Assembly: GCF_000002515.2 (NCBI RefSeq)
Contig: NC_006040.1
Span: 496,001-560,000, forward strand
Length of the DNA stretch: 64,000 bases
Source of the DNA: Kluyveromyces lactis
Taxonomy: Eukaryota; Ascomycota; Saccharomycetes; Saccharomycetales; Saccharomycetaceae
Direction: 5' to 3'
Shown here: positions 1 to 64,000 of the stretch, in pieces
Numbering within the stretch: the stretch's first letter is position 1
Layout of the letters: each line of letters starts with the position of its first letter
The notes under the pieces: model-generated
What the model was told of the DNA's origin: nothing
Database searches by the model: none
Seen by the model: only the letters and a program-made list of their open reading frames with translations
Translations under genes and position numbers: made by a program

Positions 1-1
1 G

Positions 2-592
2 TTCCCAAAGAAGGTTAGCAGCTTTAGCGGACACTTTGAGAAACATGATTTCTTGAAGTGTGTCGAAATTAATTGTTCTGGAAACACGTCCTTTGTTAGT
101 ATACTTCCACAGGATGTTCATAGATATTTCAAAAACAAGGACTTTGCAATTGATATTGACAATGACAAGGATAACATCACTTATTTTGCCTTTGGTAATG
201 GTATCCAAGGGCAATTAGGTAATGGTCATTTCAAGCATTCGCAATCTACTCCTACTCGAATGAAGGTGATAAACGATCTCAAGGATAATACCGTAAATTC
301 TGATAAGCGCATCTTGATCAGAGATTGGTATTGTGGAGAGCAGCATGCTTTTGTAAGATTAAAGAATGGTGAGATTATGTGCTGGGGTTATAATGAAAAT
401 GGCCAACTTGGTAATGGGAAGAAGATCAAATGGGACAAACCAGCTTACATTCCTAGATTGTTAGAACCAGGTGAAAGGTTCAACGGCAAGAACCTAGACA
501 TATTGTACGACGAAAATAATAAACTAGTTATTTCAGACGAACAGAGTCTAAGAGCTGGTAAGGAAGCATCTTGTTTATTCTGGAAGGCATAG
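2..592 (+). CDS. FMP25: FMP25-like RCC1-repeat protein, 3' part only
   Basis: The reading frame is open from base 2 of the window and ends at a TAG at 590-592, so the 5' part lies outside. The visible 196 residues carry RCC1-type repeats: a FGNGIQGQLGNG segment and a second CWGYNENGQLGNG segment. In S. cerevisiae the gene beside BOS1 is FMP25 (YLR077W), an RCC1-repeat mitochondrial inner-membrane protein linked to assembly of respiratory complex III. The head-to-tail arrangement with BOS1 on the opposite strand is the same here. Seen: the RCC1 repeats and the synteny. Inferred: the identity. Another RCC1-repeat protein such as SAF1 is less likely because of the neighbour. The internal start codons are not relevant because the true start is missing. 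Confidence 0.85.
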   Translation, partial: FPKKVSSFSGHFEKHDFLKCVEINCSGNTSFVSILPQDVHRYFKNKDFAIDIDNDKDNITYFAFGNGIQGQLGNGHFKHSQSTPTRMKVINDLKDNTVNSDKRILIRDWYCGEQHAFVRLKNGEIMCWGYNENGQLGNGKKIKWDKPAYIPRLLEPGERFNGKNLDILYDENNKLVISDEQSLRAGKEASCLFWKA

Positions 593-778
593 CGAGTGAC
601 TCTCATTAGACCTGATTTTTAAAATCTTGTAAATACATCCTCTTCTCAGTATACGTTACTACGTTTTCATGAGAACATATTACGTCTTTATTTTTATAAT
701 GGTGGTAGTTACAAAGAAAGTCTATATTTATTAATATATCTCCGAGTTACTTTGATAAATCTTTATTACAAACATTGA

Positions 779-1640
779 TCAGCCGAACCATTTTAGGACG
801 AAATAAATTCCTAAGATTAACAATAGGAGACCAATGTAAAAAATGAGTTTGTCCTTGAACAACCTCTTATTAATCTTTTCGATTGTTTCATTTGATACTC
901 CGAGTACGTGTAGAGATTTTGTCATCTGAGACTGCAATCTCTGAAGGACCCTGTTCTGTTCCATGATATCTTCCAAAGATTCCTGTCCCATCTGTAATAT
1001 TCTGTCCAAGTGCGCGTTGCCTCTCTCAAAGATCGAGTTCTCTTTCCTCAATCCTTCATATAGTGGTAAACCAGCCGCCGAATTGATAGTCATTCTTTCA
1101 CTGTTCTGATCTAAGGCGCCTATTCCGAAAGATGTTTGCGGAGGAGCATTGATGTTCCTTTTATTCATCACGGTCTCTTCCACCATTGATGCTTGCTGGT
1201 TGAACAACTGATCTCTCGCATTAATTTCTGAGTATTTTTGCTTCAATTCGGTAAATTTCTCTTTTGCATCTTCGTAATCCTGTGTTAAGGTCTGAAGTCT
1301 CGTCTCATACTTTAGTTTAGTTTCGTCGTTGTCATCTGAACTATTTATTTGATATTGCTTGTATTGTTCCTTGTACTGATGAAGCGTTTTCTCGAAAGAA
1401 ACAAGGGTTGTGGCGATCGCCCCTTGCAAAGAGATCGGCGCTGTTACGAGCTCTTTCTCAAATTTACCCAAGTCTTTATTTAGAAGACTTCGCTGCTTGA
1501 TGGCATGATTATACAACGCGTTCTAGTGATATCGTGGGAAACAATAATTAAGGTAAGTTAGTAAATAAGTAACACATACGCGACGCGTGTCTATAAATGT
1601 AGAAATACAATTAGAGCAGCGCTCCAGCGAAACATACCAT
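779..1640 (-). CDS. BOS1: Bos1, ER-Golgi v-SNARE (spliced: 1638-1640 joined to 779-1522)
   Basis: Bos1 is a Qb SNARE for fusion of ER-derived vesicles with the Golgi. The second exon (779-1522) encodes a coiled-coil protein ending in a hydrophobic tail anchor of about 20 residues. That exon has no suitable ATG. Upstream on the minus strand a perfect TACTAAC branch point lies at 1557-1563, a CTAG 3' splice site precedes 1522, and an ATG directly followed by GTATGTT lies at 1631-1640. Splicing gives a protein starting MNALYNHA, as S. cerevisiae Bos1 does; that gene also has an intron near its start. The predicted length is 248 residues, close to the 244 of S. cerevisiae. It lies between FMP25 and SIC1, as YLR078C does. 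The intron call rests on consensus signals plus the matching N-terminus. Confidence 0.95.
1523..1637 (-). other. Spliceosomal intron of BOS1 (115 nt)
   Basis: Read on the minus strand, the intron begins GTATGTT immediately after the start ATG (1638-1640), has the yeast branch point TACTAAC at 1557-1563 and ends in CTAG before the codon for Asn2. The branch point is about 35 nt from the 3' splice site. An intron right after the first codon is typical of yeast spliced genes, and S. cerevisiae BOS1 also has one near its 5' end. Confidence 0.93.
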
Positions 1641-2346
1641 CTTAGCCCTGTTGTGATCGCAAAAATTCTTGATCGCTAATGAAGATCCAAAAGATTCAAG
1701 AAAGGAATACTCTTGAGAAATACAGGAAAATGCTGAGTCAAACGTTGAGCGTCAATCGTCAATTCTGATCGATCTGAATTATCCCAATGCGTATGAATGT
1801 TCCATAAACTTTCTTAGTTTCCAGTGGTTCCACTGCTCACAGACGCAATCCTTGTTTAGAAGTTATTTACTGCTACTCAAGTATGACTGCTAAATTGTTG
1901 CTGGTTCAATATTATTAGTGGTTCACATTAAAAAAAAAATTAAAGATGCTGGTTTTGAGTCTCACATATATCTATATATAAAGATAGTTTAACAGCGAAC
2001 CATATCCAGCATAGAGCGGTTGCATACGCACCTAAGTAATCGAATCAGAGTCTCTTCATATCAAATTCCTTCTTGACGATAGTGAGGTTACTGGAAACTG
2101 GTTTCAACCTACTCTGCTTTTTGCTTCATTATAAGTTGCCAGATTTTCAGTCCGTTTTGTTTTAGACAGAAAAAGGGATATCATCGGTATAGTATACATT
2201 CTATACCATCTTTGCTACTTTTCATTTAGATCTCATCAACACACCGATACATCTGAAAACAATATCAATAGCTTTCAATTGGTAATACTAGAGTTTATCC
2301 TCTTTTTTTTTTGCATTCTACGCATTACACTCTTATTTCCATAATA
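1641..2346. promoter_or_regulatory. BOS1-SIC1 divergent promoter region with Swi5/Ace2-type sites
   Basis: This 0.7-kb gap lies between the diverging starts of BOS1 and SIC1. Two identical TGCTGGTT motifs, at 1899-1906 and 1947-1954, are minus-strand AACCAGCA, and a CCAGC core lies at 2006-2010. ACCAGC is the Swi5/Ace2 core, and S. cerevisiae SIC1 is a classic Swi5 target at mitotic exit. The sites lie about 340-450 bp before the SIC1 ATG. Function is inferred from motif and gene identity. Confidence 0.6.
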
Positions 2347-3150
2347 ATGACCCCAGCTACCCCTCCAAGTTCTAGGAATAAGAGATCAAATAAGACAGAT
2401 TTGCTGCTCGCAACTCCAGAGCGAGCCGCGGAATCTGATTCCTCTGGCATGGTTACTCCGGGGACAGTTAGAGTAAAGGATAGATTGCAGCCACCTACTA
2501 GACCCATGAATTTAACAAGTCCATGCCCGGCATTAAAGACACCTGAATATACCCCACATAAGAACAAACATACGAAACGCAGGATAGAGTTTGACCAGGA
2601 GAAGTTACAACCTGTCAGTAGGGTCTTGTTCGGATCGGATTTCCAAGTAGAAGAAACTTCAAACAACAGGACTTTGCTACCACCAAAGAGAACCGGTATA
2701 ATGGAGTCTTTCAAAGGCGTTCAAAGTTATAATATCAATGATGAGTATGCTGTCAATAACAAATTCAAACTTGCTAAACAAGAGCCAGGAACTCCAAGTG
2801 ACAAGATCACCACCTTTGAACTTGCTAGAAAATGGCATAACGAGTCTGGTCTGAATACATCGCAATCAGAAAACGAAGAAGAAAATATTCATATTGAACA
2901 ACAACCTACGGCAGTCAACCAACATAGTAATTTAGAGAATCCATTTCTTTCGAATAATATTGCTGATGAAAAACTGCGAAAAGAACGTAAAGAGAAGATG
3001 CTACTTGAGGACCCTGATTTGGAAGATACAATCACTTATGTGAATAAAGGAGGGAAGGTCGTTTCTAAAAGACATTTGACTGACGATGAGAAACAAAGGT
3101 TTAAACCTACGAGACTCTTTGCTGAAGAAATAGATAGGCATGATGGGTAG
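2347..3150 (+). CDS. SIC1: Sic1, inhibitor of S-phase cyclin-CDK
   Basis: Sic1 holds Clb-Cdk1 inactive in G1 and is destroyed by SCF-Cdc4 after multisite phosphorylation. The start is the ATG at 2347 (MTPATPP, like S. cerevisiae MTPSTPP). The N-terminal half is basic and proline-rich with many Cdk sites: T2, T5, T23, T37, S58, T65, T69 and T149 are each followed by proline. An LLPP sequence at residues 110-113 resembles the Cln2 docking motif of S. cerevisiae Sic1, and R92-V-L-F fits an RxLF cyclin-binding motif. The C-terminal inhibitory region is best conserved: ITTFELA near 154-160 and the block RKERKEKML...YVNKGGKVV...LTDDEKQRFKP at 211-254. The length is 267 residues. It follows BOS1 as YLR079W does. 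Confidence 0.96.
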   Translation: MTPATPPSSRNKRSNKTDLLLATPERAAESDSSGMVTPGTVRVKDRLQPPTRPMNLTSPCPALKTPEYTPHKNKHTKRRIEFDQEKLQPVSRVLFGSDFQVEETSNNRTLLPPKRTGIMESFKGVQSYNINDEYAVNNKFKLAKQEPGTPSDKITTFELARKWHNESGLNTSQSENEEENIHIEQQPTAVNQHSNLENPFLSNNIADEKLRKERKEKMLLEDPDLEDTITYVNKGGKVVSKRHLTDDEKQRFKPTRLFAEEIDRHDG

Positions 3151-3408
3151 GTAAGACACATGAATAAAACGGGTTTTTATTTTTTATTTTTAACTATAGC
3201 TAACGGTACCGACACAATTCATAAGGAAAGAAGGGTATGGAATTCCCCTGTAACACTACATAACAAAAACTGCTAAAACATCATATTTATAAATACAATA
3301 CTTACGATAATTTTCGTAGAATATTTCAGTGAAATAAGATTGTCGTTTTTGATCGTCGCAGAGTGTTAATTCTATGTAAAAGTCATATATATTAACAAAA
3401 ACCCTTCA

Positions 3409-5472
3409 TCAACCCCTGGATGATGGATTTGATCCTTTTCTCTTGAGTTCTTTGAAGATTTTCTTTCTATGCCTCAACAAATCTTCAAATACTTTGTATC
3501 CAAGTTCATTAGCTGTTGGCAGAATTGGATGTATTAGGCAATTTGCAAACTCTTGGCTAATGGCATCCCGTAAATTTTCTGCAAGTTCTTGACTTTCTTC
3601 AGATTTATTCATTCTAATGATTTCAATTAGTCTCTCGAAATGGGTTGTGATCACATCTAAGGTCACCATATTGGATTTTGATAATGTGGATAATGCAGTG
3701 GTAAGACCACGGACCCTTTGGTTTTCGGTTTCTTCTTTTATGTCTGATGGTGGATATTCTCGATATAGAACTTTGAGAATGTCATACGCATCCTCTGTTA
3801 TAAGCGATTTTGGTAATTCGAGCAAATAAATTTTGAATACGCTAGCTACTGTTGATGGTTCAACCTTTTTAGATCGTAATATTTCGATGATTTCAGACTC
3901 TTCTTTGAATGGCTTGATTAAAAGTTGCCTTAGTTGATGAACTTCGTGAAGTTTAACAGGCTTTGTCCATACAATAGCTCTCTTATAATCATTTTCCATT
4001 TCAGGGTATGCTTGGTCCATATATAGTAAGATTGCAGAGAGAATCAATGGCACTAGTCTATTGTCACTTCTACATCTTGTTTCTAAATCGATACCAAAGG
4101 TTTGATAACTACCTGGGTTATAGTAGTTGTTGTACGGAATGACGCGAGGTTGAAAGAAACCAACTCTGTTTTCTTCAATGGTTTTCAATAAGTCAGCTGC
4201 GGGGTCAATCAATGCCTCACTGTCGGTCAGTTTTTCAATAGTTAACTTCATTGAAGAAATTGTATTTCCGATTGCCGCACAAAAGTCTAGAGTTACTTTG
4301 CGTATTGCCATTAATCTATCTGATTCACACTTCTCCATGAATGTATAATGATCTACAATCAACTCTTCAAACGAACACCGTAACGAATCCAATTTTTTGC
4401 ATTCTTTCATATACTTGGAATCAGAAACCTCCACGTCTCTTACAAATTTGTATAACTTCTTTTCGTTATCGGAGAAGTTTGGTTGATGAATTGATGAGTA
4501 AGTAGCCTCATTCCCAGCGGTCATCTTTTGGAAATAGTTCACTATCCCACTTTCAGCTTCATTGAGGGAATCATCGTTTGCATCTGTGGTGGATAGGTTG
4601 CAAAACTTATAAGCGTACGGTTTCCACTGATATTGAAATTTTTTCGAGTTGGCGAAAGTTGTACCAACACCGTTGCAGTATTTGATAAAACCATGGTTCA
4701 ATAAATCCTGACCAAACAACTCTGCATGATCAATGTCCTTTAGAGACATGTGTGTCATCAAAAAAGCAACGATTTCACTACCACTGTTGGTGTTTTCGAT
4801 GGTAAAAGAGATGAAGGGAACTTTATATTGATGCTTTGGTAGCTTTGTCAATAAAAGTTTCAAAGTTTCCTTTATACCCTTATAATCGTAGTCAATACCA
4901 CCAAACACACCAAATTTCTGGTATTCCTTTTCTTGCAACACCTTGGCTTCATGTTCTCTCTGCAGATCTAGAGATTTCATAGCGTCAGATAATTCATCTT
5001 CATTGAATGTAGATCTTTTAAAATCCTCGAGTAGTCTACATTTGTTCAAATAGGTCTGCTCCAGTTTCTCAACAAACCCTTTTGACTTAAGGAATGATCT
5101 CGCATTTGTTTTCAATATCTTTTCTGAATATTGTACTCGTTGTTTATGTTCTTGTCTCCACTTTGTAAAGGGACCCAAAACGGTCATCTCAATGGTAGAG
5201 GCGATCTTCAAATGATGGTTACCTTCCTCCACCATTTGCCCAATCATACCCGCTAGTGACGAGTTACATGTAGAGTCTAATGCATCGAACTCATCAACAC
5301 CTTTGTTGATATTGCACAAGTGTCTTCCAAACTCAACTTCATACTGCATTCTTGAAGCGAAAAGCTGGATAAAAAGGTCATTTTGATCACAACCTTTATG
5401 CAACTTCCCAAAGAGCGCTTCAATCCCACTTATAAAATCCGGAGACCAAAAGCTCTCCGCAAATGATGGCAT
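3409..5472 (-). CDS. RGD2: Rgd2-like F-BAR / DEP / RhoGAP protein
   Basis: Rgd2 (YFL047W) is a GTPase-activating protein for Cdc42 and Rho5 that binds membranes through its F-BAR domain. The 687-residue product starts MPSFAESFWSPDF and shows an N-terminal F-BAR-like helical region, a DEP-like segment at roughly residues 205-295 and a C-terminal RhoGAP-like domain from about 460. Domain order and synteny (next to EMP47 and SWP82 in S. cerevisiae) fix the identity. In the GAP domain, the place where most family members have GIFRVSG with the catalytic arginine reads AIVWTKP, so the canonical arginine finger seems absent at that position. The gene is convergent with SIC1 and divergent from the Rdx gene, 267 bp away. 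Confidence 0.92.
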   Translation of the reverse strand: MPSFAESFWSPDFISGIEALFGKLHKGCDQNDLFIQLFASRMQYEVEFGRHLCNINKGVDEFDALDSTCNSSLAGMIGQMVEEGNHHLKIASTIEMTVLGPFTKWRQEHKQRVQYSEKILKTNARSFLKSKGFVEKLEQTYLNKCRLLEDFKRSTFNEDELSDAMKSLDLQREHEAKVLQEKEYQKFGVFGGIDYDYKGIKETLKLLLTKLPKHQYKVPFISFTIENTNSGSEIVAFLMTHMSLKDIDHAELFGQDLLNHGFIKYCNGVGTTFANSKKFQYQWKPYAYKFCNLSTTDANDDSLNEAESGIVNYFQKMTAGNEATYSSIHQPNFSDNEKKLYKFVRDVEVSDSKYMKECKKLDSLRCSFEELIVDHYTFMEKCESDRLMAIRKVTLDFCAAIGNTISSMKLTIEKLTDSEALIDPAADLLKTIEENRVGFFQPRVIPYNNYYNPGSYQTFGIDLETRCRSDNRLVPLILSAILLYMDQAYPEMENDYKRAIVWTKPVKLHEVHQLRQLLIKPFKEESEIIEILRSKKVEPSTVASVFKIYLLELPKSLITEDAYDILKVLYREYPPSDIKEETENQRVRGLTTALSTLSKSNMVTLDVITTHFERLIEIIRMNKSEESQELAENLRDAISQEFANCLIHPILPTANELGYKVFEDLLRHRKKIFKELKRKGSNPSSRG

Positions 5473-5739
5473 TGGTATCGGTCGAGGTTGCTGGATGGAC
5501 CTTTCATCTTCTTTTACTATGTTGTCATCTACGTTTTTAAAGGTTTCATAAGTCTTGAATTTAACGGTTTAAAATTAGATTATCGATTCCTCAAACTGGA
5601 ACTGTTAAATTTGGAGAATGTAAATACATACACTCATACATAGCACCAAAATTTGAAGTAACATCATATGTTGAGGCAATTTCATTGACAGATAGTTGGT
5701 GAATAACTCAAGGTATCTATTTTATTACTTTTCAAACAG

Positions 5740-6138
5740 ATGCCATTCCCCAAAGTTTCAATTGTATTCTGCACTAAATGTAAATGGAATCTCCGGAGTG
5801 CATGGTACGTCCAAGAACTTCTACAAACGTTTGGATCTGAATTGAAAGAGATTTCATTGATTCCAGGCGAACCAGGCGAATTCAAAGTTCTTGGATACCA
5901 AACGGAAGGTTCTCAACCGATAGTAATTTGGGACAGAGTCGTGGACGATGGATTTCCTGACAGTAAATATTTAAAACAACGGGTAAAGGCTCTTATTTTC
6001 AATGATGAAGTGGCCATAGGGGCCCATATCGACAGGAAATCAAAATCTTCCTCGGCTAAAGAAACTCTAGTATCGGAAAAGATCAATCAATGCTCCACAG
6101 ATGATCAAAATACGTCATGCAAAGATTGTGAGACATAA
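5740..6138 (+). CDS. SelW/SelT/SelH-type Rdx protein with CxxC redox motif
   Basis: This 132-residue protein starts MPFPKVSIVFCTKC. The CTKC (C11, C14) after a first beta strand, the following WYVQELLQTF helix, and the PG-x-x-GEFKV strand with a downstream IWDR are the landmarks of the thioredoxin-like Rdx family (selenoprotein W, T and H relatives). The second position is cysteine rather than selenocysteine, as expected in fungi. The first 95 or so residues carry the fold; the tail is polar with two further cysteine pairs (CSTDDQ... and CKDC). These proteins are thought to be thiol oxidoreductases, but the substrate is unknown. I know of no S. cerevisiae orthologue, though the family occurs in other fungi. 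It lies between RGD2 and EMP47. Confidence 0.85.
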   Translation: MPFPKVSIVFCTKCKWNLRSAWYVQELLQTFGSELKEISLIPGEPGEFKVLGYQTEGSQPIVIWDRVVDDGFPDSKYLKQRVKALIFNDEVAIGAHIDRKSKSSSAKETLVSEKINQCSTDDQNTSCKDCET

Positions 6139-6344
6139 ATAAATGTTACAAGAACTGAAAATCTACCTTTATAACGAATAACTGTAATTCATAACTATAT
6201 AAATAACTAATACAGGATCACAAGTACATTTTTAGGCGGCTTGAAACGTTGCAGTGGTAAGCTCATGTAATTCTTTGTGTTAATACTAAGTCTTGTCATA
6301 TTCCTTTTCTTGATATGAAACCCGAATTTTGAATCGAATCAATT

Positions 6345-6422
6345 ATGGAAGAAAATAAGTTTATTGACGTTCTTTTAACAAACGAGAAGGAACCTACAAC
6401 CCTTGTTGAACAAGTATTGTGA
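6345..6422 (+). CDS. Possible 25-codon upstream ORF in the EMP47 leader
   Basis: ATG at 6345 to TGA at 6420-6422 encodes a 25-residue peptide beginning MEENKFIDVLL. It ends 83 bp before the EMP47 ATG in a 367-bp gap, so it may lie in the mRNA leader and act as a uORF. It may equally be chance: short ORFs are common. Comparison with related yeasts would decide. Confidence 0.25.
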   Translation: MEENKFIDVLLTNEKEPTTLVEQVL

Positions 6423-6505
6423 ATTGGATATTGCTCTTGTTATTCTATTGTAGAGTGAATTCAATCTTAATAGTGTAGGGCAGCACACATCGTTTGAAAC
6501 AAAAG

Positions 6506-7819
6506 ATGTTTGTCCACTGGTTGGCTGTATTGTTCGCATACATTACCGTTGCAAATGCAGCTGCAATTGCAGAAGCGGAATTACATGAAAGTGCCGTGTC
6601 TGATAACGATATACTAGATGCCAGTCATTCTTTACCTGATTTGGTTCACATGAATGCCGTGCCTTCAGATTGGAAGACCAGCGGAGGTTTGGTTTTGGAG
6701 GAAGGGAGACTTCGTTTAACACCAAGTGCATCCAGTCAAAGTTCGATTTGGCACAAGACTGATTATCAAATTAAGGACTCCTTCACCATAGAATGGACTT
6801 TCAGAAGTGTTGATTTTATAGGGAAATCTGAAGGTGGGTTGTCCTTCTGGTTAGTGGAGGGTAAAAGTGCAGGAGGAACTTCTTTATTCGGTGGACCAGA
6901 GGCGTTTGATGGGCTTCAAATTTTGGTGGATTCCAATGGGCCCGTGGGTAGTTCTGTTCGTGGTATCTTGAACGACGGGTCTAAGAAATTGACTGAAAAA
7001 AATGTGTACGATCATTCTTTTGCCTATTGTTTGTTAGCCTATCAGGATACTACTATTCCAACCACTATCAGATTGAGTTATGATAGGAAGAACAATAACC
7101 TATTGAAACTTCAAGTCGATAATAGGGTGTGTTTCCAAACCAGACAAATTCAATTCCCACAAAATGCGAAAATGAAGATGGGTATCACTGCAAAGAATGA
7201 TGCTAACAAGGAATCATTTGAAGTCCTGAAGGTACATACTCATAACGGTCTTACTAAAGAAGTTACAATTCCAAATGTTAACCCTATGGAACAGCCTAGA
7301 TTGGTAACAAAGATTATCAACAAGGATACTGGTAAAGAAGACGTTGTAGAAACAGATTTCATGAAAATGAAGGGTTTAGCAAATAAGGTGGACAACTACG
7401 AACTTTACAAGAAATTGGATAAGATTGAGGGCAAGATATTAGCCAATGACATCAGCGTGATAAACGGTAAATTAATTGGCATCTTGGAAAATCAAGCAGC
7501 GCACTTGAGAAAGCTAGAATATCTATCAACTACTTTAGAAGTTATTGTGGCTTCAATGGGTAAAGAAGGTGAAGTAAATACAGAATCCTTCAAGGACCTC
7601 TTTGTTATGAATGATAAGTTGGAGCAATTACTTCAGGATCAAGCAAAGATTAGAGAGGCCACCAAACAAAGCATGGAAAATGCTGGAAATGGCGTTTCAG
7701 TTGACGAAATCGTCAAGAGACTCTTAATGTGGATTTTGCCTCTAATACTAATCGTTTTAGTTATGGCATACTACACTTTCAAAATTCGTCAAGACATTGT
7801 TAAAGTTAAATTGTTATAA
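6506..7819 (+). CDS. EMP47: Emp46/Emp47-type L-lectin cargo receptor of the early secretory pathway
   Basis: Emp46 and Emp47 are ERGIC-53-like transmembrane lectins that escort glycoproteins from ER to Golgi. The ATG at 6506 opens a signal peptide (MFVHWLAVLFAYITVANA). The frame also extends to a TTG at 6494, which I do not use. A legume-lectin-like luminal domain covers about residues 35-250, followed by a coiled-coil stalk, one membrane span near 405-428 and a short cytosolic tail ending KVKLL. That tail fits the KxKxx COPI retrieval signal of the family. The length is 437 residues, close to Emp47's 445. S. cerevisiae has two copies from genome duplication (YLR080W, YFL048C); here one gene sits among neighbours of both, so it is probably the single pre-duplication orthologue. 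Confidence 0.93.
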   Translation: MFVHWLAVLFAYITVANAAAIAEAELHESAVSDNDILDASHSLPDLVHMNAVPSDWKTSGGLVLEEGRLRLTPSASSQSSIWHKTDYQIKDSFTIEWTFRSVDFIGKSEGGLSFWLVEGKSAGGTSLFGGPEAFDGLQILVDSNGPVGSSVRGILNDGSKKLTEKNVYDHSFAYCLLAYQDTTIPTTIRLSYDRKNNNLLKLQVDNRVCFQTRQIQFPQNAKMKMGITAKNDANKESFEVLKVHTHNGLTKEVTIPNVNPMEQPRLVTKIINKDTGKEDVVETDFMKMKGLANKVDNYELYKKLDKIEGKILANDISVINGKLIGILENQAAHLRKLEYLSTTLEVIVASMGKEGEVNTESFKDLFVMNDKLEQLLQDQAKIREATKQSMENAGNGVSVDEIVKRLLMWILPLILIVLVMAYYTFKIRQDIVKVKLL

Positions 7820-7909
7820 TGAATTATCCTCTATATATATCTGCAGCTTTATTGCATAGCTTTCTACTAGCAGTATTTAGTTCGATATAGATGAAGTTGC
7901 ATTATTATT

Positions 7910-9442
7910 CTAAGGTTTTTCAACATAAGGTGGCCTAAACCCTGACACATTGGAGTATCCCAAAAAATTTGGATTCGGTACTCGCTTAACGGTACGCTTT
8001 TCATCTACATTCTTCGTTTCGTTTGGCACAATGCTCACATCAACATGGTTCAAAACTTGCTGTAGATATTGCTCTTTGTAATACGAAAGTTGATCCTCCG
8101 TAAGGCCAACAGGTGCACCGGCCTTATACTGCCAAAATTTAGTCCAACGGGTGTTTCTTAACTTTCGGACATGGCCAAGAGCTGTATTCAAATGAACAAC
8201 ATCATGGGATCGTTCTAAATCTTTTATTTGGTTTGGCGTCAATAGTTTTAACCTTGCAGGAAGTCTCGCCTTATTATATATCGGTAACCCTCCAGCACTG
8301 AAAGTTGTAGGTAACTCATCATTTGTTGTAACTGGTAGCTGCGTAAATTTCCATCCAGGAATTTGAGCCAACACATCTGTCTCCTCCGGGGGAACATAGT
8401 TAGCTTTACGTCCTCTACCAAAGTTATGAGATTCTACCGGGTGGGTGTGCGTTCCAATCGGGGAATCTAGAACATTGTGTTGTTGAGCAGCGGCGAAGGA
8501 ATTCTTATAGTGGTATTTTGGAATTTTGTAAATAGTACTCAACTCGATTGCTCCATGTATAGTTTGACCCGATATGATTGCAGTTTGCTCACCATGAGCA
8601 ATATTACTTAAGAACTCTTTACGTGCTTCTAAAGGCGGTAGTTCCGTAATGGTTGAAAACGGGTCTTCGAATTGCGGTTGTGATGTGGACATAACGCCCG
8701 CTTGTGCTTGCTTCGATTCAGGAAGCTCAGGTGGACCTAAAGAATGTGCTGTTCTAGTCCTTGGATCGATCGAACATACCATGTCGAGAAGTTTTTGAGA
8801 GAGTGCGTATACTCTGTGCTGCGCTTGGAAGCCCTGTTCTTTGGATAGTTGTTCCCAGTAATCATCTATCACTCTTGATCCGGATGCTAGTATAGCAGCT
8901 CCAAAGACAAGAAAAGCAGATCTAGCTGTGATATATGTTGCAGCAGTAGCACCTTCAGGTAAAAGTTTATACTGGGTCAAAAATTCGATAATATCATGTT
9001 TTGCATTAATTGGGTAAAGGTCTGGATGCTGAGCCAAAAACTCTTGTTGTTCCACATCTAGATTCAAGACTCTAATCAAATCCCGTACTAAGACGTACAA
9101 ATTTTCCGAATTATTGTTTTCCGCACATGGATAAGTGAAAGTAGGAAACAAGTAATGCCTTTCTCCATGTAACCGTCCTTGTTTATCAACCTTCGTTTCC
9201 CCATTTTGATCACCCTTTCCCAAAACATAAGAGTCATTGTTGTCTGATAACCTTTCCTTAATGGTGAACGAAGGTAGTACAAGTTGCTTTGTTGGTGGCT
9301 TGTCAAGTCTGCCGGAGAGTAATTCAGGGTTATTGAGTATTGATAATGTGGTTTTCAAAATAAAAAGCTCATGGTTCTTTATGACATATTCTGGCACCGG
9401 ATTCACCTGAGCAGTGACAGATGAGTTAGTACTGGAGTCCAT
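7910..9442 (-). CDS. SWP82: Swp82/Rsc7-family chromatin-remodelling subunit
   Basis: Swp82 is a SWI/SNF subunit; its relative Npl6/Rsc7 is in RSC. The product has 510 residues from the ATG at 9442 (MDSSTNSS). The frame extends upstream to 9514 but only through a TTG. The conserved CRC-subunit region is visible in the second half: GRGRKANYVPPEETDVLAQIP, then FSAGGLPIYNKARLPARLKLLTPNQIKDLERSHDVVHLNTALGHVRKLRNTRWTKFWQYKAG, given here by its ends. S. cerevisiae SWP82 (YFL049W) is next to EMP47 (YFL048C) in the same tail-to-tail arrangement. Rsc7 is the alternative, but synteny favours Swp82. A pre-duplication species could have one gene serving both roles. Confidence 0.85.
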   Translation of the reverse strand: MDSSTNSSVTAQVNPVPEYVIKNHELFILKTTLSILNNPELLSGRLDKPPTKQLVLPSFTIKERLSDNNDSYVLGKGDQNGETKVDKQGRLHGERHYLFPTFTYPCAENNNSENLYVLVRDLIRVLNLDVEQQEFLAQHPDLYPINAKHDIIEFLTQYKLLPEGATAATYITARSAFLVFGAAILASGSRVIDDYWEQLSKEQGFQAQHRVYALSQKLLDMVCSIDPRTRTAHSLGPPELPESKQAQAGVMSTSQPQFEDPFSTITELPPLEARKEFLSNIAHGEQTAIISGQTIHGAIELSTIYKIPKYHYKNSFAAAQQHNVLDSPIGTHTHPVESHNFGRGRKANYVPPEETDVLAQIPGWKFTQLPVTTNDELPTTFSAGGLPIYNKARLPARLKLLTPNQIKDLERSHDVVHLNTALGHVRKLRNTRWTKFWQYKAGAPVGLTEDQLSYYKEQYLQQVLNHVDVSIVPNETKNVDEKRTVKRVPNPNFLGYSNVSGFRPPYVEKP

Positions 9443-9825
9443 TTTTCCAGCATGTGAAGATAAACAAATAAACGTATCCTGTTCAACAGCCAGAAAGGTC
9501 TCGTGGTGTTCCAAATATAATTAGGATGGATGAAAGTGTCGCAGCTTATACCGTCTATTGAATTCTTTCACGATGTACTTTGAAAGATATGCATATGTTT
9601 ACGTTTATGTTAATGACAGGCATTCGATAGTTAGATTACATGTTGAAAAGACCCAATTTCAAAACAATGGAAAATACATAAAGATACTGATCACGTGATG
9701 ACCAGCAACTGACACAGCAAATACCCGACAGTTAGGTTACATACAAACTAACGTATCTAAAATATAGGAATAAAACGGGATTCTTAGATAATAGTGCCGG
9801 TGGCTTCAGATGTTGGTAGTGTCAT
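9443..9825. other. SWP82 upstream gap with CACGTG palindrome
   Basis: This 383-bp gap holds the SWP82 promoter and the 3' end of the SDR gene. A 10-bp palindrome, ATCACGTGAT, lies at 9690-9699 and fits a Cbf1/Pho4-type E-box. No AT-rich block followed by a CDEIII-like motif is next to it, so I do not read it as a centromere. Nothing else is evident. Confidence 0.5.
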
Positions 9826-10707
9826 TCATTGAGCCAACTTAAGATTTGCAAGAAGTTCTTCTGAGGCCTTGATATAATTCCTGGCGTAATCATCAGTAAA
9901 ATCTTTTGATGGAAGGATCGGGTTAGCATTCTTGTCAAACATGGCGCCTGAATGAGTTTCCAATTCTGGGGCAACTAGCAAGGGGCCTAACTTTTCAGCG
10001 TATTGCTCTGCAGTCTGATTTGTCATACCTATGAACCATTCTACCACTCTTGACTTCCAAGTGTCTTTACCAAGGTAATTATCTCTAATATTTGTCCTGA
10101 TGAGCCCCGGATTCAACCCATAAAAATTGACAGTAGCAAACCTATTCTTAAAGTCCAAAACTAGAGCTTCATTACCGGCTACTGTTTTCATATGTGTGGA
10201 AATAGCTCCGTAAGATTCTTCTGAATTCAAATCTCTATAATCTCCCATATAGTTATCACCGGGGAAACCCATTACAAATACGCGAGGTTTTTTCTCACCA
10301 TGTTCCTTCAATCTGGGTACCAAATGATTCATCATCACTAGTCGGCTGATATAACTGACGGCCAAATCTTCTTCTAGACCTTCGCTAGTCTCACGTCTCG
10401 CTGGAGGAGCCAAAACTCCCGTAGTGAAGATAAGAAGATCCAACTTTTCAGCAGGTAACAATTCCGCAACTCTGGATGCCTCTGACACCAAACCTAGGTC
10501 AGCCTGGATAAATTCAATACCTTCAACATTTTCGTCTCTGAACGTTCTACCAACAACGATGACTTTAGCACCCTTTTGTGCCAACACTCTTGCCAACTCA
10601 CGGCCAATACCGCCCGTTCCTCCTACGATAGCAACATATTTATTATCTAAATTGAGTTCAATCAATTTTTGAGCCTTCGTATATACAATATCAGGATTGG
10701 TCTTCAT
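9826..10707 (-). CDS. Short-chain dehydrogenase-like protein with an atypical active site
   Basis: The product has 293 residues from the ATG at 10707 (MKTNPDIVYTKAQ); longer frames lack support. A Rossmann dinucleotide motif is clear (VAIVGGTGGIGRELAR, residues 25-40), with a second strand ending VVGR near 51-54 that suggests NADP. The usual NNAG is replaced by FTTGVL (94-99), and at the expected YxxxK site the sequence reads S170-THM-K174, so the catalytic tyrosine seems replaced by serine. It may be an SDR that has lost or changed its catalysis, or the true tyrosine may be the nearby Y166. No specific substrate can be given. The promoter shared with PEP4 has a cluster of stress-response elements, so stress induction is plausible. 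Confidence 0.75.
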   Translation of the reverse strand: MKTNPDIVYTKAQKLIELNLDNKYVAIVGGTGGIGRELARVLAQKGAKVIVVGRTFRDENVEGIEFIQADLGLVSEASRVAELLPAEKLDLLIFTTGVLAPPARRETSEGLEEDLAVSYISRLVMMNHLVPRLKEHGEKKPRVFVMGFPGDNYMGDYRDLNSEESYGAISTHMKTVAGNEALVLDFKNRFATVNFYGLNPGLIRTNIRDNYLGKDTWKSRVVEWFIGMTNQTAEQYAEKLGPLLVAPELETHSGAMFDKNANPILPSKDFTDDYARNYIKASEELLANLKLAQ

Positions 10708-12784
<2,077 letters not shown>

Positions 12785-13712
12785 TTGTTAAAAAAGCGAT
12801 CGAATTGTAACCTTTTGAATTGGAGTTCAGCTTCTATTAACTCGACAACTCTAAAAAAATAATTAAATAAGACGGTTAACTTACTGCTATATTAATTGAA
12901 TGTCAGTTTCACAAATCGAATTAGCTAACAAAGTATAACAACACTTGGTGACAAATAAACCTTAAAATACCTAAAAGAATTCTTTCCTATTTCATCATAA
13001 AACAATTGTGTTCCTTCCTCTAAATATATAGACGATGGACATTATTCAATTGGCTTTGGCTTTGGCTACCTATAAATGATTCATAAAATGTCGATAAATT
13101 GCCTTTATCAGAATCTCTTTTTCATTTCTCTCCCAAAATTCAAGTATCGATTTTAGTTACATTTTTTTTTATGTTACTTTCACAAGGTCTGTTAAAAGTA
13201 GTGAATATTTCTATAGTAGAATAGGCCTACCAAAAAATTCATATATATTTTTTCATTTTATTTGGAGCACATGCCACTCTCAACTTCTCTGATCTGTCAG
13301 GCGCCTCTTGATCCGTTCTTGATTTTGTTAACGTTGGTGTCGAGATGTGTGTGAATTGCCAACTCTCCTTGATGAAGATAGTTCTCAATTATAACTCAAA
13401 TAGGTAATTTGTCAACATAATAGACATATTTCGATATCTAAAAAAAATGATAGTAAGATGAGACACAAGGTCAAACACTAATCATTAACAGTAGTCTGAC
13501 ATTTATCTATTTGCCCATACATCTGTCCCTGCATAATATATATGGCCTTGCTTCACATTATCTTCACTGGATCAGCTTCATACTCAAAATTTTCGTACTG
13601 TTATTATTTGTGATTAAACAATCATATTAGGACACAATATTGGATTACGCAAGGATTTGCATTGCAACGAAAATATAGCAGAGTAACACACCCTTGAGAT
13701 AGCCAATCGATC
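12785..13712. other. PEP4-KIP2 intergenic region
   Basis: This 0.93-kb AT-rich gap contains the PEP4 3' UTR and the KIP2 promoter. I saw no ORF, RNA gene or repeat that I could support in it. Confidence 0.5.
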
Positions 13713-15719
13713 ATGATTACCAAACCAGTGGCACTTCCACTCCATACATCATCGTACAATTCACCCAAAAGATTGATGAGACCTCCCAGCACACCAAATC
13801 TAAGAACTTCATCAACAGTAAGGCCAAGATCAACTTCCTCGTCATCTTCGAGTCAATGTTCTTCACCAGCAAGAAGTTCTTCTACGAAGGCCGCTTCTCC
13901 AATTCGTGGCGGGAGAAGTTCATACCAGGGTACCATTTCGGTAGGGGTAAGAATCAAGCCTACTCATGGAAAACAAGATTCTTGGCACGTAAATAACAAC
14001 TCCATTATTCATGAAGAGTTTGGGGAATTTAACTTCGACCATGTTTTCAGTCCGGAGATGAATAACGATCGAGTATATGAGACTATGGCATTGCCTATGA
14101 TAGATAAATTATTCGAGGGATTTAATTGTACAATTTTCGCTTATGGTATGACTGGTTCAGGTAAGACATATACCATGAGTGGATCCAAATCAGGTCCTGG
14201 TATAATACCCATGTGCGTTGACACTATTTTCGATCGTATCAATGTGGGATTACCTCGCAAAAAGTTTACTGTCAGAGTATCCTATTTGGAAATTTACAAC
14301 GAGAGAATATTTGATCTATTGAATTTACCACAGGGCAAAACTTTAAATAGCAATATTATGGTGCCCAGTTCGACATTGACTAATGATCTTAAGCTTCGAG
14401 ATGACTTGAAATACGGGGTTAAAGTTGTTGGTTTAGTTGAGAGAAATGTTAGCAGTAATAAAGAGTTAATGAAGTGCATATCGATTGGAGATCATAACCG
14501 TAAGACTGGAGAGACTGATTTTAATACAAGATCCTCTAGATCTCACGCTGTGGTCCTTATCCGTGTATTCTGCACCGATGAAATAACTGGCGAGCAAGTG
14601 ATGAGTACATTATCTCTGTGTGATTTAGCTGGGTCCGAAAGAGCTACGGGGCAACAAGAAAGAAGGAAAGAGGGAGCTTACATCAACAAATCGTTATTAG
14701 CTCTTGGAACAGTGATATCTAAATTGAGTATGGAAAGTTCGGGCCTTTCTACAAATGTAGGCCATATTCCATACAGAGATTCCAAGTTAACAAGAATATT
14801 ACAACCTGCACTAAGCGGGGACTCGTTAGTCGCTACCATATGTACTGTGGATACAAGGCCCGAGACAAGTACGGAATCTATCAATACGATACGGTTCGCC
14901 AGCAGGGCAAAAAACATCAGTTTGGCTGTAAAGCGTAACGAAGCCGACAGCAACGTAAGCAAGAGCCAATTAATCCAAACATTGCGGAAACAAGTACGAG
15001 AACAGCAAATAACCATCGACAATTTGACCAGGGGGAAAGGTTTCATTGGATCCGGAATAAGTTCAGATACATCACTACTAAGGGAGAACGAGCTTCTAAA
15101 GATGAAGGTAGAACATTATGAAAGACTGGAAACGTTAGAACCTAGTATCTTGAAAGATACCGAATTAGTGGAAATCATTGACATGCTCCCACAGGATATT
15201 GGTGTGATGTTAGAGACAAAATTGGTCAACATGGACTCTCAATTACAAGAGTCGAAGAGGTATATATCACAGCTAGAGAGTGCAAGGACTCGAGATGCTT
15301 CTGCCACTGCAGCCACTGCAGAGTTGCTGTCCAATGTATCAGATATCGATTTGACACAAGTGTTACATGAACAAGAGCAAGAATTGATGCAGTTGCATCA
15401 ATCTCTTGAAAGGAAGGATAAAATGATAGAAGCGTTGAAGAGCGCGAAGAGACTAAGACAACAACTTGCAGAGTACACGGGAGAAGCTGTGTCTGCTACT
15501 GACTCCGACATTGAGATTGGAACCGCAACTGCTGCTAACGTTCTCAAACCGATATCGCCGAATGCCAGCGATTTGAACAGACAAGAAAGACCAATTACGA
15601 TTGGAAGCGGTACAAGTATCACAACTACCAGCGACAGCAGCGGTACTGGCAGTGATTACCTAAAACCCGTACCGAAGTACTCCATTGCATCAGATGTATT
15701 TCCGAAATCAGTTCTATAG
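13713..15719 (+). CDS. KIP2: Kip2-type kinesin motor
   Basis: Kip2 is a plus-end-directed kinesin that stabilises cytoplasmic microtubules and carries Bik1 and dynein to plus ends. The 668-residue product has a Ser/Pro-rich basic N-terminal tail (residues 1-72), then the motor: P-loop GMTGSGKT at 145-152, NTRSSRSH and DLAGSER switch motifs, and IPYRDSKLTRILQPAL. Coiled-coil segments follow from about 415 to 600, and the tail is Ser/Thr-rich. The N-terminal SP/TP and RxxS sites match the phospho-regulated extension of S. cerevisiae Kip2 (706 residues). Position next to PEP4 matches YPL155C. Confidence 0.96.
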   Translation: MITKPVALPLHTSSYNSPKRLMRPPSTPNLRTSSTVRPRSTSSSSSSQCSSPARSSSTKAASPIRGGRSSYQGTISVGVRIKPTHGKQDSWHVNNNSIIHEEFGEFNFDHVFSPEMNNDRVYETMALPMIDKLFEGFNCTIFAYGMTGSGKTYTMSGSKSGPGIIPMCVDTIFDRINVGLPRKKFTVRVSYLEIYNERIFDLLNLPQGKTLNSNIMVPSSTLTNDLKLRDDLKYGVKVVGLVERNVSSNKELMKCISIGDHNRKTGETDFNTRSSRSHAVVLIRVFCTDEITGEQVMSTLSLCDLAGSERATGQQERRKEGAYINKSLLALGTVISKLSMESSGLSTNVGHIPYRDSKLTRILQPALSGDSLVATICTVDTRPETSTESINTIRFASRAKNISLAVKRNEADSNVSKSQLIQTLRKQVREQQITIDNLTRGKGFIGSGISSDTSLLRENELLKMKVEHYERLETLEPSILKDTELVEIIDMLPQDIGVMLETKLVNMDSQLQESKRYISQLESARTRDASATAATAELLSNVSDIDLTQVLHEQEQELMQLHQSLERKDKMIEALKSAKRLRQQLAEYTGEAVSATDSDIEIGTATAANVLKPISPNASDLNRQERPITIGSGTSITTTSDSSGTGSDYLKPVPKYSIASDVFPKSVL

Positions 15720-16610
15720 GGTGTCTAACAGCAGAAACACCCGATTTCACATCAAAGAAGGTCGAGCATTCTGCTGAAGCTCGAATGTATGCACCTTGCA
15801 ACGCTTCGAGGGTCTCAAAAACACGCTCTTAGAAAAACTAGCACTGAGGAAAATCAAAAAGAAATTTTATATCCAATTTCACCCGGCAACAAAACTAGAT
15901 AGGAAAGAACTTATGAGTAACAACATCTTCTAAAGACAAAAAATACGAACCTACAGAATCAGTAAGCAACGGTTAATAAGTAACACATAGACACAGAAAC
16001 ACACCTGCTTCTGTTTTTGTAATCTTCCTTTCTCCCATTTTATCTTCCCTCGAGGTCTCCCAGTCCGGACTGCGAAACTTCCCTAATTTTTTCATTTTTA
16101 CGCTTTTTGATTTACGTGATTTTCTCGTGGAACATGTCTTATTCCTTACTCCCTGTACCTCAATTGGGATTTCCGACTCTTGCCTGATCCCCAATAACAG
16201 TCGGGGATATTATTCGGGCTGTGTCCTGCGCATGTTTTAGTGTTTTTTATCAGCAATTTGGTGTATTATTTCGATTTTCCTTTGATTTTCCAAAAGGAAC
16301 CACCAATAAATCGAGGAATGAAACTAGATACGTTAGTTCTGTGCGAACCTTTCTGTGACTTTTTTCATAACTTCTCTCGCTTTACAAAACAAGGCTTCGA
16401 GAAATAAAGTTGGGGTAACCAAGTTTTTCTGAAGAAAGTACCAAAGGAAAGCATAATCACATTTATAAACACACACATATATATATATGTAGGTATGTCT
16501 ATATAGTTACATTTATAAAGGTATCCCAACCTTTCTCTTGTTGCATGTGGTTAGGTATATGTTTTTATGCGTAGTGCAACGCGAAAATTGACAATAAATC
16601 ATTGTGAAAT
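15720..16610. promoter_or_regulatory. KIP2-PRM4 intergenic region
   Basis: This 0.89-kb gap holds the PRM4 promoter. One ATGAAACT, close to the Ste12 pheromone-response element, lies at 16318-16325, and an alternating CA/TA tract lies at 16469-16488. PRM4 is pheromone-regulated in S. cerevisiae, so the motif may be functional, but a single match is weak. No RNA gene was seen. Confidence 0.4.
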
Positions 16611-17456
16611 ATGGGTCTCAGATCCGGTAAGACAAGTAAGAAGGGCAATAGATTAGTGGTAACCTCGCTTGTGTTGTTTAGTGTCGTTTTGCTTATCCTG
16701 TACAGTGTCGGTAGCGATGAGTCGTTTATGAATTACAAGCAGTTTTCGCTTGGAACTTTGCAGATTGGTGCCGAAGATGATTCTGATGTAAGTGCACTAC
16801 CAAGTATTGATGGTAGCATTAGTAGCATTAGTAGTGGAATCAACTATGCTTCTACGAATATTGCTGCAGATTCTATTGTGGAGGAGAAACTTGTGATCAA
16901 CGAAGCTGAAGGTACTAAGCGGATGGAACTACGTAAACACAAGGTCCTGTCACCTAAGATGACGGCTCCTCTGGAATCCGAAGTAGCACCGGTAATAGTT
17001 GAACACGGCGGATCCAGTGGAACTGGTGGAATCACTGTTAGTAATGAGCGGTTCAGTCCAAGCTTAGGATTTCAGCAGATCTTGAATACTTCGCCAGTGA
17101 TTCTTTTCATAAAATCTTCTGAGAAAAACTCTGTGGATTTGAAGAATGTTTTGACGTTAGAGTACACTTTTTCTCCAGAGATTATTGTTGTTGACTTGGA
17201 CAAACATCAATTTGGTGACTCTATGCAAGAATATATCCAGTTGAATAGGCTAGCAACTTATAAATCAAACTATGGAGAATCTTCGAAATCTCCTGATGTC
17301 CCATATTTATTCATTAATGGCGTTTCCTTAATCAACAAATCTTTGAAAGACGATATATTGAACAAGCATGCAGACGGGTCCCTTCTATCAAAGCTTAGAC
17401 ACGTTGCTGATAGTAAGGTATCTATTTCAAAGGTGGATATCCCATCCAACTCTTGA
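16611..17456 (+). CDS. PRM4: Prm4-like membrane protein with glutaredoxin-like C-terminus
   Basis: The product has 281 residues; S. cerevisiae Prm4 (YPL156C) has 284 and lies in the same position between KIP2 and TGS1. A short basic N-terminus (GLRSGKTSKKGNR) precedes one membrane span at about residues 15-33, which predicts a type II protein. A low-complexity Ser/Ile linker follows, then a C-terminal region from about 150 (SPVILFIKSS..., DVPYLFINGVSLI) that resembles a glutaredoxin-like fold but lacks the CxxC active site. The function is not known; the S. cerevisiae gene is induced by pheromone. Confidence 0.88.
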   Translation: MGLRSGKTSKKGNRLVVTSLVLFSVVLLILYSVGSDESFMNYKQFSLGTLQIGAEDDSDVSALPSIDGSISSISSGINYASTNIAADSIVEEKLVINEAEGTKRMELRKHKVLSPKMTAPLESEVAPVIVEHGGSSGTGGITVSNERFSPSLGFQQILNTSPVILFIKSSEKNSVDLKNVLTLEYTFSPEIIVVDLDKHQFGDSMQEYIQLNRLATYKSNYGESSKSPDVPYLFINGVSLINKSLKDDILNKHADGSLLSKLRHVADSKVSISKVDIPSNS

Positions 17457-17733
17457 GTTCCTTGCATTTTTGGTGGTTATTTGCTTGTATGAACAAAGTA
17501 AAGAATCATTTTAATGAGTGTTTTATGACGACCTATATTTCTCGCTTCTCGCATTTTACTACTATTTTTGGGCTCCTGCGGAAAGGAAGCCATTTTCCAT
17601 TACTTTTGTTTCCATTTTATATGTATTATAATTTCTATAATAATACTTGAGGTGATCAGTATACTAATATTTCAATCTACAAAAAGTCCATTAAGCACTC
17701 AAGTGTGAAACACAAGTGTGAAATACAAATGTT

Positions 17734-18645
17734 TCAATACAAATCCTCCATTTTAATTTCAAGATCTTTCGATGATCTTTTATTATTTAATTCATGCGAT
17801 TCCTCTTCCTCTATTTCTGTTGGATAGTACTCAGAAAAATCATAGAATGGTCTCCCCCAAAATGCAAGTATTCCTTTCATGTAACCGTTATCCTTAACAT
17901 AAACAACTTTACATTTTTCATCAGGGCCTAATAAGTCATGAGTAATTGAGGACAACTGATCAAGATCTGAGTTTCTCGGTAGAAACAAAACTACATTCTG
18001 ACATACAGAGAAGAAAACGCTAAGTATCTTTGATAATGGCGACGGCTGTAAATGTTCTTCGAGGTCATAAGTGTCCTGTCTCAAATAGTCAACACCACCC
18101 CACGGAGGTGAAGCAAATATGCAATCGGGTGTTTTTCCCAAGTTCTTGACTAAAGTCTTTTTCAATGATTCTTCCCAGTCACCATATATCAGTTTAAGCT
18201 TGACAGCAGAATTGTAACACTCAGCATTCTTATAGGCACAATACAAATGGTCGATATTTGAATCTATCCCGTAAACTTTCTCAAATAATCTTGCAAACTG
18301 AATGGTATTACCACCGCCTCCACAAAACACATCAACAATACAATTTCCATTGGGTAGACAATGCCTAACATAATTTGCAGTAAACTGTGCAAGATTTTCG
18401 GGTGTGACACTAAACCACAATTCGTCTGTTAAATATATGTTACCATTATTTATGAGCTTGAAAATGGTTGCCCTATTTTTCCAGAACTTGAATAATTTCT
18501 TATCATTCGGCCTTTGGTAAGGGTTTATTCTGTAACTATCATCGAAGAAATGTTTCTTTAATCGATGCCTTACTTTTATATTGTTTATTCCATCTATTCC
18601 TTCAAAACATCCAAGATCTTTTGGCGTCTTTAAGAGCCACGACAT
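17734..18645 (-). CDS. TGS1: Tgs1, trimethylguanosine synthase
   Basis: Tgs1 converts the m7G cap of snRNAs and snoRNAs to the trimethylguanosine cap in the nucleolus. The 303-residue product has the family signatures in order: DELWFSVTPE at about 74-83, the S-adenosylmethionine-binding DVFCGGGGNTIQFA at 105-118, GIDSN after the next strand, and the catalytic-site ASPPWGG at 178-184. S. cerevisiae Tgs1 has 315 residues. It is convergent with PRM4 and divergent from AIM44, as for YPL157W. The C-terminal 25 residues are charged and probably disordered. Confidence 0.96.
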   Translation of the reverse strand: MSWLLKTPKDLGCFEGIDGINNIKVRHRLKKHFFDDSYRINPYQRPNDKKLFKFWKNRATIFKLINNGNIYLTDELWFSVTPENLAQFTANYVRHCLPNGNCIVDVFCGGGGNTIQFARLFEKVYGIDSNIDHLYCAYKNAECYNSAVKLKLIYGDWEESLKKTLVKNLGKTPDCIFASPPWGGVDYLRQDTYDLEEHLQPSPLSKILSVFFSVCQNVVLFLPRNSDLDQLSSITHDLLGPDEKCKVVYVKDNGYMKGILAFWGRPFYDFSEYYPTEIEEEESHELNNKRSSKDLEIKMEDLY

Positions 18646-20037
18646 CTGGCTTTAAATAAATATCTTAATGACTTGGACAACAGTTCTGCTCCATTATTTT
18701 AAACTATAACTATATTATGTGTTGTTTTTACTATCCCATCTCATCGCATCTCTCTGCATTAATTTTGTTAAATTTATAAAATGATGGTTGCAGAAAAGAA
18801 ATCCAATATAGAAAGGAACTATTAGCAAGTGCCATCTCCAAGATGTGTGATTTTACCAACATCTGACCTGCATCTACAAACCCTTGCCTTTCTAGTTGTT
18901 AACAATGCGGCATGTCTGCATTTACTTTAGGTGTAAAGTAGAGAATACCTCTCTCTTGTAGCCCCGCTTTGCTGAAAACTTTGACATAGAACGAATACTC
19001 TTCAACAAAAAAGGATATAGGGGTACTTCATCTCCCACCGTTCCAAAAAGAGTACAGTAGACTCTGTTCTGAAGTTATACCTGTAGATAAACCGTTGAAT
19101 GTAACTGTTTACCAGAATATGGTAAAGTCAGTTAGTTCTTCGGTTGTCAGCTTGATTTAATATCATAGCGAATTTCAAGTTTTCGAGTTCCTTCGTCATT
19201 AACCAGAAAATATAATGGATTTGGCACTAAAGTAATTACATAAAATGGTAGTGAAATACATCAAGACAAAATACTGATAAAAGAAAGCAGGTTATCATTG
19301 TTCTGCTATTATTCTGAAACAGTCTTAACTTAGTTTTGAGATGACGATACATTATGTGACACCAAATATATATTGGTACAAAATGCAACAAATATCTGGT
19401 ATTCTAAAAGTATATATATAAACTCAGTTCATGATGATAATCTAGGCACTCTGATGTTAAGAGAATTATAGATGGGCAGGCTGTCACTTGGGCTGAATGA
19501 ATAATTTCCTTTCAAGATATCCTTATGAGTAAGATGTTGTGAAACAGGTCACGTGTGTATTCCATCGTGGTGTACGGATGAGATTTCTGCCCAGCATCTA
19601 ATTTCCCTTTTCATTACGAACCCAGCATGAAATTTAGCATGTCTTTGCAGATAAGGGCAAGCTGATACAAGGTCAGCAATATTTGCTATTCCAGTAGAGT
19701 GTCGTATGCGGCCTCTAGTAAATATGGCTGGCCCTGCAACTAATCATTGATACTGAATCAGGTCAGCTTGTTCCTTAAATTGTTGTCTGGTATCATCCTT
19801 TCAGTATCTATATATATATATATATATATATATTTGAAGGAATGAATGAAGAACTTGAATAAGCTGAATGGGGAAAGCGATTCCACGATTGTATGAGTCT
19901 TTTTTGTCATCATGAGCCACTTGCGTAACCTTTCCTGGTGCAAGCTTCGTAAAATATCTTAAAAGCGTTACTCAAAATTACGTGCAATACTGTTATCATC
20001 GAATACTCTAGCTGGTAAATACTGAATTACCGAATAA
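18646..20037. other. TGS1-AIM44 divergent intergenic region
   Basis: This 1.4-kb region is long for the window. It holds the two promoters, a TGAAACA at 19539-19545 beside a TCACGTGTG E-box, and a (TA)n microsatellite at 19809-19833. I found no tRNA, snoRNA box pair or ORF that I could defend. The length leaves room for an unannotated transcript. Confidence 0.4.
19809..19833. repeat. (TA)n microsatellite
   Basis: About twelve uninterrupted TA units lie in the AIM44 upstream region. Simple repeats of this kind are common in yeast promoters and are likely to vary in length between strains. Confidence 0.9.
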
Positions 20038-21816
20038 ATGATCAGAACTCCCACAAGAACCAAAACCAAGTCCTATAATGGATCTCAATCAGAATTTAGG
20101 TTCCCAGATGTTGAAGTTTTGGCTCATCTTAAATTGCCAGAACATGGTTTAAACAACCATCATCTACTAAACGAGCAATTGAATAAGAAGCCAGAAGACG
20201 ATATTCACTCCCAGCATTTATCTGACTATACCACGACAAATTCCAACTCCGGTAACTCATCTAATGGATACTACTCATTTGCTAACATATCTGATAATAC
20301 GACTAATCCTGACAAGTTGTCTGCTGTCAAGAACACAGCTTGTGCAATTGGAAACAACAGGTACTCATATATATCATCTTCCGGTTCTTCAGTGCATTAT
20401 CCTGGAACACTGGCACCGGACAGAACACCTAGAATATGTCCCACAAACTCACCTGAATTTGGCAGGCCATTGGATGGTAACTTTGATATGCAATGCATAC
20501 CAGAAGCATATTCTACGGTTACCTCTGATTTCACTTTGCCGACTGCCGACAATATTTCTTTCCAGTTCACACTGTCATCTGGTAACTCCACTGCAATGCT
20601 AAAGAAGCGTAGTACGCCGTCTACGAAAACGCGAAACGCCACGAACTTAAGTGAGAAACGGAAATCATCAGTCAAAAGATCAACTTCGACTGTGTCAAGA
20701 AGGTCGAATATAAAAAGATCAAATGCGATAAGATGCAAAGGTGGACTCTTACACTATTTCACTAAGCTCGGTAAACGTGTAAGATTAAACCTTAAGAAGT
20801 TCCACCTGGCTCTAAAACGCAAACTCTTTACGTACAAACAACGTCATTTCGCAAAGTCTGATAAGAGGACAACATCACATTTACTTCGTTCAAACGGGTA
20901 TTTCGCAAATATTAAGAGGTCACAATCGATGAGATCAATGGCTTCTTACTCTGATACATCCTCTCCAACCGTTCCATCTGGATTGGATATAAAGAATACC
21001 CCGATTGTCAAGCATTCCTCCAACATCAACCATCGTTCATTGAGGAGAACTCCATCCTCTATTAAGCGTGCAGCATCGATCCTTACGAGCAGTAATTCAC
21101 TTATTTTTTCTAGAAGTAATTCTTCCGTCGGAAGAACTGATTCAACCCGTTTAGTTAGGTCTCAACCTTCTCTAAATTTAAACTTAGCGGTAAGACAACC
21201 TTCCATCGTTGTTAAAAATAAGGTGATACCACTTTCTCAATTCGATCATGACGATTATTGTATTAGAGAAGAAGACGAAGACGAAGAAGACGAAGATGAA
21301 TATATTATCGATACACAAAAGATGCAACCACTAAAGTCAGAGATGGGATCTATTACATCATCCTTACATGATGGTGATTCTGTCTTCGAAGACGCTATGA
21401 GTTCGTCTGCCTCAATGGAATCATTGAGTGAATCTGTCAAAATTCTGAATGCAAATAAGGCTTGGGATTCTTACCTTCGTGCAGTTATCTCACAAAGAAT
21501 TTTGATGAGATTGCAAGTCGCGAAGTTCCAAGCTTCACAAGATCACCATACTTACAAAGAATTGCTTGACGCCATTGTCACAGACTATGAAAGCGATGCT
21601 ATCTTTTCGAATAACGACGCACAAACAGAAAATGACTCCATGTCAGAATGTGACTCCCCTCATGAGTTCGACACTCTAACTGATTCCTCGAGAAGTACAC
21701 CAGCAGTTGTTCCACAGAGTTTACGCGAAAGCTTTTCGTCATTAGCTAATTTCCAAACCTCTGTGAAAGCCGGTGTTCGGAGAAATCTAACATTACCTGT
21801 AGGTATCAGCATCTGA
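20038..21816 (+). CDS. AIM44: Aim44/Gps1-like bud-neck protein
   Basis: In S. cerevisiae, Aim44 (Gps1, YPL158C) marks the cytokinesis site at the bud neck and helps keep Cdc42 from being re-used there. The 592-residue product is largely disordered: Ser/Asn-rich at the N-terminus, a very basic region at about residues 195-300 ([30 protein letters not shown]...) that could bind membrane lipid, Ser/Arg-rich repeats, an acidic run [12 protein letters not shown] near 410-421, and a more conserved helical segment with [23 protein letters not shown] (given by its ends) near 475-500. It is shorter than the 758 residues of S. cerevisiae. Identity rests mainly on synteny between TGS1 and PET20 plus the composition. 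Confidence 0.85.
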
Positions 21817-22034
21817 TATCTCATTTCAATACATTAGCATTAGGAGAGAGCCCATTTATTATTGACATATTTTTCCTGGACATAACTCCCTTCTTCCACC
21901 TCCCCTCATTAGCATTACAACATCATTGATTCCTATATATTCATATTAAGATAACCACGTTTGTTGTTCATATTTATCGCATTTCTAGTTCTCAACAGAT
22001 AGAGTCAGATATAGACAGGGTTGTTTAATTAACT

Positions 22035-23357
22035 TTATCTGATGATTCTATCATTTTTGAATTTATTCTCTTTAGGCAGGTCAACAGATTTAAGATCGGG
22101 TGCGAGACCTTGCATTGAAATGTCTGTATAAAATTTATGAAGCAATCTGCACAACGGTTTCACGTACCACCTGTCCAAGTTCATGTCAAACCATCCAATG
22201 TGACCTCCCCTTGTAGTTGTTAACATTAAGGTGTACGGATTACTTTGGACTTCACGATATGGTAGCGCTTCACATCCAACAATAGGATCATCTAAGGCAT
22301 TCAGAATCAGTAATGGAGTTCTCAACTTGTTTAATCTGTTCGAACTCGTACCGTGCCTGTAATATTCAAAAGACGTATTGAATCCAAACATTCTAGCCGT
22401 AAAAAAGTTATCGAATTCTTCCACTGTTTTCACTTCATGTAGGTGGTCGGCGTACATACGCGCCATTTCAGGATTTTGCTTCAAAACATCAAGATGAGAT
22501 GTCGTTAGTTTAACTAAATTTTTCGCTAACGCTGGAGTGTAGGCGTATTTCCCTATCAAGTTTCTTTCCAAATGATAAGATGATGCCGTTAAATCCCATG
22601 GATTTCCCAACACAACACCTAATTCTACGTCTGATTGATCGGATTCTTGTCCCAGATAATTGGCCGTCATACTTGCCCCTAAAGAGACCCCACATAAAAA
22701 GAATTTTCTATTAGGAAACTTGTTCCTCAATTCCTTCACGCAAAACCTTACATCATCAGTCCATAGCCCACAATACAAAAATGGTGTCGTAATGCTTGAT
22801 TGGCAGCACCCACGGCTATTTAAGACGCAGGCTTCAAAATTGTACTCGTTCGTGATGGTGTCAACTAAAGATCTGACATAACTTTCGTTAGAACCACCTG
22901 TCAACCCATGTAATATAATGAGCATCGGCTTTGTATCAGACGATCCGAACTTTTCATCAGCATCAAAATAGGTATACCTCGGAAGCAGTTGATTTCTCTG
23001 ATTTTTGGGAACGTAACCAGTCTCTTTCCATAACGATTGGGGAACACACACATCTAGTGCACCTTCACCGCCGTCTGGATAATTGAGAATATATCTCTTA
23101 TAATAAACCAAATGTTTCGATTCGAAAGTGAACATCGAAGCAAAAATCGTCTGCATATGACCACTGCAAAGAAAAGGTGGAATCACACACTTGCTATTAT
23201 GTTGGAACTCCGGTGCATATTTGTCAATTAATGATTTAATGCTGACACTTTTTGCAGTTTTGCCTGGTTCGCTGTTAAATTGTAACAGCTCATCAGGTAA
23301 GAACTGCTGTACAGTTTGAACCCACGGTAATAACGAATATAATTCTCCCAATACCAT
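22035..23357 (-). CDS. MGL2: Alpha/beta hydrolase of the Mgl2/Eht1 family
   Basis: The product has 440 residues. The lid-less hydrolase core is clear: LIILHGLTGGSNESY (oxyanion region), the block FEACVLNSRGCCQSSITTPFLY, the nucleophile elbow GVSLGAS, LNALDDPIV with the acidic residue, and a GGHIGWF histidine near the end. S. cerevisiae has three relatives: EHT1 and EEB1 (ethanol O-acyltransferases making ethyl esters) and YMR210W/MGL2 (monoacylglycerol lipase). The cysteine-rich NSRGCC and the ending PLCRLL...GLAPDL are closest to YMR210W as I recall it. It sits between AIM44 and PET20, which are adjacent in S. cerevisiae, so its position differs from that species. Confidence 0.85.
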   Translation of the reverse strand: MVLGELYSLLPWVQTVQQFLPDELLQFNSEPGKTAKSVSIKSLIDKYAPEFQHNSKCVIPPFLCSGHMQTIFASMFTFESKHLVYYKRYILNYPDGGEGALDVCVPQSLWKETGYVPKNQRNQLLPRYTYFDADEKFGSSDTKPMLIILHGLTGGSNESYVRSLVDTITNEYNFEACVLNSRGCCQSSITTPFLYCGLWTDDVRFCVKELRNKFPNRKFFLCGVSLGASMTANYLGQESDQSDVELGVVLGNPWDLTASSYHLERNLIGKYAYTPALAKNLVKLTTSHLDVLKQNPEMARMYADHLHEVKTVEEFDNFFTARMFGFNTSFEYYRHGTSSNRLNKLRTPLLILNALDDPIVGCEALPYREVQSNPYTLMLTTTRGGHIGWFDMNLDRWYVKPLCRLLHKFYTDISMQGLAPDLKSVDLPKENKFKNDRIIR

Positions 23358-24081
23358 TAGTAGCTGAAAAGCTCTCTAACACTCAAACACTGTTATTGAT
23401 CCTCTTTTCTAATGTACCTTCTTTCTATTACATTAATCCATGAATAACTACCATAATGTTAAAGACCGATAGCATTAAGGTTTACTTTTCTTTCTTCAAA
23501 AACCCATTATAAGATAAAATACGTAAGGTCAGATGAAGACAATTCTAGATAGAAAAAAAAAAAACACACAATTGACATGCGAGCAATCGTTGGTAAAAGA
23601 AATCGCTACACGTTGGAATCAGATGCTCTATGGGTAATTAAGCGTTGCCACGGCTACAAACATATAGCCTAAAGTCACTTGTTTATTAGTATTTTGGACA
23701 AAAATTATGTAATATAATCGTTACCTATGACACACATCTACAGGTTCCGGAAACTGAAAAGAAATTTGAAAATAAAGATACCTGATTTTCACTTTTAATA
23801 ATCAACCCATTTAACGAGAGGTTTATCCTCACGAGAATACAACAGCGATATACAACAAATAACGTGCTGATAGCAGAACATTAACATCTACGTCAAGGTT
23901 GCTATTAGTTTTACTAGATCGATCACCACTGTCAAAGGGTTAGAGACTTTTGAAGCGAGCTGTTTTTTTAGGTGTTGCTACGAGTTGTTTATTGGAAAAT
24001 CTGGAATCTGTTTACTCCTTGTTGGTTTTCCCTCAGTGAAAGATAGAAGGATACTTCTATATCGAGGCACATATAATTACA
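23358..24081. other. MGL2-PET20 divergent intergenic region
   Basis: This 0.72-kb region holds two promoters. It contains an A-run near 23555-23566 and no ORF or RNA gene that I can support. Confidence 0.45.
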
Positions 24082-24831
24082 ATGATGTTCAGCAATGTAC
24101 GTCTCGGTTCACGCTCTATATACGTGAAAAATCGCATATCTGCGGTATCACTTATAAATGGTGTAAGGAACCAGAGTTCTGTCAACTTCCAAAATAATCA
24201 GATGTTACAAAAGCAGAACTTGAAGCAATCGAAGCTCAAGAGTAAACGATCAAAACGTAAGGAGGACGGCGATCTTGTGGATTCGATGAAGCTTGAAGGT
24301 AAGCAAGAAAGTTCGGCATCTGCCTCTTCTTCTCCTTCTGCGGAATTAGGTAAGGATTCAGAGGAGAAGATCATAAAAATGGCCACGAAGAAGTTATCTA
24401 GAGATTATTCATGGTTACCAAGAGTACCAACCACCGAACATATATTAAGAGAAGAGTTCAACTCGGATATGTTATATTCTGGTTATAGACCCATCGTTGT
24501 TGGGGATAAGAACGCAAAGGAGAACAAATTGATGCAGTTTGCCATGAAATTAGAAAAGCTTAGTGAACCTGTACCCTGGGTATCAAGTGCCACGGGACAA
24601 GAATTTTTCAGCGAATGGGATAATGTACCATCAGAGATTATCAAAGATTTGAAACCGTTCCATCCACCAAGTATTGAAGAAACAAACAATGCAAAAAATA
24701 AAGAAGCCAAGGAAAAGTTACAAAAGCAAATATTACTGAATGAACAAGACAAATTAATAAATCGTAAGCGAGGAAGAAAGAAGCCCATAATCAGGTTATT
24801 GGATCTGAAACGCAAATTCGAGAAAGAATGA
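24082..24831 (+). CDS. PET20: Pet20-like mitochondrial protein
   Basis: The product has 249 residues, close to the 253 of S. cerevisiae Pet20 (YPL159C), a mitochondrial protein needed for respiratory growth and genome maintenance. The N-terminus (MMFSNVRLGSRSIYVKNRIS) is basic and hydroxylated without acidic residues, as a mitochondrial presequence should be. A lysine-rich disordered part follows. The conserved core is RDYSWLPRVPTTEHIL...LYSGYRPI near 111-140, also found in the paralogue Sue1, which acts in turnover of unstable cytochrome c. The C-terminus is basic (NRKRGRKKPIIRLLDLKRKF). Synteny with AIM44 and CDC60 supports PET20 over SUE1. Confidence 0.9.
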   Translation: MMFSNVRLGSRSIYVKNRISAVSLINGVRNQSSVNFQNNQMLQKQNLKQSKLKSKRSKRKEDGDLVDSMKLEGKQESSASASSSPSAELGKDSEEKIIKMATKKLSRDYSWLPRVPTTEHILREEFNSDMLYSGYRPIVVGDKNAKENKLMQFAMKLEKLSEPVPWVSSATGQEFFSEWDNVPSEIIKDLKPFHPPSIEETNNAKNKEAKEKLQKQILLNEQDKLINRKRGRKKPIIRLLDLKRKFEKE

Positions 24832-25214
24832 GAATTGAAATCTTTGGAATGCCAAGTTGATTCTTGACATTTTCTCGAGATTCTTTTTATTTGGGCTAAC
24901 GATAAACAATTATTAGAATCTCTCTCTCTCCCTCTTTTCGTTAAAATCATTCCAGGGACTCACCATACCCCTGAAGGACTACTTTCTAAGTTAACACTAT
25001 AATATTTCCAATTTTTCTTCCCTGTATTTCACGATTCATATATAGTATATATATCTAATGCATACGATTTAACAAACACAAATAATTTCGCCTTTTACTT
25101 CTGGAAACTAAAATATGTATGGAATCTTTTACAGGAGTCAAAAAATTATGACATCTTTCAGCAATGAAACGATCCGACCAGCATTTCCACTTTGTATGTT
25201 CCCTTTCCCAATTC
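24832..25214. other. PET20 3' gap
   Basis: This 0.38-kb AT-rich gap lies between the convergent ends of PET20 and the small ORF at 25215-25565. Nothing beyond 3' UTR sequence is evident. Confidence 0.5.
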
Positions 25215-25565
25215 TTAAACGTCATTAATCTTTGAAGATTTCTTTGAGTTTTTAGCTTCGCTACAACTGTTGCCGCTATAGCTATGGTGTATTATCTTTT
25301 CAACAGTTTCGAAGGACGGGAGTGCTTCATAATTCTCCAATTTCGTTCTAAAATCGAATTGTGCACTAAGCATATCGTTCCTGGTTTCCAATGTTGAACC
25401 GTTCAACGTCTCTATTGTATCACATAGTTCCATACATGTATCGAGATCAAAATCCTGCTGCCGACTATACACTATGAACTGTTCTGCATCGTTAAAATAT
25501 TCTGCAAACACTTTATCGCAATCCTCTTTTACAAGTTGTAGTGATACAGAATCGTGCCAGCCCAT
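25215..25565 (-). CDS. Unrecognised small acidic protein (116 aa)
   Basis: ATG at 25565 to a stop at 25215 encodes 116 residues starting MGWHDSVSLQLVKEDCDKVF. The composition is protein-like: acidic, with heptad-like leucines, consistent with a mostly helical fold up to about residue 90 and a polar Ser/Lys tail. There is no signal peptide or membrane span. I do not recognise it. It is intercalated between PET20 and CDC60, which are adjacent in S. cerevisiae. Size and helical character would suit a small complex subunit (for example a BLOC-1- or kinetochore-type component), but this is only a guess. The long upstream gap (0.9 kb) leaves a 5' exon possible. Confidence 0.6.
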   Translation of the reverse strand: MGWHDSVSLQLVKEDCDKVFAEYFNDAEQFIVYSRQQDFDLDTCMELCDTIETLNGSTLETRNDMLSAQFDFRTKLENYEALPSFETVEKIIHHSYSGNSCSEAKNSKKSSKINDV

Positions 25566-26479
25566 TGAGAGATCAAGCTTTCCCTACCACTTGCTGCCTC
25601 AATGACAAGATAATCGAACCAAATCCTCTATTCTACAGAAACCTGGATAAAAATATGTGGTGGCCCGGTATTTTCGAAACTGCATCAGATACACACACAT
25701 ATATATATATATATATATATGACATATGCATCAGGTAGTTCCCATGCGTCGACCTATAACTTCCTTCAAAATAGCGGAGTTGCCAACAGAAACGTATATA
25801 TGCCACTACTGTGAAAGTCCATAGAAATCGACTGACTCAAAAGAAAACATCTCTGAAGTTTTGTCGCATTTCTCCCACGCCAAAAATTACATCATATTGG
25901 AAAACTGAACAGCAAACACAGCATAAACGATTCGTACAAATTCCCAGCTTCTCGTTTCGTTCCAGAGGCTTTTCCAGAGATTTGTCACCTTGTCTTATCT
26001 TCAGCGAATAATATTCGAAACAACTGACGGAATTGGGGCTCTAATACAACACACAAAAGCCCTTAGTTTATCCGAGACACCGCGAAGACCGGGACTCGAG
26101 CGACGAAAACCTGTGCTCTATTTGGCTCTCTCTCCAATGGAAAACTGAAAACGAATTAATTCCGGGGTATTTCAGCGCGGGTAACAAGGTTTTTTTCTTC
26201 TCTTACATGGTATATCTGTTCAAAACTCCGAGAAAAGACACAGATGAAGAAGCATTTAACTCCGATTTTGGCGTGGGTTGGAATTTCTAACTGAGTAAGC
26301 AATTAAATTTGGTTGAAAACAGAATATACAAAACGGTTACAGAGAAAATTCACATTACAGGTTGTTTGACATCGGTACCGTTTCTATCTTTCTATATAAC
26401 AGATGCCTATGGGGTCATCTTCTAAATGTTGTTTGTGTGATTAATTATTTTGTTATTGTTAATTTATTTTTATCTATCT
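25566..26479. other. Gap between the small ORF and CDC60, with (CA)(TA) repeat
   Basis: The 0.9-kb region includes the 3' end of CDC60 and the promoter of the minus-strand small ORF. An alternating ACAC/ATAT tract lies at 25691-25720, and a CGGGTAA motif near 26176-26182 fits a Reb1 site. No further gene is supported. Confidence 0.45.
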
Positions 26480-29400
26480 CTATTCGACGTTCTTGATCAA
26501 GATAGCTGGTTCACCTGGAATAGCGTTTTCAATGGCTTTGCTCTTTTGAATCGTAACTTCTTCATTAGTAAATACGTTCTTGGCGGTTTCTGAGCCGTAT
26601 GGTAACGAGAGAATTTCGTATTCGGAAATCTTGATTGATTGAGAAGACTTCTTCAAAATATCGAATGTAGACTTTACAGTTTCGATTTCGTTGAATAGTA
26701 AGTCTCTTGTGAAGACAGATTCTGGTGATTCAGTGGTTAATCTTTGTTTTAGTAAGGAGATGAATGGCATAGCACGCTTCATGTCCTTTGGATCGACCTT
26801 AGTCTTGACAACCTTGTTGTCGTCCAAAGTTTGGTTTTCGAATAATTCACGCACCAAATCGATGTACTTAGTTTGCCATTCTGGGAAAGTCTCAATAATG
26901 TACAAGGTCAACTTAGCTGGCTTTGAAGCATCAACGTCAGAACCCTTACCCTTCTTCTTTTTCAAAGCTTGGCCCTCTGCTTCTCTGATAGATCTTTGTA
27001 GATCTCTAACGTATTCTAGAGATACAGAGATACCGATGTCGACAGGTTTGTTGACAGTTGGGAACTTAGCGTTCTGTACGGAACCTTCTTTCTTTAAGAC
27101 TTCACGGTAAATGTAGTCAGCGAAATGTGGTGCTACTGGTGCTAGCAACAATACTTGTGTTTCAATGTAACGTAGCACTAGATCACGGTGCATGACATCA
27201 GATGCCTCACGATAGTAATCTCTAGCAGCTTGATAATCGAACAAACCGTACTTCATAGCACTTTTATAATTGGTGGCAGCGTATTGCTTGTAAGTTTGTT
27301 CGATCAATGAATTCATTTCATTTTCGAACGCGATGTCAAAGAATCCATACTCTGAGTCGGTACGCAAATTCCCAATGTCCTTGACCATTTCTTCGGCCCA
27401 TTCTTTCAAGTTATAGAGTCTTAGAATAGCAGCATTAGCATTAGATTCATCCAAGTTGGCATCTTCAACAGTGTCACCTGCATCAGCAAGAGCAATACGG
27501 GAAGCATCGGCACCGAATTTCGTCACCATGTCGTGCAAAGTCATGAAGTTACCTGTAGACTTGGACATCTTAGCATTGTTCAACATCAAATGACCGTTGA
27601 CTCTGATACCCTTTGGCCAGAACTTTCTTGGGAACAATGCAACGTGAGTGTAGATAAAGAAGGTCAAGTGGTTTGGAATCAAATCCTTACCAGAAATGGA
27701 AACATCCAATGGGTAGAAGTATTCGAACTCTCTTCTCAATTTTTGCAAAGATTCTAATGGGATATCAGTGTTTTTCACTTCATCGACGTGTTGGAAGACA
27801 TAGTCAAACACTTCATCTGTCATTTGTTCTGCTTTGATTCCCAATGGACCAATTTCGTTACCGTAGTAATCTTTGAATAATAAATGCGCAATGGTATAGA
27901 AGGATTGGTAGATAGTAGAGTCAGACAAAGATTCAACCAAATACTTTGGATCCCATGGTAATCTGGTACCTAGACCGTAACTACGAGAAACAGCCCAGTT
28001 TCTCAACCAATCTAAGACACTTTCGAAGGCATTCTTAACTTCAGGAGCAAAGAGTTCCATACCTTCCAAACATTCAATAGCTTGTTTCTTCCATTCTTCT
28101 TCACCGTAGTCGACATACCATTGATCTTCCAGAGAAACGATACATTCGTCACCAGAACGAGAAATGACAACAGATTCTGGTTCGTTATAGACAAAGGCTT
28201 CGTTGTTGGCAATCATATCGCTCTTAACCTTGGCCTTGGCAGTTTCGACCTTTTCACCCTTGTACTTACCATAGATCATAACACCAGAATAGAAATCTTC
28301 TTTGTATGCTAATTTCTTGGCTTCTGCTAACTGGTTGGTATCTTTTGGAGACTTTATTTTTAGCTCCTCGCACAAAGACTTGGCGGTTAAATCACCGTAT
28401 CTATCGGTGTGAATAACAGGAACCAATTCATGGTTGATCCATTCAGGGTCGATACCATAATATTCTGGTTTATGTTTCAGATCTTGTGTAGTCATGTAAT
28501 CATCTGGAGAGTTGGTTGGAACACAAGTAACAACACCGGTACCCTTGGTGGCAATGACAGTGTCCATCGGTAAGATTCTTAATTCTGGGTATGGTGTCAA
28601 TGGAGCATGAATCTTAGAACCGACGAAATGTTTACCCAAAACGGATACTACAGGTTTGTAGTTACCTCTCTCTGGTGTAAGCTTTTGATAAGACATGTTC
28701 TTAAAGGCACGCTCAGTGGTGATGTAATAACAATCGCCAGCGTCGAAAATACCGTAGTTAATGGTTGGAGAGACGAAACAACAAGTTTGACCGTACATGG
28801 TTTCTGGCCTCAAGGTAGCAGCAACGAAGTAAATCTTCTTGGAATGGTCCAAAGTGGATTCAGCAACAATCTTCTTAGCCTCCTCAGCAAATTCAGTTAC
28901 TTCGATCTTGATACCTAGATATTCTTGCGGAGTAACTGCTTCACCGGATTGTCTATCGTGATCCATACATGGTTGGCCATCCTTTTCCGAATAGATGGTG
29001 TAACGTTCACCGAACTTGATTTTTCCAAGATCTTTTAGTTTCTTCATTTGCCATTTAATAAATTGATCGTAATATGGATTCAGGTCGGTAGTGATGAAAG
29101 ATCTTCTCCAATCAATACGGGCACCGAACGATGTACAATCGGTTTCAGTTAGAGGTGGGAAGTAAGTTAACCAATAGCTGGCATCGGCAAATTTGATGAC
29201 ATCTTCTCTGGCAATTCCTAACTGCAACATGATTTCGAATTGATATTTACCACGACCTTGCTTAGCAGCGGCCTTTGACTTCTTAGCCTTGAACTTGGTA
29301 ACATCGTCGGATTGTGCAGCTGGTTTGGCTTCTTGTTCTTCTTCCGCATCTTCAGCTGGAACATTGGAATAGTCATTGCCAAACAGTTCAGCTTCTCTTT

Positions 29401-29767
29401 TCAACTTGTCAGCACAAGCAAGGATTGGCATACCAGTACAGTGGAAACCGATTGGGAAAAGGGCCCTCTTACCGTTCATTCTTTCGAAACCAATAGAGAA
29501 TTCAACCTTGGATAAGGTGAAACAGTGACCAGCGTGTAAGACACCGTTCATATATGGGTATGCAAATGAAGACATGAATTTTGGATACTTCTTTTGCAAT
29601 TCTTCAGGATCGACAGAAACATTTTCTTCATCCAAAGTAGGAGCGTCGATCTCGAACTGATGTTCCTCAGCCCAAATCTTTTGGTATTTCTTCTCGATAG
29701 CGATTAAAGCATCTCTACGGGCTGTGTTTTCTAACACAAGACCTTTAGTCTCTGTAGCAGCAGACAT
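26480..29767 (-). CDS. CDC60: Cdc60, cytosolic leucyl-tRNA synthetase
   Basis: The enzyme charges tRNA-Leu and, in S. cerevisiae, also signals leucine to TORC1 through Gtr1. The ATG at 29767 gives 1095 residues (S. cerevisiae 1090); an upstream frame extension is not used. Class I signatures are present: HIGH-type HAGH at 78-81 and KMSKS in NNAKMSKSTGNF near residue 730. The CP1 editing domain contains TGTGVVTCVPTNSPDDY, the threonine-rich and D-containing proofreading site. The C-terminal region has the archaeal/eukaryotic layout, with a lysine patch KKKKGKG. Codon bias is strong, as for a highly expressed gene. It corresponds to YPL160W, next to PET20. Confidence 0.98.
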   Translation of the reverse strand: MSAATETKGLVLENTARRDALIAIEKKYQKIWAEEHQFEIDAPTLDEENVSVDPEELQKKYPKFMSSFAYPYMNGVLHAGHCFTLSKVEFSIGFERMNGKRALFPIGFHCTGMPILACADKLKREAELFGNDYSNVPAEDAEEEQEAKPAAQSDDVTKFKAKKSKAAAKQGRGKYQFEIMLQLGIAREDVIKFADASYWLTYFPPLTETDCTSFGARIDWRRSFITTDLNPYYDQFIKWQMKKLKDLGKIKFGERYTIYSEKDGQPCMDHDRQSGEAVTPQEYLGIKIEVTEFAEEAKKIVAESTLDHSKKIYFVAATLRPETMYGQTCCFVSPTINYGIFDAGDCYYITTERAFKNMSYQKLTPERGNYKPVVSVLGKHFVGSKIHAPLTPYPELRILPMDTVIATKGTGVVTCVPTNSPDDYMTTQDLKHKPEYYGIDPEWINHELVPVIHTDRYGDLTAKSLCEELKIKSPKDTNQLAEAKKLAYKEDFYSGVMIYGKYKGEKVETAKAKVKSDMIANNEAFVYNEPESVVISRSGDECIVSLEDQWYVDYGEEEWKKQAIECLEGMELFAPEVKNAFESVLDWLRNWAVSRSYGLGTRLPWDPKYLVESLSDSTIYQSFYTIAHLLFKDYYGNEIGPLGIKAEQMTDEVFDYVFQHVDEVKNTDIPLESLQKLRREFEYFYPLDVSISGKDLIPNHLTFFIYTHVALFPRKFWPKGIRVNGHLMLNNAKMSKSTGNFMTLHDMVTKFGADASRIALADAGDTVEDANLDESNANAAILRLYNLKEWAEEMVKDIGNLRTDSEYGFFDIAFENEMNSLIEQTYKQYAATNYKSAMKYGLFDYQAARDYYREASDVMHRDLVLRYIETQVLLLAPVAPHFADYIYREVLKKEGSVQNAKFPTVNKPVDIGISVSLEYVRDLQRSIREAEGQALKKKKGKGSDVDASKPAKLTLYIIETFPEWQTKYIDLVRELFENQTLDDNKVVKTKVDPKDMKRAMPFISLLKQRLTTESPESVFTRDLLFNEIETVKSTFDILKKSSQSIKISEYEILSLPYGSETAKNVFTNEEVTIQKSKAIENAIPGEPAILIKNVE

Positions 29768-30163
29768 GTTTCCTGGGTTTATCTGTCTCGTAGCAACAAC
29801 CACTTCTTACTACAACCTCTTCAACATCAACAATAACTGATGTATCAATGATGAGATGCATCTTTCCGAATTATATATTTCATTTTCATATTTTCTCACA
29901 AATTTTTTCTTTCTTTCCTTTGGAAGAGTTCCAAGCTTCCTCTAAATATTGACTCATGCACAGGTGATTTTCAGTCACGTGTATTGTTTTCTTTCACCTG
30001 ACATAAAACAGGCGACGATTAAAAGATATGCACAGGAGCGCTTTATGTCCGCTGAAGTTTTGAATGCAGATAAGGTGTTTATTGTAATAATTAGTACAGG
30101 GTCTATCTAAGTATATATTAAGATTATCATAGTTTTGTATAACTATATTTTTTGGAATGAGAA
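29768..30163. promoter_or_regulatory. CDC60 promoter with Gcn4-type site
   Basis: A perfect TGACTCA lies at 29950-29956, about 183 bp before the CDC60 ATG, and a TCACGTG E-box lies near 29975. TGACTCA is the Gcn4 site, so control by amino-acid starvation is plausible. The rest of the 0.4-kb gap is the 3' flank of ENV9. Confidence 0.5.
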
Positions 30164-31156
30164 TCATATTTCATGGCCACGGTCACGAAGTTCGTGGACG
30201 GTCCAAATCCAAGTTGAAGCAGCGTTATCCAAACTGTTAGCAACGCGACTGGGTTTTGATGGATATCCCCCCGTTGTAAAATAAGCACCGTTATCTGTTT
30301 CTGCGGAAAGATCGGAAGAAAGGGCACATTTTAAAGTTGAGATTGCTCCTTGTTCGTTCGATACTCCAAAGAAATATCCTACGAATTGGAAAAGGATCCA
30401 AAAGAAAATGCCAACGAATGGGAGTCTGGTGCAGTAACTGAATAGATTCGTATTCATCACCAGGCCTGGATGCAAGGACATACAAAGAATGTCAGGGTTC
30501 TTGATGGCTAGCATTTTGGTGAATTGGATGGATGCTGTTTTCGCCAAGGCATAACGGCACCACATAAAGAACATACTTGGCCAGTAGTTGAACTGCGCGC
30601 CAGGGTTGCAGTTGAAAAATATTAGATTATGCCCTAAAGATGACACAGTTATCACTCTACCCTTTCTGGCTTTGATTAAGGGTAACAATCTCATTGTGAG
30701 TAGAAAATGTGAGACGTAGTTGGTTTGCATCTGTATCTCAAAGTTGTCCTTTGTTAACTCGTATGGTATAGCCATCACTCCTGCATTGTTTATCAAAACA
30801 TCCAAATGGTCTTCTTGTACAGTGAACTTAGTAGCGGCTTTCTCCACCGAGTTCAAATCTGTTAAATCAATATGAAGATATTCAAGTTTTCCGGTTTTTC
30901 TAATCATTAAACCATCATGAGGCTTCTCATCTTGTCCCTTCCGAAGACGTATTTCTGCTTCTTTCTTGATTTCTTTAATGGCATGGTTCACTCGACTGCT
31001 ATTTCTGCCACCTAGGTATACTTTGAATCCATGTAGATATAAATGCAACACAGTATAGTATCCTATTCCTGAATTCCCACCTGTTACTAAGGCTACTTTA
31101 TTGTCGACCTTTGGATCATAGTATGGTAACTTTGTGATGTCGAATTCCTCCCACAT
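30164..31156 (-). CDS. ENV9: Env9-like lipid-droplet short-chain dehydrogenase
   Basis: The product has exactly the 330 residues of S. cerevisiae Env9 (YOR246C), an oxidoreductase of lipid droplets connected with vacuolar morphology. Classical SDR motifs are intact: TGGNSGIG near residue 26-33, NNAG at about 142-145 ([11 protein letters not shown]), and the catalytic Y-ALA-K in [10 protein letters not shown]. The N-terminus begins [16 protein letters not shown] hydrophobic hairpin-like stretch ([19 protein letters not shown]) near 258-276 could anchor the protein to the droplet monolayer. It is a retinol-dehydrogenase-like enzyme, but the natural substrate is unknown. Confidence 0.88.
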
Positions 31157-31704
31157 TTTGACCTTGTAATTATCTCTTCACCGGCACAAACAGACAGATA
31201 TCTGTAGAGAATCCTTGGTCTGTGTTTGATGCAATGATATTGTGATTTCAATTTATCCTAACGATGAGCCACGTCTTATTTAGCAAGAGCAAGCTTCAAA
31301 GATGACCGTAATGAAAAACTGTGCAAACACCGGCTTGGAAACTTCGAAGAAAAAGATATTCCCAAATTTGAAAATTCTCCATTCGAGCCCTGATTGACTC
31401 ATTTTCTATTATTTTTTTTATTTTTTTATTTTTTAGTTTATTGTCATTTTGGATTTTATGGCATTAGCGATCTTGAACTATTTATATATGGAAAAGTTAA
31501 AACTTTTGAAACTTCAATAGTTACAGAACGGCTGTTGAGACAGCCAGCCAGTTTCTACGAAATTTCATCTGCCATTTTGATATTTGAAGCCAAGTTTGAG
31601 ATTGTAATTCACGAACACCGAAGCCGTTCTTTTTCGCATCGTAAATACTCATTGTTTTTTTTTCTGACACCAGGACCCTATATCAAGCAGATCAAAATGA
31701 TGAA
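31157..31704. other. ENV9-PFA5 divergent intergenic region
   Basis: The 0.55-kb gap contains T-rich stretches around 31408-31440 and 31650-31665. Overlapping ATGs at 31697 and 31700 are out of frame with PFA5, just before its start, and open a short frame ending at 31735. They could reduce initiation at the PFA5 ATG. Confidence 0.45.
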
Positions 31705-32754
31705 ATGGCTTGGAGCCTTGGAACACTTAGAGTAACCAGCCATCCATACTTCAGGCTATTGATACCTTTCTTGACTGTTTTACTTCAGTGCTATGGTGTA
31801 TGGGCATTCTGCCACCAATTTTGTTATCTGCAACTATATCAAAGACGAAATGCTAAGGGCGCATGCATCGGGCTTATCATTGTGGTTCTGTCATTAACGT
31901 TTCTCATTTGGTACATATGGGCATTGATGCTAGTTCTTGGTCCAGGAAGACAGCCGACTATACCTCCTTTTAAAATAATACCTGATTCTGAAATTAGGAC
32001 TGTATCCAGTGAATCAGCCGTTCCTGACAATAGTATTGCTCCTCCTGATATATATCCCTGTGATGAACGAGGGTACCCAATATGGTGTTCCAATTGCCAG
32101 AGTTTGAAAATGTCACGGACTCATCACTCTACTAAAGTCGGATATTGTGTTCCAAGATTTGACCATTACTGTGTTTGGATTGGTACTGTCCTTGGTAGAC
32201 TCAATTATAAACTATTCGTACAGTTCACATTTTACCTTGACCTCGTTGTTCTAATACTAATGATCTCAATTGCAACTCAGATGAGGCAGATGAAGGGGTC
32301 TGCAAATGGAAATGTGTATGCTGTATTTGCATTGGCATGCTGTGCCCTATTAATGGCAGGTCCACTTTTCTTAACACACATTTATTATATGTGTTATAAT
32401 AGGACCTCAATTGAAATTATTGAAGTCAATAACAAGGCTAAGGCTTCAAGAAAATTTTTCTGCATTTATAACCCTTGTGATGGCTACAGGTATGTGATCC
32501 AGTTCTGCCCGGGAGAAAACCAAGATTTCTGGAATAAGGGCAATATTTTAACTAACTTAAAAGAGTTTTTAGGCCCCAATTATCTTTCCTGGTTTATACC
32601 TTCCATTTTAACACACAAACAAAGTTATGGTAAATCTTCAGCTAATTACTATGATCTAATTGGAGACTGTAACGAAGTGATGAGCGAGAAATTTCAGAAG
32701 TATATGATCGATAAGATAGAACGAAAAGAGTATGTAACAAGATTGGTAGTATAG
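31705..32754 (+). CDS. PFA5: Pfa5-type palmitoyltransferase (DHYC variant)
   Basis: This 349-residue polytopic protein has four predicted membrane spans (about 17-35, 56-78, 172-192 and 202-226). The zinc-finger-like cysteine-rich domain lies between spans 2 and 3: GYPIWCSNCQSLKMSRTHHS...CVPRFDHYCVWIG. The catalytic tetrad reads D153-H-Y-C156 rather than DHHC. The same DHYC variant is found in S. cerevisiae Pfa5 (YDR459C) and in the Akr proteins, so it is a family trait and not a mutation. Pfa5 transfers palmitate to protein cysteines; its substrates are poorly known. It sits next to AMD1. In S. cerevisiae the two are on different chromosomes, each beside one of the HEH1/HEH2 pair. Confidence 0.92.
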   Translation: MAWSLGTLRVTSHPYFRLLIPFLTVLLQCYGVWAFCHQFCYLQLYQRRNAKGACIGLIIVVLSLTFLIWYIWALMLVLGPGRQPTIPPFKIIPDSEIRTVSSESAVPDNSIAPPDIYPCDERGYPIWCSNCQSLKMSRTHHSTKVGYCVPRFDHYCVWIGTVLGRLNYKLFVQFTFYLDLVVLILMISIATQMRQMKGSANGNVYAVFALACCALLMAGPLFLTHIYYMCYNRTSIEIIEVNNKAKASRKFFCIYNPCDGYRYVIQFCPGENQDFWNKGNILTNLKEFLGPNYLSWFIPSILTHKQSYGKSSANYYDLIGDCNEVMSEKFQKYMIDKIERKEYVTRLVV

Positions 32755-32903
32755 ACATATAGAATCAATGCTTATCAATCCATTCCTGCATACGTCTAAC
32801 TTTTATGTATTTCCATAATGCTAACACTGATGAATACTCGATTTCAAAGATTAAATATGCCTACACGAAAAAGAACTTAGTACTATTTAAAGGGTATATA
32901 CAA

Positions 32904-35318
32904 TCATTTCGAGGCTGAAAGACTTGCGAAACTGGAAAAATGTTTGACAAGTTCAAGTTCAGTTTTCAAAGTTTCATATCTATAATTGACTCTTATATCT
33001 GGAACATTGGTTTTTTCAAGATCATTCCCTTCGATACCTTCTTTTTCAAAGTGTTTACCGATCCAGTGCCTTTTAATTTGAGCTTCCCAACCACTCTGCA
33101 TAACAGAGTTTTTGGCAAGTTCACACATATCAACGTTGGACAATTTGTATATTTGTGCAGCAACAGAATACTCTTCAATTAAAGGTTCTCTAGTGTAAGA
33201 AAATTGCAATGGATCATCAGTTGAAAGCGAAACATTGAGACCTCTTTTGAAATAGTATTGGAATGGGTTCTTATCGTACGTCAAGAACAACGCGTTATTT
33301 GATAATGGGGACATAGCAATCCCAATTTGATCCAAATAGAATAAATATTGTACGAATGGAATCTTTCTCAAGAGTATACCATGATTAATTCCTTGAGCTA
33401 ACAAGTAAGCTGAAATTAAATGTTCAGGATCTCCTGCCTCACCACAATGTGGTCTTAAGACTAACGTATTGAAACCACGCTTTGCTCTCCACCAGTTCAA
33501 AGATGCAATGTTCGCGTACAAGTAGTATAGTTGGTACGAATATGGTGGATTTTGAGTTGAATCCCAAAGAGTTGGTTTTGGATATTTTTTCTGGAAGCGC
33601 CTATCCACTTTAGATTCATCATCAACACTATCAAAACCTACAACGCGTTGTAGGAAAATGTGTAGCTTAGGGTGGGATTGTGGATTTTGTGTTACCTCAA
33701 ATAATGGCAAAAAAATGCTTTTACAGATATCAAAAAAGTTCTCGACAATTCCCGTTTTCTTATAAACATCATATAATCTTGGGATTTGGATCAACCATCT
33801 CACATTGTGAGAGATAAGCTTGTTATCAACCACCCAAGCAGCCAATTTATCCCACTCGTCAGGAGATCTTCCGTAGATAGAGATTCTGTACTCGCAGTTC
33901 TGATATTTTGAATTTTCCAAATCTGAAATGACTTCCGTTGTTATTTCAGCGAGATACTTACCATCGATATAATTGTCGGTTTTTAGGAATATCTCACGTA
34001 AACGAGATTCCCCAATAGGATTATATTTCAAATTGAATTTGTCAAACCTATGAAATGTATCCTTGTGTGCATGCATATCCAAAGTATCGATAGAAAGGTC
34101 ATACCCTGACAGTTTCAACGATTGGAAGACCTCTTCTAATGTCAAGATTTTTTCATCTCTAAAAATGACCTTTTCATCTTTCGAATGGCGCAATTTATGC
34201 TTTATGAAACGAAGCAAATGCTTTTGATTCATACATGCCGAATGGTGAACGTGAGTATCTACTTTTCTGACATTGTAGAAATCTCTATGAGGGTTCTTTT
34301 TTGATACAGCAGTTTCATGATATTCGTTTAGAAGCGAATACAAATTCCAACGAGCTTCAAGGTATTGCAATCTTCTGAAAGCAAATGATTTTGCTGGACC
34401 ATCAGAGGAGACAGAAATGATCTTTTCCATGTCAATATAATATTCACGTAGTGTTGGAAAGACGTTTCCAGCCTGTTTTTTGTCCTCAGTTTTAGTATCA
34501 TATAAAACATAAACTTCATCGCTATTGAGTCTGAAGTCCACATCTTCATCTAAGCCAGGAATTTCGCATTCATTAATGTCAAAAGATTTTGAGTCTGGCA
34601 AATTACTGACCTTCACAACAGTTTTATTTGCTGCATTATAGGAAGGTTTTGGCGGTGGTGGATAAATTTTCCAATCAGGTCTGTTCTTCGGGTTTTGATG
34701 GTGTTTTTGTAATGACAAGGTTTGGTACTTCTCTCTCAGTTCCCTGCAATCGCTGACACTTGAATACAACTCTACCAATTCAAGAGAGGGTGAATCGTAG
34801 GAATGCTGACCATCATCAGCAATTAGGCCCATCTTATATTGAGCTGATTTGATCCGTTCTACATCTAAGATCTGAGCAGATGATGATGATGATGGCTTTT
34901 GGGACATTGGACTAGATATCAATACCTCTGGTTCCGCTTGTTGTGCAGATAGTGAAAGTCTTCGTTCATGGCGAGGTATTCCGGCTGCAGCGACTGAAGC
35001 AGCTGCGTCCAATGGCGAATTACCAAAATACGAAGGAAATTGTGATTTCATACCGAGATTCGAGTCGACGCTAGCATTGTTGCTGTGCAAGTGATCTAGT
35101 GCTAACTTTTTGATCCCTTGCTCCAATAACGATTTCCCATCATGGTATGAAAAATGGGTACTAATCGAATGGTTGTCAACATCGTTGGGATCCTCTTCAG
35201 CATCGTAAGATGTTGCAAACTCATGGGTATTTTGGTGCTGCCCGCCTTCGCCCTCATTTGGATATGGCATTTCCAATTGGGACTGTTTCATACTATTATC
35301 TATATCAAAACCATTCAT
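32904..35318 (-). CDS. AMD1: Amd1, AMP deaminase
   Basis: Amd1 deaminates AMP to IMP and so sets adenylate and guanylate balance. The ATG at 35318 gives 804 residues (MNGFDIDNSMKQSQ; S. cerevisiae 810); a TTG extension to 35333 is not used. After a disordered N-terminal 190 residues the catalytic barrel shows the zinc-binding VDTHVHHSACMNQKHLLRFIK region, the HCGEAGDPEHL motif and the family signature SLSTDDPLQF. The N-terminal part is Ser-rich with probable phosphorylation sites. It corresponds to YML035C and is convergent with PFA5, with only 149 bp between their stops. Confidence 0.97.
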   Translation of the reverse strand: MNGFDIDNSMKQSQLEMPYPNEGEGGQHQNTHEFATSYDAEEDPNDVDNHSISTHFSYHDGKSLLEQGIKKLALDHLHSNNASVDSNLGMKSQFPSYFGNSPLDAAASVAAAGIPRHERRLSLSAQQAEPEVLISSPMSQKPSSSSSAQILDVERIKSAQYKMGLIADDGQHSYDSPSLELVELYSSVSDCRELREKYQTLSLQKHHQNPKNRPDWKIYPPPPKPSYNAANKTVVKVSNLPDSKSFDINECEIPGLDEDVDFRLNSDEVYVLYDTKTEDKKQAGNVFPTLREYYIDMEKIISVSSDGPAKSFAFRRLQYLEARWNLYSLLNEYHETAVSKKNPHRDFYNVRKVDTHVHHSACMNQKHLLRFIKHKLRHSKDEKVIFRDEKILTLEEVFQSLKLSGYDLSIDTLDMHAHKDTFHRFDKFNLKYNPIGESRLREIFLKTDNYIDGKYLAEITTEVISDLENSKYQNCEYRISIYGRSPDEWDKLAAWVVDNKLISHNVRWLIQIPRLYDVYKKTGIVENFFDICKSIFLPLFEVTQNPQSHPKLHIFLQRVVGFDSVDDESKVDRRFQKKYPKPTLWDSTQNPPYSYQLYYLYANIASLNWWRAKRGFNTLVLRPHCGEAGDPEHLISAYLLAQGINHGILLRKIPFVQYLFYLDQIGIAMSPLSNNALFLTYDKNPFQYYFKRGLNVSLSTDDPLQFSYTREPLIEEYSVAAQIYKLSNVDMCELAKNSVMQSGWEAQIKRHWIGKHFEKEGIEGNDLEKTNVPDIRVNYRYETLKTELELVKHFSSFASLSASK

Positions 35319-35645
35319 TATAGACGAGCACAAAATCGTTGGGCAATTTTTTGCTGAATGAGGGATCTAATTGAGGTAGCTATTTTTCTATAAATGCCAG
35401 TACCTTACTTCCTTACTTCTTCTCCTGTCCCTCTATCTTTTATAATGTCCAGAATACTCAAACGAGATTCTTTAATCTTTTAGTCTTAAGTCTCTAGTTT
35501 ATTTTTTCTTTCTTCAACTTCTCTCAACTTCTGTAATAGAACAAAGAACAAGAAGGTACCCTAACGATGCGGATAGCAAGCTTCCGATGTCAATTCTCTA
35601 AATGTGCAGGAGGGTATTACCCTCAATCTATATAGAGAAAACGCC
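35319..35645. other. AMD1 upstream gap
   Basis: The 0.33-kb pyrimidine-rich gap is the AMD1 promoter. The CT-rich stretch at about 35400-35530 is typical of yeast leaders. Nothing else is evident. Confidence 0.45.
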
Positions 35646-36026
35646 TTAACTGAATTCAAATATTGATTCCGCAAGGCCGTTAGCGCGTATGTATTCTTGC
35701 TCCCACTGATCATATCCTGTTGGCAAGTCGCCACTAATTCCCCTGCGCCAGAACAAATCCCCATGCAAAACAAGCATGGCCCAATAATACTCGTATTCAT
35801 GACTGTACAAACACACCTGCTTGTATGTTTCACAGCAGAAACCCTTGATTAGCCATGAATTGTCGAGCATCGTAGTCGCATCACTGATCGATTGGCTACC
35901 ATATTTCACAAGTATACCTACAAGAGTCAGGTACCAAGATCGTATATTGAAAATGACTGTTTCCGAAGTATCATCATCATCCACAAAGAGAACATTATCA
36001 TACTGAAAGCGTGGGTCGGATATCAT
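35646..36026 (-). CDS. Unrecognised small protein (126 aa)
   Basis: ATG at 36026 to a stop at 35646 gives 126 residues starting MISDPRFQYDNVLF. It is rich in aromatic residues (W, Y, F) and contains several cysteines, and it looks globular: IRSWYLTLVGILVKYGS, then CCETYKQVCLYSHEYEYYWAMLVLHGDLFWRR (given by its ends), then GYDQWEQEYIRANG. No membrane span or signal peptide is clear. I cannot name it. The aromatic-rich composition is unlike random AT-rich sequence, which argues for a real gene, but no upstream regulatory sign helps. It lies in the same direction as AMD1, between AMD1 and the acetyltransferase gene. Confidence 0.55.
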   Translation of the reverse strand: MISDPRFQYDNVLFVDDDDTSETVIFNIRSWYLTLVGILVKYGSQSISDATTMLDNSWLIKGFCCETYKQVCLYSHEYEYYWAMLVLHGDLFWRRGISGDLPTGYDQWEQEYIRANGLAESIFEFS

Positions 36027-36433
36027 TTTGGTCCGTATTGGTTGTATGCACTACGTTTTTATACATATTATACAATGTTACTTACTAGCTGGTGTCTTTT
36101 TTTCTCAGTTCCTTTAGGTTAATTAACGATTTCCTTTATGCTTTGATGAGGTTGCTCAATGACAAGCACTTTATTCCACTGAGAGGATTGGCATCTTTGT
36201 CCATGTAATTTATTGCTCTTGATCAGGAATATAAACCAATTAAACCGGGTCAATCATCAGGTTATGTCAGAGCCTTGCGCAAATCTCTAATGGAAATTCA
36301 TTTTGCTTCTCAATTAAAAGGAAGAGTATTCTCGAAGGATTTAGTCATACTACTCTAACACCAACAAACAGGAAGACACAGTTATTTTAACCTTAGAAAG
36401 ACATTTACAAGGGTCGAAGATAGTCAGTTGTCA
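36027..36433. other. Divergent gap before the acetyltransferase gene
   Basis: This 0.4-kb gap separates the starts of the small ORF and the GNAT gene. No specific element could be supported. Confidence 0.45.
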
Positions 36434-37144
36434 ATGTCTGTTCTACTAAATCAATTTGAACAGCCTGTTGGTAAACCAATATACGATTGGACTGTAAGAA
36501 AACTTCCTGAGGATATTGTGGTCCATGGTGAACATTGTCTAGTCGAATCTCTTGATGTTAACAAACATGCAGAGGATCTTTTTAAAGCTTATAATGCTTC
36601 TCCGGACTCTATTTGGACGTACCTTCCCTCTGAACCCCGTCGCACGTTCAGTGAATTGAAAGGTTATCTCGAAGGTCTTGCCAAACTACCACTTTCCAAG
36701 ACTTACGCAATCATTAACAAGAAGACTGGAAAAGCTGTTGGGACGTTTTCATTGATTAGGACGGACATCAATAATGGGGTCATTGAAGTAGGATTCGTCC
36801 TCTTTTCAAAAGATATGCAAAGGACGTTGATATCCACAGAAGCCCACTATCTGCTAATGAACTATGTTTTCGAAGATTTAGGGTATCGAAGATATGAGTG
36901 GAAATGTGACAGTTTAAACAAACCATCGGGTAACGCAGCTCAAAGACTTGGATTTAAATTTGAGGGTACGTTCCGAAATGCAATGATTTACAAACAAAGA
37001 ACTCGAGACACATGCTGGTTTTCCATCATTGACGAAGAATGGGCAGTTGCTCGGACTGCCTTTAAGAACTGGTTGTCGAAAAATAACTTCGACCAAGCTG
37101 GGAAACAATTAGAATCATTACTGGAGATAAGAAGCCGCCTCTGA
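36434..37144 (+). CDS. GNAT acetyltransferase, RimJ/RimL type (YIR042C-like)
   Basis: The product has 236 residues from the ATG at 36434; the frame extends to a TTG two codons upstream, which I reject. S. cerevisiae YIR042C, an uncharacterised GNAT protein, also has 236 residues and a similar start (QPVGKPIYDW...). The fold is visible: a strand with TYAIINKKTGKAVGTFSL, then the IEVGFVLFSKDMQRTLISTEAHYLL helix region (given by its ends), where acetyl-CoA should bind, and GYRRYEWKCDSLNKPSGNAAQRLGFKFEGTFRN near 150-184. This resembles ribosomal-protein N-acetyltransferases (Acetyltransf_3) and small-molecule resistance acetyltransferases. The substrate is unknown. Yeast members may come from bacterial transfer. 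Confidence 0.85.
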   Translation: MSVLLNQFEQPVGKPIYDWTVRKLPEDIVVHGEHCLVESLDVNKHAEDLFKAYNASPDSIWTYLPSEPRRTFSELKGYLEGLAKLPLSKTYAIINKKTGKAVGTFSLIRTDINNGVIEVGFVLFSKDMQRTLISTEAHYLLMNYVFEDLGYRRYEWKCDSLNKPSGNAAQRLGFKFEGTFRNAMIYKQRTRDTCWFSIIDEEWAVARTAFKNWLSKNNFDQAGKQLESLLEIRSRL

Positions 37145-37639
37145 GCTTTAATTTAATGTTTTTTCCTCGCTTTCGAGAATGACAATTAAATCAAAGAGCA
37201 GTTAAGAAGCCGAACACTATTCTTTTGTTAACTTTATGTATGAGAAGTTAGGTTAATATCATGTATAATCTTAATTAAGGTTTTGCTATTTTTGATTTCC
37301 AGGAACTGAAAACAAGTATGAATTTTTCCTGCATCTGCCTTCTATGGATAACTTAAATAACGTTTCGTTTTAAGATTCCCAGGTAGTGGGTTGAATAAAG
37401 GTATGTTTATATCAAAGAGTGCAATTCGCAGTAAGAAATACAGCTGGATCCAAAATATGCTTATGTGACGCAAATCTTATCTAGAAGATGTCACTTTTTT
37501 CTTTTGTGGATAGATAATTCCATATAATACAAGGTTAGACACATCGGGTTATTTCAATCAATCTGTCAAAGAAGGAATACTGATGCTATTGGAATTGAAA
37601 GCATTGTCGCTTGAAAACTTGAAGAAGCTTGACGCTATG
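37145..37639. other. Convergent gap, GNAT gene to MRS6
   Basis: This 0.5-kb AT-rich region lies between two converging genes. It should hold only 3' UTRs; nothing else was seen. Confidence 0.5.
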
Positions 37640-39472
37640 TCATATTTCCATCTCGCCTGCAAATTCAACTGGCTCTGAGTCCATCATTTGAATATCTTCT
37701 TCATCATCTGCGATAGCACTTTCATCGTAGCTATTAATTGTTTTATTGGTATTTTTTAGATCTGGTTCGTCATTTTCAAAATCAAGGTCGAAGAAATCGT
37801 CATCACTTCCTACTATTTTTTCATAAAGGAACTTTGCTGCAGTAATAACTTCATCATATGACACTTCTCCTGATGGCAACGAAGTATAAAGAATTCCATT
37901 ATCTGATGCGCCAGGAATAAATTCTTTAGATTTATTCAAATCAAATAAGTCTGGAGTAACAATATCAAATGGAGGAGTGGATGTGTATTGAGTATAGTAC
38001 AATTTCATGATGAAGTTTACCCGTTCTTTTGAAATGAGTTCTTTGAACGACTGTCCCAGTTTTACACTGTTGACTAGTGGAACGCCATTTGAATTGATTT
38101 GTACAAGTTCATCCTCATTGGGTATATCCGAGGACTCCCTTAAAATACTATTGATCATTGCTTCAAGTGCAGCATCAAGGTCCAAATCACCTCGAGGACC
38201 GGCTTGAGTGGTTGAGAAGTACCAAACGCAAGTACCTGGTTCGCAAACTTCGGCTCCTGAGCCTAAAATCACCACCTGTACGGCTTCAACGTTTCCTGTC
38301 TTCAATGAATCAGGTGGGAACACGACCATAGCAGCACTTTCTCCTTCACTGAACCACTGTGAGCAGTCTTTTTCCACAACACAAGTGAGCCTATGCACTT
38401 CGTACTTCTGGGGAGGAATGTTACCGCCATTCTGGGGATGTTGGGTAGGGGATGCGACAACCTTTTCTGTGACTCTTACTCTTGAACCGTCTTCAAAAAC
38501 CGCAGTCTGGGAGTTCGGATCGTATGATACCAATTTATGATTGAGTTTATAAGTGGCACCAGCCACTGCTGCTGATCTGCAGAATCCTTGAGATAGTTCT
38601 CCCGGCCCACCATACTTTGAATATAGGACTGGGAAAGGTCCGTAAACGTCAAAACTAGTTAAAAATCTTCTGATCCTTGCTAAACCTTCTGGTGTCTTAG
38701 TATCCAGATTACGACACATACCAATTGAAAATATTAATTCAAAAACTTGAGGTTTTTCTAGCTTGAATTTATCGACTAGGAAACTAGCAAGTGGCTGTTC
38801 AGCGTATGGTTTCCAAATGTCCGTGCTTTTTTCCCATTCTAGCACAAATTTAATGAAACGCATTAAATTGCGTTTCGTCATCAATGGAAGAGTTTGGTCA
38901 GTAAATATTTCTTGTTTCGAGTTCGTTAACCTTTCAAAGTTATCATTCTCAAAGGTATGGAAGTTGGATAACGATTGGAACTCCAAATACTGATGTACTC
39001 TTGATTTAATTAGAACTGAGAGTAGATCGGATTGTGCAAATAGAATCTTGGGACTTAAATCAATACCAAAATTCTTGGATTTGAATTTCCCCTGAGCTAC
39101 CAACCCGGAGACATAGAGTCTGGCATCTTTGTAAAACCGTGTTTCGTCTGAGTCTTCATTCACTTGATTTGTCCAATTCTTCAACTGATCAATTGTCATT
39201 GTAGCCCATGTGTCCCCATAATAGTTATTGGAATCTATATGCAAAACGGTGGATCCCTGCCATGCTAAAGAAGCAGATAGAATACTTTCAATCAACCCGG
39301 TACCAGCAATGAGTACATCCACTTGTTCCGGTGTAGTTTCCGGTAAAGGATCCTCGATACCAGCCAAATGTGGCACAACGAGGGAAGTTGATTGTAAGGA
39401 GCCGTCAGGACCGGGAGAAAAGAAGGAAGGACGACGTTCCGCCATAGAAGGGCGGCGCTCGGCATTCAGCAT
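37640..39472 (-). CDS. MRS6: Mrs6, Rab escort protein
   Basis: Mrs6 presents Rab GTPases to the Bet2-Bet4 geranylgeranyltransferase and also binds the ribosome-biogenesis regulator Sfp1. The 610-residue product (S. cerevisiae 603) starts MLNAERRPSMAERRPSFFS, as the S. cerevisiae protein does. It has the GDI/REP Rossmann start DVLIAGTGLIESILSASLAWQG with LHIDSNNYYGD (residues about 48-90), and the Rab-binding segments FALIFSIGMCRN-like and YSKYGGPGELSQGFCRSAAVAG typical of the superfamily. The C-terminus is acidic (DDEEDIQMMDSE). It matches YOR370C and is the first of the YOR367-370 genes seen in this region. Confidence 0.96.
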   Translation of the reverse strand: MLNAERRPSMAERRPSFFSPGPDGSLQSTSLVVPHLAGIEDPLPETTPEQVDVLIAGTGLIESILSASLAWQGSTVLHIDSNNYYGDTWATMTIDQLKNWTNQVNEDSDETRFYKDARLYVSGLVAQGKFKSKNFGIDLSPKILFAQSDLLSVLIKSRVHQYLEFQSLSNFHTFENDNFERLTNSKQEIFTDQTLPLMTKRNLMRFIKFVLEWEKSTDIWKPYAEQPLASFLVDKFKLEKPQVFELIFSIGMCRNLDTKTPEGLARIRRFLTSFDVYGPFPVLYSKYGGPGELSQGFCRSAAVAGATYKLNHKLVSYDPNSQTAVFEDGSRVRVTEKVVASPTQHPQNGGNIPPQKYEVHRLTCVVEKDCSQWFSEGESAAMVVFPPDSLKTGNVEAVQVVILGSGAEVCEPGTCVWYFSTTQAGPRGDLDLDAALEAMINSILRESSDIPNEDELVQINSNGVPLVNSVKLGQSFKELISKERVNFIMKLYYTQYTSTPPFDIVTPDLFDLNKSKEFIPGASDNGILYTSLPSGEVSYDEVITAAKFLYEKIVGSDDDFFDLDFENDEPDLKNTNKTINSYDESAIADDEEDIQMMDSEPVEFAGEMEI

Positions 39473-40531
39473 TTTAATTTTTTTCCGCTTGTAGTGTTTA
39501 ACCGAGACTTTAGATTAAATATAGCTTATTCTATAACCAGTTCTTATGTCTCTTTAAGGGAAAAGCGAGAGAACAAAAAGTCAGATATGAACGACCTTAG
39601 AAATTCCAAAAATAGCCTGATACGGTTCAGAGGTTGGAATTTTACTAGTAATGAGATTATTCACAGGTTCCTGTAATGTTATTAGGAATTCTGTAAAGCC
39701 TAATTTTGAGCGGTTTGCAAGAACCAAAAAAAAATTCTCAACCGCCAATATCGCTCAAAGAATGACAAAAACAGCACTCTTTCGATCTGCTTCTTATTCC
39801 AGGTTCTAGCTTTAGAAAGGTTGGTGCTTTTCGATAATAACAGTTTATTTGTACCACGTACCTGTGGTATTCTGAGGTGGAAACTTTAATGGATATGTAT
39901 CTTAGTTACGCCTTTAAAAACTGTATTTAATTCGCACAGATAATGAGTATGTGTTTTCAATTTTTTTTTTTTTTTTTTTTTTATCTTCACGGCTGGCAAC
40001 GAGAAATTTTTTTTTAAACTCGTGAATCATTTCCCGTTATTATCGACAGAACAATACCGGAAACAATAGCAATCAGAGCCCCAGCTTGAAATGAAATATC
40101 GCTTTAAAATGATGTGGAAACTAAACGTGTCAGGGTATTTTTATTCAGGGATCGTTTAAACTTGCTGTGCTTTCAGACAAAACTTTACTATGGTAAAATT
40201 ACAGCGACAGTGCGACATATTTCATTTTTAGTGCTGGCATGTGCACGTGATAATAATACTGTCGCGTCATATTATCTTATTGTATACAAATTTGAGTTAA
40301 TCACCTTTTTCAATTGTGAAACTCAGATTCGGAACCAGAATCTAGAATCAGGACAGATATAATGTTTCTAATGCATGGATTTACTGGTAATTGATAACGG
40401 ATTGCCCAACTCTATACTAAAGCACAGCTCAGTGGTGTTATTAAATGCTTATATAAGTAGACGAAATATTGAATAAACAGGGTAGTAATCGGGAACTACT
40501 GAACCATTAAACATTTAGGGTTCGTTGTTGT
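39473..40531. other. MRS6-KHA1 intergenic region
   Basis: This 1.06-kb gap holds the MRS6 promoter and the KHA1 3' flank. It has a 22-base T homopolymer at 39961-39982. No ORF with an ATG and no RNA gene could be supported. Confidence 0.45.
39961..39982. repeat. Poly(T) tract, 22 bases
   Basis: An unbroken run of 22 T residues lies upstream of MRS6. Poly(dA:dT) tracts exclude nucleosomes and are common in yeast promoters. Confidence 0.9.
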
Positions 40532-42877
40532 TCACCTATGACAGATGGCTACCGTAGAACCACTTTTAGAAGCTTTCGTTACAAGCACTTTAGAATAATC
40601 GTCTAAACATGTAGACTTTATAGAATCTTGTGGTAATACCACCAAACTCTTATTATTAAGTTCGATGTCATTGAAGACATCAACACTCGCAACTGCGGAA
40701 TCAGTTTCGTTAGTCGATATAGTTGTAATATCCAATTTTATCAGAATGGAGGATCTGAGAATCTCTTGCAGTTCTCCAAGAGCAACCAGATGCTCTGAAA
40801 CGGTAACAATTTTGATAGTCTTGGCATGTAATCCCATCACTAATCCCAAGAACAAGGCCATATAGTCAGAACCAGTTAAAGTTGAATTTAGTAGATATAC
40901 AAGAACTGATGTGGGTTGTTGATGAACAACAGTTCCGAAAAGAAGAACGAGGGATGAAGATATTTTGGAAGAAAGCGTACTGAAGAAGTCTTCAGGTAAA
41001 TCATTGAATGACAAAATCCTTGAGATGGACTCACTTTGTTCACCGTTAGGATAGTTTAGTGGTATCAAGAGCGTGGTGTTATTTGCAACTGGAATCTTTC
41101 CAATATAGCCAACCTTTTCTCCCAGTGATGAGAACATGACCTCGCCCTTGAATTTCAATCCAAACAAAGATGAGAACACACGTAACATTTCAAGACCATT
41201 ATCTGCAGATGTCAGGCTATTGTATAAACTGGTCAGTTCAAGAATTTCAGCAGTTCTATCTGACATCAACTTCAAATTCCTAGCATTGACCAATAACGGG
41301 GATTCGTCATCATCAGAAACTACTGTTAGTGCTTCTGTATCTGTCGAAAGTACTTTCTTCAAATGTTTCTTCTCTAAATCTCCCGAATCAGAAGTAAACA
41401 TTTCTTTCCATTCTTCCTGCCCAGAACTAAACGCTTTGATGAACCATAAGGACAACGCAACAGCTTTGGCATTATTAATCACCAATTCAACGGTAGAGAA
41501 ATGCATGTGTTTCAAGTCCTTTGTCTTGCCGACCGTGTTGGGTACTATTTCTGAAGTACTACCGTCAGTTCGTTGTCTTTTCAATTCATTACGATAATGA
41601 TCAGGGAAAATCCACAACGTCAATGGGGTGGTTATAAAAGTTGAAATAAGTGCCATGAAAATGAACATTGCATAAACCTTCTTGGTGATTATACCAGCGT
41701 TCAAACCAGTTGTTAAGACAACAATTTCCACAATACCCTTACATGACATCAAGACACCAACAGCCAAAGATTCTCTCCAGCATAATCCATTTATTTTAGA
41801 TAAAAGAGCACCAGAAACAACCTTCGTTGCAACGGCAATACCAATACTTGCAAAGATGTATCCCCAATCAGAACCTTTATTCAAAAGAGTTAAATCAACG
41901 TTCAAACCAGCAATAGTGAAATAGATTGGTATCATAAGTAAGTTGGGTATATCTTCCATGCGTGCCGTTAATTTCGACACGTAATTGTTTTCTCTAGGAA
42001 CGATAATACCTGCAATAAAAGCCCCAAAAATCGGATGAACACCAATAATATCTGTAAAGTAAGCACTTAGTAGTACAATCACAAGAATCAATAGAGTGGC
42101 AAAAGTGGAAGGGCTATCCCTTTCAAATTCATGGAATCTATTGAACCCCCACTTCAATGTAAGTCTGACTGGATAACAACAGAATAGGAACCAGCCAAAA
42201 GTGCATAACAAAATGTACACGACATTCACTGGGTCTGACTGAGAGTTGGAAAGAATAATACACAAGGCTAGAAGAATCCAGCCTACAACGTCATTGATGG
42301 TACCAGAAGTCAAAACAATGATACCTACTCTTTCTTTCACCAATCTCAACTCGGTAAGAATACGACACAAGACTGGAAAAGCCGTAATCGATAGAGAAAC
42401 GGCAATGAATACCATAAAGACTTTGAATTCAATACCATGTCCGTCCATATAAGCATTATATAAGGGTAATGCAAACAAACACCCAAACCCGAATGGTACA
42501 ATTAACGTCGCCAATCCAATCGAGATAGCTGCCTTGGCATTTCTCTTCACGAAGCTAATATCGACTTCCATCCCCAAGAAAAACATGAACAAAATGATTC
42601 CCAAATTAGCTACAAGGTTCAAACCAGTCACTGAGCCAGCAGGGAAAATGGTTGTGAGATAATTTGGGATCTGTCCAAACACGGTAGGCCCTAGTATGAT
42701 ACCTGCAATAACCTCAGAGATAACTTTCGGTTGCCTAAGTTTCGAAATAAACACATGCAAAACATTCGTAAGTACTAGAATTAACGCTGCTTGAATAAGG
42801 AAAAACGTTATTGGTGAACCAGAGTTATATATGAAAGGATTGACCCCCGAAAGCACACCTCCCACGGTATTAGCCAT
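40532..42877 (-). CDS. KHA1: Kha1, K+/H+ antiporter of the CPA2 family
   Basis: Kha1 exchanges K+ for H+ in Golgi membranes and affects K+ homeostasis and pH. The 781-residue product (S. cerevisiae 873) begins MANTVGGVLSGVNPFIYNSG and has 12 or so membrane spans in residues 25-430. CPA2 landmarks include VISEVIAGIILGPTVFG, the ion-site N-D pair in GTINDVVGWI and the GVHPIFGAFIAGIIVPR segment. A long cytosolic C-terminal domain, with the USP-like folds seen in plant CHX proteins, follows from about 440. It is about 90 residues shorter than in S. cerevisiae, mostly in this tail. It corresponds to YJL094C. Confidence 0.96.
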   Translation of the reverse strand: MANTVGGVLSGVNPFIYNSGSPITFFLIQAALILVLTNVLHVFISKLRQPKVISEVIAGIILGPTVFGQIPNYLTTIFPAGSVTGLNLVANLGIILFMFFLGMEVDISFVKRNAKAAISIGLATLIVPFGFGCLFALPLYNAYMDGHGIEFKVFMVFIAVSLSITAFPVLCRILTELRLVKERVGIIVLTSGTINDVVGWILLALCIILSNSQSDPVNVVYILLCTFGWFLFCCYPVRLTLKWGFNRFHEFERDSPSTFATLLILVIVLLSAYFTDIIGVHPIFGAFIAGIIVPRENNYVSKLTARMEDIPNLLMIPIYFTIAGLNVDLTLLNKGSDWGYIFASIGIAVATKVVSGALLSKINGLCWRESLAVGVLMSCKGIVEIVVLTTGLNAGIITKKVYAMFIFMALISTFITTPLTLWIFPDHYRNELKRQRTDGSTSEIVPNTVGKTKDLKHMHFSTVELVINNAKAVALSLWFIKAFSSGQEEWKEMFTSDSGDLEKKHLKKVLSTDTEALTVVSDDDESPLLVNARNLKLMSDRTAEILELTSLYNSLTSADNGLEMLRVFSSLFGLKFKGEVMFSSLGEKVGYIGKIPVANNTTLLIPLNYPNGEQSESISRILSFNDLPEDFFSTLSSKISSSLVLLFGTVVHQQPTSVLVYLLNSTLTGSDYMALFLGLVMGLHAKTIKIVTVSEHLVALGELQEILRSSILIKLDITTISTNETDSAVASVDVFNDIELNNKSLVVLPQDSIKSTCLDDYSKVLVTKASKSGSTVAICHR

Positions 42878-44030
42878 CGCTGTTTATATTCGAAGAATTA
42901 AGTGGGTATACGTTCCCTTTGACAATCCTTTTCTGATATTAGAACTCACTTGATCCAATACAGTAAAGTCAAGGTTCAATGAAATATCGATATTTTATTG
43001 ATTAGCAGTACTCACAACAATATTGTCTAATATCTAGCATATGTACCTCATCATAAAAAAATGTAAGGTTAAAAGATTCTACTCATCCTATATATTCTCT
43101 GAAGTTAAATGAAAAAGGGTTTTCCAAAATCCCAATCTGTACGAGATTTCAAATGATAATTTTTGTCTTGGTTTTAACAAGAAGATGGGGCTGTCATTTT
43201 CCCCGTCATGATTTCACACGTGAGAATGAAACTATGATAATGAGCATGAAAGGCAGTAGCCTTTCTTTCCAGATGCCTTGGATTGCAAATGTGAAAATGT
43301 GCCGTAGCTTTGGGTGGCTTTGATATTGCATCGAATAGTGAAAGCAAATTTTACACATTTGAATGGTAGGCTCCTAAGTATTGATTTTCTCGAAAGAGGA
43401 AACCAATGAAAAGTGAATTCTCAGCCGTTCAATGCGGTATGAAAAGATCTACTTCGGCTAAGGAAAACACATCTTGGTTGGGTTGTTAATGTTGCTTTAC
43501 AGAGAACAAGAAACTACGCGGGGTACGTCATCTAATTGTATATCAAAGGATCAGCTTTCCTTTCATGAATATGGTGAGTTTGGGAAATGTCATCTTTATG
43601 AACAGTACAACGCACAGCTGGAAGAGACTGCTTACCTACGAGATTTTATTATTCCTTGGGGTAAATGAAAGAGTAAGTGAAAGGCTAGAATAATTCTTAG
43701 TGCAGTGGGCTATCCAAGTCAACTATGACTCACTTGAAGGAAGAATGATGTGTTTTGGTTCCAGCTGGTTTTAAAGGCGGAAAAAAAAGATGTTTATTTA
43801 TGGTGACAAGTTTAGAATTAAGTATAAATAGTCCGCCTAAATCTTCAAGGATTCAATGGAACAAGTTTACTTTTAGGTTCTGAAATACAGTTAATCAAAA
43901 ATATAGGAATAGTTGATCTTTCTGACAGCTGATTTTACACTCAGACCAATTACAAAGATTCGGTGAATGCAAATCTCGAGACAAATACTAGGATGGTAAG
44001 ATAGCAAGAGTTTAATGAAAGTCTAAGTCA
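42878..44030. promoter_or_regulatory. KHA1 / TerD-like gene divergent promoter region
   Basis: This 1.15-kb region separates two diverging genes. A TATA box (TATAAATA) lies at 43823-43830, about 200 bp before the TerD-like ATG, which is typical of inducible yeast genes. GGCGG (43774 region) and a CCGCC shortly after the TATA box flank it. A 59-codon frame at 43489-43668 is too weak to call a gene. Confidence 0.5.
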
Positions 44031-46289
44031 ATGAGTATAGCCATATCGAGAAAGCTGCTATCTAACAGAAAGGCCTTGTATGGTGAGAAAGAATTGTGCA
44101 GCTCTGATCCAATCGAAAGCATTGATGACATACTATTCACCTTTGTTGCTGAGTTAAATAAGTTGGGTTATCAATTTTCAGAAAATGCGCAGGACTATTT
44201 GAGAACACTGTCTGTCAATGAACTAACAGAATTCAGGTCCATGGCGAAGACTGTTCTGGAGGAAGCTTTAGGTGCAGACGTAAAATATGTACCGTTGTTT
44301 CGCAAATTCCCTGAGTCTATTCCTGACAGAAGTCTGTTGGTAGAGGCAGTCTACGAAAGTTTAGGAGATCTGACTCATTTGCTGTTCTTCAACTTTTATG
44401 GATATTGGTCATCGTCCGAGTATAATGGATCATGGTTTGGTAGACAGTATCCCGATTTAGAGTTACAGGAGGCCATTAAGCGTCCTGAATTAATCACTGG
44501 CAAAGAATTGACGACATTGGATATAGTCGGCCGAGGAGTGGTCTTAGAACTTTTCGAAAACCTCGCTAATTCGAAGACTTCAACTTCTGCCTCTGACAAA
44601 GAATTCATCAACTCAGTGATAGCCACTGGGAACGATTGGAAATCTTCTTTACCAGAAGTTATTCCTAGCAAAGAAAACCTTGTGCACATCATTGGTTGCG
44701 CTGCTACAAAATCTGGTCCATTTGATGAGGAATTACAGAAATTGTTTTCCACTCATATCAAGACTGCTACAGATGTTTTACGTCTTGCAGCTTCGTTCTC
44801 TGGATCAGATGTGGCTTTGACTAAGCACACGCGCTTCAAAATATCAAATTCTCAAAGAAAGTTCTTACTGTTCGCGTTAAACAAATTGGATCGTGAAACG
44901 GCAATGGAGGATATACTGAGATTTTTGGGCCTCTGGCTTGTATTAGCTAAATATTTACATGTCAATGCTTACGCTAGCAGATATCCAAACGCAGCCAAAA
45001 TGATCCAAACAATTAGAGGAAACCAAAAATCGATAAAAACCTTCAATAGAACAATTGAAACAGCCTTAAGAGCAAGAAAGGACCTTAAAAATGAAGGCAA
45101 CATGGAAAGCAGTTTAGAATCAATTATACATATTTTGAAAGCAAGGCCTGGTGACTTTGCTCGTCGGTTAGATCACCTTCTGCGTTCATATCCATCTACA
45201 GAGCATGCTCAAATTGTAATTAGCTTTTTGGATGTTGCATCGTCTGTATCGACACCGCTACTTCTGAATCTTTCCACTCATTTTCAATATCGTCATGAAA
45301 TATCACCCATACGTGTTTTCTTGCCAAAAGGCTCTGCAACCAACGCCATTATAGAAGATGAAGACGAGCGCCAGACTTATTCCTCAGAACTCTGTTCAAA
45401 TTTGTATAAGGGCATCGACTCTGTACTGATAGAACGATTCAGTAAATTAGAGCCTTTAGGCAATATCTTTATTGATCCAATATTAGAGGATTACATACCA
45501 CCAATAGGATTGCGGGACGCATCAGAGGCTTTGCATACTTTTGGCAGAGGGTCCAAGATGCGATTTGATAAGAACTCCAAGGTAATTCGGTTGTTCTTAT
45601 ACTGGGAGAATATAAAGGAAACACAAGGCGCAGCACACGAAGGAAGGGTAGATGTTGACTTATCATGTTTGCAGTTATCAGATAACTTCGAAAACAAAGG
45701 AGAAATTGCGTATTACAATTTGGCTAATGGCGCCGTCACACACTCTGGAGATTTCACTGATGCGACGAATGGTGCCGCTGAATTTATAGACGTTAAGTTA
45801 GATGATATCAAGGAAGCATTCCCAGAAACACGCTATATTGCTGTGACAGTTAATTCCTATACTGGTCAAAAATTTAACACTTTCACAGCTAAAGCTGGTT
45901 TCATGATTAGGGACAATATTAGTGGAGAACATTTCGAGCCAAAAACTGTCGAGCAGAAGTTTGATCTTCTATCAGCTTCGAGATTTAATATTCCAATGGT
46001 GCTGGATCTATACGAAAACACAATTATTTGGCTTGACCTCGCCATTTCTCAGAACAAGATTTACAACGTCAACCTCCATGAAAAGACACCACTTGTTGGA
46101 TCACTAGCCAAGTATGCTCTGAACATTTATAGAGAAAAATGCAACCTTTTAAAATTAATGCAACTTCATGGCGAAGCCAGAGCCCAGACTGTATCTGCAC
46201 AGCACGATCCAGAAAAAGATTATGACCATTGTTTCGATGAGAATTTTGCATCAAAGACCGATGAGATAGTGGGGAATTTTCTAATTTAG
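44031..46289 (+). CDS. Large TerD-domain protein of bacterial type
   Basis: The product has 752 residues with no S. cerevisiae counterpart that I know. The C-terminal part reads like a bacterial TerD-family protein: IRLFLYWENI (519-528), GRVDVDLSCLQLSDNFE (538-554), GEIAYYNLANGAVTHSGD (557-574), NGAAEFIDVKLDDI (580-593), YIAVTVNSYTGQKFN (602-616), FEPKTVEQKFDLLSASRFNIP (given by its ends, 635-655) and VLDLYENTIIWLDLAI (657-672). Upstream, ARPGDFARRLDHLLR (371-385), SSVSTPLLLNL (404-414) and RVFLPKGSA (428-436) also match what I recall of long bacterial TerD proteins of the MXAN_6230/SCO0930 type. TerD domains bind Ca2+ and are tied to tellurite, phage and stress resistance; the role here is unknown. 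No signal peptide or membrane span is present. Codon use looks like that of its neighbours, so any transfer is old. Confidence 0.8.
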   Translation: MSIAISRKLLSNRKALYGEKELCSSDPIESIDDILFTFVAELNKLGYQFSENAQDYLRTLSVNELTEFRSMAKTVLEEALGADVKYVPLFRKFPESIPDRSLLVEAVYESLGDLTHLLFFNFYGYWSSSEYNGSWFGRQYPDLELQEAIKRPELITGKELTTLDIVGRGVVLELFENLANSKTSTSASDKEFINSVIATGNDWKSSLPEVIPSKENLVHIIGCAATKSGPFDEELQKLFSTHIKTATDVLRLAASFSGSDVALTKHTRFKISNSQRKFLLFALNKLDRETAMEDILRFLGLWLVLAKYLHVNAYASRYPNAAKMIQTIRGNQKSIKTFNRTIETALRARKDLKNEGNMESSLESIIHILKARPGDFARRLDHLLRSYPSTEHAQIVISFLDVASSVSTPLLLNLSTHFQYRHEISPIRVFLPKGSATNAIIEDEDERQTYSSELCSNLYKGIDSVLIERFSKLEPLGNIFIDPILEDYIPPIGLRDASEALHTFGRGSKMRFDKNSKVIRLFLYWENIKETQGAAHEGRVDVDLSCLQLSDNFENKGEIAYYNLANGAVTHSGDFTDATNGAAEFIDVKLDDIKEAFPETRYIAVTVNSYTGQKFNTFTAKAGFMIRDNISGEHFEPKTVEQKFDLLSASRFNIPMVLDLYENTIIWLDLAISQNKIYNVNLHEKTPLVGSLAKYALNIYREKCNLLKLMQLHGEARAQTVSAQHDPEKDYDHCFDENFASKTDEIVGNFLI

Positions 46290-46883
46290 ATCGTTAAACG
46301 TCAATGAATTTTATATTACAACGACGAACAATTGCTTTCCGGCAGCACGATTCAGACATCCTTCTCCTTAAGAACTGATTAACAACTAGTCTAAATGATA
46401 TCTGCCGGAACAATTTCGAAAGCACTTGTAATGCATCCTTCTAAAAATTTGGTTACTTGAGCGTTACAGTTATCTCTCGATATTGACAGCACGTTATTGG
46501 CATCCTTCTATATAATTATACATTCACTTCTATTTACCGCTAATAAAATATCTGTCATTAAAACTTCCTCTTTGGTACAATGGGTCTCCATCAGAGAATC
46601 GTGATTCGTAGGCATTAACAATACTGCTTACAGAAATTTAAACTGTTCTTTTTTATATTGACTCTTTGGCTCCATATATTTCAAGTACACTTTTGAGGGT
46701 CTATAATATGTGGTAGCGCCATCTTTTTTGAGTTTGGTTTTTTAATGTGTAGGCATAAATTAAGAGACTTAACGAGTGTGCATATCGCCACACCACAGAA
46801 AGTATGATGAGAGGGATAGCTATTGATTACGTTCAGTTTTTTTTTAGTTGAGCTACGGGAACTAAAGCTAATCTTACTAAAAC
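46290..46883. other. Gap between TerD-like gene and SCP1
   Basis: This 0.59-kb AT-rich gap contains a short T-run near 46838-46847 in the SCP1 promoter. No gene was seen. Confidence 0.45.
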
Positions 46884-47486
46884 ATGAGCTACGGTATCAA
46901 GCCTGATGTGACATCATTGGATGATGATCTTAAAGAATCAAGAAGTAAGAAGTTCAACAAACATGATATAACAGAAATAAAGAGATGGATTTATGCTATT
47001 ATTGAAGAACAATCACCTGACGACAGTCTTTTGGATGCATTAAAAGATGGTACTGTGCTATGTAAGCTTGCTAATAGACTCTTAAAAGAAGAAACAGGAG
47101 TGTCCGATTCAATGAAATGGAAAAGTTCAAGAATTGCGTTTGTTCAAATGGAACAAATAAGTATGTTCTTACAGTTCGCAACTAAGTACGGAGTTCCACA
47201 AGATGAACTTTTCCAGACTGTTGATCTCTATGAGGAAAAAGACCCAGCAATTGTCTACCAAACCATTAAGTCATTATCCAGATATGCAAATTCCAAACAC
47301 CCTGACCTGTTCCCAGTAATAGGTCCACAATTATCAACAAAAAGGCCGAGACCACCTGTGAAAGGAAAACCATCGCACTTAAAGAATGTTGGATGGAGTA
47401 CTGTAGAATATGGTTACATGAAGGGCGCAAACCAATCCACCGAGGGTATTGTTTTCGGAAATAAACGTGATATAACAATGAATTGA
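46884..47486 (+). CDS. SCP1: Scp1, calponin/transgelin-like actin bundler
   Basis: Scp1 cross-links actin filaments in cortical patches, together with fimbrin. The 200-residue product (the same length as S. cerevisiae Scp1, YOR367W) has a single N-terminal calponin-homology domain (about residues 28-135: ITEIKRWIYAIIEEQ, LKDGTVLCKLANRLL, FLQFATKYGVPQDELFQTVDLYE, the last given by its ends). A C-terminal calponin-like repeat (YGYMKGANQSTEGIVFGNKR) provides the second actin contact. The proline/lysine-rich linker RPRPPVKGKP may bind SH3 domains of actin regulators. Confidence 0.96.
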   Translation: MSYGIKPDVTSLDDDLKESRSKKFNKHDITEIKRWIYAIIEEQSPDDSLLDALKDGTVLCKLANRLLKEETGVSDSMKWKSSRIAFVQMEQISMFLQFATKYGVPQDELFQTVDLYEEKDPAIVYQTIKSLSRYANSKHPDLFPVIGPQLSTKRPRPPVKGKPSHLKNVGWSTVEYGYMKGANQSTEGIVFGNKRDITMN

Positions 47487-47816
47487 ACACCTTGAGATTC
47501 CTAACCGGAAAGCCATTCGATTCACTAAGTATTGAGACCGATCAAGCAATATTCTGATGCTTGGGCAACCATGTATCTCAAATTTACCTTCTACTGAGGG
47601 TCTTTTGACTTTTATACATTAGTTGGCAATCTGTACATAAAGCGAAAAGATTAGTGCTGATTGATGTAACAAAAAGCACAACATATTCATAAGGGCAAGC
47701 AACACTTAAAAAGGTACCGATTGTGTACCTTGAAGACATCAAGATCTTGCTTCTGAAGTCGTAGAGTTTCTACGATTCAAACTAGTGCAGATGATTAACG
47801 ATCCATTAAACGAAAC
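47487..47816. other. SCP1 3' gap
   Basis: This gap precedes the tRNA terminator. A perfect 7-bp inverted repeat, AAGGTAC and GTACCTT separated by 7 nt, lies at 47711-47731. Its role is unknown. Confidence 0.4.
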
Positions 47817-47824
47817 AAAAAAAA
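47817..47824 (-). terminator. RNA polymerase III terminator of tRNA-Leu
   Basis: Eight A residues on the plus strand are eight T residues in the tRNA direction, starting four bases after the gene's 3' end, as expected for Pol III termination. Confidence 0.9.
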
Positions 47825-47827
47825 TAA

Positions 47828-47943
47828 TGGTTGCGAAGAGATTCGAACTCTTGCATCTTACGATACCTGAGTGTTCCCAACTGTAAGGTTGGTTAAGATT
47901 GGTATCTTGAATCAGGCGCCTTAGACCGCTCGGCCACACAACC
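47828..47943 (-). tRNA. tRNA-Leu(CAA) with intron
   Basis: On the minus strand the gene starts GGTTGTGTGGCC and ends CGCAACC plus discriminator A. The acceptor stem pairs throughout (one T-G). The A box (TGGCCGAGCGG) and B box (GTTCGAATC) are intact. The anticodon stem CCTGA/TCAGG encloses the loop TTCAAG-C with anticodon CAA. A 34-nt intron (47872-47905) interrupts the loop one base after the anticodon, which is the canonical position; removing it leaves 82 nt with a long variable arm, as for Leu. S. cerevisiae tRNA-Leu(CAA) also carries an intron of about this size. The CCA end is not encoded, as usual in eukaryotes. Confidence 0.97.
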
Positions 47944-48436
47944 ATTTGAATGACTTTTGAAATGTAATTGCCAATCAAATCCAACAAGGATTTACATATA
48001 GGAAAAATTGGGCGTCTCTTTACTCAAGATTTTTAGAAATTAGCGACTGTATTAAGCAAAATTCATGCAGAATCGTGGGAGACATTGGGGGAATACTTCC
48101 TGAAAACTGTCAAATCTAAAGTCCAGTCGTACTGGCCTCTACCACTATAAAATATTAGCATCTCGGGGCTCTTTTCATACATGTTTACTAGATGAGCAAA
48201 AAGGCCGTGACATGTTACTGAAGTAACTCAATTCATACATGCTTAAATAATAAGAAAAGAATGAGGTGTTCTTTCACACAATACTTGACAAATAAACTAG
48301 AAATGATCACTATGTTCGAATATGTATTTGTTGAATTAGGAAGCGAGGTGATACGAGAAATAAAGTTATTAACCGCTTACTGAATATTTGAATATTAAAT
48401 CTGTCTGACTATGAGCGGAGGGGGGCCAAAATCAAT
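47944..48436. other. Gap between tRNA-Leu and the YBR287W-type gene
   Basis: This 0.49-kb gap was examined for LTR remnants, which often lie near yeast tRNA genes. None was recognised. Confidence 0.45.
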
Positions 48437-49738
48437 TTATTGAGCCCACTGTAAGACGGTAATAGCAATAGAAACAATGATTATCGAGATCGGAAGAGTT
48501 AACACAACGTAACCCCAGAATAAAACGTTGGCCATTTCAGCCTCAAAGAATTCGTTTAATTGGGTAATTTGAGTTAATTGAATTGCAGGTGGTGAGACTG
48601 TCAAAATGAACCCAACCACTAAGAAAATTGGATCATCCAATATACTAACTTTGATAAATTTAACACAACCAGCAATTATCGGTAGAATGAAACATGATGG
48701 CAAAACCATACGTCCCATTATAGATGCGAAAACTAATTTTTTGTGATTTTTGGTGAGAGCAGCAGTTTCTCCCGATGGGTACAAGTTTGAACCGAGTACA
48801 ATAAGGATCAATGGAATGGAAACTGATCCCAACTCAGCTATAGCTTCAGATAGTGTATTGTTGATGAAACCGTCAGCTTGGAAAAATTCATGTTGTAAAG
48901 GTGGGATTGACGCAACAATTACCGAGAACAACATGGAATATAAAGGAGGGTTCATAAAACTTCTAACTTTAGCAATGTAAAAGCACGTCTGCTGTTTCAA
49001 TTTCGTAAAAGTACCGGCATAATATGGGCTCTCACGTAGATTCACTTCCTGTTGTGAAGCTGCAGAAGTGGATTCACTCTGCAAACTTAGACTTGAAACA
49101 TTATTTGGGTCATTACCCAATGTAGCCTGCGATTCCAATTGAGAGGAAATACGATGGTTGTGATGAACTGAATCCTCTGACCATCTCATCAATTTGTTAT
49201 AACCCCATGACCATCTCAACACTTGGCCGATTTGTTGGAAAATCAAAAGATAGAGTATACCTCTTGACGCAACGTTATCCCTTGAATCATCAGGGATTTG
49301 GTCCCAAGTTAAATCCGGTAAAGTGTAGGCTAAAGAAAGGGTCAAAGAAACTGGTAAAGAGTTTGAGTTTCCGAATATCGAATTAGCCACTACGAAGTTG
49401 GTTTCATCGACATCAAATCCGAACAAATACGATAACAATTTACCAGAAAGGAAGGAAATACCTGTGGTTAAGGCATAGAACAGCGGGATTATAGAAATTT
49501 CCAAAATTTTTGCCAAGGAAAGAGACTTGGCTAATTTACTGAAAATCAAACATGGTGTAAAAAGATCCACGTTTAGCAAAGAAACAATTTTTTGGCCTTG
49601 TTTCGGTAGTAGTCCCGTATAAGCACACCAGAAACCTGCAAATGAAATGATCACTACCTGTAAAACAGATTCAAAGGTCAAATAACTGAGATGAGAAAAC
49701 GATAATCCTGTCGGGTTAGTTGAAGACGGACCTGCCAT
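48437..49738 (-). CDS. Auxin-efflux-carrier-family membrane protein (YBR287W-like)
   Basis: The product has 433 residues from the ATG at 49738; the preceding in-frame TTG is not used. S. cerevisiae YBR287W (427 residues) is a near-identical match in conserved blocks: LLPKQGQKIVSLLNVDLFTPCLIFSKLAKSLS (given by its ends), NSIFGNSNSLPVSLTLSLAYTLPDLTWDQIPDDSRDNVASRGILYLLIFQQIG (ends only) and the C-terminal TVSPPAIQLTQITQLNEFFEAEMA. About ten membrane spans form two halves around a hydrophilic Ser/Gln-rich loop at about 190-255. The family is PIN/PILS-like; the yeast member is an ER-located protein of unknown substrate. In S. cerevisiae it adjoins APE3, as nearly here. Confidence 0.93.
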   Translation of the reverse strand: MAGPSSTNPTGLSFSHLSYLTFESVLQVVIISFAGFWCAYTGLLPKQGQKIVSLLNVDLFTPCLIFSKLAKSLSLAKILEISIIPLFYALTTGISFLSGKLLSYLFGFDVDETNFVVANSIFGNSNSLPVSLTLSLAYTLPDLTWDQIPDDSRDNVASRGILYLLIFQQIGQVLRWSWGYNKLMRWSEDSVHHNHRISSQLESQATLGNDPNNVSSLSLQSESTSAASQQEVNLRESPYYAGTFTKLKQQTCFYIAKVRSFMNPPLYSMLFSVIVASIPPLQHEFFQADGFINNTLSEAIAELGSVSIPLILIVLGSNLYPSGETAALTKNHKKLVFASIMGRMVLPSCFILPIIAGCVKFIKVSILDDPIFLVVGFILTVSPPAIQLTQITQLNEFFEAEMANVLFWGYVVLTLPISIIIVSIAITVLQWAQ

Positions 49739-51384
49739 CAAATACCGATTGTAGTTCTGATTTGAGAGCCTTTTTGGAGGATAAAGATCGAAACGTGTGA
49801 GTTATAATTTTGAGTCACTAAACTGAAACTCAGCGTAAATCCGTATACACACCAAATCAGTTGTAGAACCAGTTGAAATCAGTGAAACAAAAAAAGAAAG
49901 AGAAACAAAGGTCCGTAAATAGGTCTTTTTATATTTTTTGTATCAATGAGCCTATTGTTCAAACCTAACTTAAAAGTTTTATCCAAAGCGTTTCCAATAT
50001 TTAACTGGAAACTCAAACAAAAATAAAATAAGGTGAAAGAGTTAACTGAAAATTACAAGTTCTTTTCCTTGTTATATGCTATCGCTCAGACTCTTAATAA
50101 AGTAGATATTAACCCTGACGAAAAATCCGTCCATATAAGGAAGGAATTATGCAAGGCAGTGATCGAAGACAACCACATTAGCTATTTAACTTTTGAAATC
50201 CTTATTTCATACATATATATATATATACAAAAATGCTTATCGTAGCTGAAAACAAGGATGGAGGGAAAAAAAGAAAGTACTCAAAAAAGTAGAAAAATAA
50301 ATTCGAAATTATGCAAGACATGCGCAGAAAGAACTGGCTCAGCTTGCTCACCCGTTACTTAACATAAAACGTCACAAGCCCTGAGACTGATCTCGATCCT
50401 TCAACTTTGTATGTTTTGCTTCCTCAATGCGCCTAGCTTACTTAAAGTAATTTTCATAACGTTTCCTTATAAATGACATCAATGGAGGCACAGGCATGCT
50501 TGGCATCTCAAGATAGATAGTTTTGAATCTTCTCGTCTTTTACATAATATCTTGTATATTGATAGCTAATACCGCTCAGAAACCCACACCTTGCGACCAT
50601 CCCACATGATGTAAAGGATGTAATTAATGATTGCTGTGGTTCGCAATAGGTAGCATTCCTCCTCTCAAGTATCTGCAGTAGCTGAGAATATAATGTTAGT
50701 ATTTTGAAAAGTAAATTGGCAGAGTCACGTGGGACATATGAAAAGAGGCGGTGTCGAAAGACCCACGCAGATCAAATGAACGTTCTCAACTCAAAAATCC
50801 CAATTCGGAATAGAAAGCTTGCGAATTGCAACAGCCGACACCCAAGAAAAAGTGCAGGGAAATTTATCCTGAGGGAAAAATCGCAAATAGAATGAATGTT
50901 CCCAAACCAGATCCTATGGAATTCTGACAAAAAGATAAAAGGGGGTTTCTGTCATACACGTGACCTATTTTTGTTGTTTCATTCCCAGACGGCCTCAGTT
51001 CGAACCCTGAAGGTACAACTTCCCCTCTTTTTTTTTTTTTTTTTTTTTTATATCGAACCTGCTTTCTGCTTGTTGTTCGAAATCGATGGAATTTGGGCAT
51101 CCATCAAGGATTGTCTGCACTTCTAGAGATCGAAACTTTTTGACAGCTTGTTCTTTATTGAATTAGGGTATTGTACGAAACAGGCAAGTATTCATCGTAA
51201 TATCGCATACCTTACACCGCGCCAACGTTTGCTGCAAGTTACAACTTGATAGCATTTGGTATATAACTCAATAAGTTTTATCGAGGTTTGATAAATCTTA
51301 CTGAGAGAAGAAGTGAAGCTCAGTCGATTCGCTGGTTAACGGATTACGTCGAGGCTCATATACAGAGGACTATATGGATCAAAA
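49739..51384. other. Long divergent intergenic region before JEM1
   Basis: At 1.65 kb this is the longest gap in the window. It holds two promoters. An ATG at 49946 opens 26 codons, and the same frame stays open from 50027 to 50245 after a single stop; this may be a decayed small gene or chance. A (TA)n tract lies near 50214-50226, and a run of 24 T residues lies at 51028-51051. A GTTCGAACC sequence near 50998-51006 resembles a Pol III B box but sits in no tRNA fold. Confidence 0.4.
51028..51051. repeat. Poly(T) tract, 24 bases
   Basis: An unbroken run of about 24 T residues lies 330 bp upstream of JEM1, probably a nucleosome-excluding promoter element. Confidence 0.85.
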
Positions 51385-53280
51385 ATGTCTGTATGGTATA
51401 CTTGGATATCTCTCAGTCTTCTTATATTCCATGGTTTGAGCAGTATTGACAAAGTGCATGGCTCAGACGTTGATCCGATTTGCGATCTAGCCAATGTTAC
51501 GAAGGTTATCGAAGCACAAAAGTTTGACCGAGAATCGATTCAAGAGTACCAGGACCTAATACCTATGATACGAACACATTGTGACGGAAAACAATGGGAT
51601 CGGATCATCAATCAAATCAATTACAACCTTGGCATCACATATCTTTCATTGGGACAAGAACCACAAGCACTGAAATCGTTCAATGCTGTTATTGATTCAG
51701 ATGAATCCTCATTCAAAGAACTCTCAGTTTCAAGACTGAATGAATTGAACAAAAAATATGCAGATTGGAATAAAATATCGGATCCTGCATCCAAAACTGA
51801 TGAGGAATTATTTAATGAGTTGTATGATTCTATATCTACAAAGCTCGGCAAACCAGATTCTATGGAATATTTGGAGGCAAAATTTCAAGAAATACTAACA
51901 ATCTCACCTTTTTCACTGAAGGTGAGGATTCTTTACAATGATTTCCTTTTAGATCAAATAGCTGATGTCATCGATTTGAATTTTGCACATAAGGCAGTAG
52001 AAAACATTCAGACCATATTGGATAAATTTGGCAATAAAATCGAGTTAGACAAAAGACTAGCATTGCATCATGAGCTTGCTGTTATCCAACTCTTCATTTT
52101 GAATACTCAGCCACAGGTTTCACTACGTAAATGTCTCAACCTAGATATGGACTATCAGCCGTGCAAAGATCTAATGAGGGTCTGGAATCAAATTTCAAAG
52201 GTACTTCCCCAACCTTCTAGGATAATGAATGCTGATGAATACACTGATTTTGACACAGAATGGAATAAAATTAGCCAGTTCTTGCTTGATAATAAAAGAA
52301 GCGTTGTTAAAACATATGGGATGAAAGAACAAAATTTTGAGGTATTAACGAAGTACCACAATGACCAAATAAAGAAAGTCTTGGAAGAAAGACCTTTGAG
52401 TAGCAAAACATGGACGTATGAGAATTTTGATGCCCAAACAGACTTCATGATCTACCTAAACGCTGCGTTGTGTGAATCATTAGACATGCAAGCGTCTTCC
52501 AAAAAGGCTTCCAAATATTGTTACAACGCTATGAAACAATCACTCACTCCAGATGAGATACAAAATCTTAAGCACTATCTAAAAACATTTGACTCACCTC
52601 ATATCATTAAAGAACTGTTGACAGCGTTGTTTGACACCTACCCTCATATTTCTGTTAACCTTTTGCATTCCGTTGCACAGAAGTTATCCATCGCTGAGAA
52701 AAAACATCCTGGAATTAATTCTGCCGAACACTGGGCAGTTTTGTTCAAATTTGCACAAGATAACAATTTAGCTCACTCTAGATTAAAGTTCGTTAAAAAC
52801 CTTGCAAACGTTGTGACAAAAACGTATCACAGTATTCAACAACAACAGCAGCAAAAACAACAACAGTATTTTCAACAGATGTTTGGAAACCAACAGCAGT
52901 ATCATCAACAGCAACAGCATCAACAACAGCAGCAATTTGCTGAACCAAATATAAAGACAGATAAAGATTATTACAAGATCTTAGGTGTAGATAAATCAGC
53001 GACACCAAAAGATGTTAGAAGATCGTACTTACAGCTGACGAAGAAATTCCACCCTGATAAACAGAAAAATCTGAATGACGAACAAAGACAAAAGAATGAA
53101 GAAAAGATGGCTGAAATAAATGAAGCATATGAAATTCTAAGTGATGATGATAAACGTACAAAATATGATAATGCAAGAGCTAATTCTAGGAACTCTCGAG
53201 GAGCACATGGATTCGAAGGACATGGAGGATTCAAACCGTTCGATAAATCTGCAAAATACCACAGGAAGAAACAAAATTAA
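51385..53280 (+). CDS. JEM1: Jem1, ER-lumenal J-domain co-chaperone
   Basis: Jem1 stimulates the ER Hsp70 Kar2 in nuclear fusion (karyogamy) and ER-associated degradation. The 631-residue product (S. cerevisiae 645) starts with a signal/anchor sequence (SVWYTWISLSLLIFHGLSS) followed by a TPR-like helical region (about 60-450). A glutamine-rich stretch (about 484-518, with a few Y/H/F) then leads to a C-terminal J domain from about 525, with the essential HPD at 556-558 in KKFHPDKQ. The C-terminus is basic (KYHRKKQN). The J domain at the C-terminus and the overall length identify Jem1 rather than Scj1. In S. cerevisiae it adjoins PSF2 (YJL072C), which lies 9.3 kb further on here. Confidence 0.94.
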   Translation: MSVWYTWISLSLLIFHGLSSIDKVHGSDVDPICDLANVTKVIEAQKFDRESIQEYQDLIPMIRTHCDGKQWDRIINQINYNLGITYLSLGQEPQALKSFNAVIDSDESSFKELSVSRLNELNKKYADWNKISDPASKTDEELFNELYDSISTKLGKPDSMEYLEAKFQEILTISPFSLKVRILYNDFLLDQIADVIDLNFAHKAVENIQTILDKFGNKIELDKRLALHHELAVIQLFILNTQPQVSLRKCLNLDMDYQPCKDLMRVWNQISKVLPQPSRIMNADEYTDFDTEWNKISQFLLDNKRSVVKTYGMKEQNFEVLTKYHNDQIKKVLEERPLSSKTWTYENFDAQTDFMIYLNAALCESLDMQASSKKASKYCYNAMKQSLTPDEIQNLKHYLKTFDSPHIIKELLTALFDTYPHISVNLLHSVAQKLSIAEKKHPGINSAEHWAVLFKFAQDNNLAHSRLKFVKNLANVVTKTYHSIQQQQQQKQQQYFQQMFGNQQQYHQQQQHQQQQQFAEPNIKTDKDYYKILGVDKSATPKDVRRSYLQLTKKFHPDKQKNLNDEQRQKNEEKMAEINEAYEILSDDDKRTKYDNARANSRNSRGAHGFEGHGGFKPFDKSAKYHRKKQN

Positions 53281-53531
53281 AGGACTGATTCCTTAAGTGA
53301 AAGTTTTAAGAAAAGGGTTAAATGCATATCGTCTTATACATGTTCATAGATAAAATAAAATTATAAGTAGTCTACTTGAAAGTGTCAGTATTGCCTTGGC
53401 TTTACATAACGCGATCTTCTAAAACTTGCAACGGTAAAACAACCACAGCTAATGGATTTTGTTTTATATTACCAAGATTCAGAAACGACTATGGTTAAAC
53501 TTTTTGGTTGAAAAAAAGAGGTCGATCTGAC

Positions 53532-55109
53532 TTACAAAATTAAGTGAGAACCTCTGTAGGAGAAGTCTGCAACATTTTCAGATGTGACATTTAAGTTTCT
53601 TTGTGGGAAGTCCTCCAACGATTTAGCATATGTTGCGACAGAGTGAGCAATTAGCTGTGTGTTGACTAGGAAGGCATCAAATGCCAAATTAGAAACGTCG
53701 TCACACAAAGAGTGGTAACACTTATCAAATGGCAATCCATTTTCGTCGTTAATGCCTTCAGCACCAGTGGCAATACCACCGGAGGGGATACCATGGTTGA
53801 TAAATCCGACGTAGTCAGATCTACCATCAAATGGAATCAATGAGTATGTCAAATTTTTGGATTGATAGTAATCAATGTACAAGTTTTTTAGTTCTTTGGA
53901 ACCAGCAGGATGGTCCTTGTTGTTTGCATCGTAAACTTGGTATTCATAGTTAGGAGATGCCATCATATCATAATCCATGAATAATCTAATTTTGGAGTTT
54001 TCTTCAGGACTCAAATGGTCTGCATAAAATACAGATCCCAGCAGACCTTCTTCCTCAGCCGCCCACCATGCGAACCTGACTTTATTATTGATCTTATAGC
54101 CAGTCAATTGTTTAGCGACTGTCAACAGAGAAATGGCACCAGATCCATCATCATTGATACCAGGACCGTTGCTGACAGAGTCAGAATGAGCACCCAGGGC
54201 AACAATGTTTTCAGGGTCACCGTGTTTAGTGTCAGCAATGATATTTTTGGTCTTGATATTCTTAACGAAGGAATCAACTTCGAAGTATAAGGAATAGTCG
54301 CCTTGGTGCAATTCCAAAGCAGCAATCAATTTTTTACCTTCTTTGTAAGAAACACCAATGGTTGCCACAGTGTGTTTATCAGGCTTTTCCAATGTACCCT
54401 TAATACCATCCTTGGATAGCGGATCGTTATCGTAAATTAATGCAGCTTTGAACCCATGTTTACCAGCTAGGTTACTCTTTCTACCAAAAGGACATTGACC
54501 TCTTTCAATCAAAGCAATACTGTTCTTTGGAACAACCAAGGATTTGTAGTCAATATCATCACATCCCAAATTTGGAATTTCGATCAATTTACCAAGGAAA
54601 CCCTTCACAGGTGGAGTCAAGGCAAATGGTGTTGCGGTAGGAACTTTATCACCACCGACAAAGGAAAGGTTGAAAGAGTTAACCTTACCTGTTAAAGCAG
54701 GGAAAGATTGCACTGAAATATCGTAGTAATCCTTGTGCTCATCCAATTGGGATAAAATGTACCCAATAGTTTTCCAATGACCTTTAGAACCAATGACTCT
54801 TGTTGGATGACCATACTGCTTTGTAGAAGCATTCGCAGCATGATACAAGTCCCAAGCAGTGTCATTCAATTGATCAATGGTAATTGAATCTTGAAGCTTT
54901 TCAGAGTCCACACCAGGCTTCAAGAAGTATGGAAGATGAGGCCAAGTAAAGACGGATGACTTTGAACCATCTTCGAAAAAGTCTGATAGGTTCTGCAAGG
55001 ACTCTGAAACTTCACCTGTGGAGAAAACTTCTTGAATGTACTGTGGTAATATTGATGCACCGACAATATTGGCAGCGGCGATAGAGCCAATAATTCCAGC
55101 AACCTTCAT
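53532..55109 (-). CDS. APE3: Ape3, vacuolar aminopeptidase Y
   Basis: Ape3 is a zinc metallopeptidase (family M28) that reaches the vacuole through the secretory pathway and is activated by proteinase B. The 525-residue product (S. cerevisiae 537) starts with a signal peptide (MKVAGIIGSIAAANIVGAS) and an acidic propeptide. A protease-associated (PA) domain covers about residues 165-275 (ALIERGQCPFGRKSNLAGKHGF, given by its ends). The peptidase core has ALGAHSDSVSNGPGINDDGSGA, WWAAEEEGLLGS and FMDYDMMASPNY, which contribute the zinc ligands and catalytic Glu. N-glycosylation sequons are frequent. It pairs functionally with PEP4 in this window. Synteny with the YBR287W-type gene supports YBR286W. 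Confidence 0.97.
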   Translation of the reverse strand: MKVAGIIGSIAAANIVGASILPQYIQEVFSTGEVSESLQNLSDFFEDGSKSSVFTWPHLPYFLKPGVDSEKLQDSITIDQLNDTAWDLYHAANASTKQYGHPTRVIGSKGHWKTIGYILSQLDEHKDYYDISVQSFPALTGKVNSFNLSFVGGDKVPTATPFALTPPVKGFLGKLIEIPNLGCDDIDYKSLVVPKNSIALIERGQCPFGRKSNLAGKHGFKAALIYDNDPLSKDGIKGTLEKPDKHTVATIGVSYKEGKKLIAALELHQGDYSLYFEVDSFVKNIKTKNIIADTKHGDPENIVALGAHSDSVSNGPGINDDGSGAISLLTVAKQLTGYKINNKVRFAWWAAEEEGLLGSVFYADHLSPEENSKIRLFMDYDMMASPNYEYQVYDANNKDHPAGSKELKNLYIDYYQSKNLTYSLIPFDGRSDYVGFINHGIPSGGIATGAEGINDENGLPFDKCYHSLCDDVSNLAFDAFLVNTQLIAHSVATYAKSLEDFPQRNLNVTSENVADFSYRGSHLIL

Positions 55110-55643
55110 TTTGAATGCTCGATTTATCTTAGTTCTTTAGTCACTTTGTAATTGCAACGTGCTTATAGAACTTAATCTTACGGGGAGAAACTTTTGGAAA
55201 AAGGATCAAGGTTCACTTGTAAGAGTTTGTAGATAAATCTAACTGGTTAGAACAGTGTTAAATACGATTGAGAATTAAGGAAGGGGATATTAGTATTAAC
55301 CATGTGATTGTACAGAGCAATTATTTTGCGAACCCTTTTATTTCGTTCGTAAACGGCAAATTGCGATATCACTTTGCATTGCTATGTAGTCTGAAAAATC
55401 TGTTGTCCTTCAGTATATAGACTGGACGGGTAACCTATTTTGGACTAGTCTTGCGCTCTAGTCGTTGTTGGTCCCTATTGCCAATGTGAGGTACGGATGC
55501 ATACAGAGATCCAGACACAGTACATAGCGCAATGCATATTTAAGGACCTCAATTCGAGAGACAAAACTGGTTACATAATACGGTTTGACGTTTATTAATT
55601 CTTACAAACGACATTACTGCATAATTTTGATATTCGACTCACA
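55110..55643. promoter_or_regulatory. APE3 promoter and adhesin 3' flank
   Basis: The 0.53-kb gap contains a CGGGTAA Reb1-type motif near 55428, about 320 bp before the APE3 ATG. No RNA gene or ORF was seen. Confidence 0.45.
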
Positions 55644-58600
55644 TCATAGCAAGAAGTAGAACACGAAGGTGGTTAGGGTTACGAAAACGTTTGCTGAGGC
55701 GATATTCCCATTGCCTTCGTATACCAGAACACTAGATGACGTTTGTTGAGTAGAAGTAGCAGTTGTTATTACTGGTGCGGAGCTGGATTGTGAAGGAGCT
55801 GCTGAAGACGGAACAGAAGATGATACGGGTGATGTAGGGGTAGCAAGGGTGGTAGTGTGTTCTTCTTTATTTGTGGTGTTTGGAACGTTTGTTGCTGGTG
55901 TAGTTCTAGTCACTCCAGAAGATGATGTTTCGGTGTCAGTTGAAATGATATTAGGTGTTGATTCAGTGGATGATTTCGGTAATACTGTTTCTGCTGTTTC
56001 AACTGTCGCAGGCTCTTCAGAATTAATAGCAGAAGATGTCTCAACAGGTGCTGATGTTCCTCTTGAGGGTTCCTGGGTCGTTGGTGTGAAAACTGTAGAA
56101 GAAGACCAAGAGGAAGTGATACGTTCATCTGAGGTGACTGTTATCTCAGCAGGAGGTGCTATCGTGGTACCTGAGGGAAGTTCAGTGGTAAAATCTGTTG
56201 GCGATGTTCCAGATGTGGTAGAATCTAATGAAGCGGAGGTTGAAATCGAGGATGACCCAGTAGATGGTGTAGTAACAGATGAACTAGATGATGACTCTGA
56301 TGTCTCAGATAGAGGACACCAAGTAGTATACTTTGTTTCTATACCTTTAGTCGTTGTTGTCACTGTAGATAAGAAAGCACTTGTGCTGTACGTTATCTCT
56401 TTGCCTGTAGAATCCGTTGAAACAGTCGAAATCTCAGATGTAACACAATCGGAACACTTTGGAGCAATTGTCACTGGTGTTTCGAGACTAGGACTTGATT
56501 CTGGGGTATGTGTATCATCTGTACTTTCAGTTGTGATTGAACTTTGTGTTGGTGTTTCAGAAGTTGTTGAAGTTATTGAATTAGTAGTTGGTACTGATGA
56601 TGATGAGGGAGTTGACTCAATTGTGGTTTCGGTAGAAGGTTGTTCAGACGTTGGTGATGACGCTGTCTCAACTGCCGTCTCTGAAGGTTGCTCAGTCGTC
56701 TCAGTCAAAGGAGTTTCACTAGTATCAATGGTAGTCTCAGTCGAAAATTGCTCAGATGATGAGGGTGTTGACGTTGATTCAGTAGTGGTCTCTGTGGAAG
56801 ATTGTTCAGTTGACTCCATAGTGGTTTCCGTCGAATATTGCTCGGTTGTTCGTGGAGAAGTTGATTCTGCAGTAGTTTCGATTGACGACTTCTTAGTTGA
56901 TGAAGTTGACTCAATTGCAGTTTCAGTTGATGACTGCTCAGTCGATTCAGTGGAAACCTCTGTTGAAGGAAGTTCAGATAGTGAGGATGATGTCGACTTT
57001 GTAGTACTTTCTGTTAAGGATTCCTCATTTATTGGACACCATGTAGTGTATTCAGTAACAATGCCTTTAGTGGTAGTCGTTACTGTTGACAAATAAGCGC
57101 TGGTTGTCTTGGTTGTGACGCTTCCATGCGAATCAGTTGACGTTATAGGAATGTGTGATGTAATACATTCAGAGCATTTCTCGGTAAGAGTTGTGGACAG
57201 CTGAGATTCAGAGCTTGTTGTTTCAGTGGAGGAAGGCAGTTCAGAGTTCCCTGAGGTTGTTGAAGAAACTGAAGATGCTTGTGCAGTATCAGAGGAAGTA
57301 GTACTAGATTGAGAAGTGATATCTTCTTCGGTAATTGGACACCATGTAGTGTAAATAGTTACAACTCCCTTTGTTGTTGTTGTAACCGTTGAAAGTACTG
57401 CGCTTGTAGTTACAACTGTTGTGCTACCTTCTGAATTTGTACTTGTTAATGATATTTCTGATGTTTCGCAAGAAGAGCATACAGATGTGGTTTTTGTCGT
57501 TTTAGGACTTTCCTCCTCATCGCTAGTTGACACGGAAAAGAGTGTCGAAGAAGTTGAGGTGGTTTCTGTCAGTGGGCACCATGTTGTATATTCTGTAACT
57601 ACGCCATTTGTTGTAGTTGTTACAGTAGATAATACAGCTGTTGTGCTATGTGTTGTTTCAATTCCCGATGAATCGGTAGTTGTGATCGGAATGACTGATG
57701 TTGTACAGCTATCACAATGAGAATCATAAGACTCTGAATCTGTTGAGACAGTTGGCTTTAAGGTGGTAAAACTTTGCATACAATCTTCATCAGAGCATTC
57801 TGATGTTACGCTCGTATCGAAATCGCCACTCGAAGTTTCAGAATTAACAGTCTCGGTATTGTGAATTGTAGAATCGGTGAAAGAGGATGGAGTGGAAGAA
57901 GGACTGATTGTTTGCGATGTTACTATTTCAGAAGTACTGACAGATGTGTAGGTCGAAGGTGAACATGGTTTGCTCTCACAAACCTCGGTACTGATGATTA
58001 CTGTCACCAATTTATGCGTGGTAATGGTACTGATTTCAACAGTTTCAGATTCAGCGGTGCTGATTGAGGGAACATCAGAAGACGTCGATTCAATAGTCGT
58101 GCCATTTTGGGAGACCGTAGTCGTTGCATCAGTACTGGTTAGCTGAGATTCACTAATTGATTCAAATGATTCGGTAGATGTCCATTCCTCGATGGATACG
58201 TCTTCGGTAGATGTAGGACTTTCAGAGGACTCGGTTGATTCCGCGGTGGATACATTTTCGCTAGTTGAAGCAGCTTCGGTAGTCGATGTCGATTCATCAG
58301 TTGATACATCTTCGGTAGATGTAGGACTTTCAGAGGACTCGGTTGATTCCGCGGTGGATACATTTTCGCTAGTTGAAGCAGCTTCGGTAGTCGATGTCGA
58401 TTCATCAGTTGATACATCTTCGGTAGATGTGGGACTTTCAGAGGATTCGGTTGATTCACCGGTGGATACATTTTCGCTAGTTGAAGCAGCTTCGGTAGTC
58501 GATGTCGATTCATCAGTTGATACATCTTCGGTAGATGTAGGACTTTCAGAGGACTCGGTTGATTCCGCGGTGGATACATTTTCGCTAGTTGAAGCAGCTT

Positions 58601-59915
58601 CGGTAGTCGATGTCGATTCATCAGTTGATACATCTTCGGTAGATGTGGGACTTTCAGAGGATTCGGTTGATTCACCGGTGGATACATCTTCGGTAGATGT
58701 AGGACTTTCAGAGGATTCGGTTGATTCCGCGGTGGATACATTTTCGCTAGTTGAAGCAGCTTCGGTAGTCGATGTCGATTCATCAGTTGATACATCTTCG
58801 GTAGATGTAGGACTTTCAGAGGACTCGGTTGATTCCGCGGTGGATACATTTTCGCTAGTTGAAGCAGCTTCGGTAGTCGATGTCGATTCATCAGTTGATA
58901 CATCTTCGGTAGATGTGGGACTTTCAGAGGATTCGGTTGATTCACCGGTGGATACATCTTCGGTAGATGTAGGACTTTCAGAGGATTCGGTTGATTCCGC
59001 GGTGGATACATTTTCGCTAGTTGAAGCAGCTTCGGTAGTCGATGTCGATTCATCAGTTGATACATCTTCGGTAGATGTAGGACTTTCAGAGGATTCGGTT
59101 GATTCACCGGTGGATACATCTTCGGTAGTTGAAACAGATTCAGATGCGGATGTTTCAGTTAATGGACACCAGGTTGTATACACAGTAACAACACCGTTTA
59201 CTACCGTTGTATGAGTAGAAAGGGAGGACGATTCAACTGTGGTGATAGTGACTCCTCGTTCATCGGCTGTGGTGAGAGTAGAAGATCGAATAATTTCCGA
59301 ACTTTCTGAATCAGCAGCTGTTGACTGAGTTAACGCATCTGAACTCTCTTCTTCAAGAATGGTTGATGAAGTCAGTGTATTAGGAGTAGTAGCGGTGTGC
59401 TCAAGATCTTCAGTAGAATATTTATTTGTAGTATCAGTCTCTTCATCAGTGTCGGTAACTGAAACGTAAATTGGAACTGAGTGCACATACGTAGTATCAG
59501 TGCAAATATAATCTTCATCGCATACTTCAGTAGAAATAGTCACTGTTTGCCAGGATGTGATGGACATCTCGGTAGTGTCCTCAGGTTCCGTGCTGGTAGT
59601 CCCAGGTTCTGTACCGGTAACCTCAGCGGAAGAAGCGGTGCCACTCTCAGTTTCAGTCAATGGGCACCATGTAGTGAAAACTGTCACCACATCATCCAGT
59701 GTCAATGTACTGAGTGAAACCAAAGCAGGAGAAGTGGTTACAACTTCTTTTTGTCCAGTTGTCGATGTTACTGAAACCCATGTTGTGGTTTGTTCTTCAG
59801 ATTCAACATTTTCAGAGTAGCTCGACACCGTTGAAGTGTTTGAATAAATATGTTCATAAGCCAGAACTATTTCACTGGCAATAAAACCAGAAATACACAT
59901 TCCTGATAAGCGCAT
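55644..59915 (-). CDS. Fig2/Aga1-type GPI-anchored cell-wall adhesin with WCPL modules
   Basis: The product has 1423 residues, extremely rich in Ser, Thr and Glu. It has a signal peptide (MRLSGMCISGFIASEIVLA) and a C-terminal GPI signal (NGNIASANVFVTLTTFVFYFLL, given by its ends), so it should be attached to the cell wall. Six modules with T-T-W-C-P-[LI]-x-E occur, most preceded by LSTVTTTT[NK]G. Cysteine pairs include CESKPC and CSDEDC (CX4C) and four CxxC segments followed by ITSTDS-like sequence. WCPL and CX4C domains are known from the mating adhesins Fig2 and Aga1. The middle (about residues 260-575) is a tandem array of 18/36-residue repeats. TGAAAC cores upstream suggest pheromone control. 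The repeat number is likely to vary between strains. Confidence 0.9.
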   Translation of the reverse strand: MRLSGMCISGFIASEIVLAYEHIYSNTSTVSSYSENVESEEQTTTWVSVTSTTGQKEVVTTSPALVSLSTLTLDDVVTVFTTWCPLTETESGTASSAEVTGTEPGTTSTEPEDTTEMSITSWQTVTISTEVCDEDYICTDTTYVHSVPIYVSVTDTDEETDTTNKYSTEDLEHTATTPNTLTSSTILEEESSDALTQSTAADSESSEIIRSSTLTTADERGVTITTVESSSLSTHTTVVNGVVTVYTTWCPLTETSASESVSTTEDVSTGESTESSESPTSTEDVSTDESTSTTEAASTSENVSTAESTESSESPTSTEDVSTGESTESSESPTSTEDVSTDESTSTTEAASTSENVSTAESTESSESPTSTEDVSTDESTSTTEAASTSENVSTAESTESSESPTSTEDVSTGESTESSESPTSTEDVSTDESTSTTEAASTSENVSTAESTESSESPTSTEDVSTDESTSTTEAASTSENVSTGESTESSESPTSTEDVSTDESTSTTEAASTSENVSTAESTESSESPTSTEDVSTDESTSTTEAASTSENVSTAESTESSESPTSTEDVSIEEWTSTESFESISESQLTSTDATTTVSQNGTTIESTSSDVPSISTAESETVEISTITTHKLVTVIISTEVCESKPCSPSTYTSVSTSEIVTSQTISPSSTPSSFTDSTIHNTETVNSETSSGDFDTSVTSECSDEDCMQSFTTLKPTVSTDSESYDSHCDSCTTSVIPITTTDSSGIETTHSTTAVLSTVTTTTNGVVTEYTTWCPLTETTSTSSTLFSVSTSDEEESPKTTKTTSVCSSCETSEISLTSTNSEGSTTVVTTSAVLSTVTTTTKGVVTIYTTWCPITEEDITSQSSTTSSDTAQASSVSSTTSGNSELPSSTETTSSESQLSTTLTEKCSECITSHIPITSTDSHGSVTTKTTSAYLSTVTTTTKGIVTEYTTWCPINEESLTESTTKSTSSSLSELPSTEVSTESTEQSSTETAIESTSSTKKSSIETTAESTSPRTTEQYSTETTMESTEQSSTETTTESTSTPSSSEQFSTETTIDTSETPLTETTEQPSETAVETASSPTSEQPSTETTIESTPSSSSVPTTNSITSTTSETPTQSSITTESTDDTHTPESSPSLETPVTIAPKCSDCVTSEISTVSTDSTGKEITYSTSAFLSTVTTTTKGIETKYTTWCPLSETSESSSSSSVTTPSTGSSSISTSASLDSTTSGTSPTDFTTELPSGTTIAPPAEITVTSDERITSSWSSSTVFTPTTQEPSRGTSAPVETSSAINSEEPATVETAETVLPKSSTESTPNIISTDTETSSSGVTRTTPATNVPNTTNKEEHTTTLATPTSPVSSSVPSSAAPSQSSSAPVITTATSTQQTSSSVLVYEGNGNIASANVFVTLTTFVFYFLL
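58180..59130. repeat. Coding tandem repeats of 108 bp (2 x 54 bp) in the adhesin
   Basis: Nearly identical 108-bp units, each encoding STEDVSTDESTSTTEAAS plus TSENVSTAESTESSESPT, occur seven times. Extra 54-bp half units (STGESTESSESP) are interspersed, so the ancestral unit is probably 54 bp (18 codons). Copies differ by only a few bases, e.g. the alternation of STAE and STGE, which indicates recent expansion or conversion. All reading frames stay open across the array because the unit length is a multiple of three, which explains long spurious ORFs on both strands. Confidence 0.95.
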
Positions 59916-60925
59916 TTTCGGTTTAGGATTTCGTCAGATTGAGCGTACCAGCTTAGTTACCGACCGAGGTAGATGTAGTTTCAAACAATTTTGGCTTTAA
60001 TGTAAATAAAAACTGTCACGAGTAAAAGCTATCCATTATCATTGTCACTCTATGCATCCTGCTTATATAGTTCTGGGTATTGTAATGTGAAACGAATCTC
60101 ATACAGTACTAGACCTTCCAAAGCTTGCCTTTGGCGGATAACTTCTATTTTAGTGGTGTTTCAGGTCTGTAACACTTTTCTGTTTCTATTGTTTTTTCAA
60201 ACCTTAAATGCATACATTTTCCGCTATGGACGAAAATACATTCCAGAGATGCATTTCCATGCAGAACGAGATGCAGTATTTTCGAAACAACAGACGTAAA
60301 TGATGGATAAGAAGCGGATTATTTTAAGAACTTATACCAAACATTTACACATTATAGGGCTAGAATCCCGTAAAATTATGAGAGGTTCGATCCTGCCATC
60401 ATTTCATTTTAAAATTAAGAAAGTTTTAGATTGACGCGAGGTGTCACGGAAACTGCTCATGACATCTCTTGAGACATAAATTATTTGGTTTATAATATTT
60501 AGGTTTATTTTGTTAGTGCCACCCAGTCTAAATACTAAGACTAGCCCTTCTTAAATACCATGTTTCATAATAATATCAACAGAGGAAAAAAAAGTAGAAT
60601 GATTAAAATCATTACGTTTTCTATCGTGGATAATTCTTTGGTTTCGGCGTACGCACGCTGTCTTAACAAGTTTAAGCAACAGTGTTGATCAGAAAAATAG
60701 AAGTTAAAAAGGAAAAACGGCCAGAGAATGTTACTAAAGTAGAACATAATACAATTTGCTTACCGAAGAAGCTTCATGGAAGGCATCAGACGGAGGACCT
60801 GCCTTCAAGGAAGAAAAAAACAAGATAAAGGGTTAAAACAGAGCAGTGGTTTGGAATCAGTTTTGTAATTTAAAATTGCAGCTTATCTCAACCTAAGCAA
60901 TTCGCATTTAACCCCACTTCCGACT
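59916..60925. promoter_or_regulatory. Adhesin promoter with TGAAAC cores, and downstream gap
   Basis: Upstream of the adhesin ATG, a perfect TGAAACA (minus strand) lies at 60157-60163. A TGAAACT-type core lies at about 59978-59983 (minus strand) and TGAAACG at 60088-60094 (plus strand). These resemble Ste12 pheromone-response elements and fit a mating adhesin. Further on, 60298-60404 has tRNA-like geometry around a GGTTCGATCC B-box-like sequence. No other gene is supported. Confidence 0.5.
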
Positions 60926-61447
60926 CTAAGCTCTGTTTGCCTTAGAGAACAGGATATTTTTGGATCTTCTTTTATCGACCTTGATTTTACGAAACAGTTT
61001 TGGGTCAAATTTTTCCTCTTCAAACGAGTCTAAAGCGTAATCATCTGGAATGAACTGATGTAATGGTACATGCTCCAAGTTTCTACTATAATAGCCTGCC
61101 CTGACGTTATCCAATTTTTGTTGCAATTCCAATCTTTTTTTGTCATCCACGAAAGTCCTACCAGAGGCATGGTTTTGAAACTCAATCATCTCACTAACTG
61201 AAAGGTCTACTTCCTCTTGCAATTCTCTTGGTAACTCGGTCAAGTTACAGGAATGCTGATCCCTCAATTCCGTCTTCTTGGCCAGGCTCTTATTCTTACT
61301 TTTCCCCATCAGCGCAATATCTAAGAACTCATTTTCTGTCTCTCTAAACTTGAAGGCGAATTCATCCTTTACTTCACTGCTCCCTTGCTGGTTTTTGGAC
61401 GAGGAAGAAGAGGAATGGGACAATTTAAACGGAAACAATGACAACAT
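60926..61447 (-). CDS. Unrecognised small basic/charged protein (173 aa)
   Basis: The ATG at 61447 opens 173 residues (MLSLFPFKLSHSSSSSSKN); the frame continues upstream only through a TTG at 61507. The N-terminus has a six-serine run. The middle has FAFKFRETENEFLDIALMGKSKNKSLAKK (given by its ends). The second half is charged, with ELPRELQEEVDLSVSEMIEFQNHASGRTFVDDKKRLELQQKLD (ends only), which suggests helices, and a final basic segment KLFRKIKVDKRRSKNILFSKANRA. No membrane span is present. I cannot assign a family. The well-formed C-terminal half looks like a conserved domain. It lies between the adhesin and PSF2, in the same direction as both. Confidence 0.65.
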   Translation of the reverse strand: MLSLFPFKLSHSSSSSSKNQQGSSEVKDEFAFKFRETENEFLDIALMGKSKNKSLAKKTELRDQHSCNLTELPRELQEEVDLSVSEMIEFQNHASGRTFVDDKKRLELQQKLDNVRAGYYSRNLEHVPLHQFIPDDYALDSFEEEKFDPKLFRKIKVDKRRSKNILFSKANRA

Positions 61448-62597
61448 ATCTTTCTTAACGCGTAATATTAAAATGGAAGCGGCCGCAAAACACACAGGTA
61501 AATACAATAAGGTTTTGTGTGAATGTTGTTGAATTTTTTTTAAAGTGTACTTAACACAGTGCCCAAACGACTGGCTGCAGGTGGTGACCGGTAATTAGTA
61601 GTAAAAAACAGGCGAATTGTAGTTATACTTCTTCAAAGTTGAACTTGTTTTCGTCCCTTTAACCACCCTTTAGATTTTAAACCCGCTAAAAAAGCCGACA
61701 GATCCCAAATCTAAAATAAAAACAAAGATAACGCACAGGAATGAGAACCCTTTATTTTTTATTTTTTTTAAAATTCCGTGTTCCTTTAACAACTAGCTAG
61801 ATAAACACTGGATTCAGCTGGTTACTCTATCTAAAATAGAATGGCCATGGAAGCAAAAACTACTATAAATATCATGTTATATACAGAGCAAATAAACTGA
61901 ATCAAAGGTCACTTGTTTTATTTCCCGAGTTTCCAACTCTGTTCTCTTCCGGGGTTTATTATATACCTAAAGATATATATATATATATTATAAACATGCT
62001 GAGCTGTATTTATGACATGGTACACAGAGTTACGGGTAAAATGTCTTCGTAGCGGGAAGTTATCAACGCAACCATGCTGCTCTCTATGAGTTCATCCTGC
62101 TCAATTTCTACTGTTATTGTTTTCTATCTACGGTAAATTCTTTTCCCAACGTAATATTGAAGAAACGTGATTCGTTTCCGTGTTTGTGTTCCCCCCTTGT
62201 GTCGTTTTCTGTAAGTTATACCCGTAGTTCAATGCAAGGAACCGAAATAGCCTGAAGAACAACAAATATGATGAAGCAAGAACGTGGGGTGCACACGCAA
62301 GGCATGCCCGCGAGGCATGTTTGCGACACAAACGTAAATAAGAACTAAGCAGTGCGTGAATGTTCGGGATGGATCAGTTGTTTCGAATTACTACAAACTG
62401 TGAAGCGGGTACATGTAGGGTATGTAATATATGTGTTATTTGATAGGCCTGTACTTACATGGTAACCCGACCTTTTCTAGTGATTATGGTCAACTGTGTT
62501 ATCATATAACCATGTAGGTTGGATTAAGGGGAGGGACTGGTGGAAACCTCGTGAATGGAATTTTGGATTCAATGGGAAAAGGTTATTATATTATTGA
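61448..62597. other. Gap between small protein gene and PSF2
   Basis: This 1.15-kb region holds one promoter, with ACGCGT at about 61459-61464, and the PSF2 3' flank. A GC-rich imperfect hairpin lies at 62296-62325 (CGCAA...TTGCG enclosing GCATGCC/GGCATGT). A short inverted repeat GAAACG-TGATT-CGTTTC lies at 62162-62178, and GATCACGTGG near 62597 is an E-box. No tRNA or known snRNA sequence was recognised. Confidence 0.4.
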
Positions 62598-63203
62598 TCA
62601 CGTGGTGTCATTACTGGAGTCATGAATTGTCCTCAGTTTGTCCATGATACCACACGCATAGGGTCTCATCTCATTGATTTCCATCAAGGACAAGTTCTCT
62701 AGCTGTAAATGCGATTCGTTCAGGTACTGCAAACCCTTGTTGACTTTTCCCAAACGAACTTCTCGCAGATCTTGGACCTTAGATCTCAGTAGATGAACTG
62801 GATCCTGAAAATCATCGCTGCATCTGGCAAACAGCAGTGACGATACCACTAGCCAATTCCAGGGTAGATTGGAGAATCGTGATGGGTTTTTCAATTCAAA
62901 ATCTAAATACTTCTCCAGCTGTTGTAACGTCAGCCAACTGGGTACCACGACGTTACACTTTCCCTGTTGTTTTAACAGTAAAGCCAGCCATAACGTGACT
63001 TCGCAACTATTCATTGCAACCATGTTATTTACCGTAGAATCATCGCATGTGATCAGTGACCATTGGGCGCCAGGATCCTTCGCGAGCTGTTTTTTGGTCT
63101 TCCTCGTAGTGATTCTGGGCATAATTCGTGTCGGTTCATTTTCAATTAAAAACTGTATCTCTTGGGGAGAAAATCCTATTGATAGATCTCTCGGTAGTGC
63201 CAT
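62598..63203 (-). CDS. PSF2: Psf2, GINS complex subunit
   Basis: Psf2 with Sld5, Psf1 and Psf3 forms GINS, part of the CMG replicative helicase. The 201-residue product (S. cerevisiae 213) begins MALPRDLSIGFSPQEIQFLIENEPTRIMPR (given by its ends), the standard Psf2 N-terminus with the B domain. It continues with the helical A domain: VVPSWLTLQQLEKYLDFE, FSNLPWNWLVVSSLLF, and the C-terminal LSLMEINEMRPYACGIMDKLR. In S. cerevisiae PSF2 (YJL072C) lies between JEM1 and ARG2, and it is still divergent from ARG2 here. Confidence 0.96.
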   Translation of the reverse strand: MALPRDLSIGFSPQEIQFLIENEPTRIMPRITTRKTKKQLAKDPGAQWSLITCDDSTVNNMVAMNSCEVTLWLALLLKQQGKCNVVVPSWLTLQQLEKYLDFELKNPSRFSNLPWNWLVVSSLLFARCSDDFQDPVHLLRSKVQDLREVRLGKVNKGLQYLNESHLQLENLSLMEINEMRPYACGIMDKLRTIHDSSNDTT

Positions 63204-63525
63204 CTCTATTTCAGGTTGGAGTTGCTAATCTATAGTGTCCTCAAGCTCACTACTTCCTTACATAGTGCTTTCAATGCGCGACTATGACCAATCGATATCT
63301 GTGCTTCAATTATTTTTCCATGTTCAATCTTGACATTGAAATCCAGCACAGGAAAAACAAAAACAGGAAAGACTAACTAAAGCTTTAAACTGGCAGTTTT
63401 CTCTGATGACTTGACTCATTGATAAAACTAGAATAAATGATGGTTTTATACACTTTCCATATTTGCAGATAAATGGTTTGATCTCATCATATAACGTCCA
63501 AAGGCACATTTTGTGGGCTAGTGCT
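63204..63525. promoter_or_regulatory. PSF2-ARG2 divergent promoter with Gcn4 site
   Basis: A perfect TGACTCA lies at 63412-63418, about 108 bp before the ARG2 ATG, preceded by a half-site-like GATGACT. This fits general amino-acid control of arginine biosynthesis by Gcn4. The 0.32-kb gap is shared with PSF2. Confidence 0.65.
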
Positions 63526-64000
63526 ATGATCAAAACATGGATTAGGTGTTTGACCACAGAGGTCAGATACCATCAACCTAATGCTCATGGCAGGAGTTTG
63601 GTTATGAGCGTTTTGAATTCTACAGTGACTAAAAGGGAAGCGAAAGACTATTTGAACAAATATACCGATGAGAATAATCATCACTACTGTCTTGTATTTT
63701 TGAGACATTTGTCCGAATATTCAGATAACGTACTTAGTGGGTTTAGCAAGACTGTGTCAAGAATTCAAACACTCGGACTAAGACCAATTTTAATAGTAGA
63801 CCCGCTATGCCAAGACATATCATACCAAAGTCAGCGTTTGGACAATCATTTGCATGATCAGAGTCTGAAGTCAATAATCGTATTAGATCCCATTACCATC
63901 GGTGAACGTGGCTCAATTGACGTAAAACTTCCGATTTTGAACCCGCATATTATTCCGATTATTGAGCCATATCAGTACCATGAGAAGGAAGCTTTTAAGA
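63526..64000 (+). CDS. ARG2: Arg2, N-acetylglutamate synthase, 5' part only
   Basis: Arg2 makes N-acetylglutamate, the first step of ornithine and arginine synthesis, in the mitochondrial matrix, in a complex with Arg5,6. The frame from the ATG at 63526 runs off the end of the window after 158 codons. The start MIKTWIRCLTTEVRYHQPNAHG parallels the S. cerevisiae start (a basic leader, then YDQPNA). The segments VTKREAKDYLNKYT, HYCLVFLRHL, LGLRPILIVDP and HIIPIIEPYQYHEKEA follow in the same order as in that protein. The leader lacks acidic residues for about the first 10 positions, as for a mitochondrial presequence. The C-terminal acetyltransferase domain lies outside the window. Confidence 0.96.
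   Translation, partial: MIKTWIRCLTTEVRYHQPNAHGRSLVMSVLNSTVTKREAKDYLNKYTDENNHHYCLVFLRHLSEYSDNVLSGFSKTVSRIQTLGLRPILIVDPLCQDISYQSQRLDNHLHDQSLKSIIVLDPITIGERGSIDVKLPILNPHIIPIIEPYQYHEKEAFK

Follow-up and report, generated by a model that had tools for sequence, protein, structure and literature searches.

Several described systems come close to the gene analyzed here. Canonical TerD proteins (PF02342; structures 2kxt, 2kxv, and 3ibz) are short, stand-alone proteins of ~190 residues, and the binding of nucleotide derivatives has been proposed for TerD domains (PMC7159879). Jumbo phages carry Ter-system proteins that were proposed to counter rival phages and xenobiotics, and the accessible excerpt of that study describes short Ter components, with neither a long form nor a eukaryote among them (PMC7824862). 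In anaerobic gut fungi (chytrids), a TerD_like gene is listed as acquired from Firmicutes (PMC10978972), a case that parallels the present candidate as a TerD-like bacterial transfer into fungi, although the recipients there belong to a different phylum of fungi and the donor is placed in Firmicutes. Bacterial genes set in conserved yeast blocks, two of them in K. lactis, were reported by Rolland et al. 2009 (PMC2715888); they share with our locus the arrangement of single bacterial-type genes between conserved yeast genes, whereas the two single K. lactis cases of that article are KLLA0B05269g and KLLA0C09218g, and the terms "TerD", "tellur", "KHA1", and "SCP1" are absent from its main text. 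We found no published report of this yeast gene in the literature searched (supplementary tables may list it), and no paper was found by name or tag for SCO0854, MXAN_6230, NF041916, or two yeast gene tags. A long protein with a TerD-like C-terminal part is catalogued as NCBIfam NF041916 (the MXAN_6230/SCO0854 RING family), and the yeast protein shares with it this C-terminal part and the same order of blocks, the best stretch covering residues 171–725, whereas the yeast form lacks the RING finger of the family and scores under its 600-bit threshold.

The locus described here encodes a large, intact Ter-type protein that is fixed in what appears to be a model yeast's reference genome, with its best-scoring relatives of known source located in jumbo-phage contigs. 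The analyzed stretch of K. lactis DNA (64,000 nucleotides, hereafter the window), which we take to be part of chromosome D, had been read in an initial annotation as holding an intact 752-codon ORF between KHA1 and SCP1, and the coordinates and the intact frame were borne out, with a Kha1-related protein and a calponin-homology protein encoded on either side (Table 1). Five codons before its start the ORF is preceded by a stop in the same frame (44016), and 2000 shuffles of its bases never left the frame open. The gene is single-copy, being the sole match in its own genome (10,729,447 bases, 7 contigs). Its codon usage, described beforehand as ordinary, falls inside the range of the 12 other ORFs of the window, albeit near the low end with one ORF lower, and its GC3 is 0.36 vs. 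0.28–0.39 in the same 12 ORFs. That the gene is a contaminant, an artefact of assembly, or a passenger undergoing decay is extremely improbable, and nothing was found in favour of it: the gene sits among yeast genes in a contig of 1.7 Mb, its codon usage is host-like, and the protein database holds a cluster of 11 member sequences whose representative differs from the window protein at 1 of 752 residues, while the retention of conserved positions (given below) speaks against decay as well.

Table 1. Features of the TerD-like locus, with positions in the window and, where applicable, in the 752-residue protein
Feature	Protein residues	Window positions	Strand	Remarks
KHA1 homologue (Na/H-exchanger protein)		40532–42877	-	Flanking gene; named relatives are Kha1 proteins; control for divergence
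Upstream region common to KHA1 and the TerD-like gene		42878–44030	.	TATA element at 43823; no motif clearly above chance
TerD-like long protein gene	752 residues	44031–46289	+	Intact ORF; related to the MXAN_6230/SCO0854 family
Segment aligned to the RING finger of phage relatives	96–160	44316–44510	+	Window protein has no Cys in this segment
Conserved core with many Arg and Asp	244–434	44760–45332	+	KTATDVLR, EDILR, RPGDFARRLDHLLR, RVFLPKG; from alignments
TerD-like domain	505–615	45543–45875	+	Pfam PF02342, E = 3e-6, 27.3 bits
C-terminal signature	731–752	46221–46286	+	Common to phage relatives and most of the P0006 clade
Calponin-homology protein		46884–47486	+	Flanking gene; SCP1 in the initial annotation

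The promoter had been called TATA-type, and an element does exist 208 bases before the ORF, the only one in the upstream region; chance alone would supply about two over that length, and the remark therefore counts for little. With both strands counted, TGACTCA and CACGTG occur once each (0.18 and 0.30 expected, respectively), and STRE, Yap1, and heat-shock elements were all absent from the region upstream of the TerD-like gene. Two other features of the window were recorded along the way. A tRNA gene of 116 bases (47828–47943, minus strand, 46.9 bits with Rfam), ~1.5 kb past the TerD-like gene, was missed by the tRNA finder when run in bacterial mode, probably because of an intron inside the gene. 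Further downstream, positions 55644–59915 on the minus strand encode a Ser/Thr-rich protein of 1423 residues with flocculin type 3 repeats, and the other strand of this gene holds long open frames that look like by-products of the repeats.

The TerD domain in the yeast protein is genuine, although weak and divergent. Its Pfam score exceeds the gathering cut-off of 25.3 bits, so that the absence of a TerD match, named beforehand as a possible refutation, did not occur; the domain had been expected at residues 518–680, however, and was found further upstream and shorter, aligning to positions 6–121 only of the 187 in the profile. When five canonical TerD proteins of a single Bacillus genome were compared with the yeast protein profile to profile, they aligned to the same residues with E-values of 4e-6 to 6e-6 and probabilities of 85–87%. 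We call the domain divergent because no Pfam TerD match was obtained in any of three relatives scanned (P0006, P0010, and P0052), and because a TerD-family search of the K. lactis genome returned no match and missed the gene itself. The acidic DxD and H(S/T)GD motifs align with those of canonical TerD, and the putative metal-site residues D541 and D543 (DxD), D574, E584, and D587 are conserved; the long acidic run of canonical TerD (GDGDDE) is not conserved, and, unlike the canonical proteins, the yeast domain is fused behind ~500 residues. No solved structure matched the long protein by sequence.

The similarity to the long proteins extends well beyond this domain. The NF041916 model matched with an E-value of 5e-118 and 395.5 bits (scored on the stand-in protein P0001), and its conserved blocks are kept in order and content along the whole yeast protein. 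The window protein misses the 600-bit equivalog cut-off, as do all nine proteins that matched the family in the scan. The seven motifs quoted in the initial annotation are all there (at residues 372, 406, 428, 540, 580, 635, and 665), but the TerD-type order that it confined to residues 371–690 is only part of the picture, as strong conservation runs through the whole protein; its suggestion that the N-terminal part might match the same bacterial proteins was confirmed by alignment. In a 124-row alignment that includes the yeasts, 111 columns are conserved at 90%, Arg being the commonest residue (18 columns) and Asp occupying 13. Neither the window protein nor any of the four yeast rows shows the pattern CGH...CPxC of the RING finger, and the window protein has no Pfam match to Prok-RING. 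Of 104 outside rows, 8 carry the pattern (P0024, P0025, P0027, P0028, and P0029 among them), and in the aligned segment a single pattern Cys is left in P0017, P0019, and P0026 and none in the yeast rows shown. The yeast protein is probably functional despite the loss of the RING finger, since it retains 84 of the 89 columns whose conservation across the 104 outside rows reaches 95% or more; the five changed columns involve no loss of a charged residue.

Relatives were sought among 5.8 billion proteins, which gave 318 matches at E ≤ 0.001, and the best 120 of these 318 were examined by name. Within these 120, the named fungal relatives belong only to K. dobzhanskii (63% identity to the window protein) and three Lachancea species, namely L. 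nothofagi and L. lanzarotensis (60% each) and L. "fantastica" (57%); the L. lanzarotensis database entry is already titled "TerD family protein". Closest to the yeasts is a well-supported group of sequences (P0006–P0017, P0019–P0023, P0026, P0121, and P0122), hereafter the P0006 clade, in which P0006–P0016 share 44–50% and P0017 and P0019–P0023 share 35–41% identity with the window protein, P0018 being a fragment. From P0024 onward, identities drop to 32–36%, with the match still covering most of the length, and many of these proteins are named as bacterial or likely so. The P0006 clade had no member in the bacterial and archaeal genome scan, and in the virus-contig scans there was no member of the P0017/P0019 type and, for the P0006–P0016 type, nothing above 36% identity. 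Matches numbered 11 in 50,697 phage records, with identities of up to 30.8%, and 31 in 72,556 plasmid records, where the highest identity among the 20 listed was 32.4%; none of them was of the P0006-clade type. On account of this absence from the scanned genomes, virus contigs, phages, and plasmids, the P0006 clade probably comes from unannotated eukaryotic, perhaps yeast, assemblies. An altered genetic code in this clade was considered and rejected, as there was no excess of Ser-to-Leu or Ala-to-Leu changes.

In collections of known origin, the two best-scoring loci lie on virus contigs of ~360 kb (L038 with 419 bits and L002 with 412 bits), followed by another virus locus with 350 bits and by the best bacterial locus with 345 bits. 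Both top proteins share 35–36% identity with the yeast protein over most of the length, together with the C-terminal signature and the conserved core, but they carry a RING finger, which the yeast protein lacks. The L002 record contains strong matches to a T4-type capsid (E = 8e-97) and to a terminase (E = 1.5e-13); the L038 record has a short capsid match only (E = 2e-7) and no terminase match. Genes beside L002 match phage families of tRNA nucleotidyltransferase and DNA methyltransferase, and a gene beside L038 matches a phage family of NAD-dependent DNA ligase. Another virus record of 437,043 bases (loci L172, L244, and L245) contains a relative that carries the RING finger and falls near the yeast clade, and in a 43-row tree L172 groups with P0024 and P0025, adjoining the yeast clade. 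Searches of this record for Gp23, Terminase_6N, and the NCLDV capsid returned nothing, the two capsid searches having been run without a positive control, and we do not call it a phage because no capsid or terminase match was obtained.

Trees of 120, 77, 38, and 43 rows placed the yeasts inside the P0006 clade, which in turn adjoins the phage group. Yeasts, P0006 clade, and phage group are united with support values of 99/93 for 38 rows and 100/96 for 43 rows; in the larger of these two trees, the added row L181 fell within the named outgroup, which therefore did not form one side of a branch. The nesting in a bacterial clade that had been anticipated was thus found in a modified form: the yeasts do nest among prokaryotic, phage, and other relatives, but the best-scoring ones of known source are in jumbo-phage-like contigs. 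The C-terminal signature follows the same grouping, as it occurs in 30 of 206 proteins and in 2 of 147 loci (L002 and L038), these 147 including 73 bacterial genome loci of which none has it, counts that involve some loci cut by contig ends and a pattern drawn up after the sequences had been inspected. It is missing in P0007, P0018, and P0026 of the P0006 clade, and a later scan detected it in 4 of 18 loci, two of which are on the contigs of L002 and L038.

A relation of the gene to the phage lineage is, from this sequence evidence, probable. The alternative, that a bacterial chromosome was the donor and that the phages independently took their own copies from related bacteria, we consider rather unlikely, although bacterial relatives are widespread (73 loci in the bacterial and archaeal genome scan) and the placement test leaves it some room. 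Holding the yeast group together with the main clade, part of which is mostly bacterial and part viral, was 16.7 log units worse (p-AU 0.067), and holding it together with the Bacteroidota group was 17.1 log units worse (p-AU 0.057), so that neither was rejected at 0.05, the groups having been defined after the tree was inspected; moving only the yeasts into the main clade was rejected (p about 5e-47). On the other side, no bacterial genome locus exceeded 35% identity, and both the free tree and the C-terminal signature unite the yeasts with the phage group. As two rival placements were not rejected, a donor from the phage lineage is favoured rather than proven. Transfer from outside fungi into yeasts is a known kind of event, and our data suggest a phage-related origin as a more specific, unproven version of it.

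A horizontal origin from beyond fungi is itself indicated with high confidence. Its converse, an old fungal or eukaryotic gene inherited vertically and lost in most lineages, would fit the presence of the gene in several yeasts, its apparent location on the KHA1 contig of K. dobzhanskii, and the P0006 clade, which may be eukaryotic; we nevertheless regard it as very unlikely, because the path lengths between genera are far too short when compared with KHA1, because the gene is assigned by its tags in L. lanzarotensis and L. "fantastica" to a chromosome other than that of KHA1, and because the named family members are otherwise prokaryotic and viral. The bacterial origin proposed in the initial annotation is supported to this extent: a broad, vertically inherited set of fungal homologues was not seen among the 120 matches examined, and the pattern of divergence misfits simple descent.

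This pattern also suggests that the gene moved again, between yeast genera. In K. dobzhanskii the TerD-like gene and KHA1 are both found on a contig of 236,150 bases, apparently the same one, and the locus is therefore probably common within Kluyveromyces, where the two KHA1 products are 82% identical. The tags of the two genes point to different chromosomes in L. lanzarotensis and L. "fantastica". Path lengths within Kluyveromyces were 0.66 for the TerD-like gene vs. 0.26 for KHA1, and between L. lanzarotensis and L. "fantastica" 0.32 vs. 0.19, while between Kluyveromyces and Lachancea they were 0.82–0.89 vs. 2.15–2.53. The TerD-like gene has thus evolved faster than KHA1 within genera, yet it spans less than half the KHA1 distance between them, a large contrast that rests on one control gene, whose tree came with a long-branch warning. 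Since the between-genus distance is small relative to KHA1, either a later yeast-to-yeast transfer or two acquisitions from close donors would account for it. Judging from these branch lengths against the single control, the gene likely passed between Kluyveromyces and Lachancea after the genera had split. Separate acquisitions from related donors, with no passage among yeasts, would agree with the chromosomal positions, which differ by gene tag, and with the moderate support (93/94) for pairing the Kluyveromyces proteins with each other; all five yeast proteins, however, group as a single clade (100/100), and separate donors would therefore need to be nearly identical, which makes this explanation unlikely. 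Chromosome ends are a common home of transferred genes, and the low gene number in the L. nothofagi tag (P0003, LANO_0D00144g) suggests, from the tag only, a position near such an end.

For the function of the protein we propose a tentative scheme. By alignment, the acquired form is a complete long protein, with ~500 residues containing many conserved Arg and Asp followed by the divergent TerD-like domain, and it is without the RING finger of the phage relatives. The acidic pocket of the TerD-like domain would bind a divalent metal, probably calcium, and the Arg-rich core would bind an anionic ligand, e.g., a nucleotide derivative. Such binding could then switch the protein to a form able to shield the cell from chemical or oxidative stress, and this form would work without the partner once served by the RING finger. 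A canonical TerD match was absent in 6 of 7 searched bacterial genomes that carry the long protein; the long protein therefore seems independent of TerD partners, and it is from this apparent independence that a self-contained protein is proposed. Taken alone, the mechanism of a self-contained, metal-dependent, ligand-binding stress protein is speculative, and we would not yet expect it to hold in full. Less likely than not is a broader scenario, in which yeasts captured a stress or rival-exclusion protein of giant phages that lost its RING finger, turned into a functioning yeast gene, and spread between genera, so that K. lactis would be running a part of the machinery of jumbo-phage conflicts. 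The joint reading to which we incline, with some reserve, is that of a yeast-acquired gene from a likely phage-related lineage, with a product that is likely a cytosolic, metal-dependent stress protein, and with a later passage from yeast to yeast. As the K. lactis gene is amenable to deletion and assay, the role of this long protein family is open to experiment.

Searches against the PADLOC-DB anti-phage defence models matched 0 of 4 proteins at E ≤ 0.01. A functional partner was also sought among the bacterial neighbour genes, and none emerged because the shared families stem mainly from related Paenibacillus records. NAD-related neighbour genes may bear on the function of the long TerD-like protein: an ORF family beginning with GRFQPFHKGH, a start that we presume to be nucleotidyltransferase-like, was observed near the long TerD-like gene at nine loci, seven viral and two bacterial (L003, L009, L014, L018, L027, L041, L051, L100, and one more).
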